From: Cystobacter ferrugineus | GTDB taxonomy: Bacteria > Myxococcota > Myxococcia > Myxococcales > Myxococcaceae | Assembly (NCBI RefSeq): GCF_001887355.1 | Contig: NZ_MPIN01000034.1 | Span: 1-39,856, forward strand | Direction: 5' to 3' | Length of the DNA: 39,856 bases | In this document: positions 1 through 39,856 of the stretch, piece after piece | Layout of the letters: each line of letters begins with the position of its first letter | Numbering within the stretch: position 1 is the first letter of the stretch | The notes under the pieces: model-generated | Told to the model about the DNA's origin: nothing | The model's input: only the letters and a program-made list of their open reading frames with translations | Databases searched by the model: none | Position numbers and translations under genes: made by a program

Positions 1-131
1 AGCTTCCCCTCCTTCACGTACTTGCGTGCCGTCTTGCGGTCCATCCCCGCCCGGGCCGACGCCAGCCCGAGGCGACCGTGCTTCGCCATCTCTTCCATCA
101 GCTTCCTCACCTGGGCATCCGTCGTCCTCAC
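1..131 (-). CDS. istA: IS21-family transposase IstA, N-terminal fragment
   Basis: Reading the minus strand from a GTG at 131 gives about 43 residues containing the strings VRKLMEEMAKHGRLGLASAR and MDRKTARKYVKEGKL. This is the N-terminal helix-turn-helix characteristic of IstA, which binds the IS termini and catalyses strand transfer with an RNase H-like (DDE) domain. That catalytic domain and the partner ATPase IstB would lie left of the window. The gene is partial only because the window ends here. It reads inward from the IS terminus at 239, as expected for the family. GTG is the first in-frame start after the terminal repeats. Confidence 0.75.
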   Translation of the reverse strand, partial: MRTTDAQVRKLMEEMAKHGRLGLASARAGMDRKTARKYVKEGK

Positions 132-164
132 CCGCCCATCCGAACCTCGGAAGTCACCGGGTTT

Positions 165-1106
165 CTACCGACGGCTGCCGTCACTCTGGATGGGGAGGTG
201 TAGTTGTCGTTGATGGGGAGGTGTAGTTGTCGCTGAGCACCCTCGCGCTTGCAGCCGCTGCACCGCTGCCAGGGTTTGCCGGTCGATGCTCTGCCGATGC
301 ACGTTTCCGCTCTTGTGAATGAACGTCACCGTCGCCGCGACCTCGCCGGGTTCCTCCAACATTGTCACCTTGCCTTCTCCTCGGGCCAGCCGCTCTATTT
401 CAGTGCCATGCATGCCCGTCTTCGCGTGGATGCACAGCACGTCTCGCACGCACTGCACCTCCGTCGTACGCCGCGACGCCTCTTGCTTGAAGTTCGTGTA
501 CTCCCATCCGCTGATGGCTCGATAGAGCCGCTCAGTGGTCTCGATGCTGTAGCCCTTCTCCCTCATGGCCTTCTCGGGCCGGGTGACCGGCACCTTGAGG
601 GATACTGTCGGGTCCTCGGCCAAGGACAACGCGCCTTGCTCTCGGAGCCAGGAGGCAAAGGACTTGAGGGCCGTGATTCGGTTCTTCCGTCCCGTCGGAT
701 GCCGCGCCAGCTCGCGCAGAAGCTCCTGGAGGCTCACCGTGCGCAGGTCCCGCCCCGCCAGAGCTTCGGCCCACGTCGCCAAGTAGAAGCCCACGTTGCC
801 CACGTAGCGCGCCGTGGTGCCCGCGCTCCTCATCGACTCCAGGAAGCGGCCCACGGTCTCCGCCGTGACGTACACAGCGGCCTCCTGCTTGAGTTGCCGC
901 GCCTCCTGGCGCGTCCGGTAGCCCTCCGGGTCGCGCAGGAACAGGGCCAGCTCGGCCTCCGCCTCTGTCTCGCTGCGCGCGTCCAGGTGGACCGTATAGG
1001 CCCTCCCCTGAACCATCTTGCGCAGCACGAACACCGGGCGACCATCCTTGCCGTTGAAGGTCCGCCCTCCCTTCCACCTGCCAGTCCATACCCTGCTGTT
1101 GCCCAC
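165..1106 (-). pseudogene. Tyrosine recombinase (phage/island integrase), truncated by the IS21 insertion
   Basis: The first 289 codons (1106-240) encode an integrase; codons 290-313 are read-through into the IS21 terminus. An N-terminal Arm-like segment (about 1-60) is followed by a SAM-like core-binding domain (about 80-175) and the beginning of the catalytic domain. The region around 229-240 (KTGMHGTEIERL) matches the box holding the first catalytic Arg of the RHRY set, but residue 233 is His (CAT, one transition from CGT). The beta-hairpin Lys is present in FIHKSGNVHRQ. The distal H-R-Y residues are lost beyond the insertion. The GTG start at 1106 has GGAGGGG about 9 nt upstream. The gene reads away from the att-like palindrome at 1227-1253. 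It is almost certainly non-functional, both by truncation and by loss of the Arg. Confidence 0.75.
189..232. repeat. Two 21-bp direct repeats at the IS21 terminus
   Basis: The 21-mer GATGGGGAGGTGTAGTTGTCG occurs identically at 189-209 and 212-232, a 23-bp period. It lies between the IS tip at 239 and the istA start at 131. Multiple internal terminal repeats are the presumed transposase-binding sites of IS21-family elements. They support the placement of the IS boundary. Confidence 0.75.
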
Positions 1107-1162
1107 GTCGAAGCCCCTCCGTTTGGTCCGAACTTGGTCCCAAGGAGCCCGATTTGGTCCCC

Positions 1163-1199
1163 AAAAGCAAACCGCGCCCCCTGGCAGCAGAGGGCGCGG
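1163..1199 (-). terminator. Rho-independent terminator downstream of the nitA regulator
   Basis: On the minus strand CCGCGCCC (1199-1192) pairs perfectly with GGGCGCGG (1179-1172). The T-rich tail TTTGCTTTT follows. It lies about 70 bp past the regulator stop and before the integrase start, so it would end regulator transcription. Confidence 0.6.
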
Positions 1200-1226
1200 C
1201 TCACAGCGGCGGGTTGCATCCAGTGT

Positions 1227-1253
1227 AGGCGGCGGGAATCGAATCCGCCGCCT
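1227..1253. other. tRNA T-arm-like palindrome, candidate attachment-site remnant
   Basis: AGGCGGCGG (1227-1235) and CCGCCGCCT (1245-1253) form a perfect 9-bp inverted repeat. On the minus strand the centre reads GATTCGATTCCC, like a tRNA T-loop and 3' stem. There is no upstream anticodon arm, acceptor or CCA, so this is not a tRNA gene. Site-specific recombinases often integrate into tRNA 3' ends and leave such partial copies. Its position just upstream of the integrase start fits an att core left by island integration. It could also be a chance GC-rich hairpin. Confidence 0.4.
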
Positions 1254-1267
1254 CCTTCATCCCGTGT

Positions 1268-3160
1268 TCAGCTCAGCATGCCCAGCTTCTTCAAGCGTGA
1301 CGCCAGGGTGGTGGGCTTGATGCCCAGCAACTCGGCGGCGCCCCCTTTTCCGAACTGCTTGCCCCCACAGGCCTCCAGCGCCGCGCGCAGGTTGTCGCGT
1401 TCGAGCTCGCGGATCTGCGCCTCGGTGAGGATCTTCCGGGGCTTCGCGGGTTCCGGGTGGACCTGGGCACCACTCGCGGGCAGGTCGATGTTCAACTCCT
1501 TGCCCCGCGAGGTGATCAACGCCCGCTCGATGACGTTCTGCAACTCGCGGATGTTGCCTGGCCAGTCGTAGCCTTGCAGCCGCGCGATGTCGCCCTTGCT
1601 CAGCCGCCGCCCTGGCAGTTTCAGCCGCGCGCCGATGTGCTCGATGAAATGCGCCGCCAGCAGGGGAATGTCCGAGCGGCGCTCGCGCAGGCTCGGTGAG
1701 TGGATAGGGAAGACGTTGAGGCGGAAGAACAGGTCCTCGCGGAAACGCCTGGCCGCCACCTCGGCGCGCAGGTCTCGATTGGTCGCGGCGATGATGCGCA
1801 CGTTCACGCTCCGGGTCCGCTCCTCGCCGACCCGCTCGAACTGGCCTTCCTGGAGCACCCGCAGCAGCTTGCTCTGCAGCTCCAGGGGGATTTCGCCGAT
1901 CTCATCGAGGAACAGGGTGCCACCGTCGGCCAGCTCGAAGCGGCCGATGCGATCACGTACCGCCCCGGTGAAGGCACCGCGCAGATGGCCGAAGAACTCG
2001 CTCTCGAACAGCTCGGCGGGGATGGCCGCGCAGTTCACCCGGATCAGCGGATGGTCGCGGCGCCGGCTGGCCTGATGGATGGCCCGGGCGATCAGCTCCT
2101 TGCCCGTGCCGGACTCGCCATGAATCAGCACGTTGGCATCGGTGGGTCCCACCACGTCGATCTGGTTGATGATCTTCAGGATGGGCGCGCTGCGGCCGAC
2201 GATGTCGCGGTACTGGTGCTCGGTGCTGATCTCCTCCTGGAGATAGGCGTTCTGCTCCTCCAGCCGCTCCTTGAGTGCCCGCAGCTCGGCCAGGGCCTTC
2301 TGGAGTTGCAGTTCGGTGTTGCGCCGCTCGGTGATGTCGCGGAACACCACCACCGCGCCGATGATCCGGTCGTCCGCGATCACCGGGGTACTGGTGAACT
2401 CCACGGGGAAGGCCGTGCCATCGCGGCGCCAGAACACCTCCTGGCGGCCCTCGTGGAGCAGACGGTCGCGGACCGCCTGGTAGATGGGGCAGTCCTCCAC
2501 GGGATAGGGGCTGCCATCGGCGTGGCTGTGGTGATGGAGGAGGTGGACGTTCTGGCCGATCATCTCCTCCACGCTCCAGCCGAACATGCGCGCCGCGGCC
2601 GGGTTGACGAACGTGGCCAGGCCCTGGCTGTCGATGCTGTAGATTCCGTCGCCCACCGCGCTGAGCAGCAACTGATTGCCCCGCTCGTTTTCCTGGAACA
2701 GCTCGAGGATGTTGCGCCACTCGATGAGTCCGCCGCGCATGACCTGCTCGGTCCGTGACTTGTCCTGATGGATGCGTTCGCGGCGAGGGTCACGCAGGGT
2801 CAGCACCAGGAGGGGCCGGCCCTTGAAAGGGAGATGGGTCGCGGAGATCTCCACCGGCAGCTCCTCACCATTCCCCCTCTGGCAGGTGAAGCGGTCGCTC
2901 CAGGCGCTGCCGTGCTCCATGGCGGATTGGATGAAGGCCATCAGGTCGGATGATGGGGGACCGAAGATTTTCGCCGTTGGCAGGGTCAACAACTCCTGGC
3001 GCGTATAGCCGAGCAGGTGGCTGGCGGCGACGTTGAGATCCTCGAAGCGCTCGGCCAGGGGATCGAGCAACACAATGGCCGCGCTGCAATGCTCGAAGGC
3101 CATGTGCCGAGCGGAATACGTGAGCGGGGTAACGCCAGAGATGTAATCGGGGTCTTCCAT
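1268..3160 (-). CDS. nitA: Sigma54-dependent activator with tandem PAS domains (Nit1C regulator)
   Basis: This 630-residue bacterial enhancer-binding protein activates RNA polymerase-sigma54 by ATP hydrolysis. Two PAS modules lie at about 20-125 and 160-280; the second has the [18 protein letters not shown] segment common in signal-sensing PAS domains. A coiled linker (about 283-315) leads to the AAA+ domain with Walker A GESGTGKE (348-355), the sigma54-contacting loop GAFTGA (395-400) and Walker B TLFLDE (415-420). A C-terminal Fis-type helix-turn-helix lies at about 590-630. The GAFTGA loop is intact, so activation rather than repression is expected. It is divergent from the nit operon, whose promoter is sigma54-like. 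The ATG start at 3160 overlaps the first of the palindromic TTCGTAC sites, suggesting autoregulation. The signal is unknown; nitrogen status or cyanide is an inference from the neighbours. Confidence 0.88.
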
Positions 3161-3224
3161 TCGTACACCTACGGGAGTTCGTACGAAACACTACGAAGTT
3201 TCGTGAAAATACGGCCTTTCGTAG
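3159..3224. promoter_or_regulatory. Candidate upstream activator sites for the nit operon
   Basis: The half-site TACGAA/TTCGTA recurs within 65 bp: ATTCGTAC at 3159-3166, the perfect palindrome TTCGTACGAA at 3178-3187, ACGAA-GT-TTCGT at 3193-3204, and TTCGTAG at 3218-3224. They lie about 90-155 bp upstream of the sigma54 promoter, the usual place for enhancer-binding-protein sites. They abut the nitA start, so one array could control both directions. Binding by NitA is inferred. Confidence 0.55.
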
Positions 3225-3314
3225 CACTGGCTCAGAGGGCGTGAACCTCCGTCCGGACGTACAACCCAGTGATTCCAGGCGCATACTTCCCCGCGGGAGG
3301 GCGGCAGGCCGTTC

Positions 3315-3330
3315 TGGCACGTCCCTCGCA
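3315..3330 (+). promoter_or_regulatory. Sigma54 (-24/-12) promoter of the nitB-nitH operon
   Basis: TGGCACGTCCCTCGCA matches the sigma54 consensus TGGCACG-N4-TTGCW. The GG and GC dinucleotides have exactly the required spacing, and only one of the Ts before GC is substituted. Initiation about 12 nt downstream would leave a leader of roughly 50 nt before nitB. The divergent AAA+ regulator with GAFTGA supports the assignment. Confidence 0.7.
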
Positions 3331-3394
3331 ATCATCTCCACCGAACCCCCTGGAGCGCCGGACCCGGCGCGCCGCGATCGCTGGAGACAGTGCA

Positions 3395-3877
3395 ATGCCA
3401 AGCGTAGATATTCCCGCCTATAAGGATGGTGATTTCCTCGTCAACTACGAGGAGAAGGTCTTCGAGGACGTCAAGGCCAGGCCCGGTGAGAAGGCCTTGA
3501 TCACCTTCCACACCATCGCCTTCGAAGGATCCATCGGACTGGTCAACATGCTCCAGGCCAAGCGCCTGTTGCGCAAGGGCTTCGAGACCAAGGTGCTGCT
3601 GTACGGCCCTGGCGTGCAGCTCGGCGTGCAGCGGGGCTTTCCGACGCTGGGCGCGGAGGCCTTCCCGGGACACATGGCGGTGAACAACCAGCTCAAGGCT
3701 TTCATCAAGGAAGGCGGCGAGGTGTATGCATGCCGCTTCGCCCTGCAGGCGCTCTACGGGCAGACCGAGAAGGCGTTGATCGAGGGCATTCGCCCGATCA
3801 ATCCGTTGGACGTGATGGATCTGCGCCTGCTGATGCGCCGTGAAGGCGCGCTGATCATCGACACCTGGACGGCCTGA
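3395..3877 (+). CDS. nitB: MSMEG_0572/Sll0783-family nitrogen-starvation protein (NitB)
   Basis: This 160-residue soluble protein is of the type that opens Nit1C clusters (MSMEG_0572 in mycobacteria, sll0783 in Synechocystis). Its biochemical role is unknown. The alpha/beta pattern, with [20 protein letters not shown] near the N-terminus and a middle [19 protein letters not shown] segment, resembles DsrE-like folds, but no active Cys is obvious. The start at 3395 is chosen because GGAG lies about 10 nt upstream and the product begins [20 protein letters not shown]; the reading frame is open further upstream but carries promoter sequence. First gene after the sigma54 promoter; a strong hairpin separates it from nitC. 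Confidence 0.8.
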
Positions 3878-3886
3878 ACGGCCTTC

Positions 3887-3913
3887 CACCCCTCTCGCGA
3901 CGCGGGAGGGGTG
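3887..3913 (+). other. Hairpin between nitB and nitC
   Basis: CACCCCTC (3887-3894) pairs perfectly with GAGGGGTG (3906-3913), and the loop can pair further. There is no T-tract, so it is more likely an attenuator, mRNA-processing or stability element than a full terminator, because the rest of the operon has no other visible promoter. Confidence 0.4.
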
Positions 3914-3941
3914 CCGCCCCTTCCAGCGAGGATCCTCCGCC

Positions 3942-4904
3942 ATGCCCAGCATTCGTGCCGCCGCCGTGCAGCTCAGCCCGGTGCTCTACAGCCGCGAAGC
4001 CACCGTCGCGAAGATCTGCGAGCAGATCCTCGAACTGGGCCGCGACGGTGTGCAGTTCGCGGTCTTTCCTGAAACCGTGGTGCCTTACTATCCCTATTTC
4101 TCCTACGTCCAGGCCCCTCTGGCCATGGGCAAGGAACACCTGCGCCTGATGAACGAGTCGGTGAGCGTGCCTTCCGCCGTCACCGAGCGCATTGGCGAGG
4201 CCTGTCGCGAGGCGGGCATGGTGGTGTCCCTGGGCGTCAACGAGCGCGACGGCGGCACCCTGTACAATGCCCAATTGCTGTTCGATGCCGACGGCCGGCT
4301 CATCCAGCGCCGCCGGAAGATCACCCCGACCTACCATGAGCGGATGGTCTGGGGTCAAGGCGACGGCTCGGGCCTGTGCGCGGTGGACAGCCGTGTCGGC
4401 CGGATCGGCTCGCTGGCCTGCTGGGAACACTACAACCCGCTGGCCCGCTACGCATTGATGGCCGATGGCGAGCAGATCCACGCGGCGATGTTCCCTGGCT
4501 CGCTGGTGGGAGAGATCTTCGCCGAGCAGATCGCGGTCACCATCCGCCATCACGCCCTGGAGTCCGGCTGCTTCGTGGTCAACGCCACCGCCTGGCTCAG
4601 CCCGGAACAACAGGCGCAACTCATGGCGGACACCGGTTGTGCGATTGGGCCCATCTCCGGTGGCTGCTTCACCGCCATCGTCTCGCCGGAAGGCAAGCTG
4701 CTCGGTGAACCGCTGCGCGGCGGCGAGGGGGTGGTGATCGCCGAGCTCGACCTCACGCTGATCGACAAGCGCAAGCGCATGATGGACTCGGTCGGCCATT
4801 ACAGCCGCCCAGAGCTGCTCAGCCTGCTCATCGACCGCCGCGCCACCGCGCACGTGCATGACCGCCGTGAGACCCTCGAGGAGGCGAACCATGTCCGCCA
4901 GTGA
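3942..4904 (+). CDS. nitC: Nit1C (Nit6803-family) nitrilase
   Basis: This 320-residue member of the carbon-nitrogen hydrolase superfamily, branch 1, hydrolyses nitriles to acid and ammonia through a Cys thioimidate. The triad is visible: Glu44 in [10 protein letters not shown], Lys126 in [11 protein letters not shown] and Cys160 in [15 protein letters not shown]. The CWEHYNPL string and length match the nitrilases of this conserved cluster, including Synechocystis Sll0784. In Pseudomonas fluorescens NCIMB 11764 the homologue was reported to be required for growth on cyanide. Natural substrate here is unknown. The ATG start is 65 bp after nitB, with a purine-rich AGCGAGGAT site upstream. The 3' end overlaps nitD by 14 nt, indicating translational coupling. 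Confidence 0.9.
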
Positions 4905-6003
4905 CGTTCCTCCGGTCGTGCCACCGCCGGCCAATGAGCTGCTCGTCGAGCTGCAATGCCATGGTGTCCGTTGGCAGGGGGCCGACGGCCTGTCGCGAAA
5001 GGGAGGCGCCGGGCCTTCGGATCACAAGGCGCTCAGCCTGGGCGAGCGCACGGCCATGGTGCCGATGCTCAACCGCGCCTCGCTGGACTCGCCCTACACC
5101 GCGGTGCCCGACGAGAGCGGTATGCGGGCGCGCCTCTTCCGCGAGGGCCTTCAAGTGGGCGAGGTGCAGATGCCGGGCGTCCCGCGCTTCTACGGGCTCA
5201 CCACCGCCGACGGCACGCCCTACTGGAAGATCGCCACCCTGCACAGCCGCGACGTGCTGGCCACCACGGTGCTCCAGCACTGCGTGCGCATGAACGAGGC
5301 CGCCACCGCCTGTCAGTTCTGCGCCATCGGCCAGTCGCTGGCCGCCGGAAAGACGATCGCCCGCAAGCGCCCGGCCCAGCTCGCTGAAGTGGCCCGGGCG
5401 GCGGTGGAACTGGATGGCATCAAGCACATGGTGATGACCACCGGCACGCCCCAGACCCCGGATCGCGGCGCCGCCATCCTCTGTGAATCCGCCGCCGCGG
5501 TGACCGCCGCGGTGAACCTGCCGATCCAGGCGCAATGCGAGCCGCCGGACGACAACGCATGGTTCCAACGTCTGGCGGACAGCGGCGTGGTGTCGCTCGG
5601 CATGCATCTGGAGGCCGTCACCGACGAGGTCCGTCAGCGGATCATGCCGGGCAAGGCCGGAGTGCCACTGACACGCTACTTCGATGCCTTCGCGGCCGCC
5701 GTCTCGGTCTTCGGCCGCGGTCAGGTGAGCACCTATATCCTCGCGGGCCTGGGCGACAGCGAAGACGCCATCGCCGCCATGGGCGAAAGCCTGGCCGCGC
5801 TCGGGGTGTATCCCTTCGTGGTGCCCTTCGTCCCCATCGACGGCACACCACTCGCCCATCACCCCAAGCCCGACAGCGCGTTCATGCAGAGGCTCTACTC
5901 ACGTCTGGGTGTCAGCCTGCGCCGTCACGGACTGCACTCGGAACGCATCAAGGCGGGCTGCGCCCGATGTGGGGCCTGCTCGGCGCTCAAGGGGTACGAG
6001 TGA
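4891..6003 (+). CDS. nitD: Radical SAM enzyme of the MSMEG_0568 family (NitD)
   Basis: This 370-residue radical SAM protein should reductively cleave S-adenosylmethionine with a [4Fe-4S] cluster; its product in the Nit1C pathway is unknown. The probable cluster ligands are [14 protein letters not shown], a CX9CX2C arrangement instead of the usual CX3CX2C. A second set, CARCGAC near the C-terminus (CX2CX2C), could bind an auxiliary cluster. A barrel core with [15 protein letters not shown] follows the first motif. The ATG at 4891 is preceded by GAGGAG and lies inside the end of nitC; ATG 4858 is possible but less well spaced. The stop overlaps the start of nitE (TGATG). Clusters of this kind always keep this gene beside the nitrilase. 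Confidence 0.87.
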
Positions 6004-6560
6004 TGAGTGCCTCCTTCTCCCTGGTCCCGGACACCTTCGAGCCCTGGCGTGCCGATGATTTGCGGGTCAAGCCCGCCAGCGAGGCCTGGGAACGCGCCGA
6101 TTATTACGCCCTGCGCCGCGCGGTCTTCGTCGGTGAGCAGCGATTGCTGGAACAGGACCGCGACCCCCGGGACTTCCAGGCCATCCCCATCGTCGCCGTG
6201 GCCCACACCTGCGGCATGGCCGACCGGGTGGTCGGCGCGGTGCGCATCTACGAGGACAAGGACGGCCTCTGGTATGGCGGCAGGCTCTGCGTGGCACGGG
6301 ACTACCGCCACCACGCGCGGATCGGCCAGTCACTGGTGAACGAAGCGGTGGCACGGGCCAAGGAACTCGGCTGCCACACCTTCCTCGCCACCGTGCAGGC
6401 GGCCAACGAGACGTGGTTCCAGCGCTTGCACTGGCGCAGCCTGGAGCGCATGGAACTGCTCGGTCAGCCCCATGTCCTGATGCAGGCGGAGCTGGAGCGC
6501 TACCCCTTCCTGCCACGGCACGGCGGCTCGCCGCTTCGCGAGGAGCATCGTCATGGCTGA
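6003..6560 (+). CDS. nitE: GNAT-family N-acetyltransferase of the MSMEG_0567/Sll0786 type (NitE)
   Basis: This 185-residue GCN5-related acetyltransferase has the family fold: an N-terminal ALRRAVFVGEQRLLEQD segment, the strand AVRIYEDKDGLWYGGRLCVA, and the acyl-CoA loop region RHHARIGQSLVNEAVARAKE. The C-terminal substrate part is short. Acceptor substrate is unknown. The ATG at 6003 shares its A with the TGA of nitD, and the last 8 nt overlap nitF, so expression is tightly coupled. Upstream in-frame sequence is only the shadow of nitD. Confidence 0.85.
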   Translation: MSASFSLVPDTFEPWRADDLRVKPASEAWERADYYALRRAVFVGEQRLLEQDRDPRDFQAIPIVAVAHTCGMADRVVGAVRIYEDKDGLWYGGRLCVARDYRHHARIGQSLVNEAVARAKELGCHTFLATVQAANETWFQRLHWRSLERMELLGQPHVLMQAELERYPFLPRHGGSPLREEHRHG

Positions 6561-7545
6561 GCTCGCCACGCTGCTGGCGCGGCTGCGCGAGACGCCGGCG
6601 ATGCGCGCCAAACAGGCCATCCAGCGTCCGGCCCGGCGCCTTGCCGGCCCGCCCGCGAAGGGGGAGGAGCGCTACATGCGACCGGGGGATGATACCGCCG
6701 CGTTCCGCTGTGGCGACGGATACCAGCTCCTCGCCATGGAAGGCATGCTGCCCGCCTTCGTGGAGCAGGCGCCTTGGTTCGCCGGCTGGTCCGCGGTCAT
6801 GGCCAACGTCAGCGACATCGCCGCCATGGGGGGCCGTGCCCAGGCGGTGGTCAATGCCTACTGGCACCACGACGCGGCCGCCGCGGAGCAACTGCTCGCC
6901 GGAATGGAAGCGGCCTGTGCCGCCTATGGCGTGCTCCTCGCTGGTGGCCACACGAACCAGGCACCGGGCAATCCCACCTGCCTCGCGGTGGCGATCACCG
7001 GTTGGGCACGAACGCTGCTCTCGACCTTCCACGCGGCGCCCGGCCAGTTGCTGGCGATGGCCGTCGACCTCGATGGCCGTTGGCATGGCGACGCGCCCTA
7101 CTGGAAGGCCTTCGAAGGGGTGCCGAGCGAGCGCCTGCGAGCCAGACTGGAATTGCTGCCAGCCCTCGCCGAGGCGGGCCGCCTGCGCGCCGCCAAGGAC
7201 ATCAGCAACGCCGGCATCCTCGGCACCCTGCTGATGCTGCTGGAACCCACCGGGTGTGGCGCCCGGATCGAACTCGATGCCCTGCCATGTCCGGCCGGAG
7301 CCCCGTTGGAGCGCTGGCTGCAGGTCTTCCCGAGCTACGGCTTCCTGATGACCCTGAACGCCGCGGATTGGCCTGACGTGGAGGCCGCCTTCGCCACCGA
7401 GGGCGTGCACTGCGCCGTCATCGGCCAGCTCGATGGCAGTGCCCGGCTGTGGGTCGAGCACGCCGGCCAACGCGCTGAATTCTGGAACCTGCGGGAGAGG
7501 CCCTTCACCGGCTTCGCTTTCCCGCCCCTCCCCGAGGAGCACTGA
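6553..7545 (+). CDS. nitF: AIR synthase (PurM/SelD-like) family protein, Sll0787 type (NitF)
   Basis: This 330-residue protein is related to the PurM/SelD/HypE/ThiL superfamily, whose members bind ATP and phosphorylate or activate a carbonyl or carbamoyl group. Superfamily signatures are visible: PGDDTAAF near residue 45, ANVSDIAAMGG at about 88-98, LLAGGHT near 134 and KDISNAGILGTL near 217. It is therefore a probable ATP-dependent activating enzyme; the substrate is not known. It starts inside nitE and is followed 1 nt later by nitG. The homologue sll0787 sits beside the nitrilase in cyanobacteria, so the role is likely common to all Nit1C clusters. Confidence 0.85.
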   Translation: MAELATLLARLRETPAMRAKQAIQRPARRLAGPPAKGEERYMRPGDDTAAFRCGDGYQLLAMEGMLPAFVEQAPWFAGWSAVMANVSDIAAMGGRAQAVVNAYWHHDAAAAEQLLAGMEAACAAYGVLLAGGHTNQAPGNPTCLAVAITGWARTLLSTFHAAPGQLLAMAVDLDGRWHGDAPYWKAFEGVPSERLRARLELLPALAEAGRLRAAKDISNAGILGTLLMLLEPTGCGARIELDALPCPAGAPLERWLQVFPSYGFLMTLNAADWPDVEAAFATEGVHCAVIGQLDGSARLWVEHAGQRAEFWNLRERPFTGFAFPPLPEEH

Positions 7546-7546
7546 A

Positions 7547-7849
7547 ATGCCCGCCGTGAACATCAAGCTGCGCTGGCCCGATGGCAAGGTCAGCACCGCC
7601 TACTCTCCTTCCACGGTCGTCTTCGAGCACTTCAAGGCCGGACACAGCTACCCGCTGGCGGACTTCCTCTCCCGCGCCGAAACCGCCTTCAACGCGGCGT
7701 CCGAGCGTGTCAAGCAGGTCCACGGATTCTATTGCAGCTCGGCGATGGACAGTCTCGACGGTCTCCGTCTGCTGGCCCGCCAATACCCGGCCAGGAACGC
7801 CCGTGTCGAGGTGCTCGGCCTGTCCACCCAAGGTGCCGAGCAGGTCTGA
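7547..7849 (+). CDS. nitG: MSMEG_0570-family nitrogen-starvation protein (NitG)
   Basis: This 100-residue protein of unknown function is of the type encoded between the AIR-synthase-like and flavoprotein genes in Nit1C clusters. The N-terminus (IKLRWPDGKVSTAYSPSTVV) is a conserved beta-rich segment. A short Cys-Ser-Ser turn (GFYCSSAMDS) near residue 62 is the only obvious potential reactive site. The ATG at 7547 overlaps no other gene and has CCCCGAGGAGCACTGAA upstream, giving a good ribosome site (GAGGAG). In-frame codons upstream are the shadow of nitF. Confidence 0.8.
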   Translation: MPAVNIKLRWPDGKVSTAYSPSTVVFEHFKAGHSYPLADFLSRAETAFNAASERVKQVHGFYCSSAMDSLDGLRLLARQYPARNARVEVLGLSTQGAEQV

Positions 7850-7884
7850 CACGACCACGAGGCCTTGTCCCAGAGGTTCATCCC

Positions 7885-9117
7885 ATGTCCCATCACAACG
7901 TCATCGTCGTCGGTGGCGGGCAGGCCGGTCTGTCCGCCAGCTATTACCTCCAGCAGCGAGACATCAACCACCTGGTCCTGGAGAGCCGCACCATGACCCA
8001 TACCTGGCGCGAGCAGCGCTGGGACAGCTTCACCCTGGTCACTCCCAACTGGCAGTGTGCGCTCCCCGGCGCTCCCTACCAGGGAGCAGAGCCGCATGGC
8101 TTCATGAAGAAGAATGAGGTCATCGCCTACCTGGATGGCTTCATCGCGAAGGTACGGCCACCGGTCCGCGAAGGGGTCACGGTGCGGCGGCTCGCCGCGC
8201 GCGCCGAGGGCGGCTATCAGGTGATGACCAGCGCCGGAGAGTTCAGCGCCGATCAGGTCATCGTCGCCACCGGCGGCTACCACACCCCCATCATCCCGCG
8301 CTTCGCCGAGCGGCTGCCGCCGTCCATCCTCCAACTGCAATCCGCGCAGTACCGCAATCCCCAGAGTCTGCCGGACGGTCCCGTGCTGGTGGTGGGCTCC
8401 GGGCAATCCGGCGCGCAGATCGCCGAGGATCTGCACCTGGCCGGCCGCCGGGTGCATCTGGCGGTGGGTGAGGCACCTCGCTGTGCGCGCTTCTACCGCG
8501 GCAGGGACGTGGTCGCCTGGCTGGCGGACATGGGTTACTACGCCATGGGCGTGGACCGGCACCCCTTGCGCGAGGGGGTGCGCGACAACACCAATCACTA
8601 CGTCACCGGGCGGGATGGCGGGCGCGACATCGACCTGCGTGTGTTCGCCATGCAGGGAATGCAACTCCATGGGCAGTTGGATGATCTGGAGGGCGGAACA
8701 CTGCGCTTCGCGCCGAACCTGGCCGCCAACCTGGACAACGCCGACGCCGTCTATAACCGCATCAACGCCAGCATCGACAAGTACATCCAGGAGCGCGGCA
8801 TCTCGGCACCGCCGGGCTCGGTCTACCAGCCGGTCTGGAGGCCGTCCGAGGAGCGCACCTCCTTGCCGGTCGAGGGCCTCGCCGCGGTCATCTGGTGCAT
8901 TGGTTTCCGCCCGGATTTCACCTGGATCGACCTGCCGGTGTTCAACGGCCGAGGTCAGCCGAGCCACGTGCGCGGTGTCACCGCCACGCGTGGTCTGTAC
9001 TTCCTCGGCCTGCCCTGGCTGTACACCTGGGGCTCCGGACGCTTTTCCGGCGTGGCGCGGGATGCCGAGTATCTGGTGGACCGGATCGCGGCGGTACGCA
9101 GCGGTGCACTGAACTGA
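7885..9117 (+). CDS. nitH: Flavin-dependent monooxygenase/oxidoreductase of the MSMEG_0569 family (NitH)
   Basis: This 410-residue two-dinucleotide-binding-domain flavoprotein has FAD-binding VIVVGGGQAGLSASYYL at the N-terminus, IVATGGYHTP mid-protein, and a second Rossmann motif VLVVGSGQSGAQIAEDL for NAD(P)H. This architecture resembles class B flavin monooxygenases, which oxygenate N, S or carbonyl substrates. The substrate in this cluster is unknown; N-oxygenation of a nitrile or imine-derived intermediate is only a guess. The ATG at 7885 was chosen because the product then begins directly before the FAD motif; AGAGG lies about 9 nt upstream. Last gene of the operon. The MSMEG_0565-type glycosyltransferase found in some clusters is absent. 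Confidence 0.87.
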   Translation: MSHHNVIVVGGGQAGLSASYYLQQRDINHLVLESRTMTHTWREQRWDSFTLVTPNWQCALPGAPYQGAEPHGFMKKNEVIAYLDGFIAKVRPPVREGVTVRRLAARAEGGYQVMTSAGEFSADQVIVATGGYHTPIIPRFAERLPPSILQLQSAQYRNPQSLPDGPVLVVGSGQSGAQIAEDLHLAGRRVHLAVGEAPRCARFYRGRDVVAWLADMGYYAMGVDRHPLREGVRDNTNHYVTGRDGGRDIDLRVFAMQGMQLHGQLDDLEGGTLRFAPNLAANLDNADAVYNRINASIDKYIQERGISAPPGSVYQPVWRPSEERTSLPVEGLAAVIWCIGFRPDFTWIDLPVFNGRGQPSHVRGVTATRGLYFLGLPWLYTWGSGRFSGVARDAEYLVDRIAAVRSGALN

Positions 9118-9289
9118 GGTGGAGTACCTGGGACTGCCCTCGCGGCCTGCGAAGCGGGCCCCGGCGCAGGGTCCACCCCAGCAGCGGAGCCGCGCACGGC
9201 CTTGCTGGCCCCAGCCTTCTCCTCCTCCGCCTCCCTGCACCCGCCCGCCGCCGAGAAAGAGGGCCCCCATTCCGCCTATACTTCGCGGC

Positions 9290-10237
9290 ATGAAAAAAAA
9301 CCGACCGCTCATCACGGTGTTCGCAGTGACAGCATTGGGATTCGCCGCGTGTGATAAGGCAAACGAAGAGGAACCCTCGCGCGCTCCGCCAGAAGGCACG
9401 TACACCGTCGGCCCACGCGTCGAAAGCGTGTGCCGTGGCTTCGAGGGACGCTACTTCGTCTCGATTCAAGAAACGAACGTGGCCTCGGCGGAAGACGGTA
9501 CCATCAAGCTCGTCGATGAAAATGGCGAGGTCCGCGTCTTCGCCAGCGGCATGAAAGAACCGCGGGGCCTCGACTTCACCGGTACCGAGCTCGTCGTTAC
9601 CGACCTGGACCGCATCTGGGCAGTGGACAAAGACGGAAACAAGCGCGTCGTCGCTGACAGCACCAGATTCCCCGTCACGGTGAGCAACCTCAACGACCTC
9701 TCGGTCGAGCCCGGCGGCAAAACATTGCTCGTCACCGAGACGGGACCGTCGAGCCAGATGCGCCCGGCGGGAAGCACCAACACTTTGCTCCCAGTCAACA
9801 GCGCCGAAGCGCAGGCGATGCCACAGACCGCGCGGGTGTTTCGCGTCAATGTCGCCGATGGCACTGTGACCACGGTGCTCGATGCCTCGACGGACAACCG
9901 CATCTTCAACGGCGTCTTCGCGAGCAAGAGCGGCAAAATCCTCATCGCCGATTACTTCGGTGGCGATTTGACCGAGATTGCGAACAACCAGCAGCGAACG
10001 TTCGCTGTGCCTCGCGGCGTCGACGGCATCGGTGAGGACAAGAGCGGAAATCTCTATCTTGGCGTGTTCGAAGAGGGCCGCGTCTACAGGACCGACTCCA
10101 ACGGCGGAAACCCGACCGTGGTCGTGGATGGCCTCGGCTTCCGCGGTGTGGCCGATATCTTCGTCGACGCTGACAATGGCCTGCTCTTGACGCCGAACCT
10201 TGGTGCCGGGACGTTGATTGTGCAGAAGCTGCCGTAG
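9290..10237 (+). CDS. Exported lipoprotein with SMP-30/NHL-like beta-propeller
   Basis: This 315-residue protein has a positively charged start (MKKNRP), a hydrophobic segment and a lipobox ending ALGFAAC at Cys21. Repeated strand patterns such as GTIKLVDENGEVRVFASGM, EPRGLDFTGTELVVTDLDR and GIGEDKSGNLYLGVFEEGRV resemble SMP-30/gluconolactonase and NHL six-bladed propellers. Probably a periplasmic or surface propeller; whether it is an enzyme is not evident. The ATG at 9290 begins the signal peptide, although no strong ribosome site is visible. Its lysine- and asparagine-rich N-terminus and lower third-position GC differ slightly from neighbours. It stands alone: nitH ends 170 bp upstream, and the next gene is convergent. 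Confidence 0.7.
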   Translation: MKKNRPLITVFAVTALGFAACDKANEEEPSRAPPEGTYTVGPRVESVCRGFEGRYFVSIQETNVASAEDGTIKLVDENGEVRVFASGMKEPRGLDFTGTELVVTDLDRIWAVDKDGNKRVVADSTRFPVTVSNLNDLSVEPGGKTLLVTETGPSSQMRPAGSTNTLLPVNSAEAQAMPQTARVFRVNVADGTVTTVLDASTDNRIFNGVFASKSGKILIADYFGGDLTEIANNQQRTFAVPRGVDGIGEDKSGNLYLGVFEEGRVYRTDSNGGNPTVVVDGLGFRGVADIFVDADNGLLLTPNLGAGTLIVQKLP

Positions 10238-10342
10238 GTGTTTCTGGCCTCCAGGATGCGCACCAGACCCGTCACGCGGTAGCCCTCCCGTCCCCGCCCC
10301 AGTCGCGGGCTCTCAGTCGATGAAGAAGTCTACGAACTCACG

Positions 10343-11677
10343 TCACTCGCCCCGGGACGCCTTGTCCTCGCGCCACCAGTGGCTCATCCGCTCGTGGATC
10401 TCCGCCTCGTGGCCTTCCTTGCTCGGCCGGTAGAAGACGGAGCGCTCGAGGGGCTCGGGGAGGTACGTCTGCCCGGGCACGTAGTGGTCCTTGTGGTTCC
10501 AGGGCGCCTCGTAGCCCTTCTTGTAGCCCAGTTCCTTCATGAGCTCGGTGGGGGCGTTGCGCAGGTGGAGCGGTGGGGCCGCGTTGGGGTGGGCCTCCAC
10601 GGCCGCCAGCGCCGCGTCCATCGCCTGATAGCCCCGGTTGCTCTTCTTCGCCGTGGCCAGCAAGAGGGTCGCCTGGGCCACGAAGATGCGCCCCTCGGGC
10701 ATGCCCACGGAGTGGAAGCCCTCCTCGCACGCGCGCACGATGCCAATGGCCTCGGGCATGGCCAGCCCCACGTCCTCCACGGCGATGACCTTGAGCCGGC
10801 GCCACAGCGCCACGTAGTCGCCCGTCTGCAGCAGCCGCGCCGCCCAGAAGATGGCCCCCTGGGGGTTGGAGCCCCGGCACGACTTCTGGAGGGCGCTCAG
10901 GAGATCGAAGTGCTCGTCCCCGTCCTTGTTGTGCCGTGCCAGCCGTGTCCCGGTGGCCTGGAGGGCCGTCTCGCGCGAAATCTCCGCGCCGTCGGCGGTG
11001 AGCTGCGCCGCGAGCTCCAGCCCGCCCAGCGCCTTGCGCACGTCCCCTCCGCTCCCCTCCACCAGCACGGAGAGCGCCTCGTCACTCACGGTCAGATGGC
11101 GGGCACCGAGCCCCCGCTTCTCATCGGAGAGCGCCCGCAGCAGCGCGGTCCGGAGGTCCGCGGGAGTGAGCTCGCGCAGCAGGAAGACGCGGCACCGGCT
11201 GACGAGCGCGGGCCTCACCTCGAAGCTGATGTTCTCCGTCGTCGCCCCCAGGAGGATGAGCAGACCGCTCTCCACATGGGGTAGGGCCTGCTCCTGGACG
11301 TTCTTGGCCCAGCGGTGGATCTCATCCACGAAGACGACGGTGCGCCGGTGGTACTGGTTGCGCAGGCGCTCGGCCTCGGCCACCACCTCGCGGATGCGGG
11401 GGATGCCATCGGAGACGGCCGAGAGGATGACGAACTCCGCGTCGACGCTGGCCGCCAGCATGCGCGCGAGCGTGGTCTTCCCCACGCCCGGAGGCCCTCC
11501 GAAGAGGCAGGAGACGATGGCCTTGCGCTCGATGAGCTGGCGCAGGGGCGCGCCAGGGCCGAGCAGGTGCGACTGCCCGATGAACTCCTCGGGGGTGCGC
11601 GGACGCATGCGCTCGGCCAGCGGCGCGAAGCGGTTCACATCGACGGAAGCGGCGAACAGGTCGGGACCGGCGGGCAT
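10343..11677 (-). CDS. rarA: Replication-associated recombination protein A (RarA/MgsA AAA+ ATPase)
   Basis: This approximately 444-residue clamp-loader-like ATPase acts at stalled replication forks. Its N-terminus PLAERMRPRTPEEFIGQSHL is the standard RarA opening. Walker A is GGPPGVGKT (60-68), Walker B VVFVDEIHRW, and sensor 1 LLGATTENISFEV. The C-terminal half has the SNRRA/MgsA tetramerisation features, including EDVGLAMPEAI and YKKGYEAPWNHKDHYVPGQTY. The frame is open to a GTG at 11725, but that codon abuts a terminator-like hairpin. ATG 11677, just before PDLFA, fits homologues; TTG 11701, which has GGAGGAG upstream, is the alternative. No operon partners. Confidence 0.9.
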   Translation of the reverse strand: MPAGPDLFAASVDVNRFAPLAERMRPRTPEEFIGQSHLLGPGAPLRQLIERKAIVSCLFGGPPGVGKTTLARMLAASVDAEFVILSAVSDGIPRIREVVAEAERLRNQYHRRTVVFVDEIHRWAKNVQEQALPHVESGLLILLGATTENISFEVRPALVSRCRVFLLRELTPADLRTALLRALSDEKRGLGARHLTVSDEALSVLVEGSGGDVRKALGGLELAAQLTADGAEISRETALQATGTRLARHNKDGDEHFDLLSALQKSCRGSNPQGAIFWAARLLQTGDYVALWRRLKVIAVEDVGLAMPEAIGIVRACEEGFHSVGMPEGRIFVAQATLLLATAKKSNRGYQAMDAALAAVEAHPNAAPPLHLRNAPTELMKELGYKKGYEAPWNHKDHYVPGQTYLPEPLERSVFYRPSKEGHEAEIHERMSHWWREDKASRGE

Positions 11678-11725
11678 CGGGAGGCGGAACCCTAACAAAC
11701 GAGCTCCTCCGCCTGAAGAAGACAC

Positions 11726-11755
11726 GGGCCTCCGGGGATTTTCTCCTGGGGGCCC
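11726..11755 (-). terminator. Terminator-like imperfect hairpin after the lectin gene
   Basis: On the minus strand GGGCCCCCAGG folds onto CCCCGGAGGCCC, with two mismatches and an AGAAAAT loop. The pyrimidine-rich tail GTGTCTTCTTC follows. It sits about 30 bp after the lectin stop and before rarA, and argues against the furthest upstream rarA start. Confidence 0.4.
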
Positions 11756-11783
11756 ATGGTGTTTTCACCTGCCGTGTCCGTGC

Positions 11784-12542
11784 TCAGCGCTCCAACTGCC
11801 AGAGCTGGTTCTCCAGTCCGGAGCTCTTGCGGGGATGGGCGATGAGCCGGCCGTCCGCCTTGGCGCCCTCGATGTCGAGCACGTAGCCGTTGAGGTTGCT
11901 CTGGATGAAGTAGTAGCCGCGGATGTGCGAGGGCACGAGCTGCCAGAGCTGATTGGCCCCGCCGTTGGGCTCCCCCACGCGGACCGGGGCGCCGGCGTTC
12001 CGGTTCAGCCCCCAGATGTCGAGGACGAAGCCGTTGAGCCGGCTGCGGATGTAGTAGCCGCCCCGGGTGGGGACGAGTTCCCACTGCTGGTTGTCAATGC
12101 CTTCCCGGCGGTTCTTGGCCGGGTGGGCGATCACCTCCGCGCCGGACGCGCGGTTGTTGCCCGAGATGTCGAGGACGAGTCCGTTGAGCTGGCTGCGGAT
12201 GAAGATGGGGCGATCGGTCCGGACATCGTCCCAATCGGGGCGCCGGTCCGGCCCACGGTGGTCCCGGTCCCGGTCCGCGCGCGGAGGCGGCATGGGGCGC
12301 GCATCGCCCTGGCACCAGCCCGAGGGGCTGCACGTGCGCGCGCCATCGCACTGCGCGCTGTCCCGGCAGCGGTTGGGGCCGGGGCGGTTGCGCGACTCGT
12401 CCCAGCGGTAGTCCGAGCCAGGCCCCGCCGCCGCCGTCAGCGGCAGGAGGAGCAGCGCGAGCGCCGCCCACCCCTTGCCCTTGGCCGATGTCTGGCTTTC
12501 ACGCGCACGCCCACCCTCGGAACCACTCCGAACCGCCTGCAT
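11784..12542 (-). CDS. Secreted ricin-type beta-trefoil lectin-like protein
   Basis: This 252-residue exported protein has a signal peptide with hydrophobic core WAALALLLLPLTAAAG (about 25-40). A short four-Cys segment follows (CRDSAQCDGARTCSPSGWC, about 59-77), then a basic/acidic linker. From about 112 to the end there are three homologous 45-residue repeats, each opening like FIRSQLNGLVLDI and closing with a QxW motif: NQQWELV, NQLWQLV and NQLWQLER. Three QxW repeats make one ricin B-type beta-trefoil, which typically binds carbohydrate. GGGAG about 8 nt upstream supports the ATG at 12542. No catalytic domain, so it is probably an accessory binding protein. The ligand is unknown. Confidence 0.8.
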   Translation of the reverse strand: MQAVRSGSEGGRARESQTSAKGKGWAALALLLLPLTAAAGPGSDYRWDESRNRPGPNRCRDSAQCDGARTCSPSGWCQGDARPMPPPRADRDRDHRGPDRRPDWDDVRTDRPIFIRSQLNGLVLDISGNNRASGAEVIAHPAKNRREGIDNQQWELVPTRGGYYIRSRLNGFVLDIWGLNRNAGAPVRVGEPNGGANQLWQLVPSHIRGYYFIQSNLNGYVLDIEGAKADGRLIAHPRKSSGLENQLWQLER

Positions 12543-12889
12543 GGATCATCTCCCTGTGTGAGGTTTGCTGGGCGAGGGCGGCTGGCGCCGCGGCCTCGCG
12601 CTCCGTGGCCTTCATGACGGGGCCGCTTGGAGTTCATTCAGGGAGAAAACACTTCCGGGCTGATTTTTTCCCGGGGGCGTCCGGCGCGCTCGGGTCCGTG
12701 CTTCGCGCCGGGGCAGGGCGAGCCTCGTGGTGGCGGACAGTGAAAGGCGTGCCGCACCGTCGCACGTGACCCGCGTCCCTTTCGCCCGTTTTCCTACGCC
12801 CTGTGGCCGGAGGGCCGCACTTCCCCCTGCTTTCGAGGGAAGTCCTCCTGGCACGGGGATCGCAATGCGAAGACGGGCAGGAGGCCACC
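12543..12889. other. Divergent intergenic region without recognised genes
   Basis: This stretch of about 350 bp separates the minus-strand lectin gene from the plus-strand small secreted protein and must hold both promoters. The most AT-rich part is near 12638-12670, where TTCCGGG and CCCGG flank CTGATTTTTT. I see no convincing -35/-10 pair, RNA gene or repeat. Confidence 0.4.
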
Positions 12890-13240
12890 ATGAAGAAGCC
12901 CCCCCAGTCCCGTTCCTCGGTGCGTCACGCCATCAAGGGAAGTCTCTGCGTTCTTGTCCTTTCGGCGGCCAGTCCGTCAGCCGCCCAGGAGTTCAACTCA
13001 TGCGGGAAGCTCGAGAGTCGGGTGTTCCACATCACAGCGCGTGGGCTGGCGTGTGAGGAAGCCAAGGAAGTGGCCCAGGCCTATGACGACATGCTGAATG
13101 ACAAGTCGAGCTTCCCCAGCACGAAAGTCCCCATGGAAGTGCGGGGGTTTTCCTGCCGGAGTCGCTCGGTTGGGTATGAGAGTTACAAGGTGCGGTGCAC
13201 CAAGGGGCGCCAGGTCATCGAGTTCGACTGGGGCGTGTAA
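12890..13240 (+). CDS. Small secreted four-cysteine protein of unknown function
   Basis: This 116-residue protein has a basic start (MKKPPQSRSSVRHAIKG) and a hydrophobic segment ending SAASPSAAQ, a likely signal-peptidase I site near residue 32. The mature part has exactly four cysteines, C38, C55, C89 and C103, consistent with two disulphides. The pattern CGK...ITARGLACEEAKEVA...GFSCRSR...YKVRCTKG...IEFDW resembles small secreted proteins found widely in actinobacteria and myxobacteria. Function is not known. The ATG at 12890 has GGCAGGAGG upstream and precedes the signal peptide, so it is preferred over in-frame codons at 12803. A dispersed repeat begins 40 bp after the stop. Confidence 0.7.
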   Translation: MKKPPQSRSSVRHAIKGSLCVLVLSAASPSAAQEFNSCGKLESRVFHITARGLACEEAKEVAQAYDDMLNDKSSFPSTKVPMEVRGFSCRSRSVGYESYKVRCTKGRQVIEFDWGV

Positions 13241-13280
13241 GCACGGAAGGCCAGCCACTTCCGCCACGTCCCACGGAAGG

Positions 13281-13370
13281 CACGGAAGGTGTCAAAGAAT
13301 TCGTTTCGGTGCCGCATCCCCTACAAGTCGTCTGACACCTCATCCGACACCTCATCCGACACCTCATCCG
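13281..13370 (+). repeat. Dispersed repeat, copy 1, with three 12-bp tandem units
   Basis: The core runs from CACGGAAGGTGTCAAAGAAT through GTGCCGCATCCCCTACAAG to GTCGTCTGACACCTCATCC. Three successive CGACACCTCATC-type units end it. GGTGTCA near the start and TGACACC at the first unit form a 7-bp inverted repeat. Related copies lie at 20502-20578 and 22929-22983, all in the same orientation just after plus-strand genes. It fills the tail-to-tail gap up to the stop of the GFA gene. Confidence 0.75.
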
Positions 13371-13372
13371 GG

Positions 13373-13822
13373 CTACGCGCGGGCGTGCGCCGCGGGAGAG
13401 AACGGGCTCACGTAGGGCGCCACGGCGAGTTCCGCCCAGGTGTCGTGGAGCCCATCGAGGTAGCGCACCGGGACGCCCGAGAGCTCCGCACCATCCAGGC
13501 AGTTGAGGTTCACCGCGTAGAACGCGCCGCCCAGCTCCGGGATATCCCCGTGCCCGAAGACGCGGATGCCGCACACCCCGCAGAAGCGGGCATGCATGGC
13601 CTCATGGCGCGAGAAGTCGCGCAGCACCTCCTGGCCGGCCACGAGGCGGAAAGCCTCCGGCTTCACGTGCACACCCCACCAGGCCGTCTTGTTGCAGATG
13701 GTGCAGTTGCACCGGGTCGTCCCGGCGTTCGGATTGAAGTCGGCCTCGAAGCGCACGGCGCCACACTGGCAGCTGCCCCGGTACGTCTGGACACCGGTGG
13801 AGGGGGAGGAAGCGGTCGTCAT
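13373..13822 (-). CDS. GFA (glutathione-dependent formaldehyde-activating)-family protein
   Basis: This 149-residue zinc protein of the GFA/CENP-V family begins MTTASSPSTGVQTYRGSCQC. Zinc-ligand cysteines are visible as C18/C20 (SCQCGAVRF), C38/C40/C43 (RCNCTICNK) and the later FCGVCG pair. The family includes enzymes that speed S-hydroxymethyl-glutathione formation, but most bacterial members are uncharacterised, so the substrate is uncertain. The ATG at 13822 has GGAGTCCCACC upstream. Codons further upstream belong to the shadow of the divergent regulator. It shares a divergent promoter region with the broken WYL regulator and ends 3 bp from a dispersed repeat. Confidence 0.83.
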   Translation of the reverse strand: MTTASSPSTGVQTYRGSCQCGAVRFEADFNPNAGTTRCNCTICNKTAWWGVHVKPEAFRLVAGQEVLRDFSRHEAMHARFCGVCGIRVFGHGDIPELGGAFYAVNLNCLDGAELSGVPVRYLDGLHDTWAELAVAPYVSPFSPAAHARA

Positions 13823-13931
13823 GGTGGGACTCCTGGAGAGGGGGCGCGGCGCTTTCGGGCTCGCCCCGGTGACCAGGAGAAGGTAGGAATCCTCGCGGAC
13901 AGATTCGGTCCGCGAGGCGAGGAGCCGTCCC

Positions 13932-14337
13932 ATGGTCCAGACCTCCGCCCGGCTGCTCAGGGTGCTGGCACTGTTGCAGTCCCGGCGCTTCTGGGCGGGT
14001 GGGGCGCTGGCGAGCGAGCTGGGCATCACCGAGCGCAGAGGGCCTGTCCGGTGTCGCCGCCCGCGTGGAGGAACGGGAGGGGGAGCGGTGCCTCGTGCAC
14101 ACGGGTGCGGACAGCCCCGAGGCGCTCGTGTTCCACCTGGGCTTCATGGGCTTCGACTTCGAGGTACACGGGCCGCCAGGACTCATCGAGCACCTGCGCC
14201 GCATGTCCGAGCGCCTCGCCCCGGGCCGCTCATGGGGGTGCTTGAGCACCTCACCAGGCACCTTCCTGTGCCCCCCATGTGTTGCTGGCGGACTCGGGAG
14301 TTTTGAGGAACCGTTTGAGCGGCGCTTTGCGCCGTGA
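13932..14337 (+). pseudogene. WYL-family (YafY-like) regulator, internally deleted and frameshifted
   Basis: The first frame begins MVQTSARLLRVLALLQSRRF and reaches ALASELGITER, the N-terminal HTH of YafY-type regulators. At about 14035 the sequence jumps to a different frame, which gives GLSGVAARVEEREGERCLVH and then FMGFDFEVHGPPGLIEHLRR, the C-terminal tail of the same family. The rest of the HTH and all the WYL ligand domain, around 170 residues, are missing. The two pieces are out of frame, so this is a deletion relic rather than a short variant. The intact ancestor probably controlled the divergent GFA gene, 109 bp away. Confidence 0.7.
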
Positions 14338-14442
14338 CGAGATTCACGCGCGCTTCATTTCCCGGGCCCTTCCGAGCACTGAGTCCGCGCCGCGTTGTCT
14401 TGCAAGGGCTCTCATGAGCCGCGCGGATCCCGCGTCAATAAA

Positions 14443-14471
14443 TTGTTTACTTTTGAATCAGACCGTCCTAA
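14443..14471 (+). promoter_or_regulatory. Possible promoter of the kelch lipoprotein gene
   Basis: An unusually AT-rich stretch for this genome (AATAAATTGTTTACTTTTGA) contains TTGTTT at 14443-14448. A weak TCCTAA follows 17 nt later at 14466-14471. The composition and position upstream of the ATG at 14537 support a promoter here, but the -10 match is poor. Confidence 0.3.
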
Positions 14472-14536
14472 CCTTGTTCAACATCCCCGCGGAACGCGGG
14501 TGTGTGTTTCCCCTACCATATCCATGGAGTCGTTCC

Positions 14537-15706
14537 ATGCAGATCACCCGTTTCTCGGTGTTGCTGGCGGGCGTGGTGTCTCTTGGCACGGGCTGTCAGC
14601 CCGAGGAGGCCGTGCTGGCCCCGGAGAGCGCACCCGCGCTCCAACAGTCGGCCCTGACCACGGCGACGGGCAGTTGGACCCGCGAGGCCTCCAACCCGTC
14701 GCTCGTCTGGGTGGACTCCGCCACCGCGCTCTCCTCGGGGGAAGTGCTGGTCATCCACGGTGGGTACTCGAATGTCTACAATCCCTACTCGAACACGTGG
14801 CACAGCGGCAGCTCCACGCCCCTGGACCCCGGGTACAGCTGGTCCCAGAATGGCCACAGCGCCACGCGGCTCCGCTCGGGCAAGGTGCTGATCGCTGGCG
14901 GAGTGAACTCCGACCCGACCGAGTATTACGATGACTGGGATTATCGCGCGTACTTGTATGACCCGGCCACGAATACCTATACGCGCACGGGGGACATGGC
15001 CCTGCGCAGCGGCCACCATTCCAGTGTGCTGCTCTCCTCGGGGAAGGTTCTGTTGCTGGGGGGCTACCACTACTACGGCATTCCCTACATCACGTCCCAG
15101 TCGCAGCTGTACGATCCGGAGACGGGCACCTGGAGCGAGGTGGAGAGCGACCTCAAGTTCCGCATCTACCCGACGGCCACGCTGCTCTACTCGGGCAAGG
15201 TGATGGTCACGGGTGGCTACTTCCCGTTCCTGTCGAGCGAGCCGGTGGACACCGTGACCTTCTATGATCCGGCCACCAACAGTTGGAGCGACGGCCCCAG
15301 CCTGCCCCACGGACGCCTGAAGCACCACGCGGTCCGCCTCTACTCGGGCCGGGTGATGGTGCTGGGCGGCGTGCAGGGCTCGGACACCTCCGTGGATGTG
15401 TATGATCCCTACCTCGACCAGTGGGTTTCGGGCCCCGCGCTGCCCATCTCCCAGGTGATCAAGACCGCGACGCTGCTCTACTCGGGCGAGGTGCTGGTCA
15501 CCGGTGAGTTTGGCCAGACGGCGGTGTATTCGCCCGAAACCAACACGTGGACCCGCACGGCGGACATGCAGGGGGGCTCCTTCGCGGGCACCCACGCGGT
15601 CCGGCTCCACACGGGGCAGGTGTTGCTCGTCGGCGGAGGCCGGCCGGGAACGCCCACCGGCGAGTACACCCCCACCATCTCCGATATCCAGCGCTTCACC
15701 CCCTGA
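14537..15706 (+). CDS. Kelch-repeat lipoprotein
   Basis: This 389-residue surface or periplasmic protein has the signal MQITRFSVLLAGVVSLGTGC, with the lipid-attachment Cys at 20. At least six kelch blades follow, each with the pattern LYSGKVMVTGGY...DPATNSW, and together they form a beta-propeller. Typical strings are SGKVLIAGGV, GKVLLLGGYHYY, GRVMVLGGVQ and TGQVLLVGGG. Kelch propellers are usually binding scaffolds; similar long kelch lipoproteins are abundant in myxobacteria. ATG 14537 is preceded by GGAG at about 8 nt and starts the signal peptide; the open frame upstream is not coding. It is convergent with the GH5 gene, with a hairpin between. Confidence 0.8.
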   Translation: MQITRFSVLLAGVVSLGTGCQPEEAVLAPESAPALQQSALTTATGSWTREASNPSLVWVDSATALSSGEVLVIHGGYSNVYNPYSNTWHSGSSTPLDPGYSWSQNGHSATRLRSGKVLIAGGVNSDPTEYYDDWDYRAYLYDPATNTYTRTGDMALRSGHHSSVLLSSGKVLLLGGYHYYGIPYITSQSQLYDPETGTWSEVESDLKFRIYPTATLLYSGKVMVTGGYFPFLSSEPVDTVTFYDPATNSWSDGPSLPHGRLKHHAVRLYSGRVMVLGGVQGSDTSVDVYDPYLDQWVSGPALPISQVIKTATLLYSGEVLVTGEFGQTAVYSPETNTWTRTADMQGGSFAGTHAVRLHTGQVLLVGGGRPGTPTGEYTPTISDIQRFTP

Positions 15707-15707
15707 G

Positions 15708-15738
15708 GCCCGGGGTCTGCATTGGACCTGCCCCGGGC
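15708..15738. terminator. Bidirectional terminator-like hairpin between convergent genes
   Basis: GCCCGGGG (15708-15715) and CCCCGGGC (15731-15738) form a perfect 8-bp stem with a 15-nt loop. It begins directly after the kelch stop and ends 17 bp before the GH5 stop. There is no T-tract on either side, so intrinsic termination is plausible but unproven. Confidence 0.45.
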
Positions 15739-15754
15739 GAGGCCCTGAGCGCTC

Positions 15755-17647
15755 TCAGTTGGAGCAGAGCACCACCGACGCGTAGTCCGAGAGCCAGCTC
15801 CGGCGATGCGCCACCCCGATGATGTATTGGTTGTCGGCGCACTGCCCCTTGTGCTTGCCCACGCTCCAGTCGCCTCCGGAGGGCGATGCGCGCTGGTCTC
15901 CTCCCCAGAAGTCCTTCGCCGACCTGCCGTTGAGAGGGATTCCACCGGTGTTCTGCTCGCAGAGCAGGCCCGCCAGCTCGATCGTGAACGGGTTCGCCGT
16001 GGAGATGCCCACCGCGTAGGAGCCCGTGGGGCACTCGAACTTGATGCTCTGGCTGGCCCAATCACCCGGGTAGCGCAGCGGCGAGACCTCCTGGGTGACA
16101 GTGTGGTAGCTCCCCGTGCCCTGCTGCGCGGGAACGGCTCCCGCGTTGGTGCAGAGGATGGAGAAGTTCTCGCTCACCCCCACCACGCGATAACCTCTCG
16201 GACAGCTGAGCTTCGCCTTGCCCGAGTGCCAGTCGAAATCCAGCGAGTTGTTGTCCACGTAGTAGGTGGAGTCGCCGTCCTTCACGAGGACGGCCATCGG
16301 CAGGAAGCGCGTCGCATCCACGGCGCCTGTCCGCCCATCCGCCCCGAGCAGCCGGCCCAAGGGACCCGTCCCGAGCCGCCAGTCTCCGTTGCGCACGCCA
16401 TTCCAGTCCGGATAGCTCCACAGGCCGTAGGTCTCGTCCTCCCCCTGCACCGTGTTCTGGATCTTCGCCGCGTTGAAGGCCCAGTAGGCCCAGTCGACGT
16501 CCTTGTCGATCAGGTAGTCCGCGAGGTTGCTGAACCACGCCCGGGAGTTGGCCGCCTGCTCGTTGTAGCCGACGCCGAACTCGCTCATCCAGACCGGCGC
16601 GGTGTACGCCTGATTCGCCTCGAGCACGAAGCCCCACTCCTGATCCATCGTGCCGTGGAGCGTTGACCTGTCCATGTCGCCGTACTTCGGGCCGCTGCCC
16701 AGCGAGCCTCCCGACTGATTCGGCCCGGTGTAGCCATAGTTGTGCACGGCGTAGACGAGCTTGTCTCCGCGCAACAGGGCGACGGGCCGCTGCCTCACGG
16801 GCTTGAGCTGGGGGCGCGCTCCGTCCAGGAGTCCCCACCAGTTGACCGCCTCGACGACGATGAGCAGGTCCGGGTTCGTCCGCAGCAGCAGGTTGCCCAT
16901 CGTCTGGGCCGCCATGTGCCAGTCATGCTGGTTGCGCATACCCCAGTTGGGGCTGTCCAGTCCGTCCGGACGCACCTCGTTGCGCAGGTCGGCTCCGGCC
17001 ACCCACTTGTTGCCCTGGTAGCGCGCCGCCAGCATCACCCAGTCGTCCTGCCACCGCTGCAGGGCCTGGCTGCTGTCCCAGAAGCCATTGCCATCCCAGC
17101 CGCAGCACCACATGGACTTCGTCGTGTGGTTGTTGAGGATGACCACCAATCCCTGCCGCGTCAGCTCCGCCACGACGGCGTCGAAGACCTCGAGCGCCGT
17201 CTTGTTCAGCAGCTCCGGGTTCTTCGTGGGGTCGATACACGTGACGCCGTGCTTCTCCAGACACCGCTGTGCCGCGGACTTGTTGTCGTCCGGGTGCAGC
17301 ATGTTGTTGGAGAACGGCAGCCGGACGGAGTTGAAGCCCAGCGCCTTCATTCCCGTGACGAGGTCCGACAGCTTCTGCTTGTCCAGGCCTCCCACCACCT
17401 CGAGCTGATCACTCGCACCGAACCAGTTGACGGACTTCAGCTTGAAGCGCTCTCCGCAGCGGTCGACGATGTACCGGCCCCGGGTGCTCAGCGGAACGCG
17501 CGGGTTGCACTGCGCCGCGGCCAGGCCGGCACTTCCGGGGCCTTCGCGGTGGCCTGGCCCGGCGCCGGCCATTCCAGTCCGGGCCAGGGCGGCTGTGCCG
17601 CATAGGTGGATCATCGCCAACATCAACAGCAGAGGACTGTTCTTCAT
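15755..17647 (-). CDS. Secreted glycoside hydrolase family 5 (cellulase-like) with C-terminal extension
   Basis: This 630-residue exported protein has a signal peptide (1-22, ending TAALA). The GH5 TIM barrel covers about 50-420 and begins GRYIVDRCGERFKLKSVNWF. The acid/base Glu is E224 in DLRNEV and the nucleophile E356 in VWMSEFGVG. VHNYGYTGP and WAYWAFNA are further family features. GH5 enzymes cleave beta-1,4 glucans or mannans; specificity cannot be read here. Residues from about 470 form a Cys-containing region with two similar halves (SCPRGYRVVGVSENFSILCT and ECPTGSYAVGISTANPF), probably an accessory binding domain. ATG 17647, with GGAG 9 nt upstream, starts the signal peptide; the longer open frame to 17836 is rejected. 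Confidence 0.87.
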   Translation of the reverse strand: MKNSPLLLMLAMIHLCGTAALARTGMAGAGPGHREGPGSAGLAAAQCNPRVPLSTRGRYIVDRCGERFKLKSVNWFGASDQLEVVGGLDKQKLSDLVTGMKALGFNSVRLPFSNNMLHPDDNKSAAQRCLEKHGVTCIDPTKNPELLNKTALEVFDAVVAELTRQGLVVILNNHTTKSMWCCGWDGNGFWDSSQALQRWQDDWVMLAARYQGNKWVAGADLRNEVRPDGLDSPNWGMRNQHDWHMAAQTMGNLLLRTNPDLLIVVEAVNWWGLLDGARPQLKPVRQRPVALLRGDKLVYAVHNYGYTGPNQSGGSLGSGPKYGDMDRSTLHGTMDQEWGFVLEANQAYTAPVWMSEFGVGYNEQAANSRAWFSNLADYLIDKDVDWAYWAFNAAKIQNTVQGEDETYGLWSYPDWNGVRNGDWRLGTGPLGRLLGADGRTGAVDATRFLPMAVLVKDGDSTYYVDNNSLDFDWHSGKAKLSCPRGYRVVGVSENFSILCTNAGAVPAQQGTGSYHTVTQEVSPLRYPGDWASQSIKFECPTGSYAVGISTANPFTIELAGLLCEQNTGGIPLNGRSAKDFWGGDQRASPSGGDWSVGKHKGQCADNQYIIGVAHRRSWLSDYASVVLCSN

Positions 17648-17863
17648 CGGGAACGGCTCCTGGTGAGAGGGGCGCCGGGACTGAACTCCCGAATTCCAGG
17701 ATAGTCCAGCCAGAACGTCTGGACCGGGACGAATGGTGTTCCAGCCCCAGCGGTGGTGATTCGCATTGAGCTGCGCCTTGACGTACTGCCCGGAGCGGGC
17801 CGGCACCTTGCACTGGAGATTGGCACCCTGGCGCATGTGGGAGGTTTCGGCGACAGTTCATTC

Positions 17864-18730
17864 ATGTCGCTCACGGCCCCACCACACGAACATGCGCCAC
17901 TCCTCGTTCGCGACGCCGCTGGCGACGAGGTGCTCCCGCGACATTTCCGCTCGACCGCGAACGTCCCGGCCGGTATCGAGGAGGCTGGCTGGCACGCACT
18001 CCGTGCGTCTGGCAGCGCGCAGATGGGAGGTGCCGCGCTGCGAGCGCTCGCCGCCAATACCCACGGCCCACTCGTCGTCGTGGACCTCCGCGAGGAGTCA
18101 CACGGGTTCCTCGGCGACCTGCCCGTGTCGTGGTACGCGCCACGCAATGCCGGCAATCGAGGCCGCACGCGGGAGGCCACGCTGGCCGAGGAGTCGCGCC
18201 TGCTGGACTCGCTGCGGCGCCGCGAATCGCTCGCCTTCGACGGCCAGGGCAAGGACCGCGGCCCGCCCGAGCCGGAGCGTCCCATCGCCGCGTTCGGCAC
18301 CGCGCGCACCGAGGAGTCCATCTGCACCGAGGCCGGCGCCGGCCATGCCCGGCTCCTCGTCACGGACCACCATGGCCCGGACGCGGGAGAGATCGATCAC
18401 TTCGTCGCGCTGCTCGAGCGCCTGCCCGACGGCGCCTGGGTCCATTATCACTGCCGCGGCGGGCGCGGACGCACCTCGACCTTCCTGCTGCTCCACGATC
18501 TGCTGCGCAACGCGGGCCGCCTGCCCTTCTCCGTGATCGCCCACCGGCAGCGCGTGCTGTCCGAGGGCTATGACCTCCTGGCCCACGGCGAGCCGGCCGA
18601 TTGGAAGACACCGCTGCGGCGGGCACGCGCCGAGATCGTGCGCGCCTTCGCCGAATTCGTCCGGGAGCGCGCCGTCGGCGGGAACCAGCGATTCACCGAG
18701 TGGCTGGGGGCGCGGCAGGAGACGCGTTAG
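17864..18730 (+). CDS. Cysteine-phytase-like protein tyrosine phosphatase (PTPLP)
   Basis: This 288-residue phosphatase has the CX5R active site HCRGGRGRTSTF, with C197 and R203. The segment PRHFRSTANVPAG near the N-terminus, the DLREESHGFLGDLPVSWY block (74-91) and the TDHHGPDAGEID loop carrying a candidate general-acid Asp168 match PTP-like phytases such as those of Selenomonas and Bdellovibrio. These enzymes remove phosphates from myo-inositol hexakisphosphate. Related proteins act as dual-specificity phosphatases, so inositol phosphate is the best but not certain substrate. There is no obvious signal peptide from the chosen ATG 17864; an upstream in-frame GTG exists. Divergent from the GH5 gene; the next gene is convergent. 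Confidence 0.75.
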   Translation: MSLTAPPHEHAPLLVRDAAGDEVLPRHFRSTANVPAGIEEAGWHALRASGSAQMGGAALRALAANTHGPLVVVDLREESHGFLGDLPVSWYAPRNAGNRGRTREATLAEESRLLDSLRRRESLAFDGQGKDRGPPEPERPIAAFGTARTEESICTEAGAGHARLLVTDHHGPDAGEIDHFVALLERLPDGAWVHYHCRGGRGRTSTFLLLHDLLRNAGRLPFSVIAHRQRVLSEGYDLLAHGEPADWKTPLRRARAEIVRAFAEFVRERAVGGNQRFTEWLGARQETR

Positions 18731-18764
18731 CGCGTGGACCACCCATCGTTCCCTCCATGTGGAA

Positions 18765-19709
18765 TCAAGCGCCCGCCCCGCGCGCGAGCCGCCGCAGCGC
18801 CTGGGGCGGCTGGCCGAACACTCGCACGAAGGCTCGGCGCATCCGCTCGGCATCCCCGAAGCCCACCGCGTCGGCCACCTGCTCGATGGACTCGGAGCCC
18901 GCCTCCAGCCGCGTCCGGGCCGCCTCCGCGCGCAGCCGCTCAATGGCCTTGGCCGGCGTCTGCCCCGTCTCCGCGTGGAACTCCCGCGCGAACTGCCGCG
19001 TGCTCAGGCACGCCACCTGGGCGAGCCGCTCCACGGACAGGGGTTCGTGCAGGTGCTCGCGCGCGAACGTGAGCGTCTGGCGGATGCGGTTCGAGGCCGG
19101 CTCCAGCTCGAGCAGGGCGGAGAACTGGGACTGGCCTCCCGGACGACGGTGATAGACGACCAGGTCTCTCGCCCGGGCGCGCGACACCTCGAGGCCGAGG
19201 TCCTCCTCCACCAGCGCCAGTGACAGGTCGATGCCCGCGGTGACACCGGCCGAGGTCCAGATGGGGCCGTCCTGGATGAAGATGCGCTCGGCGTCCACGC
19301 GCACACGTGGATGGCGCCGCTGCAGCTCCGGGGCGACGCGCCAGTGGGTGGTGGCCGCGCGGCCATCGAGCAGTCCCGCGGCCGCCAGGATGCCCGCGCC
19401 CGAGCAGATGCTCGCCACCCGCCGCGAGGCCGCCGCCGCGGCGCGCACGAAGTCCAGCAGGGTGGGGGATTGCATCGCCTCGCACGTGCCCAGGCCTCCC
19501 ACGACCACGAGCGTGTCGAACGCGGGCGCGCCCCACTTCTCCGTCAGGACCGTCACGCCAGAGGAACTCGGGACCAGCCCGCCGTGCTCGGACAGCATCC
19601 GCAGCCGGTAGGCCGACGCGCTCCAGGGGTCCTCGAACACAGCCACCGGGCCCGTGAGATCGAGGATTTGAAACGCCGGGTAGAGGAGGAAACCAATGTC
19701 TCGGACCAT
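18765..19709 (-). CDS. GlxA-family AraC transcriptional regulator with DJ-1/PfpI sensor domain
   Basis: In this 314-residue regulator, residues 1-180 form a class I glutamine amidotransferase-like DJ-1/PfpI domain (IGFLLYPAFQILDLTGPVAV, SICSGAGILAAAGLLDG). Residues about 215-310 form two AraC helix-turn-helices (LSVERLAQVACLSTRQFAR and VADAVGFGDAERMRRAF). The domain keeps the nucleophile-elbow Cys in ICSGAG. GlxA-type regulators sense small nitrogenous or osmolyte metabolites such as betaine or carnitine in other bacteria; the ligand here is unknown. Divergent from a stand-alone DJ-1/PfpI protein over 86 bp, which is the most likely target gene. Confidence 0.85.
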   Translation of the reverse strand: MVRDIGFLLYPAFQILDLTGPVAVFEDPWSASAYRLRMLSEHGGLVPSSSGVTVLTEKWGAPAFDTLVVVGGLGTCEAMQSPTLLDFVRAAAAASRRVASICSGAGILAAAGLLDGRAATTHWRVAPELQRRHPRVRVDAERIFIQDGPIWTSAGVTAGIDLSLALVEEDLGLEVSRARARDLVVYHRRPGGQSQFSALLELEPASNRIRQTLTFAREHLHEPLSVERLAQVACLSTRQFAREFHAETGQTPAKAIERLRAEAARTRLEAGSESIEQVADAVGFGDAERMRRAFVRVFGQPPQALRRLARGAGA

Positions 19710-19795
19710 GGCGGGAAACGAGGGAATTACGTCCTTTCGGACATGAGCCTGACAGGAGAGAGTGAGCCCGTCAAACCAGACACGGGAGTCATTCC

Positions 19796-20500
19796 ATGGC
19801 CACGAATCTCGACATTGTCTTTCTTCTCTACCCGGGGGTGTCGTTCCTGGACTTCATGGGGCCGCAGGCGGTGTTCGGCCTGCTGCCGGGAGCGCGGCAG
19901 ATTTTCGCCTCCGTGGGTGGACAGCCCATCCGCGAGGGGGCGCTGACGCTCCAGCCCCTGACCCGGCTGGAGGACGTGGAGCGGTGTGATGTGCTGTGCG
20001 TGCCGGGCGGGCCTCTTGGGGGGGCGGTGGAGGACCCGGTCTTCATGGAGGGCGTGCGCCGGCTGGCGCCCACGGCGCGCTTCGTCACCTCGGTGTGCAC
20101 GGGCTCGCTCGTCCTCGGGGCGGCGGGGCTGCTGAAGGGCCGGCGGGCGGCGAGCCACTGGGCGATGCGAGAGCAGCTGGCGCACTTCGGGGCCATTCCG
20201 GACGCGGGGCGCGTGGTGCGCGATGGCCACATCCTGACGGGCGGCGGCGTCACGGCGGGCATCGACTTCGGGCTGACGCTCGCGGCCGAGCTGGCGGGCC
20301 CGGTGGTGGCCCAGGCCATCCAGCTCCTGCTCGAGTACGCCCCCATGCCCCCGTTCAACGCGGGCCGTCCGGAGACGGCACCCGAGGCGGCCCTGGCCCG
20401 GATGTCCTCGCTCACGATGGGGGAGATCGTTTTCGATCCGGCGGCGGAGGAGGCCCTCGTGCGGCGCGCGGGCGAGGCCCTCCGCGCGAGCCGAACCTAG
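19796..20500 (+). CDS. DJ-1/PfpI protein resembling isonitrile hydratase (InhA)
   Basis: This 234-residue single-domain DJ-1/PfpI protein is close in length to Pseudomonas isonitrile hydratase InhA, which hydrates isocyanides to N-substituted formamides. It has the conserved acidic residue near the start (FLDFMGP, Asp19) and a nucleophile Cys101 in TSVCTGSLVLGAAGLL, at the same number as reported for InhA. ASHWAMREQLAHFG and ILTGGGVTAGIDFGLTL are family blocks. Enzyme activity is inferred from similarity, and other DJ-1 roles are possible. The start ATG 19796 lies 86 bp from the divergent GlxA regulator. A dispersed repeat follows immediately after the stop. Confidence 0.75.
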   Translation: MATNLDIVFLLYPGVSFLDFMGPQAVFGLLPGARQIFASVGGQPIREGALTLQPLTRLEDVERCDVLCVPGGPLGGAVEDPVFMEGVRRLAPTARFVTSVCTGSLVLGAAGLLKGRRAASHWAMREQLAHFGAIPDAGRVVRDGHILTGGGVTAGIDFGLTLAAELAGPVVAQAIQLLLEYAPMPPFNAGRPETAPEAALARMSSLTMGEIVFDPAAEEALVRRAGEALRASRT

Positions 20501-20501
20501 C

Positions 20502-20578
20502 CGCGGAAGGTGTAAAGAATTCGTTTCGGCGCCGCATTCCCCACGAGTCGTCCGACACCTCATCCGACACCTCATCCA
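20502..20578 (+). repeat. Dispersed repeat, copy 2, with two 12-bp tandem units
   Basis: CGCGGAAGGTGTAAAGAATT opens the copy, followed by CGCCGCATTCCCCACGAGTC and two CGACACCTCATC units. It matches copy 1 at most positions apart from a one-base gap and one fewer tandem unit. It begins directly after the DJ-1 stop and lies just upstream of the RCC1 gene, so it occupies that gene's 5' region. Confidence 0.75.
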
Positions 20579-20634
20579 GCCACGACCCGCGGCTTGCGTT
20601 ATCCTCGGTGGGCATTCTCGCCAGGAGGGGTGGC

Positions 20635-22878
20635 TTGAAGAGAAACGCGGAGAGGTACGTGCAGGTCCTGTGGGGCGCATGGCTTGGACTCTGTCTGATG
20701 TTGGGTTGTGGCCGGCCCATCGACACTCCAGAAGAACCGAGGGCGATGGGCCTCGAGCTGCGCACACATGCACGAGCCCGCATCGCGGCCGGACCCAATC
20801 ATTCCCTGGCGATACACGCCGATGGCACGGTCTGGGCCGTGGGAAACAACTCCGCGGGCGAATTGGGAGATGGCACGACCACCAGCAGCTCCACGTCCGT
20901 GCGGGTGCAAGGACTGAACGAGGTGGCCGCCGTAGCGGCGGGTAATTCCCACTCGCTGGCGTTGCGCCTGGATGGCTCCGTCTGGGCGTGGGGGTTCAAC
21001 CCCTATGGCCAACTGGGAGATGGCACGACCACCGGCAGCTTCACGCCCGTGCGGGTGCAAGGATTGAACGAGGTGGTCGCCATAGCGACGTGGGGAGACC
21101 ACTCGCTGGCGGTCCGTTCGGATGGAACCGTATGGGCCTGGGGAGCCAACCCCTATGGCCAGCTGGGAGACGGCACCACGACGGACCGCGCCTTACCGGT
21201 ACAGGTGCAAGGATTGAGCGGCATGGTGGCGGTGGCAACGGGGGCATACCACTCGCTCGCGGTGGGGTCGGATGGAACCGTGTGGGCCTGGGGGTTCAAC
21301 TCCCACAGCCAGTTGGGAGACGGCACCACGACGAACCGCGCCGTACCGGTGCGGGTGCTGGATCTGGGCGAAGCGGTGGCCGTCGCCGCGAGCGCATACT
21401 ACTCGCTCGCGGTGCGCTCGAATGGCTCGGTCTGGGCATGGGGTTCCAACTCCGGTGGCCGGCTCGGGACCGGCGCGAATGAAAGCACTCTCTCCAGGCC
21501 GCAGCAGGTGCTAGGACTGAGCGGAATCATGGAGGTGGCCGCGGGTGGAGACTCCTCGCTGGCGATGGGCTCCGATGGCCGCGCATGGGCCTGGGGAGCA
21601 AACAGGTCAGGCGAATTGGGGGATGGCAGCAGGAGAGAGCGCACCGCACCGGTTCAAGTGCGAGGACTGGATGACATCATTGACATGGCCATGAGTTACC
21701 ACCACTCGCTCGCGATGCGCTCGGATGGCTCGGTGTGGACCTGGGGCGACAATCGCGCGGGGCAGGGTGGGCGGGAGTCCACCAACAACCGCTCCCTCCC
21801 CACACCGATACAAGGACTGAGTGGGCTCGTCTCGATGGCCGCGGGCAGGAACCACGTCCTCGCGGTGCGTGACGACACGACGGTGGTGGCGTGGGGGAGG
21901 AATGATTACGGCCAACTGGGAGACGGCACAGTGAGCCAAAGCTCCCTGCCTGTGTCCGTGCAGGGGTTGAGCGAGGTCGTGTCCGTGGCGGGTGGTGAGT
22001 ACCACTCGTTGGCGCTGCGCTCCGACGGCACCGTCTGGGCGTGGGGGAACAACTCCTTCAGCCAACTGGGAGACGGAACCCGGACCGAGCGCCTCGCCCC
22101 TACGAGGGTACAAGGACTGAGCGAGGTCGTGGCGATTGCCGCGGGTTACGTCTACTCCCTCGCGGTTCGCAGGGATGGAACCGTCTGGGCCTGGGGCAGC
22201 AACACTCACGGTCAGTTGGGGGATGGTACCCGGCTCACACGAGCCGTACCGGTGCGAGTGCAAGGATTGAGTGGGATCGAGACCGTTCGCCCGGCTCATT
22301 CCCATACACTCGCGGTTCGCGAGGATGGAACCGTCTGGGCCTGGGGCCGCAACAATCATGGACAATTGGGAGACGGCACGCTGGTCGACCGTTTCCTGCC
22401 CGCCCAGGTGCAGGGGCTGAATGGGATCCGAACTGTCGCCGCGGGTGATCACCATTCCCTGGCGGTGGACTCCACCGGGGCCGTCTGGGCCTGGGGTTTC
22501 AATGGCACCGGCCAGCTGGGAGATGGCTCCTTTACCTACCATCGAACGCTGCCCGTGCGAGTGCAAGGGCTGGGGGGAGTCGTGCTCGTAGCGGCGGGCA
22601 ATGCCCACTCGTTGGCGATCACCTCCGACGGCACGGTCTGGACCTGGGGCTCCAACTACGACGGTGCACTGGGGATCGGCTCCACGAACGGCTCCAGCCG
22701 CATCCCCGTGCAAGCCCAGGGTCTGAGTGAAGGGGTGGCACTCGCGGCGGGAATTCACCACTCCCAGGTCTTGCGCTCCGACGGCACTCTCTGGGTCTGG
22801 GGACTCAACTCCGACGGACAGATGGGAAATGGAGAACCGCCGCTGTACGCGACCCTCCCCCTGCTCTCGTCGCTATGA
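20635..22878 (+). CDS. RCC1-repeat lipoprotein with fourteen blades
   Basis: This 747-residue exported protein starts at TTG 20635, preceded by AGGAGGGGTGGC. A signal segment ends in LCLMLGC with the lipid Cys at 25. From residue about 55 to the end there are fourteen RCC1 repeats, each about 50 residues, with the pattern HSLAVRSDGTVWAWG-N--GQLGDG, recognisable as VWAVGNN, VWAWGFN, VWAWGAN and so on to LWVWGLN. Fourteen repeats would make two seven-bladed propellers. RCC1-like proteins usually bind partners; catalysis is not expected. The TTG is favoured because earlier in-frame codons lie in the repeat and in the DJ-1 gene. Repetition at the DNA level (about 150-bp period) makes the gene prone to copy-number change. 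Confidence 0.82.
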   Translation: MKRNAERYVQVLWGAWLGLCLMLGCGRPIDTPEEPRAMGLELRTHARARIAAGPNHSLAIHADGTVWAVGNNSAGELGDGTTTSSSTSVRVQGLNEVAAVAAGNSHSLALRLDGSVWAWGFNPYGQLGDGTTTGSFTPVRVQGLNEVVAIATWGDHSLAVRSDGTVWAWGANPYGQLGDGTTTDRALPVQVQGLSGMVAVATGAYHSLAVGSDGTVWAWGFNSHSQLGDGTTTNRAVPVRVLDLGEAVAVAASAYYSLAVRSNGSVWAWGSNSGGRLGTGANESTLSRPQQVLGLSGIMEVAAGGDSSLAMGSDGRAWAWGANRSGELGDGSRRERTAPVQVRGLDDIIDMAMSYHHSLAMRSDGSVWTWGDNRAGQGGRESTNNRSLPTPIQGLSGLVSMAAGRNHVLAVRDDTTVVAWGRNDYGQLGDGTVSQSSLPVSVQGLSEVVSVAGGEYHSLALRSDGTVWAWGNNSFSQLGDGTRTERLAPTRVQGLSEVVAIAAGYVYSLAVRRDGTVWAWGSNTHGQLGDGTRLTRAVPVRVQGLSGIETVRPAHSHTLAVREDGTVWAWGRNNHGQLGDGTLVDRFLPAQVQGLNGIRTVAAGDHHSLAVDSTGAVWAWGFNGTGQLGDGSFTYHRTLPVRVQGLGGVVLVAAGNAHSLAITSDGTVWTWGSNYDGALGIGSTNGSSRIPVQAQGLSEGVALAAGIHHSQVLRSDGTLWVWGLNSDGQMGNGEPPLYATLPLLSSL

Positions 22879-22928
22879 CTCGCCCCGGGGGCTCTCCCGC
22901 ACTTTGAAGGAAAACCCCGGAGCGCCAG

Positions 22929-22983
22929 CCGCGGAAGGTGTCAAAGCATTCGTTGAAGTGCCGCATTCCCTACGAGTCGTCTG
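22929..22983 (+). repeat. Dispersed repeat, copy 3, interrupted before its tandem units
   Basis: CCGCGGAAGGTGTCAAAGCA continues through GTGCCGCATTCCCTACGAG to GTCGTCTGA. Copies 1 and 2 then run into CACCTCATCC tandem units, but here the sequence changes at once to GTGATGCCTGGAGG, the start of an intron-like RNA. The repeat lies 50 bp after the RCC1 stop. Confidence 0.7.
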
Positions 22984-23300
22984 AGTGATGCCTGGAGGCT
23001 ACCCATGGAACCATAGGGTGAAAGTCCCGAAGCGGTAAAAGGTCGAGGCCGCATAGCTCGGATGGCACCGACAGGGGAGACCCCTGCGGTGAAGCCCATC
23101 GACAAAGCCCCGGAAAGCGGGGTGAGCGAGTGAGCGGGCCGCAACGACGAGTGAACACCCGGTAGAGGCCTCGTGACTCGTTAACTCCGGATGCCGAGCC
23201 GACTCAGACGCGGCGAAGGCAGCAGGACGCTCCCGAAGACGACCTTGGGAGAAGTCCATCCGGCGGGGTGGAGGGTGGCCCCTCCGGCCCAGGGAGGGCA
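22984..23300 (+). mobile_element. Group II intron-like 5' fragment (domain I-type RNA), no ORF
   Basis: The stretch starts with GTGATG, close to the GUGYG 5' end of group II introns. It contains TAGGGTGAAAGTCCCGAAG, a block common near the 5' end of bacterial group II introns. It also contains compact hairpins such as CAGGGGAGACCCCTG and CCCCGGAAAGCGGGG. No reverse transcriptase ORF and no clear domain V (GAGC...GNAA...GGUUC) is present before the next gene, so it is at most a truncated relic. Another structured non-coding RNA cannot be excluded. Nothing else is coding in the gap 22879-23316. Confidence 0.45.
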
Positions 23301-23316
23301 CTCCAGAGCTGGGATG

Positions 23317-24120
23317 CTAGTGCCGCCCCAACGCCCTGTCCCAGGCAGCCAACTGCATGGTCAGCGTGTATTTCCAGGCGCTGGAGACATCCTCGAAGTC
23401 CTCTGGACGGAGTGAGTCGAGGCGCTCGCGGAGGAAGCCCAGGTCGCTGAGTTCCTCGCGGTGCTTGAATTCGGTGTCCACCTTGACCAAGGCAGGAATC
23501 ACCCGGAGCACGGCCTCCATGCAGTCCTCTTGGGTAGCACGAGACATGCGTTCCACTGTCAGTGCCAATTGCTCGCGCACCGGCGCTGGACCTCCAGGGC
23601 ACCACGCCTCCAGCGTCATGCGGTAGATGTCCTCCACGAGTTCTTCCAGCGTGTACTCGCGATCGAACCAGAACGCGTAGCGCGGGCCTTGGAGCACGTC
23701 CCAGAAGCGCAGTAATGCGGCGAGCCTTCCCGCCATGCGCCGCGCGCTGCGCAGCGGGGGCGGAGACACGGCATGATGGAGAGCCCCCCACGGGGTGCTC
23801 AAGATGAAGGATTCGAAGGCTTCCTCCATTCGCTGGCGCTCCTCTTTTGGGACGCCGTCATTCAAGTACATGAAGACCTCGTCGAACAGGTGCACCCGCC
23901 AGCGGGGCAGGGGGATGATGTCGAACTCGGCCCCCGAATGCATGATGAGCACCTCGCCGGGCGGCACCTGGAGCATCCGCCGGGGATGGGTAAAGGCTCC
24001 CGTTTTGAGGTACTCCCGGGCCCACCTGCGGCCCTCGGTTCTCACCGCGCGGAGGATGGCGCCGGTAGGACCGTGGAGCATCGCTGGAAACTCGAGCACC
24101 GGGGACTGAGGCACGGTCAT
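23317..24120 (-). CDS. Unidentified protein, probable immunity protein of the adjacent toxin relic
   Basis: This 267-residue protein without signal peptide or membrane segment is not one I recognise. It is rich in Arg, Glu and Trp, largely helical in pattern (MEEAFESFILSTPWGALHHA, RSARRMAGRLAALLRFWDVL), with a beta-like N-terminal part around VPPGEVLIMHSGAEFDIIPL. It lies 60 bp downstream of, and in the same direction as, a degraded secreted nuclease-like gene. This is the usual order toxin then immunity, so protection against a nuclease is the best guess. Function is inferred from position alone. The ATG at 24120 is the first in frame. Confidence 0.5.
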   Translation of the reverse strand: MTVPQSPVLEFPAMLHGPTGAILRAVRTEGRRWAREYLKTGAFTHPRRMLQVPPGEVLIMHSGAEFDIIPLPRWRVHLFDEVFMYLNDGVPKEERQRMEEAFESFILSTPWGALHHAVSPPPLRSARRMAGRLAALLRFWDVLQGPRYAFWFDREYTLEELVEDIYRMTLEAWCPGGPAPVREQLALTVERMSRATQEDCMEAVLRVIPALVKVDTEFKHREELSDLGFLRERLDSLRPEDFEDVSSAWKYTLTMQLAAWDRALGRH

Positions 24121-24179
24121 GCTCCTGGCCCTACCATAGCGGTCTCGTGTGTCTCAAGCGCCAGACTCCTGCTGCCCAC

Positions 24180-24650
24180 TCAATGGCAGTCCACGGGCAG
24201 ATAGACCTGGCCCTGGAATCCGCTGGGGAACTCGCCTCCTTCAGAGCCGCCAGGTATCGCCCCGCCTGTTCTCTTCCTTCCCTGCGTGACTCCTCATCAT
24301 CCGGTTTGATCTAGAAGAGCACGAGAGCGCGTGTAGATGTCCGGGCGCAGGAGTTTGACGAACTCCGCGAGACGCTGCGGGTCCCCCAACCGCGCCCTCC
24401 TCACAATGTTGTAGAGACTGACGGTGTCGAGGAAGACAACGTTGGTGGGGTGCTGCACGCGGTACTGCCTGCCAATGGCGAGGTGTGCGGCCTTGCCAAG
24501 AGAAGCATCCCAGGGCTCCTTGGAGTCTGGCTCGCGGCCTGGTAGCCGGGAGATGGGAGGTGCCGCTTGGGCGCCGAAGGCCACCACGAGCACCAGGAGA
24601 AGACCCGCCAGCCGCCAGGTGTTCCTCGCCCTGGTTGCATGCTTTTCCAT
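24180..24650 (-). pseudogene. Frameshifted secreted nuclease-toxin relic (PD-(D/E)xK-like)
   Basis: The gene starts at ATG 24650 with a signal peptide (RLAGLLLVLVVAFGAQAAPP). It continues in one frame through HPTNVVFLDTVSLYNIVRRA to LLRPDI, then ends early at 24297. In the next frame, from about 24320, the sequence reads LF-stop-IKPDDEESRREGREQAGRYLAAL (stop TAG at 24313-24311), exactly where nuclease toxins have RPDI...YEIKP. A Glu codon GAG is thus probably TAG. A third frame then gives EFPSGFQGQVYLPVDCH and a stop at 24180. Two frameshifts and a nonsense codon show a dead gene. The family call rests on the RPDI...EIKP-like pattern of Tox-REase-type domains. A short intact 117-residue protein (24297-24650) is the alternative reading. 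Confidence 0.5.
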
Positions 24651-24740
24651 GTCCAATATGCCCCTCATGCGGTGTAAGCCTGGGAAGGGAAACTGACTTG
24701 AGCGCTCTCGTATGGGGGGCGCGCGCGGTGAGGTGGCGGC

Positions 24741-25475
24741 TCAAGCCTCCTCGTCCGGGCCCGCGTCGCCGGGCTCGGTGTCGCCCAGGGGCATGCGCAG
24801 GGCGCGGGCCTTCCTGGCGCGCTTGCGGCTGAGCTCCACCCCCACCGCGTCCAGCCCCAAATCATTGGCCACGGCGAGCACCGTGCCATGGCCGCAGAAG
24901 GGGTCCACGATGCAGCGCGTGGAGGTGTTCTCCAGCACGTAGCGGCAGGCGGCGAGGCACGCCTCCACGCCCATGCCGCGCGTCCACGTCACCTCGCCGG
25001 CCTGGGGGAGCACATCGGGGGTGGAGCGCGACAGGTCAGCGCGCACGCCGCGCGAGAAGCACAACAGGTGCGAGTACGCGGGACGGCCGAAGGTCGTCTG
25101 TCCCGCCGGGGCGCGGCACACCACCTTGTGCCAGAGCAGCGCGTGTCCCTGCTGCTCGGCGGCCTTCTGCACCAGGTAGCCCTTGTCCACCCACGTCCCG
25201 TCCTTCTTGATGTCCGTCTGGTAGAAGACGGTGACGCCCTCGTCCGGGCAGCGCGAGAGCACGAGCGCCGCGGTGCGCACGAACCAGTCCTTCCACTCGG
25301 CGAGGGTGAGGGTGGGGAACTCGGACACGTCGGGCATGGAGGTGATGAGCGAGCACCCCTCGAGCACGCCCTGCGCCTCCAGCCACGCGAGCGCATCCGC
25401 GCAGTGCACCGTGCGCTTGCCCTGGGGCGCGACCCGCTCCGCCCGCTGTCCGTCTCGTTGTCCGTCCGTGGCCAT
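24741..25475 (-). CDS. SAM-dependent methyltransferase resembling beta-class DNA methylases
   Basis: This 244-residue protein has the order seen in beta-class N4/N6 DNA methyltransferases: a catalytic-loop-like motif first (LITSMPDVSEFP, about 43-54), a middle region (VTVFYQTDIKKDG, TTFGRPAYSHLLCFSRG), then the SAM-binding motif I late (VDPFCGHGTVLAVANDLGL). The SAM motif is good, but the expected SPPY/DPPY is SMPD, lacking the Tyr that stacks the flipped base. It may therefore modify another substrate, such as RNA or a small molecule, or use a different mechanism. No restriction endonuclease gene is nearby. It lies 18 bp downstream of the SDR gene and is probably co-transcribed. ATG 25475 is the first start. 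Confidence 0.65.
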   Translation of the reverse strand: MATDGQRDGQRAERVAPQGKRTVHCADALAWLEAQGVLEGCSLITSMPDVSEFPTLTLAEWKDWFVRTAALVLSRCPDEGVTVFYQTDIKKDGTWVDKGYLVQKAAEQQGHALLWHKVVCRAPAGQTTFGRPAYSHLLCFSRGVRADLSRSTPDVLPQAGEVTWTRGMGVEACLAACRYVLENTSTRCIVDPFCGHGTVLAVANDLGLDAVGVELSRKRARKARALRMPLGDTEPGDAGPDEEA

Positions 25476-25493
25476 GTCGACAGGCGCCGCCGT

Positions 25494-26255
25494 TCAGCGC
25501 CGCTTCACGTTGAAGGGGCCGAAGCCCTGGTCCGCGGGCATGACCTCGATGACGTTGATGTTCACGCGCGGGGGGCGGGTGACGCACCACACCACCACGT
25601 CGGCGATGTCCGCGGCGGTGAGCGGCTCCATGCCCTCGTACACCTTGCCCGCCCGCTCGGCGTCTCCCTTGAAGCGCACGAGCGAGAACTCCGTCTCCAC
25701 CATGCCGGGCTGCACGTCCGTCACCCGCACGCGCGTGCCCGCCAGGTCCGCCTTCAGGTTCTGGGAGAACTGGTGCACGAACGCCTTGGTGGCCCCGTAC
25801 ACGTTGCCGCCCGGGTAGGGGTACGTGGCCGCCACCGAGCCCAGGTTCACCACGTGCCCCCGGTCGCGCCGCACCATGCCCGGCAGGAGCGCGCGCGTCA
25901 TGTACACCAGCCCCTTGCAGTTGGTGTCGATCATCAACTCCCAGTCCTCCAGTGACGCCTCGTGCGCGGGCGACAGCCCCAGCCCCAGCCCCGCGTTGTT
26001 GACGAGCACGTCCACGTCGGCGAACTCCGGGGGCAGGGAGGCGAGCGAGGACTCGACCTCCTCGCGCGAGCGGACGTCCAATACGAGACAGTGGGATGGG
26101 GTAGGGAGGCGTGCGGCGAGGGAATGCAACCGCTCCTCGCGGCGTCCCACTAGGATGAGGCGCGCGCCTTCCTGGGAGAGCGAGAAGGCGCAGGCTTCAC
26201 CAATACCCGACGTGGCCCCGGTCACCAGGGCTGTCCATCCTTGAAGCGTATTCAT
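25494..26255 (-). CDS. Short-chain dehydrogenase/reductase (YdfG-like)
   Basis: This 253-residue classical SDR has NAD(P)-binding TGATSGIG (13-20), NNAGLGLG, and the catalytic Ser...Tyr-x3-Lys as NLGSVAATYPYPGGNVYGATK. RREERL after the second strand suggests NADPH preference. The sequence resembles YdfG-type NADP-dependent 3-hydroxy acid/serine dehydrogenases (NVIEVMPADQ near the end), but the substrate is not certain. The ATG at 26255 gives the standard MNTLQGWTALVTG start; longer in-frame codons upstream are not coding. First gene of a two-gene minus-strand unit with the methyltransferase; divergent from the DUF4032 gene. Confidence 0.87.
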   Translation of the reverse strand: MNTLQGWTALVTGATSGIGEACAFSLSQEGARLILVGRREERLHSLAARLPTPSHCLVLDVRSREEVESSLASLPPEFADVDVLVNNAGLGLGLSPAHEASLEDWELMIDTNCKGLVYMTRALLPGMVRRDRGHVVNLGSVAATYPYPGGNVYGATKAFVHQFSQNLKADLAGTRVRVTDVQPGMVETEFSLVRFKGDAERAGKVYEGMEPLTAADIADVVVWCVTRPPRVNINVIEVMPADQGFGPFNVKRR

Positions 26256-26339
26256 GGCCGCCGATCCTAACGGCGCGGGGGAGGAGTGCACGTGTCTCAT
26301 GACACCCGGAGTCTGATTCCCGTGGGTTCTCGCGTTAAC

Positions 26340-27641
26340 ATGGGTGTCATGACGCCCGCTCGTGCTCTCAACGCGATCCACCTGCGCCAGGGTCATCCCG
26401 ACTTCCTGGATCTGCCCTGGCACCTGCCGCTGGAGGCCTGGACCCGCGAGGTGTGTCCGCGGCTGGTCGAGGTGCCGCGCGGTCTGTCGCGGCACACGGT
26501 CGTCTTCGTGAGCTACGGGCCGGAGATCTACGCGCTCAAGGAGCTGCCCATGCCCATCGGCCAGCGCGAGTACGACGTGCTGCGCGGCCTGGAGGAGCGG
26601 CGGCTGCCCTCGGTCACCCCCGTGGGGCACGCGCGCGTGCGCGCCCCGGAGCAGCCCGGCAACGAGGTGGCCATCCTCTTCACCCAGTACCTGAGCTCGT
26701 CGCTGCCCTACCGCGTGCTCTTCATGAACAAGGGTCTGGAGCGCTACCGCGAGCGGCTCCTCGACGCCATGGCCAGCCTGCTCGTGCGCCTGCACCTGGG
26801 CGGCTTCTTCTGGGGCGATTGCTCCCTGTCCAACGTGCTCTTCCGCCGCGACGCGGGCGAGCTGCAGGCCTACGCGGTGGACGCCGAGACGTCCGAGCTG
26901 CACGCGAAGCTGTCCGACGGCCAGCGCGAGCTGGACCTGATGATCATGGAGGAGAACGTCACCGGGGGCCTGGCGGACCTGGCGGCCATGGAGGAGGTGG
27001 AGCTGCCCTCCTCGCTCGACGTGTACGAGACGGCCCCGAGCATCCGCCAGCGCTACGAGCGGCTGTGGACGGAGATCAACAAGGAAATCCCCATCTCGCG
27101 CAGCGAGAGCTACCGCATCCACGAGCGCATCCGGGCGCTCAATGATCTGGGCTTCTCGGTGGGCGAGGTGGACCTGGTGGCCAGCGGCGACGGCAGCCAG
27201 CTACGCATGCGCACCATCGTCACGGACCGCGAGTACCACCGCCACCAGCTCCACAACCTCACGGGCCTGGTGGCCGAGGAGCGCCAGGCGGCCATGCTGC
27301 TCAACGAGGTGCGCGAGCTGAAGGCCACGCTCTCGCGCGAGCTCAACCGGAGCGTGCCCCTGAGCGTGGCGGCGTTCCGCTGGCTCGACGAGCGCTTCCG
27401 GCCCACCCTCAACAAGTTCCAGAAGGACCTGGGCCCGGCGGCGGACGAGGCCGAGCTGTACTGCCAGGTGCTCGAGCACAAGTGGTTCCTGTCGGAAAAG
27501 GCCAAACGGGACGTGGGCCTGGACGCCGCCATCAAGGCGTACGTGGCGCTGCGCCGCGAGCAGCCCGCCCCCGCGCTCCTGCGCTCGGAGAGTGCCCCCC
27601 TCCTCGTGGAGTCCACCGCGCGGCGGATTCCGTCCGCGTAG
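26340..27641 (+). CDS. DUF4032-domain protein with kinase-like (LPS-kinase/InaA) fold
   Basis: This roughly 433-residue cytoplasmic protein has an N-terminal half resembling RIO/InaA-type small kinases. There is a Lys-containing strand (YALKELPMPIGQREYDVLRG), then the catalytic-loop-like LLVRLHLGGFFWGDCSLSNV, with Asp and Asn placed as in HxDxxxxN loops, then YAVDAETSE in the metal-binding position. The C-terminal half is the DUF4032 region (YERLWTEINKEIPISRSESY, NKFQKDLGPAADEAELYCQV). Homologues are known in actinobacteria and myxobacteria, but the substrate is unknown. Start uncertain: ATG 26340 or 26349 are both plausible; the frame is open to 26286. Divergent from the SDR gene and convergent with mocA. 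Confidence 0.75.
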   Translation: MGVMTPARALNAIHLRQGHPDFLDLPWHLPLEAWTREVCPRLVEVPRGLSRHTVVFVSYGPEIYALKELPMPIGQREYDVLRGLEERRLPSVTPVGHARVRAPEQPGNEVAILFTQYLSSSLPYRVLFMNKGLERYRERLLDAMASLLVRLHLGGFFWGDCSLSNVLFRRDAGELQAYAVDAETSELHAKLSDGQRELDLMIMEENVTGGLADLAAMEEVELPSSLDVYETAPSIRQRYERLWTEINKEIPISRSESYRIHERIRALNDLGFSVGEVDLVASGDGSQLRMRTIVTDREYHRHQLHNLTGLVAEERQAAMLLNEVRELKATLSRELNRSVPLSVAAFRWLDERFRPTLNKFQKDLGPAADEAELYCQVLEHKWFLSEKAKRDVGLDAAIKAYVALRREQPAPALLRSESAPLLVESTARRIPSA

Positions 27642-27650
27642 CGCGCGTCC

Positions 27651-27679
27651 GGGCGGCGGCTCAACCGGGCCCGCCGCCC
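27651..27679. terminator. Possible bidirectional terminator hairpin
   Basis: GGGCGGCGG (27651-27659) and CCGCCGCCC (27671-27679) form a perfect 9-bp stem with an 11-nt loop. It lies at the convergent ends of the DUF4032 and mocA genes, overlapping the last codons of the latter. There is no T-tract. Confidence 0.35.
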
Positions 27680-28239
27680 CGCTGGAGCCGCTCCACGTCC
27701 GCCTCGGTGTCCACGTCCAGGCCTCCGCCCTCGAGCGCCACCGGCTCCACCCGGCGTCCCCGGAACACGGCGCGCGCCCCCTGGTCCCCCCGCAGCGCGA
27801 GCAGCTCCGGGAGCAGGGCCGGGGAGAACAGGGCGGGCACCCCCACGACTCCCTCGTAGGCGGACGCGACGATGGGTGCCCCCGTGTCGCGCTGGACTCG
27901 GGCCAGGGCGCGCAGGTGTTCGGCCGTGAGCAGCGGCTGATCGCACGTGAGCACCAGCGCCGCCGTGTCGACGCCGTCGAGCCCCTGGCGGATGGAGCTG
28001 GCGATTCCCTCCTCGGCGCGCGGGTTGTGGACGCAGGTGACGGGCAGGGAGGCCACGGCCCGGGAGACGTCCTCCGCGCGTGCCCCCGTCACCACCCGCA
28101 CCGGACCCAGCCCCGACTCCACCGCGAGCCTCGCCGCCCGGTGTACGAGCGTCTCCCCTCGCCACTCGACGAGCTGCTTGGGCCGGCCGAGCCGCGAGGA
28201 GGCCCCCGCCGCGAGCACCACCACCGTCACCGCTTCCAT
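27661..28239 (-). CDS. mocA: MobA/MocA-like molybdenum cofactor nucleotidyltransferase
   Basis: This 192-residue NTP transferase has the nucleotide-binding signature VVLAAGASSRLGRPKQLVEW at the N-terminus and the metal-binding TCDQPLLTAEH in the middle. It is of the MocA type, which attaches CMP to molybdopterin for xanthine-dehydrogenase-class enzymes. MobA (GMP) is the alternative, as sequence alone does not fix the nucleotide. ALRGDQGARAVF near the C-terminus is also typical of MocA-like proteins. It is divergent from xdhC, whose product loads the sulphurated cofactor, so the two probably serve one Mo hydroxylase encoded elsewhere. Confidence 0.82.
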   Translation of the reverse strand: MEAVTVVVLAAGASSRLGRPKQLVEWRGETLVHRAARLAVESGLGPVRVVTGARAEDVSRAVASLPVTCVHNPRAEEGIASSIRQGLDGVDTAALVLTCDQPLLTAEHLRALARVQRDTGAPIVASAYEGVVGVPALFSPALLPELLALRGDQGARAVFRGRRVEPVALEGGGLDVDTEADVERLQRGGGPG

Positions 28240-28420
28240 GCGCGCACCCTTCCTCCACTCGGAGCCAGAGGACTTCCCTCGGAGTGAAGCGTGAATGAGA
28301 TTGGCGTCGAAAACACCGGGGGACTAGGTATGACCCCCCCGGATTTCATGCCACGTCCCGGCGTGTGCGACACTGGCCGCTGCTCACCTGGACGGGAGCT
28401 TCGAGGAGGTAGGACGCCCC

Positions 28421-29614
28421 ATGCGAGAGTTGAGCGAGGTCCTCACCGCGTACAGGGCGGCCAAGACGAGGGGAGAGCCGCTGCTGCTCGCCACGCTCGT
28501 GCGGGTGGAGGGCTCGACGTACCGGCGGCCCGGCGCGCGGATGCTGATGACGGGCGAGCGTCAGCTCGCGGGCGGCATCAGCGGCGGGTGTCTGGAGTCC
28601 GACGTGCTGCGCAAGGCGCTCTGGCGCACCGAGCACGGCGAGGCGGTCGTCATCCAGTACGACTCGCGCGCGGATGACGAGTTCGCCTTCACCATGGGCC
28701 TGGGCTGCAACGGGCTCGTCGAGCTGCTGTTGGAGCGGTTGGATGGCTCCCGGCCCCACGTGCTGGACTTCCTGGAGCGCAGCCAGGCGGAGCGGGTGAC
28801 GGCGGCGATCGCCACCGTGGTCGTCTCGGGCACGGGGCGCGAGCGGGTGGGGGCGCGGGTGATGCGCGATGCGCTCGGGCGCACGGACTCGAGCGTCCAG
28901 GACGAGGCCCTGCGCGCGCTGTTGATGGAGGACCTGGCGCAGGCGCTGGCGAGCGGCCGCTCGGGCTACCAGCGCCGGGAGACGGACACGTGCGTGGTGG
29001 AGGTGGCCATCGAGGTGGTGCCCCCACCGGTGCCACTGGTGCTCTTCGGCACGGGCTTCGACGTGCACCCGGTGGTGGAGCTGGCCAAGAACATCGGCTG
29101 GCACGTGACGGTGGTGGGCACTCGGCCCACGGGCAACCTGAAGACGCGCTTTCCCCGGGCGGATGTGTGGGTGGGCGCCCGCGCCGGCATGACGTTGGAT
29201 GGGCTGAATCTGGACGCGCGCACGCTCGCGGTGCTCATGACGCACAACTTCACCGAGGACGAGGAGCTGCTCTCTCGGCTGCTGCCCTCGCCCGTGCGCT
29301 ACATCGGCGTGCTGGGTCCCCGGCGCCGCCTGGAGCGGCTGCTCACGACGCTGGAGGGGCAGGGCGTGCGGCCGACGGCCGCGCAGCTCGCGCGGCTGCA
29401 CGGGCCGGTGGGGCTGGACATCGGGGCGGAGGGGGCGGACGAGATCGCCCTGTCGATCGTCTCGGAGTTGCAGTCCTTCGTCGCCGGACGCGAGGGCGGG
29501 GCGTTGCGCCAGCGCACGGTGCCCATCCATCCGGACCCGGAGCCCTTCGTCGCCCGGCCCCTGCCTCGCGCCGCGGAGAACATCGTCCAGGCCACCTGCG
29601 CCCTGGAGTCCTGA
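28421..29614 (+). CDS. xdhC: XdhC/CoxI-family molybdenum cofactor chaperone
   Basis: In this 397-residue protein the N-terminal XdhC/CoxI domain has the conserved LATLVRVEGSTYRRPGARML and QLAGGISGGCLESDV. The C-terminal Rossmann domain begins LVLFGTGFDVHPVVELAKNI and ends with IGVLGPRRRLERLL. XdhC binds sulphurated molybdenum cofactor and inserts it into xanthine dehydrogenase-type enzymes. No xdhA/B or cox genes lie in the window. The GGAGGTAGGA site 7-16 nt upstream supports ATG 28421. Divergent from mocA across 181 bp, which also contains a CCGGGGG/CCCCCGG hairpin at 28316-28342 of unknown role. Confidence 0.85.
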   Translation: MRELSEVLTAYRAAKTRGEPLLLATLVRVEGSTYRRPGARMLMTGERQLAGGISGGCLESDVLRKALWRTEHGEAVVIQYDSRADDEFAFTMGLGCNGLVELLLERLDGSRPHVLDFLERSQAERVTAAIATVVVSGTGRERVGARVMRDALGRTDSSVQDEALRALLMEDLAQALASGRSGYQRRETDTCVVEVAIEVVPPPVPLVLFGTGFDVHPVVELAKNIGWHVTVVGTRPTGNLKTRFPRADVWVGARAGMTLDGLNLDARTLAVLMTHNFTEDEELLSRLLPSPVRYIGVLGPRRRLERLLTTLEGQGVRPTAAQLARLHGPVGLDIGAEGADEIALSIVSELQSFVAGREGGALRQRTVPIHPDPEPFVARPLPRAAENIVQATCALES

Positions 29615-29722
29615 TGCATCCGCCCAGGGGGGCCTGACCCTCCAGGTCGTTCCGTCGGACGTCACATCAAAAGTAGGGTGGACCCGTCCTGGCGAGTCAT
29701 GCCGCCAGACGGAGGTAACCCC

Positions 29723-30877
29723 ATGTTCGGTTTCATCCCGCCCCGGCACCGGCGCGTCCCGCCCGGCACGGGGCGGCTGCTCTTCCGCGAGGAAGGCGTC
29801 GAGTACGAGCAGATCAAGTGCGTGGGCGCGGGCCCCTACGGAGAGCTCATCTTCCTGGCCTGGCGGCACGCCGCGCACCACGGCTCCACCCCGGTGGTGG
29901 TGAAGAGCCTGGGCGGCCTGCAGCCCTGGAAGTCGCGCCGGCGCCTGGAGGCGGAAGCGCGATTCCTGCCGGGGCTCGTGCATCCGGGGATCGCCCGCGT
30001 CCTCGGCTGCCACTCGCGTGGGGCCCAGCACTTCACGGTGTCGGAGTTCATCGAGGGCCACTCCCTGACCAAGCTGCTCGGCTACGCGGCGCTGCGGGGC
30101 AGGCCCCTGAGCGAGGAGTTCGCCCTGTATGTCTGCGCCCAGGTGGCCGGGGCCCTCCACGCCGCGCATTCCATGCGGGGAGGGGACTTCCCACCCTGGG
30201 GCCTGGTTCATCGGAACGTGTGCCCGGACAACATCCGGCTGGATCGCGACGGCCAGCCCAAGCTCACCCATTTCGATCTCGCCGGGTGCCCCCTGCCGGG
30301 GCGCGAGACGCTCACGGGGCTGTCGGATCCGCTCGGAGACCCCGACTACGCCGCGCCCGAGCGGCTGTGCACGCGGCTGGCGCGCGCGAGGCCGGAGGCG
30401 CGGATGGACCTGTTCTCCCTGGGGCTCGTGCTGCTGGAGCTGCTCACCCACCAGCACCTCTACTACCTGGAGACCGTGGACCAGCGCGTGGCGCGGATCC
30501 TCCTGCTGCTCCGGCTCGCCGTCCACCCCATGTCGCGAGCCGAGGCCCGGTCGGTGGATCAGCGGGCGCTCCGGGCCGAGCTCTTCCGTCCCAGTGACGT
30601 GGAGTACGCCGCGCGGGACGTCTCGGAGCCGGTGAAGGCGGTTGTCCACAAGTTGCTGCGCCAGGCGCCCGGGGAGCGCTACGTGACGGCCGCTGAAGTG
30701 CAGGCGGAGCTGCTGCGCTGCCTGAAGGGCCGGAGCCGCTGGTACGGCGCCTGGCGGGCCGCGCGGGAGGTCCGGCAACTGGAGCGAGAGGTGGCCCGCT
30801 TGCCGCACGAGGCCCAGACCGTGGGCTCCTACAGTGCTCGCGGTGGAGACTCCGCGCGCTCCACGACGACCCGATGA
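29723..30877 (+). CDS. Ser/Thr kinase-like protein, probably a pseudokinase
   Basis: In this 384-residue kinase fold the glycine-rich loop is VGAGPYG (34-40) and the ATP-anchoring Lys61 (PVVVKSLGG) is present. The catalytic loop reads VHRNVCPDN, with Asn165 where the catalytic Asp of HRD should be. The metal-binding DFG is D185-L-A. Activity is therefore doubtful, and a regulatory or ATP-sensing role is more likely. The APE-like PDYAAPERL and later helices are conserved. No membrane segment is visible. ATG 29723 is preceded by GGAGGTAACCCC. Its end overlaps the start of the active kinase gene by 4 nt (ATGA), so the two are translated in a coupled way and probably interact. Confidence 0.8.
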   Translation: MFGFIPPRHRRVPPGTGRLLFREEGVEYEQIKCVGAGPYGELIFLAWRHAAHHGSTPVVVKSLGGLQPWKSRRRLEAEARFLPGLVHPGIARVLGCHSRGAQHFTVSEFIEGHSLTKLLGYAALRGRPLSEEFALYVCAQVAGALHAAHSMRGGDFPPWGLVHRNVCPDNIRLDRDGQPKLTHFDLAGCPLPGRETLTGLSDPLGDPDYAAPERLCTRLARARPEARMDLFSLGLVLLELLTHQHLYYLETVDQRVARILLLLRLAVHPMSRAEARSVDQRALRAELFRPSDVEYAARDVSEPVKAVVHKLLRQAPGERYVTAAEVQAELLRCLKGRSRWYGAWRAAREVRQLEREVARLPHEAQTVGSYSARGGDSARSTTTR

Positions 30878-32712
30878 GCCGGGTGGAAGGACAGGCCCGG
30901 TGGGGCGTCCACCCGCGCGGCGCCTTCGTGCTCCGGCGTCCGAGGGGCTGGCGGCGGGCGCGTGCCCGGGTGTTCGAGTTCCCGCTCCCGGGCGTGAACG
31001 TGGGCGGCTATCTCCTGGAGGCGCGGCTGGGGACGGGAGGACAGGGCAGCGTGTACCGGGCGCGCCGCGAGGGCGGGGTGTTCGCGGTGAAGCTCATTCC
31101 GCTGGCGCTCGCGCGCACGTGGGGGCAGCGGGAACTGGAGGTGATGGCGCGGCTGAAGCTGCCCGGTATCGCGGCGCTGGAGGGACATGGACACTGGCCC
31201 GCGGTGGCCCCGCGCTTTCTCTTCCTGGTCACCCGGTACGTGGAGGGCCGCACGGTGTACGCCTGGGCGCGGGAGACGAATCCCTCGGCGCGCGACGTGG
31301 TGGAGAAGGGCCGGGCGCTGGTGGGGGTGTTGGGGGCGGTGCATGGCGCGGGCGTGGTGCACCGGGACGTGAAGGGCGACAACGTGCTGGTGGGCGAGGA
31401 GGGGGGCGAGGTGGTGCTGGTGGACTTCGGTGCCGCGAGCTACGCGAGCGCTCCGCGTCTCACCGAGTTCCTGCCTCCGGGCACGCCGCGCTACCGCAGC
31501 CCCGAGGCGATGCGCTTCCTGCTGGGGCACTCGCGGGGCGAGCGCTACGAGTCCCCGCCGGGGGATGACCTGTGGGCCTTCGGGGTGCTGTTGTACTGGT
31601 TGCTCACGGGGAACTGGCCCTTCGAGGGGACGGAGTGGGGGGCGGTGCTGCACCCGGAGCCGGAGCCGCCGCGCGCGCGCAACCCCCGGGTGCCCGCCGC
31701 CCTGAGCGCGCTGTGCCTGCGCCTGCTGGCGAAGACGCCCGAGGAGCGCTTCGCGGACGCGGAGGCGGTGGGCGAGGCCCTGGAGGCGGCGCTGGCGGGG
31801 GCGGGGGCGGACTGGGAGGTGCCGCTGTGTGACGCCCATGGGCCGGACACCGCCACCACGCACGAGGTGGCGCCACTGGACACGGACGAGGCCCTGGCCC
31901 GCCTCGAGCGGCTGGCGGCCCATGCCGAGCACCACCCGCCCGTGCGGGGCCGTCCCGTGGCCCGGGAGGAGGCCCTGGTGCCCGGGCGTTCCCCGAGGGG
32001 GTGGAGGTGGGGGCTCGGCGGGGTGCTGGTGCTGGGGATGGCGCTCGGGGTGCTTCAATGCCTCTCGGGCCAGGAAATGGCGCCGCCGGGGAGGCCAATG
32101 GACGCTGAGGGGGGCGCGGTGTCCTCTCCCGAGGAATTCATCCCCGCGCCCGTCGTGGTTCCCACGATGCTCGGTAAGGAAGACACGCGCTTGAACAAGG
32201 ACACGAAGATGAAGAAGGCCCTCGGACGCACGGCTCGGGTGGTGGGGGCGGGGCTGGTGTGTCAGGCCTTGACGGGGTGCCCGGCCCCGCAGCGGCAGGT
32301 GATGGCCACTCCGGAGCCCGCCGAGTGCCCGGCGGGAGCGATCGAGGCCATGGCCAAGGAGTTGGCGTTGCCCGTGGGGGAGAAGGCACTGGTCATGTTT
32401 GACAGTCGGCAGGTCAACAACATCCCCGTGCGGGAAGGTCTCGCACACGTGGAAATCGACCTGCGACATGGCCGCTGGGCGGGGAATACCGGTATCTTCA
32501 TTTCTGGAATGCTCACCGTGGGGCGGGACCGTGTGTATGGCCGTTTCACCCAGGCTCGCATTCGGGACGGAGAGCCGTTTCCGGTATGTCTGGAGCTGAC
32601 GGACAAGTTCAAGGGGGGGCGAGGTGTTGTCATCCGGGAGCCCGGCCGGAGTCCAGACACGGTCTTGATCTACTCCTCGGAGTATGTGGTTGCCGTGAAG
32701 CAATTCAAATGA
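30874..32712 (+). CDS. Membrane-anchored Ser/Thr protein kinase with C-terminal extracytoplasmic domain
   Basis: In this 612-residue protein the kinase domain (about 45-310) is complete: GTGGQGSV loop (53-60), Lys73 in FAVKLI, H163-R164-D165 and Asn170 in HRDVKGDN, D184-F-G, and the activation-segment end YRSPEAM. A transmembrane helix follows at about 378-396 (WGLGGVLVLGMALGVLQCL). The outer part has MKKALGRTARVVGAG...LTGC, which looks like a lipoprotein signal but is in frame with the kinase, then a beta-rich domain with VYGRFTQARIRDGEPFPVCL. I recall similar fusions in other myxobacterial kinases, so one gene is preferred; a separate lipoprotein gene from ATG 32209 is the alternative. Coupled to the pseudokinase upstream. 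Confidence 0.82.
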   Translation: MSRVEGQARWGVHPRGAFVLRRPRGWRRARARVFEFPLPGVNVGGYLLEARLGTGGQGSVYRARREGGVFAVKLIPLALARTWGQRELEVMARLKLPGIAALEGHGHWPAVAPRFLFLVTRYVEGRTVYAWARETNPSARDVVEKGRALVGVLGAVHGAGVVHRDVKGDNVLVGEEGGEVVLVDFGAASYASAPRLTEFLPPGTPRYRSPEAMRFLLGHSRGERYESPPGDDLWAFGVLLYWLLTGNWPFEGTEWGAVLHPEPEPPRARNPRVPAALSALCLRLLAKTPEERFADAEAVGEALEAALAGAGADWEVPLCDAHGPDTATTHEVAPLDTDEALARLERLAAHAEHHPPVRGRPVAREEALVPGRSPRGWRWGLGGVLVLGMALGVLQCLSGQEMAPPGRPMDAEGGAVSSPEEFIPAPVVVPTMLGKEDTRLNKDTKMKKALGRTARVVGAGLVCQALTGCPAPQRQVMATPEPAECPAGAIEAMAKELALPVGEKALVMFDSRQVNNIPVREGLAHVEIDLRHGRWAGNTGIFISGMLTVGRDRVYGRFTQARIRDGEPFPVCLELTDKFKGGRGVVIREPGRSPDTVLIYSSEYVVAVKQFK

Positions 32713-32778
32713 AGGGAACACGGGCCAGGATGCTCTGGGTCCGCTTCCCATCGCTTTCGCATCGAGGTTCAAGGCCCT

Positions 32779-33696
32779 GTGTTCACTTCACCTCTGATGT
32801 TGTCGCTCTTCATGGGCGCATCCGCTCCCTTCCAGATGTGTCCTCCTCCGGAGGATGTGGAGGGTCGATGCATCGAGTTGACCGCGGGGGCGTTGGCGGA
32901 GATGCACGAGGTCCAGTTGAGTCCGGGATTGATGACGACGTTTGTCTTCGACTCGGACGTGCGCCCGGACGGAATGACGCTGGAGGATTCCGGTCGATTC
33001 GAGGTAGCGGAGCTTGGAAAACACACGTTGGCGCTCATGCCCACGGAAAATCCGAGGAGCGAGAAGCCTGGTGCGTTGACGGTGTGCTTCGCGGATGAGG
33101 CCGCACCCGCGTGTGTCTCCTTCCGGCTGCTCATGCATCCCGTAATGGCCGAACGGCAGGTCCGGGTTCTGCGCCATCCTCGTTCGGCGAGTTCGCTGGA
33201 AGCGGAATTGAGGGAAGCTCACGAGGAGAATGACCGGCTCCGCGCGGAACTCGCGAGGTTGAACGCCGGACATGACACGCCGCTCGGACTCGCGGGAATG
33301 TTGGTGTCTGGAGTGGTGGACGAGCGTGGAATGTCTTGTGTGCCCGGTGATCCCGTCCAACCGCTGGGCACGGTGCTGATCACGGCGGAGTTCTCCACCT
33401 GCCGAACTTCCACGAGGGCAATCGTACGGGTTCGGGTGCGGAACAACAGTGAGATGCCCTGGACAGCTCACGGGGCGAAGCTGGTGGGCCCGAAGGGTGA
33501 ATCCTGGCGAGGTTCGGTGTGGCCCGAGGAACCCATTCTGCCGAGAACATTGGCTGATCTCTTCATCGAGGCGCGGGTCGAGGACGTGCGGACGGAGGGG
33601 CCGTTCGTCTTGAAGTTGTGGGAGGCGAACGGGTCACGCACCGTGCGGCTGGGCCGTGTGGTCTTCCCCGTGCTGGGCGCGGGGACTGCCTTTTGA
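32779..33696 (+). CDS. DUF2381 (TIGR02268, Myxococcus paralogous family) protein
   Basis: This 305-residue exported protein starts at GTG 32779, giving a signal peptide MFTSPLMLSLFMGASA. The body has the pattern of the Myxococcus DUF2381 family: early strands (GLMTTFVFDSDVRPDGMTLE), FRLLMHPVMAERQVRVLR, a short coiled coil (SLEAELREAHEENDRLRAEL) and a second beta domain (RVRVRNNSEMPWTAHGAKLV). The function of the family is unknown. Its members are often encoded next to Ser/Thr kinases, as here, 66 bp behind the kinase. This suggests an extracytoplasmic partner or sensor for the kinase, which is an inference from context. Confidence 0.78.
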   Translation: MFTSPLMLSLFMGASAPFQMCPPPEDVEGRCIELTAGALAEMHEVQLSPGLMTTFVFDSDVRPDGMTLEDSGRFEVAELGKHTLALMPTENPRSEKPGALTVCFADEAAPACVSFRLLMHPVMAERQVRVLRHPRSASSLEAELREAHEENDRLRAELARLNAGHDTPLGLAGMLVSGVVDERGMSCVPGDPVQPLGTVLITAEFSTCRTSTRAIVRVRVRNNSEMPWTAHGAKLVGPKGESWRGSVWPEEPILPRTLADLFIEARVEDVRTEGPFVLKLWEANGSRTVRLGRVVFPVLGAGTAF

Positions 33697-33722
33697 TGGA
33701 CTGCTCGGGTGGCGCATCGATG

Positions 33723-34619
33723 TCAATCACTACTCGCGGTCCGGTGGTTGGACTCGCATAGCCACAGTTCATCGGTGCGGTGCTTGCAGATGAATCCGGG
33801 TCCGCAGGCGGCGGAATCCCCGGGCGTGCACTTCTTGCGACACCGGTACAGGTCACACACCGAGTCCTCGGGACAGAACGGACCTTCGGCCTGGGTGTCA
33901 CAGGGTTGTCGGCATCCCATCCACACCTCGTCCGGAGACAGGGGGTAGTCGCCGACGGTGCAGACTTGTTCCCGCTCGCAAGGGGTCTGCTGACAGTTCT
34001 CCCCGTGTACCGTGGCGCAGACGGAAATGCGCGGGCCCACCGAAACGCACTGCTGTCCCTCGGGGCAGGTGCGCCCCTCGCACGTGGGCTGACACACAGC
34101 ACCGGTGGGCAGGTCCTGACAAAAGAAGCCCTCCGGACAACTGGTGGGGTCGTCCGGCTGGCATGGGCGGCCGCACCGGTAATGGCAGCGCAGCCCTTGT
34201 TCACAGCCGTACTGCCGCTCGCGAGTGAAGCCCGCGCATACTTCTCCTTCCTTGCGATCTCCCACGAGGGAGCAGGCGTTGATGAGGTCCTTGCCGCTGT
34301 CGGATGTATAGGTCTGGCAGGTGAACCCCTCTGGACACTGCGAGTCCGTCATGCATCTGCTATCCACACAGTAGCTGTGATGGAGCACCATGCTGAAGAA
34401 GCAGCGCAGCCGCGGATCACAGTCCGCGTCTGTTTCGCAATCCCGGCCATAGGTGAGTGCGCTCTGCCGCTCGACCGGAGTCAGCATGGGAATGACATCC
34501 CGCTGCTGGGCGTGTGTTGGTTTCCATCCAGGGACAAGTGCGGCGGAGGCGAGCAGCCATAGCATGGGGAAGGGGAGGAGAACGCCGACGAGGACCGTGC
34601 CCAAGATGCGCCAGTTCAT
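33723..34619 (-). CDS. Cysteine-rich exported or membrane-anchored protein
   Basis: This 298-residue protein has an N-terminal hydrophobic segment (ILGTVLVGVLLPFPMLWLLA) acting as signal peptide or anchor. About thirty cysteines are arranged in repeats such as CETDADCDPRLRC, CMTDSQCPEGFTC, CQPDDPTSCPEGFFC and CTPGDSAACGPGFIC. Each resembles the C-x5-C-x5-C disulphide modules common in myxobacterial secreted proteins. No enzyme motif. Probably an extracellular binding or structural protein. The ATG at 34619 follows the small lipoprotein gene by 18 bp in the same direction, so they form a two-gene unit. It is convergent with the DUF2381 gene, 26 bp away. Confidence 0.72.
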   Translation of the reverse strand: MNWRILGTVLVGVLLPFPMLWLLASAALVPGWKPTHAQQRDVIPMLTPVERQSALTYGRDCETDADCDPRLRCFFSMVLHHSYCVDSRCMTDSQCPEGFTCQTYTSDSGKDLINACSLVGDRKEGEVCAGFTRERQYGCEQGLRCHYRCGRPCQPDDPTSCPEGFFCQDLPTGAVCQPTCEGRTCPEGQQCVSVGPRISVCATVHGENCQQTPCEREQVCTVGDYPLSPDEVWMGCRQPCDTQAEGPFCPEDSVCDLYRCRKKCTPGDSAACGPGFICKHRTDELWLCESNHRTASSD

Positions 34620-34637
34620 GGATTGTGTCGCCTCGGC

Positions 34638-34880
34638 TCAATCGCTGGGCTGACATTCCTGTGGGCAGCTGGCCGAAGTCGTGAGTCCATTCTTGTTGGA
34701 GCAAAGTCGCAGCCACTTTTCCCTGGGCATCTCGCAAGGGAACACCAGCCCCCTGCTCCTTCGCTCCGCTTCCATGTCCTTGCGCAAGGCCATGTCCATG
34801 GTACCGCCCTTGACCCAGGCATGTGGGCACCCTGTTCCCCAGGTGACAATGAGTACCAGCGTCAGCACTCGGTGAATCAT
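34638..34880 (-). CDS. Small lipoprotein of unknown function
   Basis: This 80-residue protein begins MIHRVLTLVLIVTWGTGC, a short lipoprotein signal with the acylated Cys at 18. Mature sequence includes a charged helix (ALRKDMEAERRSRG) and four further cysteines in the last forty residues (FPCEMPREKWLRLC and ASCPQEC). Not recognised as a family. ATG 34880 is preceded by GGGGGGACGAG and starts the signal; the longer open frame to 34949 adds a non-signal tail and is rejected. It lies upstream of the Cys-rich gene with an 18-bp gap, and both may be part of one surface complex. Confidence 0.6.
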   Translation of the reverse strand: MIHRVLTLVLIVTWGTGCPHAWVKGGTMDMALRKDMEAERRSRGLVFPCEMPREKWLRLCSNKNGLTTSASCPQECQPSD

Positions 34881-34945
34881 GGACTCGTCCCCCCCAACGT
34901 GATGCCGCATTGTATCACCGTCCGAGCAGGGACGGGCAGCCCGGC

Positions 34946-36142
34946 TCACCGGAGCATGGGGAGCACGGACTTCCTCCGCGCCCGGGACAGGTGCTCCTCG
35001 CCGCTGTGCGCGAAGTAGCGCGCCAGTTGCGCCCAGCCCTCGGCTCCATGCTCCATCCCATACGCGAACTCCGCCGGCAGCAGCGCCTTCACCGTGACGA
35101 GCTTCACTTCTCCTTCCGGCAGCGCGAAGTGTCCGGGCAGCGTCCCCGACTCCACGCCCAACAGCACGCCCACCCGGCCCTCCTGGGTGACGAGCAACGT
35201 GGGCATCCGCTTGCCCGACACATCCAGGCAGAAGGGGCCCGCCCTCACCGCCTCGCGCACGGGCTCGCTCCGCGCCAGCTCATCACCCACCCGCTGCAGG
35301 AGCTGCATGGGCCAGTTCCTGTACACCTCCTTCATCTCCGAGTCCGTCTCCAGCAGGAGCTCCAGGCCGAATCCCACCGAGGGCGCCTCGCGCTCGGGAA
35401 AGGGATCCGACAGTCCGTCCGTCACCAGCAGGGTGTTGCCCCCAGCGCGGCGCAGGACACGCCACGCCTGACGGCGGCCCGGCCAGGCCCCGTGGTTCAC
35501 CAGCGGAACGCGGGCCCGTTCATCCACCTCGCCCAGCGTGCGCCAGAAGGCCAGTCGCGCCGTCTCGGCCCGCTCGCGCCGCTCCCGCGCCTGACTCCGG
35601 GCCTCCGCCGCGGCGCTCACTCCAGCGCCCGAGCCCGAGGGAAGCTCCCAGAAGCGCAGGCCCGTGCCGCCCACCGCCTCCAGCGCCTGCTTCAGCTCCT
35701 CGGTGACGAGCAGCGTCTGCCACCCCCGGGCGCGGAACACCTGCGCGTCCCCCACCCGCGTGACATCCAGCCGCGGCGGACCCGCGCGGTGGTGCGTCTG
35801 CTCCTGCTCCACCCGCCGCGTGCACACCAGCAGGAAGAAGGGCTCGGCATGCGCCTCCACCTGCACGGGCAGCAGTTGCGTGTCCAGGGACGCCCGCTCG
35901 GCGAAGACGGCGGCCAGCCGCGCGCTGACCACCGGGATGCCCGCGCCCGCCTCGGTGAAGTCCAGCGCCACGCCGTCATACGCCCGGAGCGGCAGGCGCA
36001 GCGGCCCCTCGCACGTGACCGGCTCGCCCGCCGTGAACAGCGACTCCCCCAGCCGCTGGCCCCGTGCGTCCAGGGGCGCGTCCAGGTCCCAGCGCTCGGG
36101 GACGTGGAGGTCGTCAGTGAGTTCGAAGTACCGCTTCGACAT
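34946..36142 (-). CDS. Double immunity protein: Imm11-like domain fused to a SUFU-like domain
   Basis: In this 398-residue soluble protein, residues 1-170 (MSKRYFELTDDLHVPERWDL to GGTGLRFWELPSG) follow the Imm11/DUF1629 pattern. After a coiled linker (AAEARSQARERRERAETARL), residues about 215-398 resemble the suppressor-of-fused (SUFU) fold, with NTLLVTDGLSDPFPE, VGFGLELLLETD and MPTLLVTQEGRVGVLLGVES. Both folds are widespread immunity modules of polymorphic-toxin systems. No toxin gene lies beside it, so it looks like an orphan or multi-toxin protection gene. ATG 36142 is the first start and gives the family N-terminus. Confidence 0.7.
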   Translation of the reverse strand: MSKRYFELTDDLHVPERWDLDAPLDARGQRLGESLFTAGEPVTCEGPLRLPLRAYDGVALDFTEAGAGIPVVSARLAAVFAERASLDTQLLPVQVEAHAEPFFLLVCTRRVEQEQTHHRAGPPRLDVTRVGDAQVFRARGWQTLLVTEELKQALEAVGGTGLRFWELPSGSGAGVSAAAEARSQARERRERAETARLAFWRTLGEVDERARVPLVNHGAWPGRRQAWRVLRRAGGNTLLVTDGLSDPFPEREAPSVGFGLELLLETDSEMKEVYRNWPMQLLQRVGDELARSEPVREAVRAGPFCLDVSGKRMPTLLVTQEGRVGVLLGVESGTLPGHFALPEGEVKLVTVKALLPAEFAYGMEHGAEGWAQLARYFAHSGEEHLSRARRKSVLPMLR

Positions 36143-36233
36143 GAGTGGCGCCCTGACAGTCCATCCAGTGGACTTTGGAAGTCATGGCGCGGATACCTAC
36201 CAGAGAAGTCCAGCCCACCGCGAGCACGAAGCG

Positions 36234-36271
36234 CCGCGGGGCGCGGCCCTTCCTGGCGCCGCGCCCCGCGG
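36234..36271 (-). terminator. Strong hairpin downstream of the isoamylase gene
   Basis: CCGCGGGGCGCGGC (36234-36247) and GCCGCGCCCCGCGG (36258-36271) are perfectly complementary over 14 bp, with a 10-nt loop. It begins 19 bp after the isoamylase stop. No T-tract follows, but such L-shaped hairpins commonly end transcripts in GC-rich bacteria. Confidence 0.55.
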
Positions 36272-36290
36272 ATGACACGGTCGCTCCGCT

Positions 36291-38648
36291 CTACTTCGCG
36301 ATCAGCAGCACGAGGCCCCGGGCGCACACGCCGTAGTTGGTGTTCTCCCCGCCGATGAGCGTCTCACTTCCGGGACTCGCTACCTGGCCCGAGCCCTCGG
36401 CCCAGTTGCACGTGTCCGTCACCCGGTACCAGCTCTTGCCGTTGAAGGGCCAGGGCAGCTTGAAGTTCACCGCTTCGCTCCAGCCGTTGTACGCGACGTA
36501 GATGGCCGCGGCCGGGTCACCGAACTCGGTGCCGTCGATGCGCCAGGCGAGGGCGTGGTTGCTGGCATTGGTCATGTAGGCCGAGTCCGCCATGGTGCCG
36601 TCCGGGCGGAACCAGCGCAGCTGCTCCATCACGTTGCCGTTGGTGTCCGAGCCGCTGAAGAAGTTGGCCGGGCGCAGCGCCGGGTGCGCCTTGCGGAAGG
36701 CGATGAGCCGCTGGGCGAACGTCTTGAAGTTCGTCTGCTCCGTCGTCAGCGAGTAGTTGAGCCAGTTGGCGCTGGAGTCCAGGTTGTACGCGTTGTTGTT
36801 GCAGGCTTGGCTGCGCAGGAACTCGTCGCCGCCGTTGAACATGGGCGTGCCGGCGCTGAGCATCAGCAGGGCCAGGCCATTGCGCGCGGCCCGGCGCTGA
36901 TCCGCGCCCGCGCCGCCCTGATCCCACGAGATGTTGTGGTCCTCGCCGCCGTCGGACGGGCCGTAGGGCCAGGACTGGGTGTTGTTCTTGCTGTTGCAGC
37001 TATACAGGTCCTTGAGGGTGAAGCCGTCGTGGGCCACCAGGAAGTTGATGGAGTGGGCGGGCTTGCGGCCGTCATCCCCATACAGGTCCGACGAGCCCGC
37101 CAGTCGCGTGGCCAGGTCGCCCGGCGTCACCGTGGCCGAGCCGAGCTGGTTCTGGTCCTTGCGGAAGGTGTCGCGGTAGTACCCGTTCCACTCGGCCCAG
37201 CCGCTCGGGAAGTTGCCCACCTGGTAGCTGTTGCCGCCAATGGCCCACGGCTCGGCGATGAGGTCCGCGCCCGTGCCGCCGCCCGGCGCGCGCGGCGACA
37301 GGTTGTTCCACACGCGGTTGAGCGCCGTGTTGGCGTCCATCTTGTCGTAGTTGAAGCAGCCGTGCTCGCACGTGTTGCCCAGCACCGACGCCAGGTCGAA
37401 GCGGAACCCGTCCACGCCCAGCTCGTCCTTCCAGTACTTGAGCGAGTGGATGATGACATCCTGCGCCACGGGGTTGCGCGTGTTGAAGTTGCCGCCCACG
37501 CCCGTGTTGTCCCAGCTGTTCTGCTTGTCGTTGGTGAGGCTGTAGTAGGTGGGGTTGTCCAGGCCGCGGTAGGAGAGGACGTTGTAGGTGCTCGTGTCCG
37601 AGCTGCTCCACGACCCGCCCTCGCCCGTGTGGTTGTAGACCACGTCGATGAAGACCTTGATGCCCTGGTCGTGGAAGGCCTTCACCATCGCCTTGAACTC
37701 GCGCGTGGGGCCACCGGGAGTGCGGTCCGAGGAGTAGCGGCGGTCCGGCGCGAAGTAGTTGAGGGTCATGTACCCCCAGTAGTTGTCGTCCTGCGTCGAG
37801 TTGGCGACCACGTCGTTGTCGTCGTTGTCCGTCTCCTGCACGGGGAGGAACTCGACGGCGGTGACGCCCAGCGCCGCGAGTGACGCGGCCTTCAGGCCCG
37901 CGCCCTTGTAGGTGCCCTGGTAGGCGGCGGCGATGCTCGAATCCCCCTTGGTGAGGCCGCGCACGTGCACCTCGTAGACGATGTCGTCCTTGAGGGCGCG
38001 CGTGGGCTTGGTGCCATAGCTCGTGGTGTCCGGCGCCAGCACGATGCCCTTGGGCGCCTTGGTGCCGCTGTCCTTGTTGCGGTGGGTCGGGCCGGAGGCG
38101 AAGACGGTGCCGTCGGTGTGGCTCGGGTTGGTGGGGTCGTGGCTGATCTCCAGCGCGTACGGGTCCACCAGGAGCTTGTTGGGGTTGAAGCGGTTGCCCT
38201 GCGCGTCCACGTCCGAGACGAAGCCGGCGGAGCTGCCCTTGGTCCAGGAGGCGCTGTAGGGCCAGTTGGGGCCCCAGGCGCGATAGCCGTAGTACATGGT
38301 GCCGGCGACGCCGGCGGTGCGCAGCGTGGAGACGGGCACCGTCGTGCTCCACACGTTGTTGGCGTTCTTGGTGAGCGTGTAGCGGGCCTTCTCCTGCTCG
38401 TTCAGGGCCGCGTTGTAGACGAAGACCTCGATGCGGGTGGCACGCGAGGAGTAGACGCTGAAGGTGATGTTGCTCTTCGTCGCGTCGTACTGGGCGCCGA
38501 GCGTCCAGGACAGCGCCGCCTGACTCACCTGGGTGTTGGAGGCGTCGGTCGTGCCGGGCTCGGGGAGCGGCGGGGTGCCGCAGGACAGGACGGTGCCCGC
38601 GGCGACGAGGGCCCGCCAGGGGAGGCGGTTCGGAGAAGGAAGCTTCAT
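36291..38648 (-). CDS. Exported isoamylase (glycogen/starch debranching, GH13)
   Basis: This 785-residue debranching enzyme would hydrolyse alpha-1,6 branches of glycogen or amylopectin. The signal segment ends VAAGTVLSCGTPP, a possible lipoprotein Cys at 23. An N-terminal beta domain (ITFSVYSSRATRIEVFVYNA) precedes the GH13 barrel. Conserved regions are visible: DVVYNHTGEG, GFRFDLASVLG with the nucleophile Asp, LIAEPWAIGG with the acid Glu, and FLVAHDGFTL. A C-terminal beta domain ends GVCARGLVLLIAK. Length and motifs resemble the secreted Pseudomonas isoamylase more than intracellular GlgX. It is a single gene with its own terminator-like hairpin. ATG 38648 begins the signal. Confidence 0.88.
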   Translation of the reverse strand: MKLPSPNRLPWRALVAAGTVLSCGTPPLPEPGTTDASNTQVSQAALSWTLGAQYDATKSNITFSVYSSRATRIEVFVYNAALNEQEKARYTLTKNANNVWSTTVPVSTLRTAGVAGTMYYGYRAWGPNWPYSASWTKGSSAGFVSDVDAQGNRFNPNKLLVDPYALEISHDPTNPSHTDGTVFASGPTHRNKDSGTKAPKGIVLAPDTTSYGTKPTRALKDDIVYEVHVRGLTKGDSSIAAAYQGTYKGAGLKAASLAALGVTAVEFLPVQETDNDDNDVVANSTQDDNYWGYMTLNYFAPDRRYSSDRTPGGPTREFKAMVKAFHDQGIKVFIDVVYNHTGEGGSWSSSDTSTYNVLSYRGLDNPTYYSLTNDKQNSWDNTGVGGNFNTRNPVAQDVIIHSLKYWKDELGVDGFRFDLASVLGNTCEHGCFNYDKMDANTALNRVWNNLSPRAPGGGTGADLIAEPWAIGGNSYQVGNFPSGWAEWNGYYRDTFRKDQNQLGSATVTPGDLATRLAGSSDLYGDDGRKPAHSINFLVAHDGFTLKDLYSCNSKNNTQSWPYGPSDGGEDHNISWDQGGAGADQRRAARNGLALLMLSAGTPMFNGGDEFLRSQACNNNAYNLDSSANWLNYSLTTEQTNFKTFAQRLIAFRKAHPALRPANFFSGSDTNGNVMEQLRWFRPDGTMADSAYMTNASNHALAWRIDGTEFGDPAAAIYVAYNGWSEAVNFKLPWPFNGKSWYRVTDTCNWAEGSGQVASPGSETLIGGENTNYGVCARGLVLLIAK

Positions 38649-38885
38649 GGTGGAACTCCCGGCGCGGCGGAGGGGTAGGCAGGCTGCGGGCCCGCGCCTG
38701 CCCGCATCTCATTCTCCTGCACACCCCTGACTCGGGAGTCAATCCAGGGGGACCGTGAGCCGGGCGAGGTGATGGCCAGCGCGCACTCGGGACGCGCCGC
38801 GTCGTCACCCGGGGTTGCTGGTGGTTTGGGGGCCACTCCGCACGGCCCTCCTCGGAGGGGGAACCGCCCGGATGTCGCAGACGAC

Positions 38886-39182
38886 CTACTCCTTCCGGCC
38901 GAAGACAACCCTCCCTGGAAGATGGAGTTCCTCGATGGGCCGAGCGTCTACGATGACCTTCACGTCAAGCTCGATGCCGTGGGTTTGGAGCGCCTCGAAC
39001 TCAAAGGCGATGTCGTCCAGTTCCTCTCGGTCATCCGGGTCATCTCGTTCAAGAACGAAGCGAAGACAAACAGTCCTGGGAGAGAGCAATTCCAGAGTGA
39101 CCCTGCGGAAGTTGGGCGTAATGGCGCCAATCATCGCCTGCACGAGGTTGAGTACCTGCAAGTTCTCGTCGGTCATGCTCAT
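38886..39182 (-). CDS. Small acidic protein of unknown function
   Basis: This 98-residue protein starts MSMTDENLQVLNLVQAMIGA. A ribosome site AAGGGG lies 5 nt before ATG 39182 and 11 nt before ATG 39176. It is acidic, with a run DDPDDREELDDIAFEFEALQ and a closing segment VIVDARPIEELHLPGRVVFG. No signal peptide or membrane segment. The size and acidity are reminiscent of immunity proteins, but I do not recognise the family. The frame stays open upstream to 39614, so a longer N-terminus, for instance from ATG 39290, cannot be excluded. It lies between an exported isoamylase and a damaged region next to an IS. Confidence 0.5.
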   Translation of the reverse strand: MSMTDENLQVLNLVQAMIGAITPNFRRVTLELLSPRTVCLRFVLERDDPDDREELDDIAFEFEALQTHGIELDVKVIVDARPIEELHLPGRVVFGRKE

Positions 39183-39423
39183 GTTTCCCCTTGAGGAACT
39201 CCGGCCGGGGAGGTCAGCGGTCGGTCGCAGTCGCCCCCGGATGTCGTGGAGGTACTCGGTGGAGCCGTGCGCCGCGTCGGACATGGCCGCCAATTGCCCC
39301 TCGGGCCGCCAGTGCCAGGTTCGTCGGGCCACCGTGCCGCCACCCACCAGCGTGCGCCTCTCGGTGGGTCGACCGGCCTCGATGACGGAGTACCTGTATC
39401 CGCCAGGCGAACTGCCCCAGTTC

Positions 39424-39640
39424 CTATTGCGGCTTACCAGAGCAACCGTCGACGGAAAGTTCGACTCCTGGGATCTGCCCCAACAAATGAGCGACAAAGC
39501 TGGAGATGTCCACGCTGGCACTTGTTTGTTCCGTCTCGGGCACCAATTGCCATGGGAACTCTGGCGCATCAACCTGAAGTGTATAGCGTCCATCTGATCC
39601 ACCCAGTTCCACACTCATAACGGAAGTCAGTTGAATGTTC
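39424..39640 (-). pseudogene. Truncated ORF remnant between the IS630 end and the small acidic gene
   Basis: The frame contains NIQLTSVMSVELGGSDGRY, then WQLVPETEQTSASVDISSFV and HLLGQIPGVELSVDG, and stops at 39424. An ATG at 39618 would give only 64 residues. The coding-like stretch runs back to the IS630 transposase stop, so it appears to be the 3' part of a gene cut by the IS. The family is not recognised. The following 240 bp, down to 39183, have an open minus-strand frame (GYRYSVIEAGRPTERRTLVG) but no clear gene. Confidence 0.35.
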
Positions 39641-39856
39641 CTATATCTTATACCCACAATGCCGGAACCAGCCGTCGATGTCCTCGCACGTGATGAGGTC
39701 CATGGCCCTGGCAATGGCGTCGTCGAGCGCCTGTAGAGTGCGCGCCTCCATGCTCTTGAGCAGTTCCTTGAGCTTGTTCCAGAGCAATTCAATGGGATTG
39801 AGGTCCGGCGAGTAAGGGGGAAGGAAGAGAACATGGGCACCGGCGGCACGGATACG
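39641..39856 (-). CDS. IS630-family transposase, C-terminal fragment
   Basis: The minus strand from the right edge encodes 71 residues and a TAG stop at 39643-39641. It includes VLFLPPYSPDLNPIELLWNK and a tail MDLITCEDIDGWFRHCGYKI. The PYSPDLNPIE block with its Glu is the third catalytic acid region of IS630/Tc1-mariner DDE transposases. The first two Asp residues and the other IS end lie beyond the window. The IS tip after the stop cannot be fixed without the other terminus. Confidence 0.82.
   Translation of the reverse strand, partial: RIRAAGAHVLFLPPYSPDLNPIELLWNKLKELLKSMEARTLQALDDAIARAMDLITCEDIDGWFRHCGYKI

Follow-up and report, generated by a model that had tools for sequence, protein, structure and literature searches.

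In the 39,856-nucleotide stretch of Cystobacter ferrugineus DNA analysed here (the window), a gene for a soluble, predicted pseudokinase (K1) overlaps the gene of a membrane Ser/Thr kinase with complete catalytic residues (K2), and a K1-family protein and a K2-family membrane kinase, usually accompanied by a DUF2381 protein, recur as a module in related genomes. As judged from sequence, K1 is probably a non-catalytic, cytoplasmic kinase-fold regulator of K2 inside this K1-K2-DUF2381 module, a reading to which we give a probability of roughly 0.52.

Structure of the locus and of its two kinases

The K1 gene (29723..30877, forward strand) encodes 384 amino acids and is preceded by a Shine-Dalgarno-like GGAGGT (29711..29716, forward strand), read in the sequence 6 nt before the start codon and found likewise in both close orthologues (genomes G032 and G033). 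Its stop codon shares a 4-nt ATGA (30874..30877, forward strand), correctly described in an initial annotation of this DNA, with the start codon of the 612-aa K2 gene (30874..32712, forward strand). The ATGA is identical in G032 and G033, whose orthologues have 93% identity, and both gene order and overlap are common to the three genomes. The third gene of the module (32779..33696, forward strand) was recognized by profile matches to Pfam DUF2381 (118.8 bits, cut-off 29.2) and to TIGR02268, of which it is a member (191.5 bits, curated cut-off 76.15). The products of the two adjacent open reading frames are indeed members of the kinase-domain family Pkinase PF00069, K1 with 83.2 and K2 with 100.1 bits at a gathering cut-off of 31.7.

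K1 retains the beta-3 lysine, K61 (29903..29905, forward strand, placed by family alignment), which is the ATP lysine of the initial annotation, and the HRN that was read in place of HRD is also there: H163-R164-N165 (30209..30217, forward strand), with the catalytic Asp changed to Asn. The 'DLA' proposed for DFG has to be corrected to H183-F184-D185 (30269..30277, forward strand), in which the metal-binding Asp is replaced by His and the Gly by Asp. The DLA register is obtained from gapped BLASTP of K1 against K2 (28% over 181 aa) because the K2 loop is one residue longer. In the gapless HRD-to-DFG alignment of the K1 family, K1 reads P-K-L-T-H183-F184-D185 where relatives have, for example, V-K-L-V-D-F-G; F184 occupies the column of the DFG Phe, nearly invariant across the 44 of 46 K1 proteins in this alignment, and the K1 family profile is gapless against PknB in the DFG region too. 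As a pseudokinase is taken to be a kinase-fold protein with at least one of the VAIK Lys, HRD Asp and DFG Asp missing, and K1 in the family register lacks both aspartates, we predict that it is one. Its kinase fold is predicted with confidence (AF2 pLDDT 82.7, pTM 0.86), and the structural residues R164, G205, E213 and D229 are invariant in the 44 aligned K1 proteins. K1 has no hydrophobic window of at least 1.6 on the Kyte-Doolittle scale. With the window K1 alone as query, phmmer gave no match among PDB sequences at 1e-14, and a search of a further collection of genome contigs for K1 relatives returned none.

HRN and HFD are both identical in G032 and G033, so the conservation of Asn165 that the initial annotation proposed to check holds in these two orthologues; it does not extend to the K1 of G034 (45%), which has HRD. 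That protein instead has His for Asn, HLE for DFG and Arg for Lys, and therefore fails differently from the window K1. The G034 gene adjoins xdhC, and no K2 or DUF2381 lies within the 17 kb examined around it.

K2 has all the motifs that had been attributed to it: H163-R164-D165 (31360..31368, forward strand; invariant in 40 aligned K2 proteins), N170 and D184-F185-G186 (31423..31431, forward strand; D184 invariant in the same 40, which were aligned out of 60, the incomplete K2 of locus L109 being left out). It is true that H-R-D/N stands at 163-165 in both proteins, but the Pfam kinase match begins at different residues, 28 in K1 and 48 in K2, and the shared numbering is therefore a coincidence. 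A single hydrophobic segment, where 19-residue windows starting at 379-381 reach 1.86 (Kyte-Doolittle), marks the transmembrane segment at about residues 379-399 (32008..32070, forward strand). It is followed by a C-terminal beta-rich domain at about residues 481-612 (32314..32709, forward strand); C485 and C572 of this tail, and C469 just upstream of the domain, show no variation among the 40 K2 proteins. K2 is not a member of the PknB-type PASTA kinases (NF033483, 117 bits against a curated cut-off of 450). An internal start at M446, which would give a separate lipoprotein, was considered and dropped because this residue is Thr in G032 and G033. A phage-defence system was also considered; the PADLOC matches of the kinases are unspecific, the PD-T4-6 and mad6 models, which have no stated cut-off, giving at most 117 bits for K1 and 150 for K2, with many such models hit simultaneously, as could happen with any Ser/Thr kinase.

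Recurrence and co-inheritance of the module

Loci of the first set were picked by a K1 match or by DUF2381 and contain 31 K1-K2-DUF2381 modules. A catalytic residue is missing in 33 of 34 paired K1s, compared with one of 61 K2s that have a DUF2381 neighbour; these counts omit rows below 200 bits or lacking the catalytic region (K1 of L041, L094, L095 and L105; K2 of L052, L057, L066, L067, L076 and L103), take as complete a K2 whose Lys was unseen (L038:9169, itself frame-split) and take as unpaired the K1 of L050, which lies on the opposite strand. Among the DUF2381-derived loci L051-L110, 22 of 50 K2 genes are accompanied by a same-strand K1 at a distance of up to 3.6 kb, K1 being incomplete in 21 of these 22 modules by hand count, which includes one locus (L106) chosen near an already known K1. 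The number of K2-DUF2381 pairs with no K1 in the stretch examined was 30 of 61, some stretches ending too soon. In the second set, a profile search of four further genomes, a K2 is at most 5 kb away from 33 of 38 K1 genes, and DUF2381 is present as well in 29 of these cases; K1 is incomplete in 27 of the 33 pairs, K2 in none. For comparison, two of 40 other kinases of the window's own genome, namely those most like K1 among the same-genome matches, are without one of the four residues Lys, HRD Asp, Asn and DFG Asp, but neither of the two has lost both aspartates. The pseudokinase beside a complete membrane kinase that the initial annotation had recognized is thus a recurrent arrangement: catalytic loss occurs on the K1 side on several branches, while K2 is nearly always complete.

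Paired K1s with all catalytic residues also exist (6/33 in the second set and 1/34, L107, in the first), so pairing does not need a dead K1. Unpaired K1s are often incomplete too (5/12 and 4/5 in the first and second set, respectively), and the comparison of dead K1s with pairing on independent branches comprises only 2-3 pairs. The residue lost varies by branch of the K1 family, with the beta-3 Lys and the Asn among the losses in relatives. The K1 profile separates 39 members in four genomes, at 332-471 bits, from other kinases, at 204 bits or less; the window K1 is itself one of the 44 profile rows, and its membership of the family therefore rests on the tree, where it sits in the K1 clade (SH-aLRT 100) apart from K2 and other kinases. 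Myxococcus xanthus AM003 carries a K1, and beside it only the last 221 of 633 K2 residues were matched. In two paralogous modules, but not in the window, K1 and K2 are separated by a gene for a helix-turn-helix protein; a PDC-M17A match falls on a gene that belongs to two paralogous modules, not to the window.

K1 and K2 are co-inherited across several genera, and with DUF2381 they probably form one co-inherited signalling module. Distances in the K1 and K2 trees are correlated over 31 modules (Mantel r 0.84, 0/9999 permutations) and over 60 modules (r 0.877, unpermuted), and given DUF2381 the correlation is still 0.64 (60 modules, 0/4999 permutations), near-copies L031 and L032 being omitted from the 60-module values. 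Partial correlations in the 60 modules (K1 with the kinase domain 0.61, K1 with the K2 tail 0.06, DUF2381 with the tail 0.56) formed a chain K1 - K2 kinase - K2 tail - DUF2381, which we had regarded as a sign of contact and withdrew after a control for gene order. The K1-kinase value drops to 0.09 among distant pairs, and it is 0.78 in modules with K1 first (n=33); in the opposite order (n=23) the correlation of K1 with the K2 tail (0.54) is no lower than that with the kinase domain (0.45), so linkage on the DNA suffices as an explanation.

Possible roles and origin of K1

If K1 regulates K2, then K2 would be the enzyme of the module, its tail and/or the DUF2381 protein would act as sensors of something beyond the cytoplasm, and the control of K2 by K1 would be non-catalytic, with K1 as either an allosteric partner or a pseudosubstrate of the K2 kinase domain. 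We infer that K1 is inactive in phosphotransfer, that it binds K2 and alters the activity of K2, and that the K2 tail and DUF2381 are both situated outside the cytoplasm. The recurrence of the pair many times in related bacteria suggests that dead partners serve as regulators more often than they persist as relics.

The same genetics of pairing and co-inheritance would be expected of an adaptor or scaffold, in which case K2 would phosphorylate K1 and phosphorylated K1 would recruit a downstream protein, as has been described for the pseudokinase domain of MviN. Recruitment by MviN, and scaffolding by EssB/YukC, are reported in a review on bacterial Ser/Thr pseudokinases (PMC12599244). However, the module of the window encodes no obvious downstream partner and is missing the helix-turn-helix protein of the two paralogous modules, and we consider an adaptor role for K1 rather unlikely, at about one chance in four.

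K1 could also be decaying, i.e. it could have become dispensable and be carried along with K2. In the genus of the window K1 is weakly constrained: its pooled dN/dS is 0.59 (95% bootstrap 0.36-0.98; pairs 0.46-0.87), whereas the values are 0.13-0.16 in xdhC next to it and 0.46-0.60 in the kinase domain of K2. A dN/dS of 0.59 with an upper bound of 0.98 speaks for decay. Catalytic loss takes many different forms and some K1s are very degenerate, e.g. that of L077 (A/E HRS-S KFV). Three copies, all outside the first-set counts, are broken or shortened beside a complete K2: in L094 K1 is split over two frames, in L095 the match covers approximately the first half and in L105 approximately the first 60%. 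These copies strengthen the case for decay and weaken that for a regulator. On the other hand, the frames of the 34 paired K1s of the first set and the 38 K1s of the second set are open (one stop in the L004 match arises since the match extends beyond the gene end), and K2 copies are sometimes broken as well (the second K2 of L038, and L052). HRN and HFD are the same in the three genomes, although some of their codons differ synonymously. Together with the confident fold, the four invariant structural residues and the co-inheritance of K1 with K2 across several genera, this makes decay of K1 an unlikely explanation.

An unusual activity of K1, such as Mg-free nucleotide binding with weak phosphotransfer or another kind of transfer as in SelO and SidJ, could be imagined, as K61, the G-loop GAGPYG, E78 and N170 remain and D185 is situated two positions beyond the missing DFG Asp. 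Both catalytic aspartates are nevertheless gone in the family register, and relatives have lost different residues, among them the beta-3 Lys and the Asn, so there is no new active site common to them; we regard such an activity as highly improbable.

The initial annotation proposed that one kinase gene had been duplicated in place and its copies had diverged into regulator and catalyst, and suggested a tree of both domains. In that tree K1 and K2 form two separate clades (SH-aLRT 100), both of which draw their members from several genera, and the median path from K1 to other kinases, 3.31, is shorter than that to K2, 5.26; L041, L066:3917 and L076:2106, first scored as K1 or K2, fell outside both clades and were used as controls in the tree tests. 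K1 has its closest relatives among K1s elsewhere, some of which are intact and unpaired, and a search with K1 at E 1e-5 gave 83 matches in its own genome, with K2 not among them. K1 and K2 thus belong to separate, old families and are not recent tandem duplicates, being not even nearest relatives. Adjacent position and the 4-nt overlap were in favour of duplication, and the AU test does not reject a deep common clade of the two families (p 0.288), but neither the overlap nor the shared numbering counts as evidence for duplication, and local duplication can practically be dismissed.

Relation to known pseudokinase systems

The pseudokinase system of Caulobacter, DivL with CckA, has the histidine-kinase fold and is unrelated to Hanks-type kinases. 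Like the proposed K1, this pseudokinase is bacterial and coupled to other signalling proteins; according to the part of the report available, it acts in asymmetric division (PMC5361649). Pseudokinases are also known in a myxobacterium, as K1 is here: the accessible part of PMC6791715, citing Perez 2008, gives for the Ser/Thr kinome of Myxococcus xanthus 99 kinases with 11 reported pseudokinases, seven of them belonging to developmental gene groups, and does not describe in that part a pseudokinase paired with a membrane kinase and DUF2381. MviN, EssB/YukC and the other families treated in the available portion of PMC12599244 share with K1 a Hanks-type fold and lost catalytic motifs, and non-catalytic roles are reported for them; MviN and EssB/YukC are, however, pseudokinase domains within membrane proteins of other taxa. 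The text of the review holds no word beginning with 'myxo' and no DUF2381, and in the portion available no pseudokinase gene is described as being inherited together with the gene of a membrane kinase; its abstract presents bacterial Hanks-type pseudokinases as largely unexplored experimentally. In the literature searched we found no account of the K1-K2-DUF2381 pairing, and no paper on DUF2381/TIGR02268 or on PDC-M17.

The module is present in several diverged copies per genome, seven K1-K2 modules being found in that of the window, with complete and incomplete K1s and relatives in Myxococcus, and cognate and non-cognate pairs of one genome could be used to address the control of a live kinase by a dead one in bacteria. 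As a tentative extension, myxobacteria of this family may have expanded a bacterial counterpart of receptor kinase heterodimers, whose kinase-fold partner would have repeatedly shed catalysis, its job being allosteric. With the same reserve, such modules might exist in parallel in large numbers, every one combining a DUF2381 protein, a membrane kinase and a cytoplasmic kinase-fold partner of its own. If this is true, pseudokinase-kinase regulation would be a common, many-copy design in bacteria and not a matter of isolated cases. In eukaryotes, a dead kinase domain controls a live kinase in the pairs ErbB3-EGFR, STRAD-LKB1 and KSR-RAF, and ErbB3 likewise has HRN at its catalytic loop. In comparison with these pairs, K1, the putative dead partner, is a separate soluble protein of a bacterium and has lost the DFG Asp too.

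Two overlapping kinase genes and their motifs

The window is an entire contig of a 12 Mb genome. As initially annotated, two adjoining genes in it, both kinases by Pfam, overlap by 4 nt (ATGA): K1 (29723-30877, plus strand, 384 aa), with a good ribosome-binding sequence ahead of it, and K2 (30874-32712, plus strand, 612 aa), followed by a DUF2381/TIGR02268 gene (32779-33696). The order xdhC-K1-K2-DUF2381 and the ATGA overlap are identical in two genomes of the same genus whose K1 is 93% identical. Overlaps of the ATGA type are frequent in bacterial operons, and this overlap alone tells only that both proteins are made together. The window also carries a further kinase-like protein (26286-27638) with a Kdo/WaaP-type match and a DUF4032 domain. 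The minus-strand neighboring gene (33723-34619) has two copies in each of the orthologous loci of the two related genomes, L031 and L032, where the second copy adjoins a sequence matching the final 58-60 residues of the DUF2381 protein; this looks like the duplication of a stretch of DNA.

K1 retains the glycine loop, the beta-3 (ATP) lysine K61, the helix-C glutamate E78 and the catalytic-loop asparagine N170, and HRN stands in place of HRD, so that the catalytic Asp is Asn; lysine and HRN are as first described. The reading of DLA for DFG had to be given up, since that register requires a gap in the K1/K2 alignment while the K1 family is ungapped from the catalytic loop to DFG. In the ungapped family alignment K1 reads H-F-D at this site, a position at which D-F-G or D-F-A is found in many relatives; the F184 column hardly varies among 44 K1 proteins and the family profile shows no gap against PknB in the same stretch. 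Both catalytic aspartates of K1 are therefore lost. A more distant K1 orthologue by position (45% identity, adjoining xdhC) has HRD, Asn replaced by His, HLE at the DFG site and Lys replaced by Arg. The His common to both sequences suggests that the DFG Asp may have been lost first, a reading that joins two long branches which the tree program warns against joining. AlphaFold2 predicts a confident kinase fold for K1 (pLDDT 82.7, pTM 0.86), and MST3 (Z 27.0, rmsd 3.2, 277 aligned) and PknB (Z 26.6, rmsd 2.6, 254 aligned) are among the tied nearest solved structures.

K2 possesses every catalytic motif (K73, E87, HRD, N170, DFG), as was proposed. The prediction comprises the kinase domain, then a segment of low confidence (392-470) and, at 481-612, a tail rich in beta structure. 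Three cysteines of the tail region, C469, C485 and C572, do not vary among the 40 K2 proteins aligned out of 60. A second hydrophobic stretch of K2 (residues 456-468, 32239-32280) ends in C469, and the two together resemble a lipoprotein signal, but in the middle of a protein.

Recurrence of the pair

K1 has 83 matches in its own genome at E 1e-5, and K2 is absent from them. At E 4.2e-25 or below there are eight matching genes besides K1 itself, and six of them adjoin both a kinase resembling K2 and a gene for DUF2381. The genome holds at least seven modules (the window's own, C41, C25, C36, C29, C6 and C2). A first set of loci was collected from K1 matches and, in a separate step, from hits to DUF2381 across seven genomes, in most cases the top-scoring ones. 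We call a kinase complete if it has the Lys, the HRD Asp, the Asn and the DFG Asp. Near a K2, 33 of 34 K1 proteins were without at least one of these, compared with 5 of 12 unpaired ones. Sixty of the 61 K2 genes with a DUF2381 neighbor were counted complete, including one frame-split copy (L038:9169) in which the Lys was not seen, and one was incomplete (L109). In the part fetched by DUF2381, a K1 lay no more than 3.6 kb away from at least 22 of the 50 K2 genes (some stretches end early), and by hand count K1 was incomplete in 21 of these 22 modules, one of which, L106, had been picked near a known K1. For comparison, of 40 further kinases from the window's genome, chosen in order from the list of K1 matches, 2 were incomplete; for M. 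xanthus a published count gives 11 pseudokinases among 99 kinases (PMC6791715).

A second set came from four genomes of another genus, which had already given some first-set loci, searched with a profile of the 44 K1 proteins. The family stands clearly apart in this search, with 39 matches at 332-471 bits and all others at 204 or below; 38 were fetched and the remaining one was already in the profile as L049. A K2 lay less than 5 kb from 33 of the 38, 29 of these with DUF2381. K1 was incomplete in 27 of the 33 pairs and K2 in none (Fisher p 9e-13, ignoring relatedness). The other six paired K1 proteins had all four residues, which shows that a pair may occur without catalytic loss; such loss is common and not universal. 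Four of the five unpaired K1 genes had the Asn replaced together with DFA, and one was complete. In four loci (L155, L164, L172 and L181) the pair has the order K2-K1 and lacks DUF2381; its K2 is short (401-461 aa), and its K1 has HFT or NFT for DFG.

Of 60 modules, 33 have the order K1-K2-DUF2381, 23 have DUF2381-K2-K1 and four have others. In the C25 and C41 modules an HTH_3 (helix-turn-helix) protein lies between K1 and K2 (L037:8946-9401, plus strand; L036:5173-5793, minus strand), whereas in the window the two overlap directly. Two paralogous modules of this genome have a small lipoprotein-like gene upstream of K1 (L037:5526-6128, plus strand; L036:8858-9574, minus strand), which gives a partial match (about 123 bits) to PDC-M17A, a candidate-defence model of PADLOC; none was seen in the window's own module. 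A plasmid-type RepA_C protein near the C25 module (L037:3032-4471, plus strand) may hint that the modules are mobile.

Family history and a proposed role of K1

The two genes had been proposed to have arisen by duplication and divergence. With catalytic columns removed, the K1 and K2 families form two clades (SH-aLRT 100), and in a tree that also includes 43 other kinases the distance from K1 to those (3.31) is shorter than to K2 (5.26). The unconstrained tree keeps the two apart, and a joint clade is not rejected (AU test, p 0.288). Complete proteins make up 15 of 84 in the K1 family, and the minimum number of changes on its tree is four for complete/incomplete, four for the HRD Asp, seven for the Asn, five for the DFG Asp and eight for the Lys. 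Branches differ in the residues lost: HRA with Arg and NFG, Lys to Arg with Asn to His, HRA or NRD with DFG kept, HFG with HRD kept, and, in the window's genus, HRN with HFD.

Tree distances of K1 and K2 are correlated in 31 modules (r 0.84, a value reached in 0 of 9999 permutations) and in 60 modules (r 0.877; 0.64 allowing for DUF2381, with 0 of 4999 permutations for this second value). We discarded a contact between the proteins deduced from K1 tracking the K2 kinase domain and DUF2381 tracking the K2 tail, which is the same as the commoner DNA order; the preference of K1 is not kept in the 23 modules of opposite order, so linkage suffices and no contact is claimed.

Beside the established motifs, pairing, co-inheritance and loss on several K1-side branches stands our reading that K1 regulates K2 without catalysis, to which we give a probability of about 0.52. 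K1 would be without catalytic activity, would bind K2 and would affect it. The nearest rival is that K1 is an adaptor. Decay of K1 is improbable and still a serious rival. Its pooled dN/dS in the window's genus is 0.59 (0.36-0.98), close to the 0.46-0.60 of the K2 kinase domain and much higher than in xdhC (0.13-0.16); K1 is retained, but loosely. In L094, L095 and L105 the K1 gene is frame-split or cut short, each adjoining a complete K2 and DUF2381; these copies fell below the score limit of the first-set count and so were not in it. Because of them we lowered the regulator reading from 0.55 and raised decay slightly. The 45% orthologue, without a neighboring K2, is compatible with both decay and a regulator. 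In the window's genome one K2 has an in-frame stop (L052:10879-12777, plus strand) and another, the second K2 of L038, is split between frames (L038:9169-11075, plus strand). Whole-gene loss therefore occurs on both sides, and beside a live partner it was seen for K1. The K1 of one related genome matches a Myxococcus xanthus record at 95%. In Myxococcus xanthus AM003 (L189) a K1 gene with HRA lies downstream of a K2 match confined to the final 221 of 633 residues; the kinase part of this K2 may have been replaced or lost in the strain.

Relation to known pseudokinases

Bacterial pseudokinases are an already known kind, and several families are reviewed in PMC12599244, in the text of which neither "myxo" nor DUF2381 occurs. 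The literature searched, mostly without subscription journals, gave no paper on DUF2381/TIGR02268, and the pairing of K1 and K2 is not described in what was found on pseudokinases and Myxococcus; an earlier mention may exist elsewhere. So far as this literature shows, the pairing of K1, K2 and DUF2381 suggests a new form of bacterial pseudokinase arrangement.
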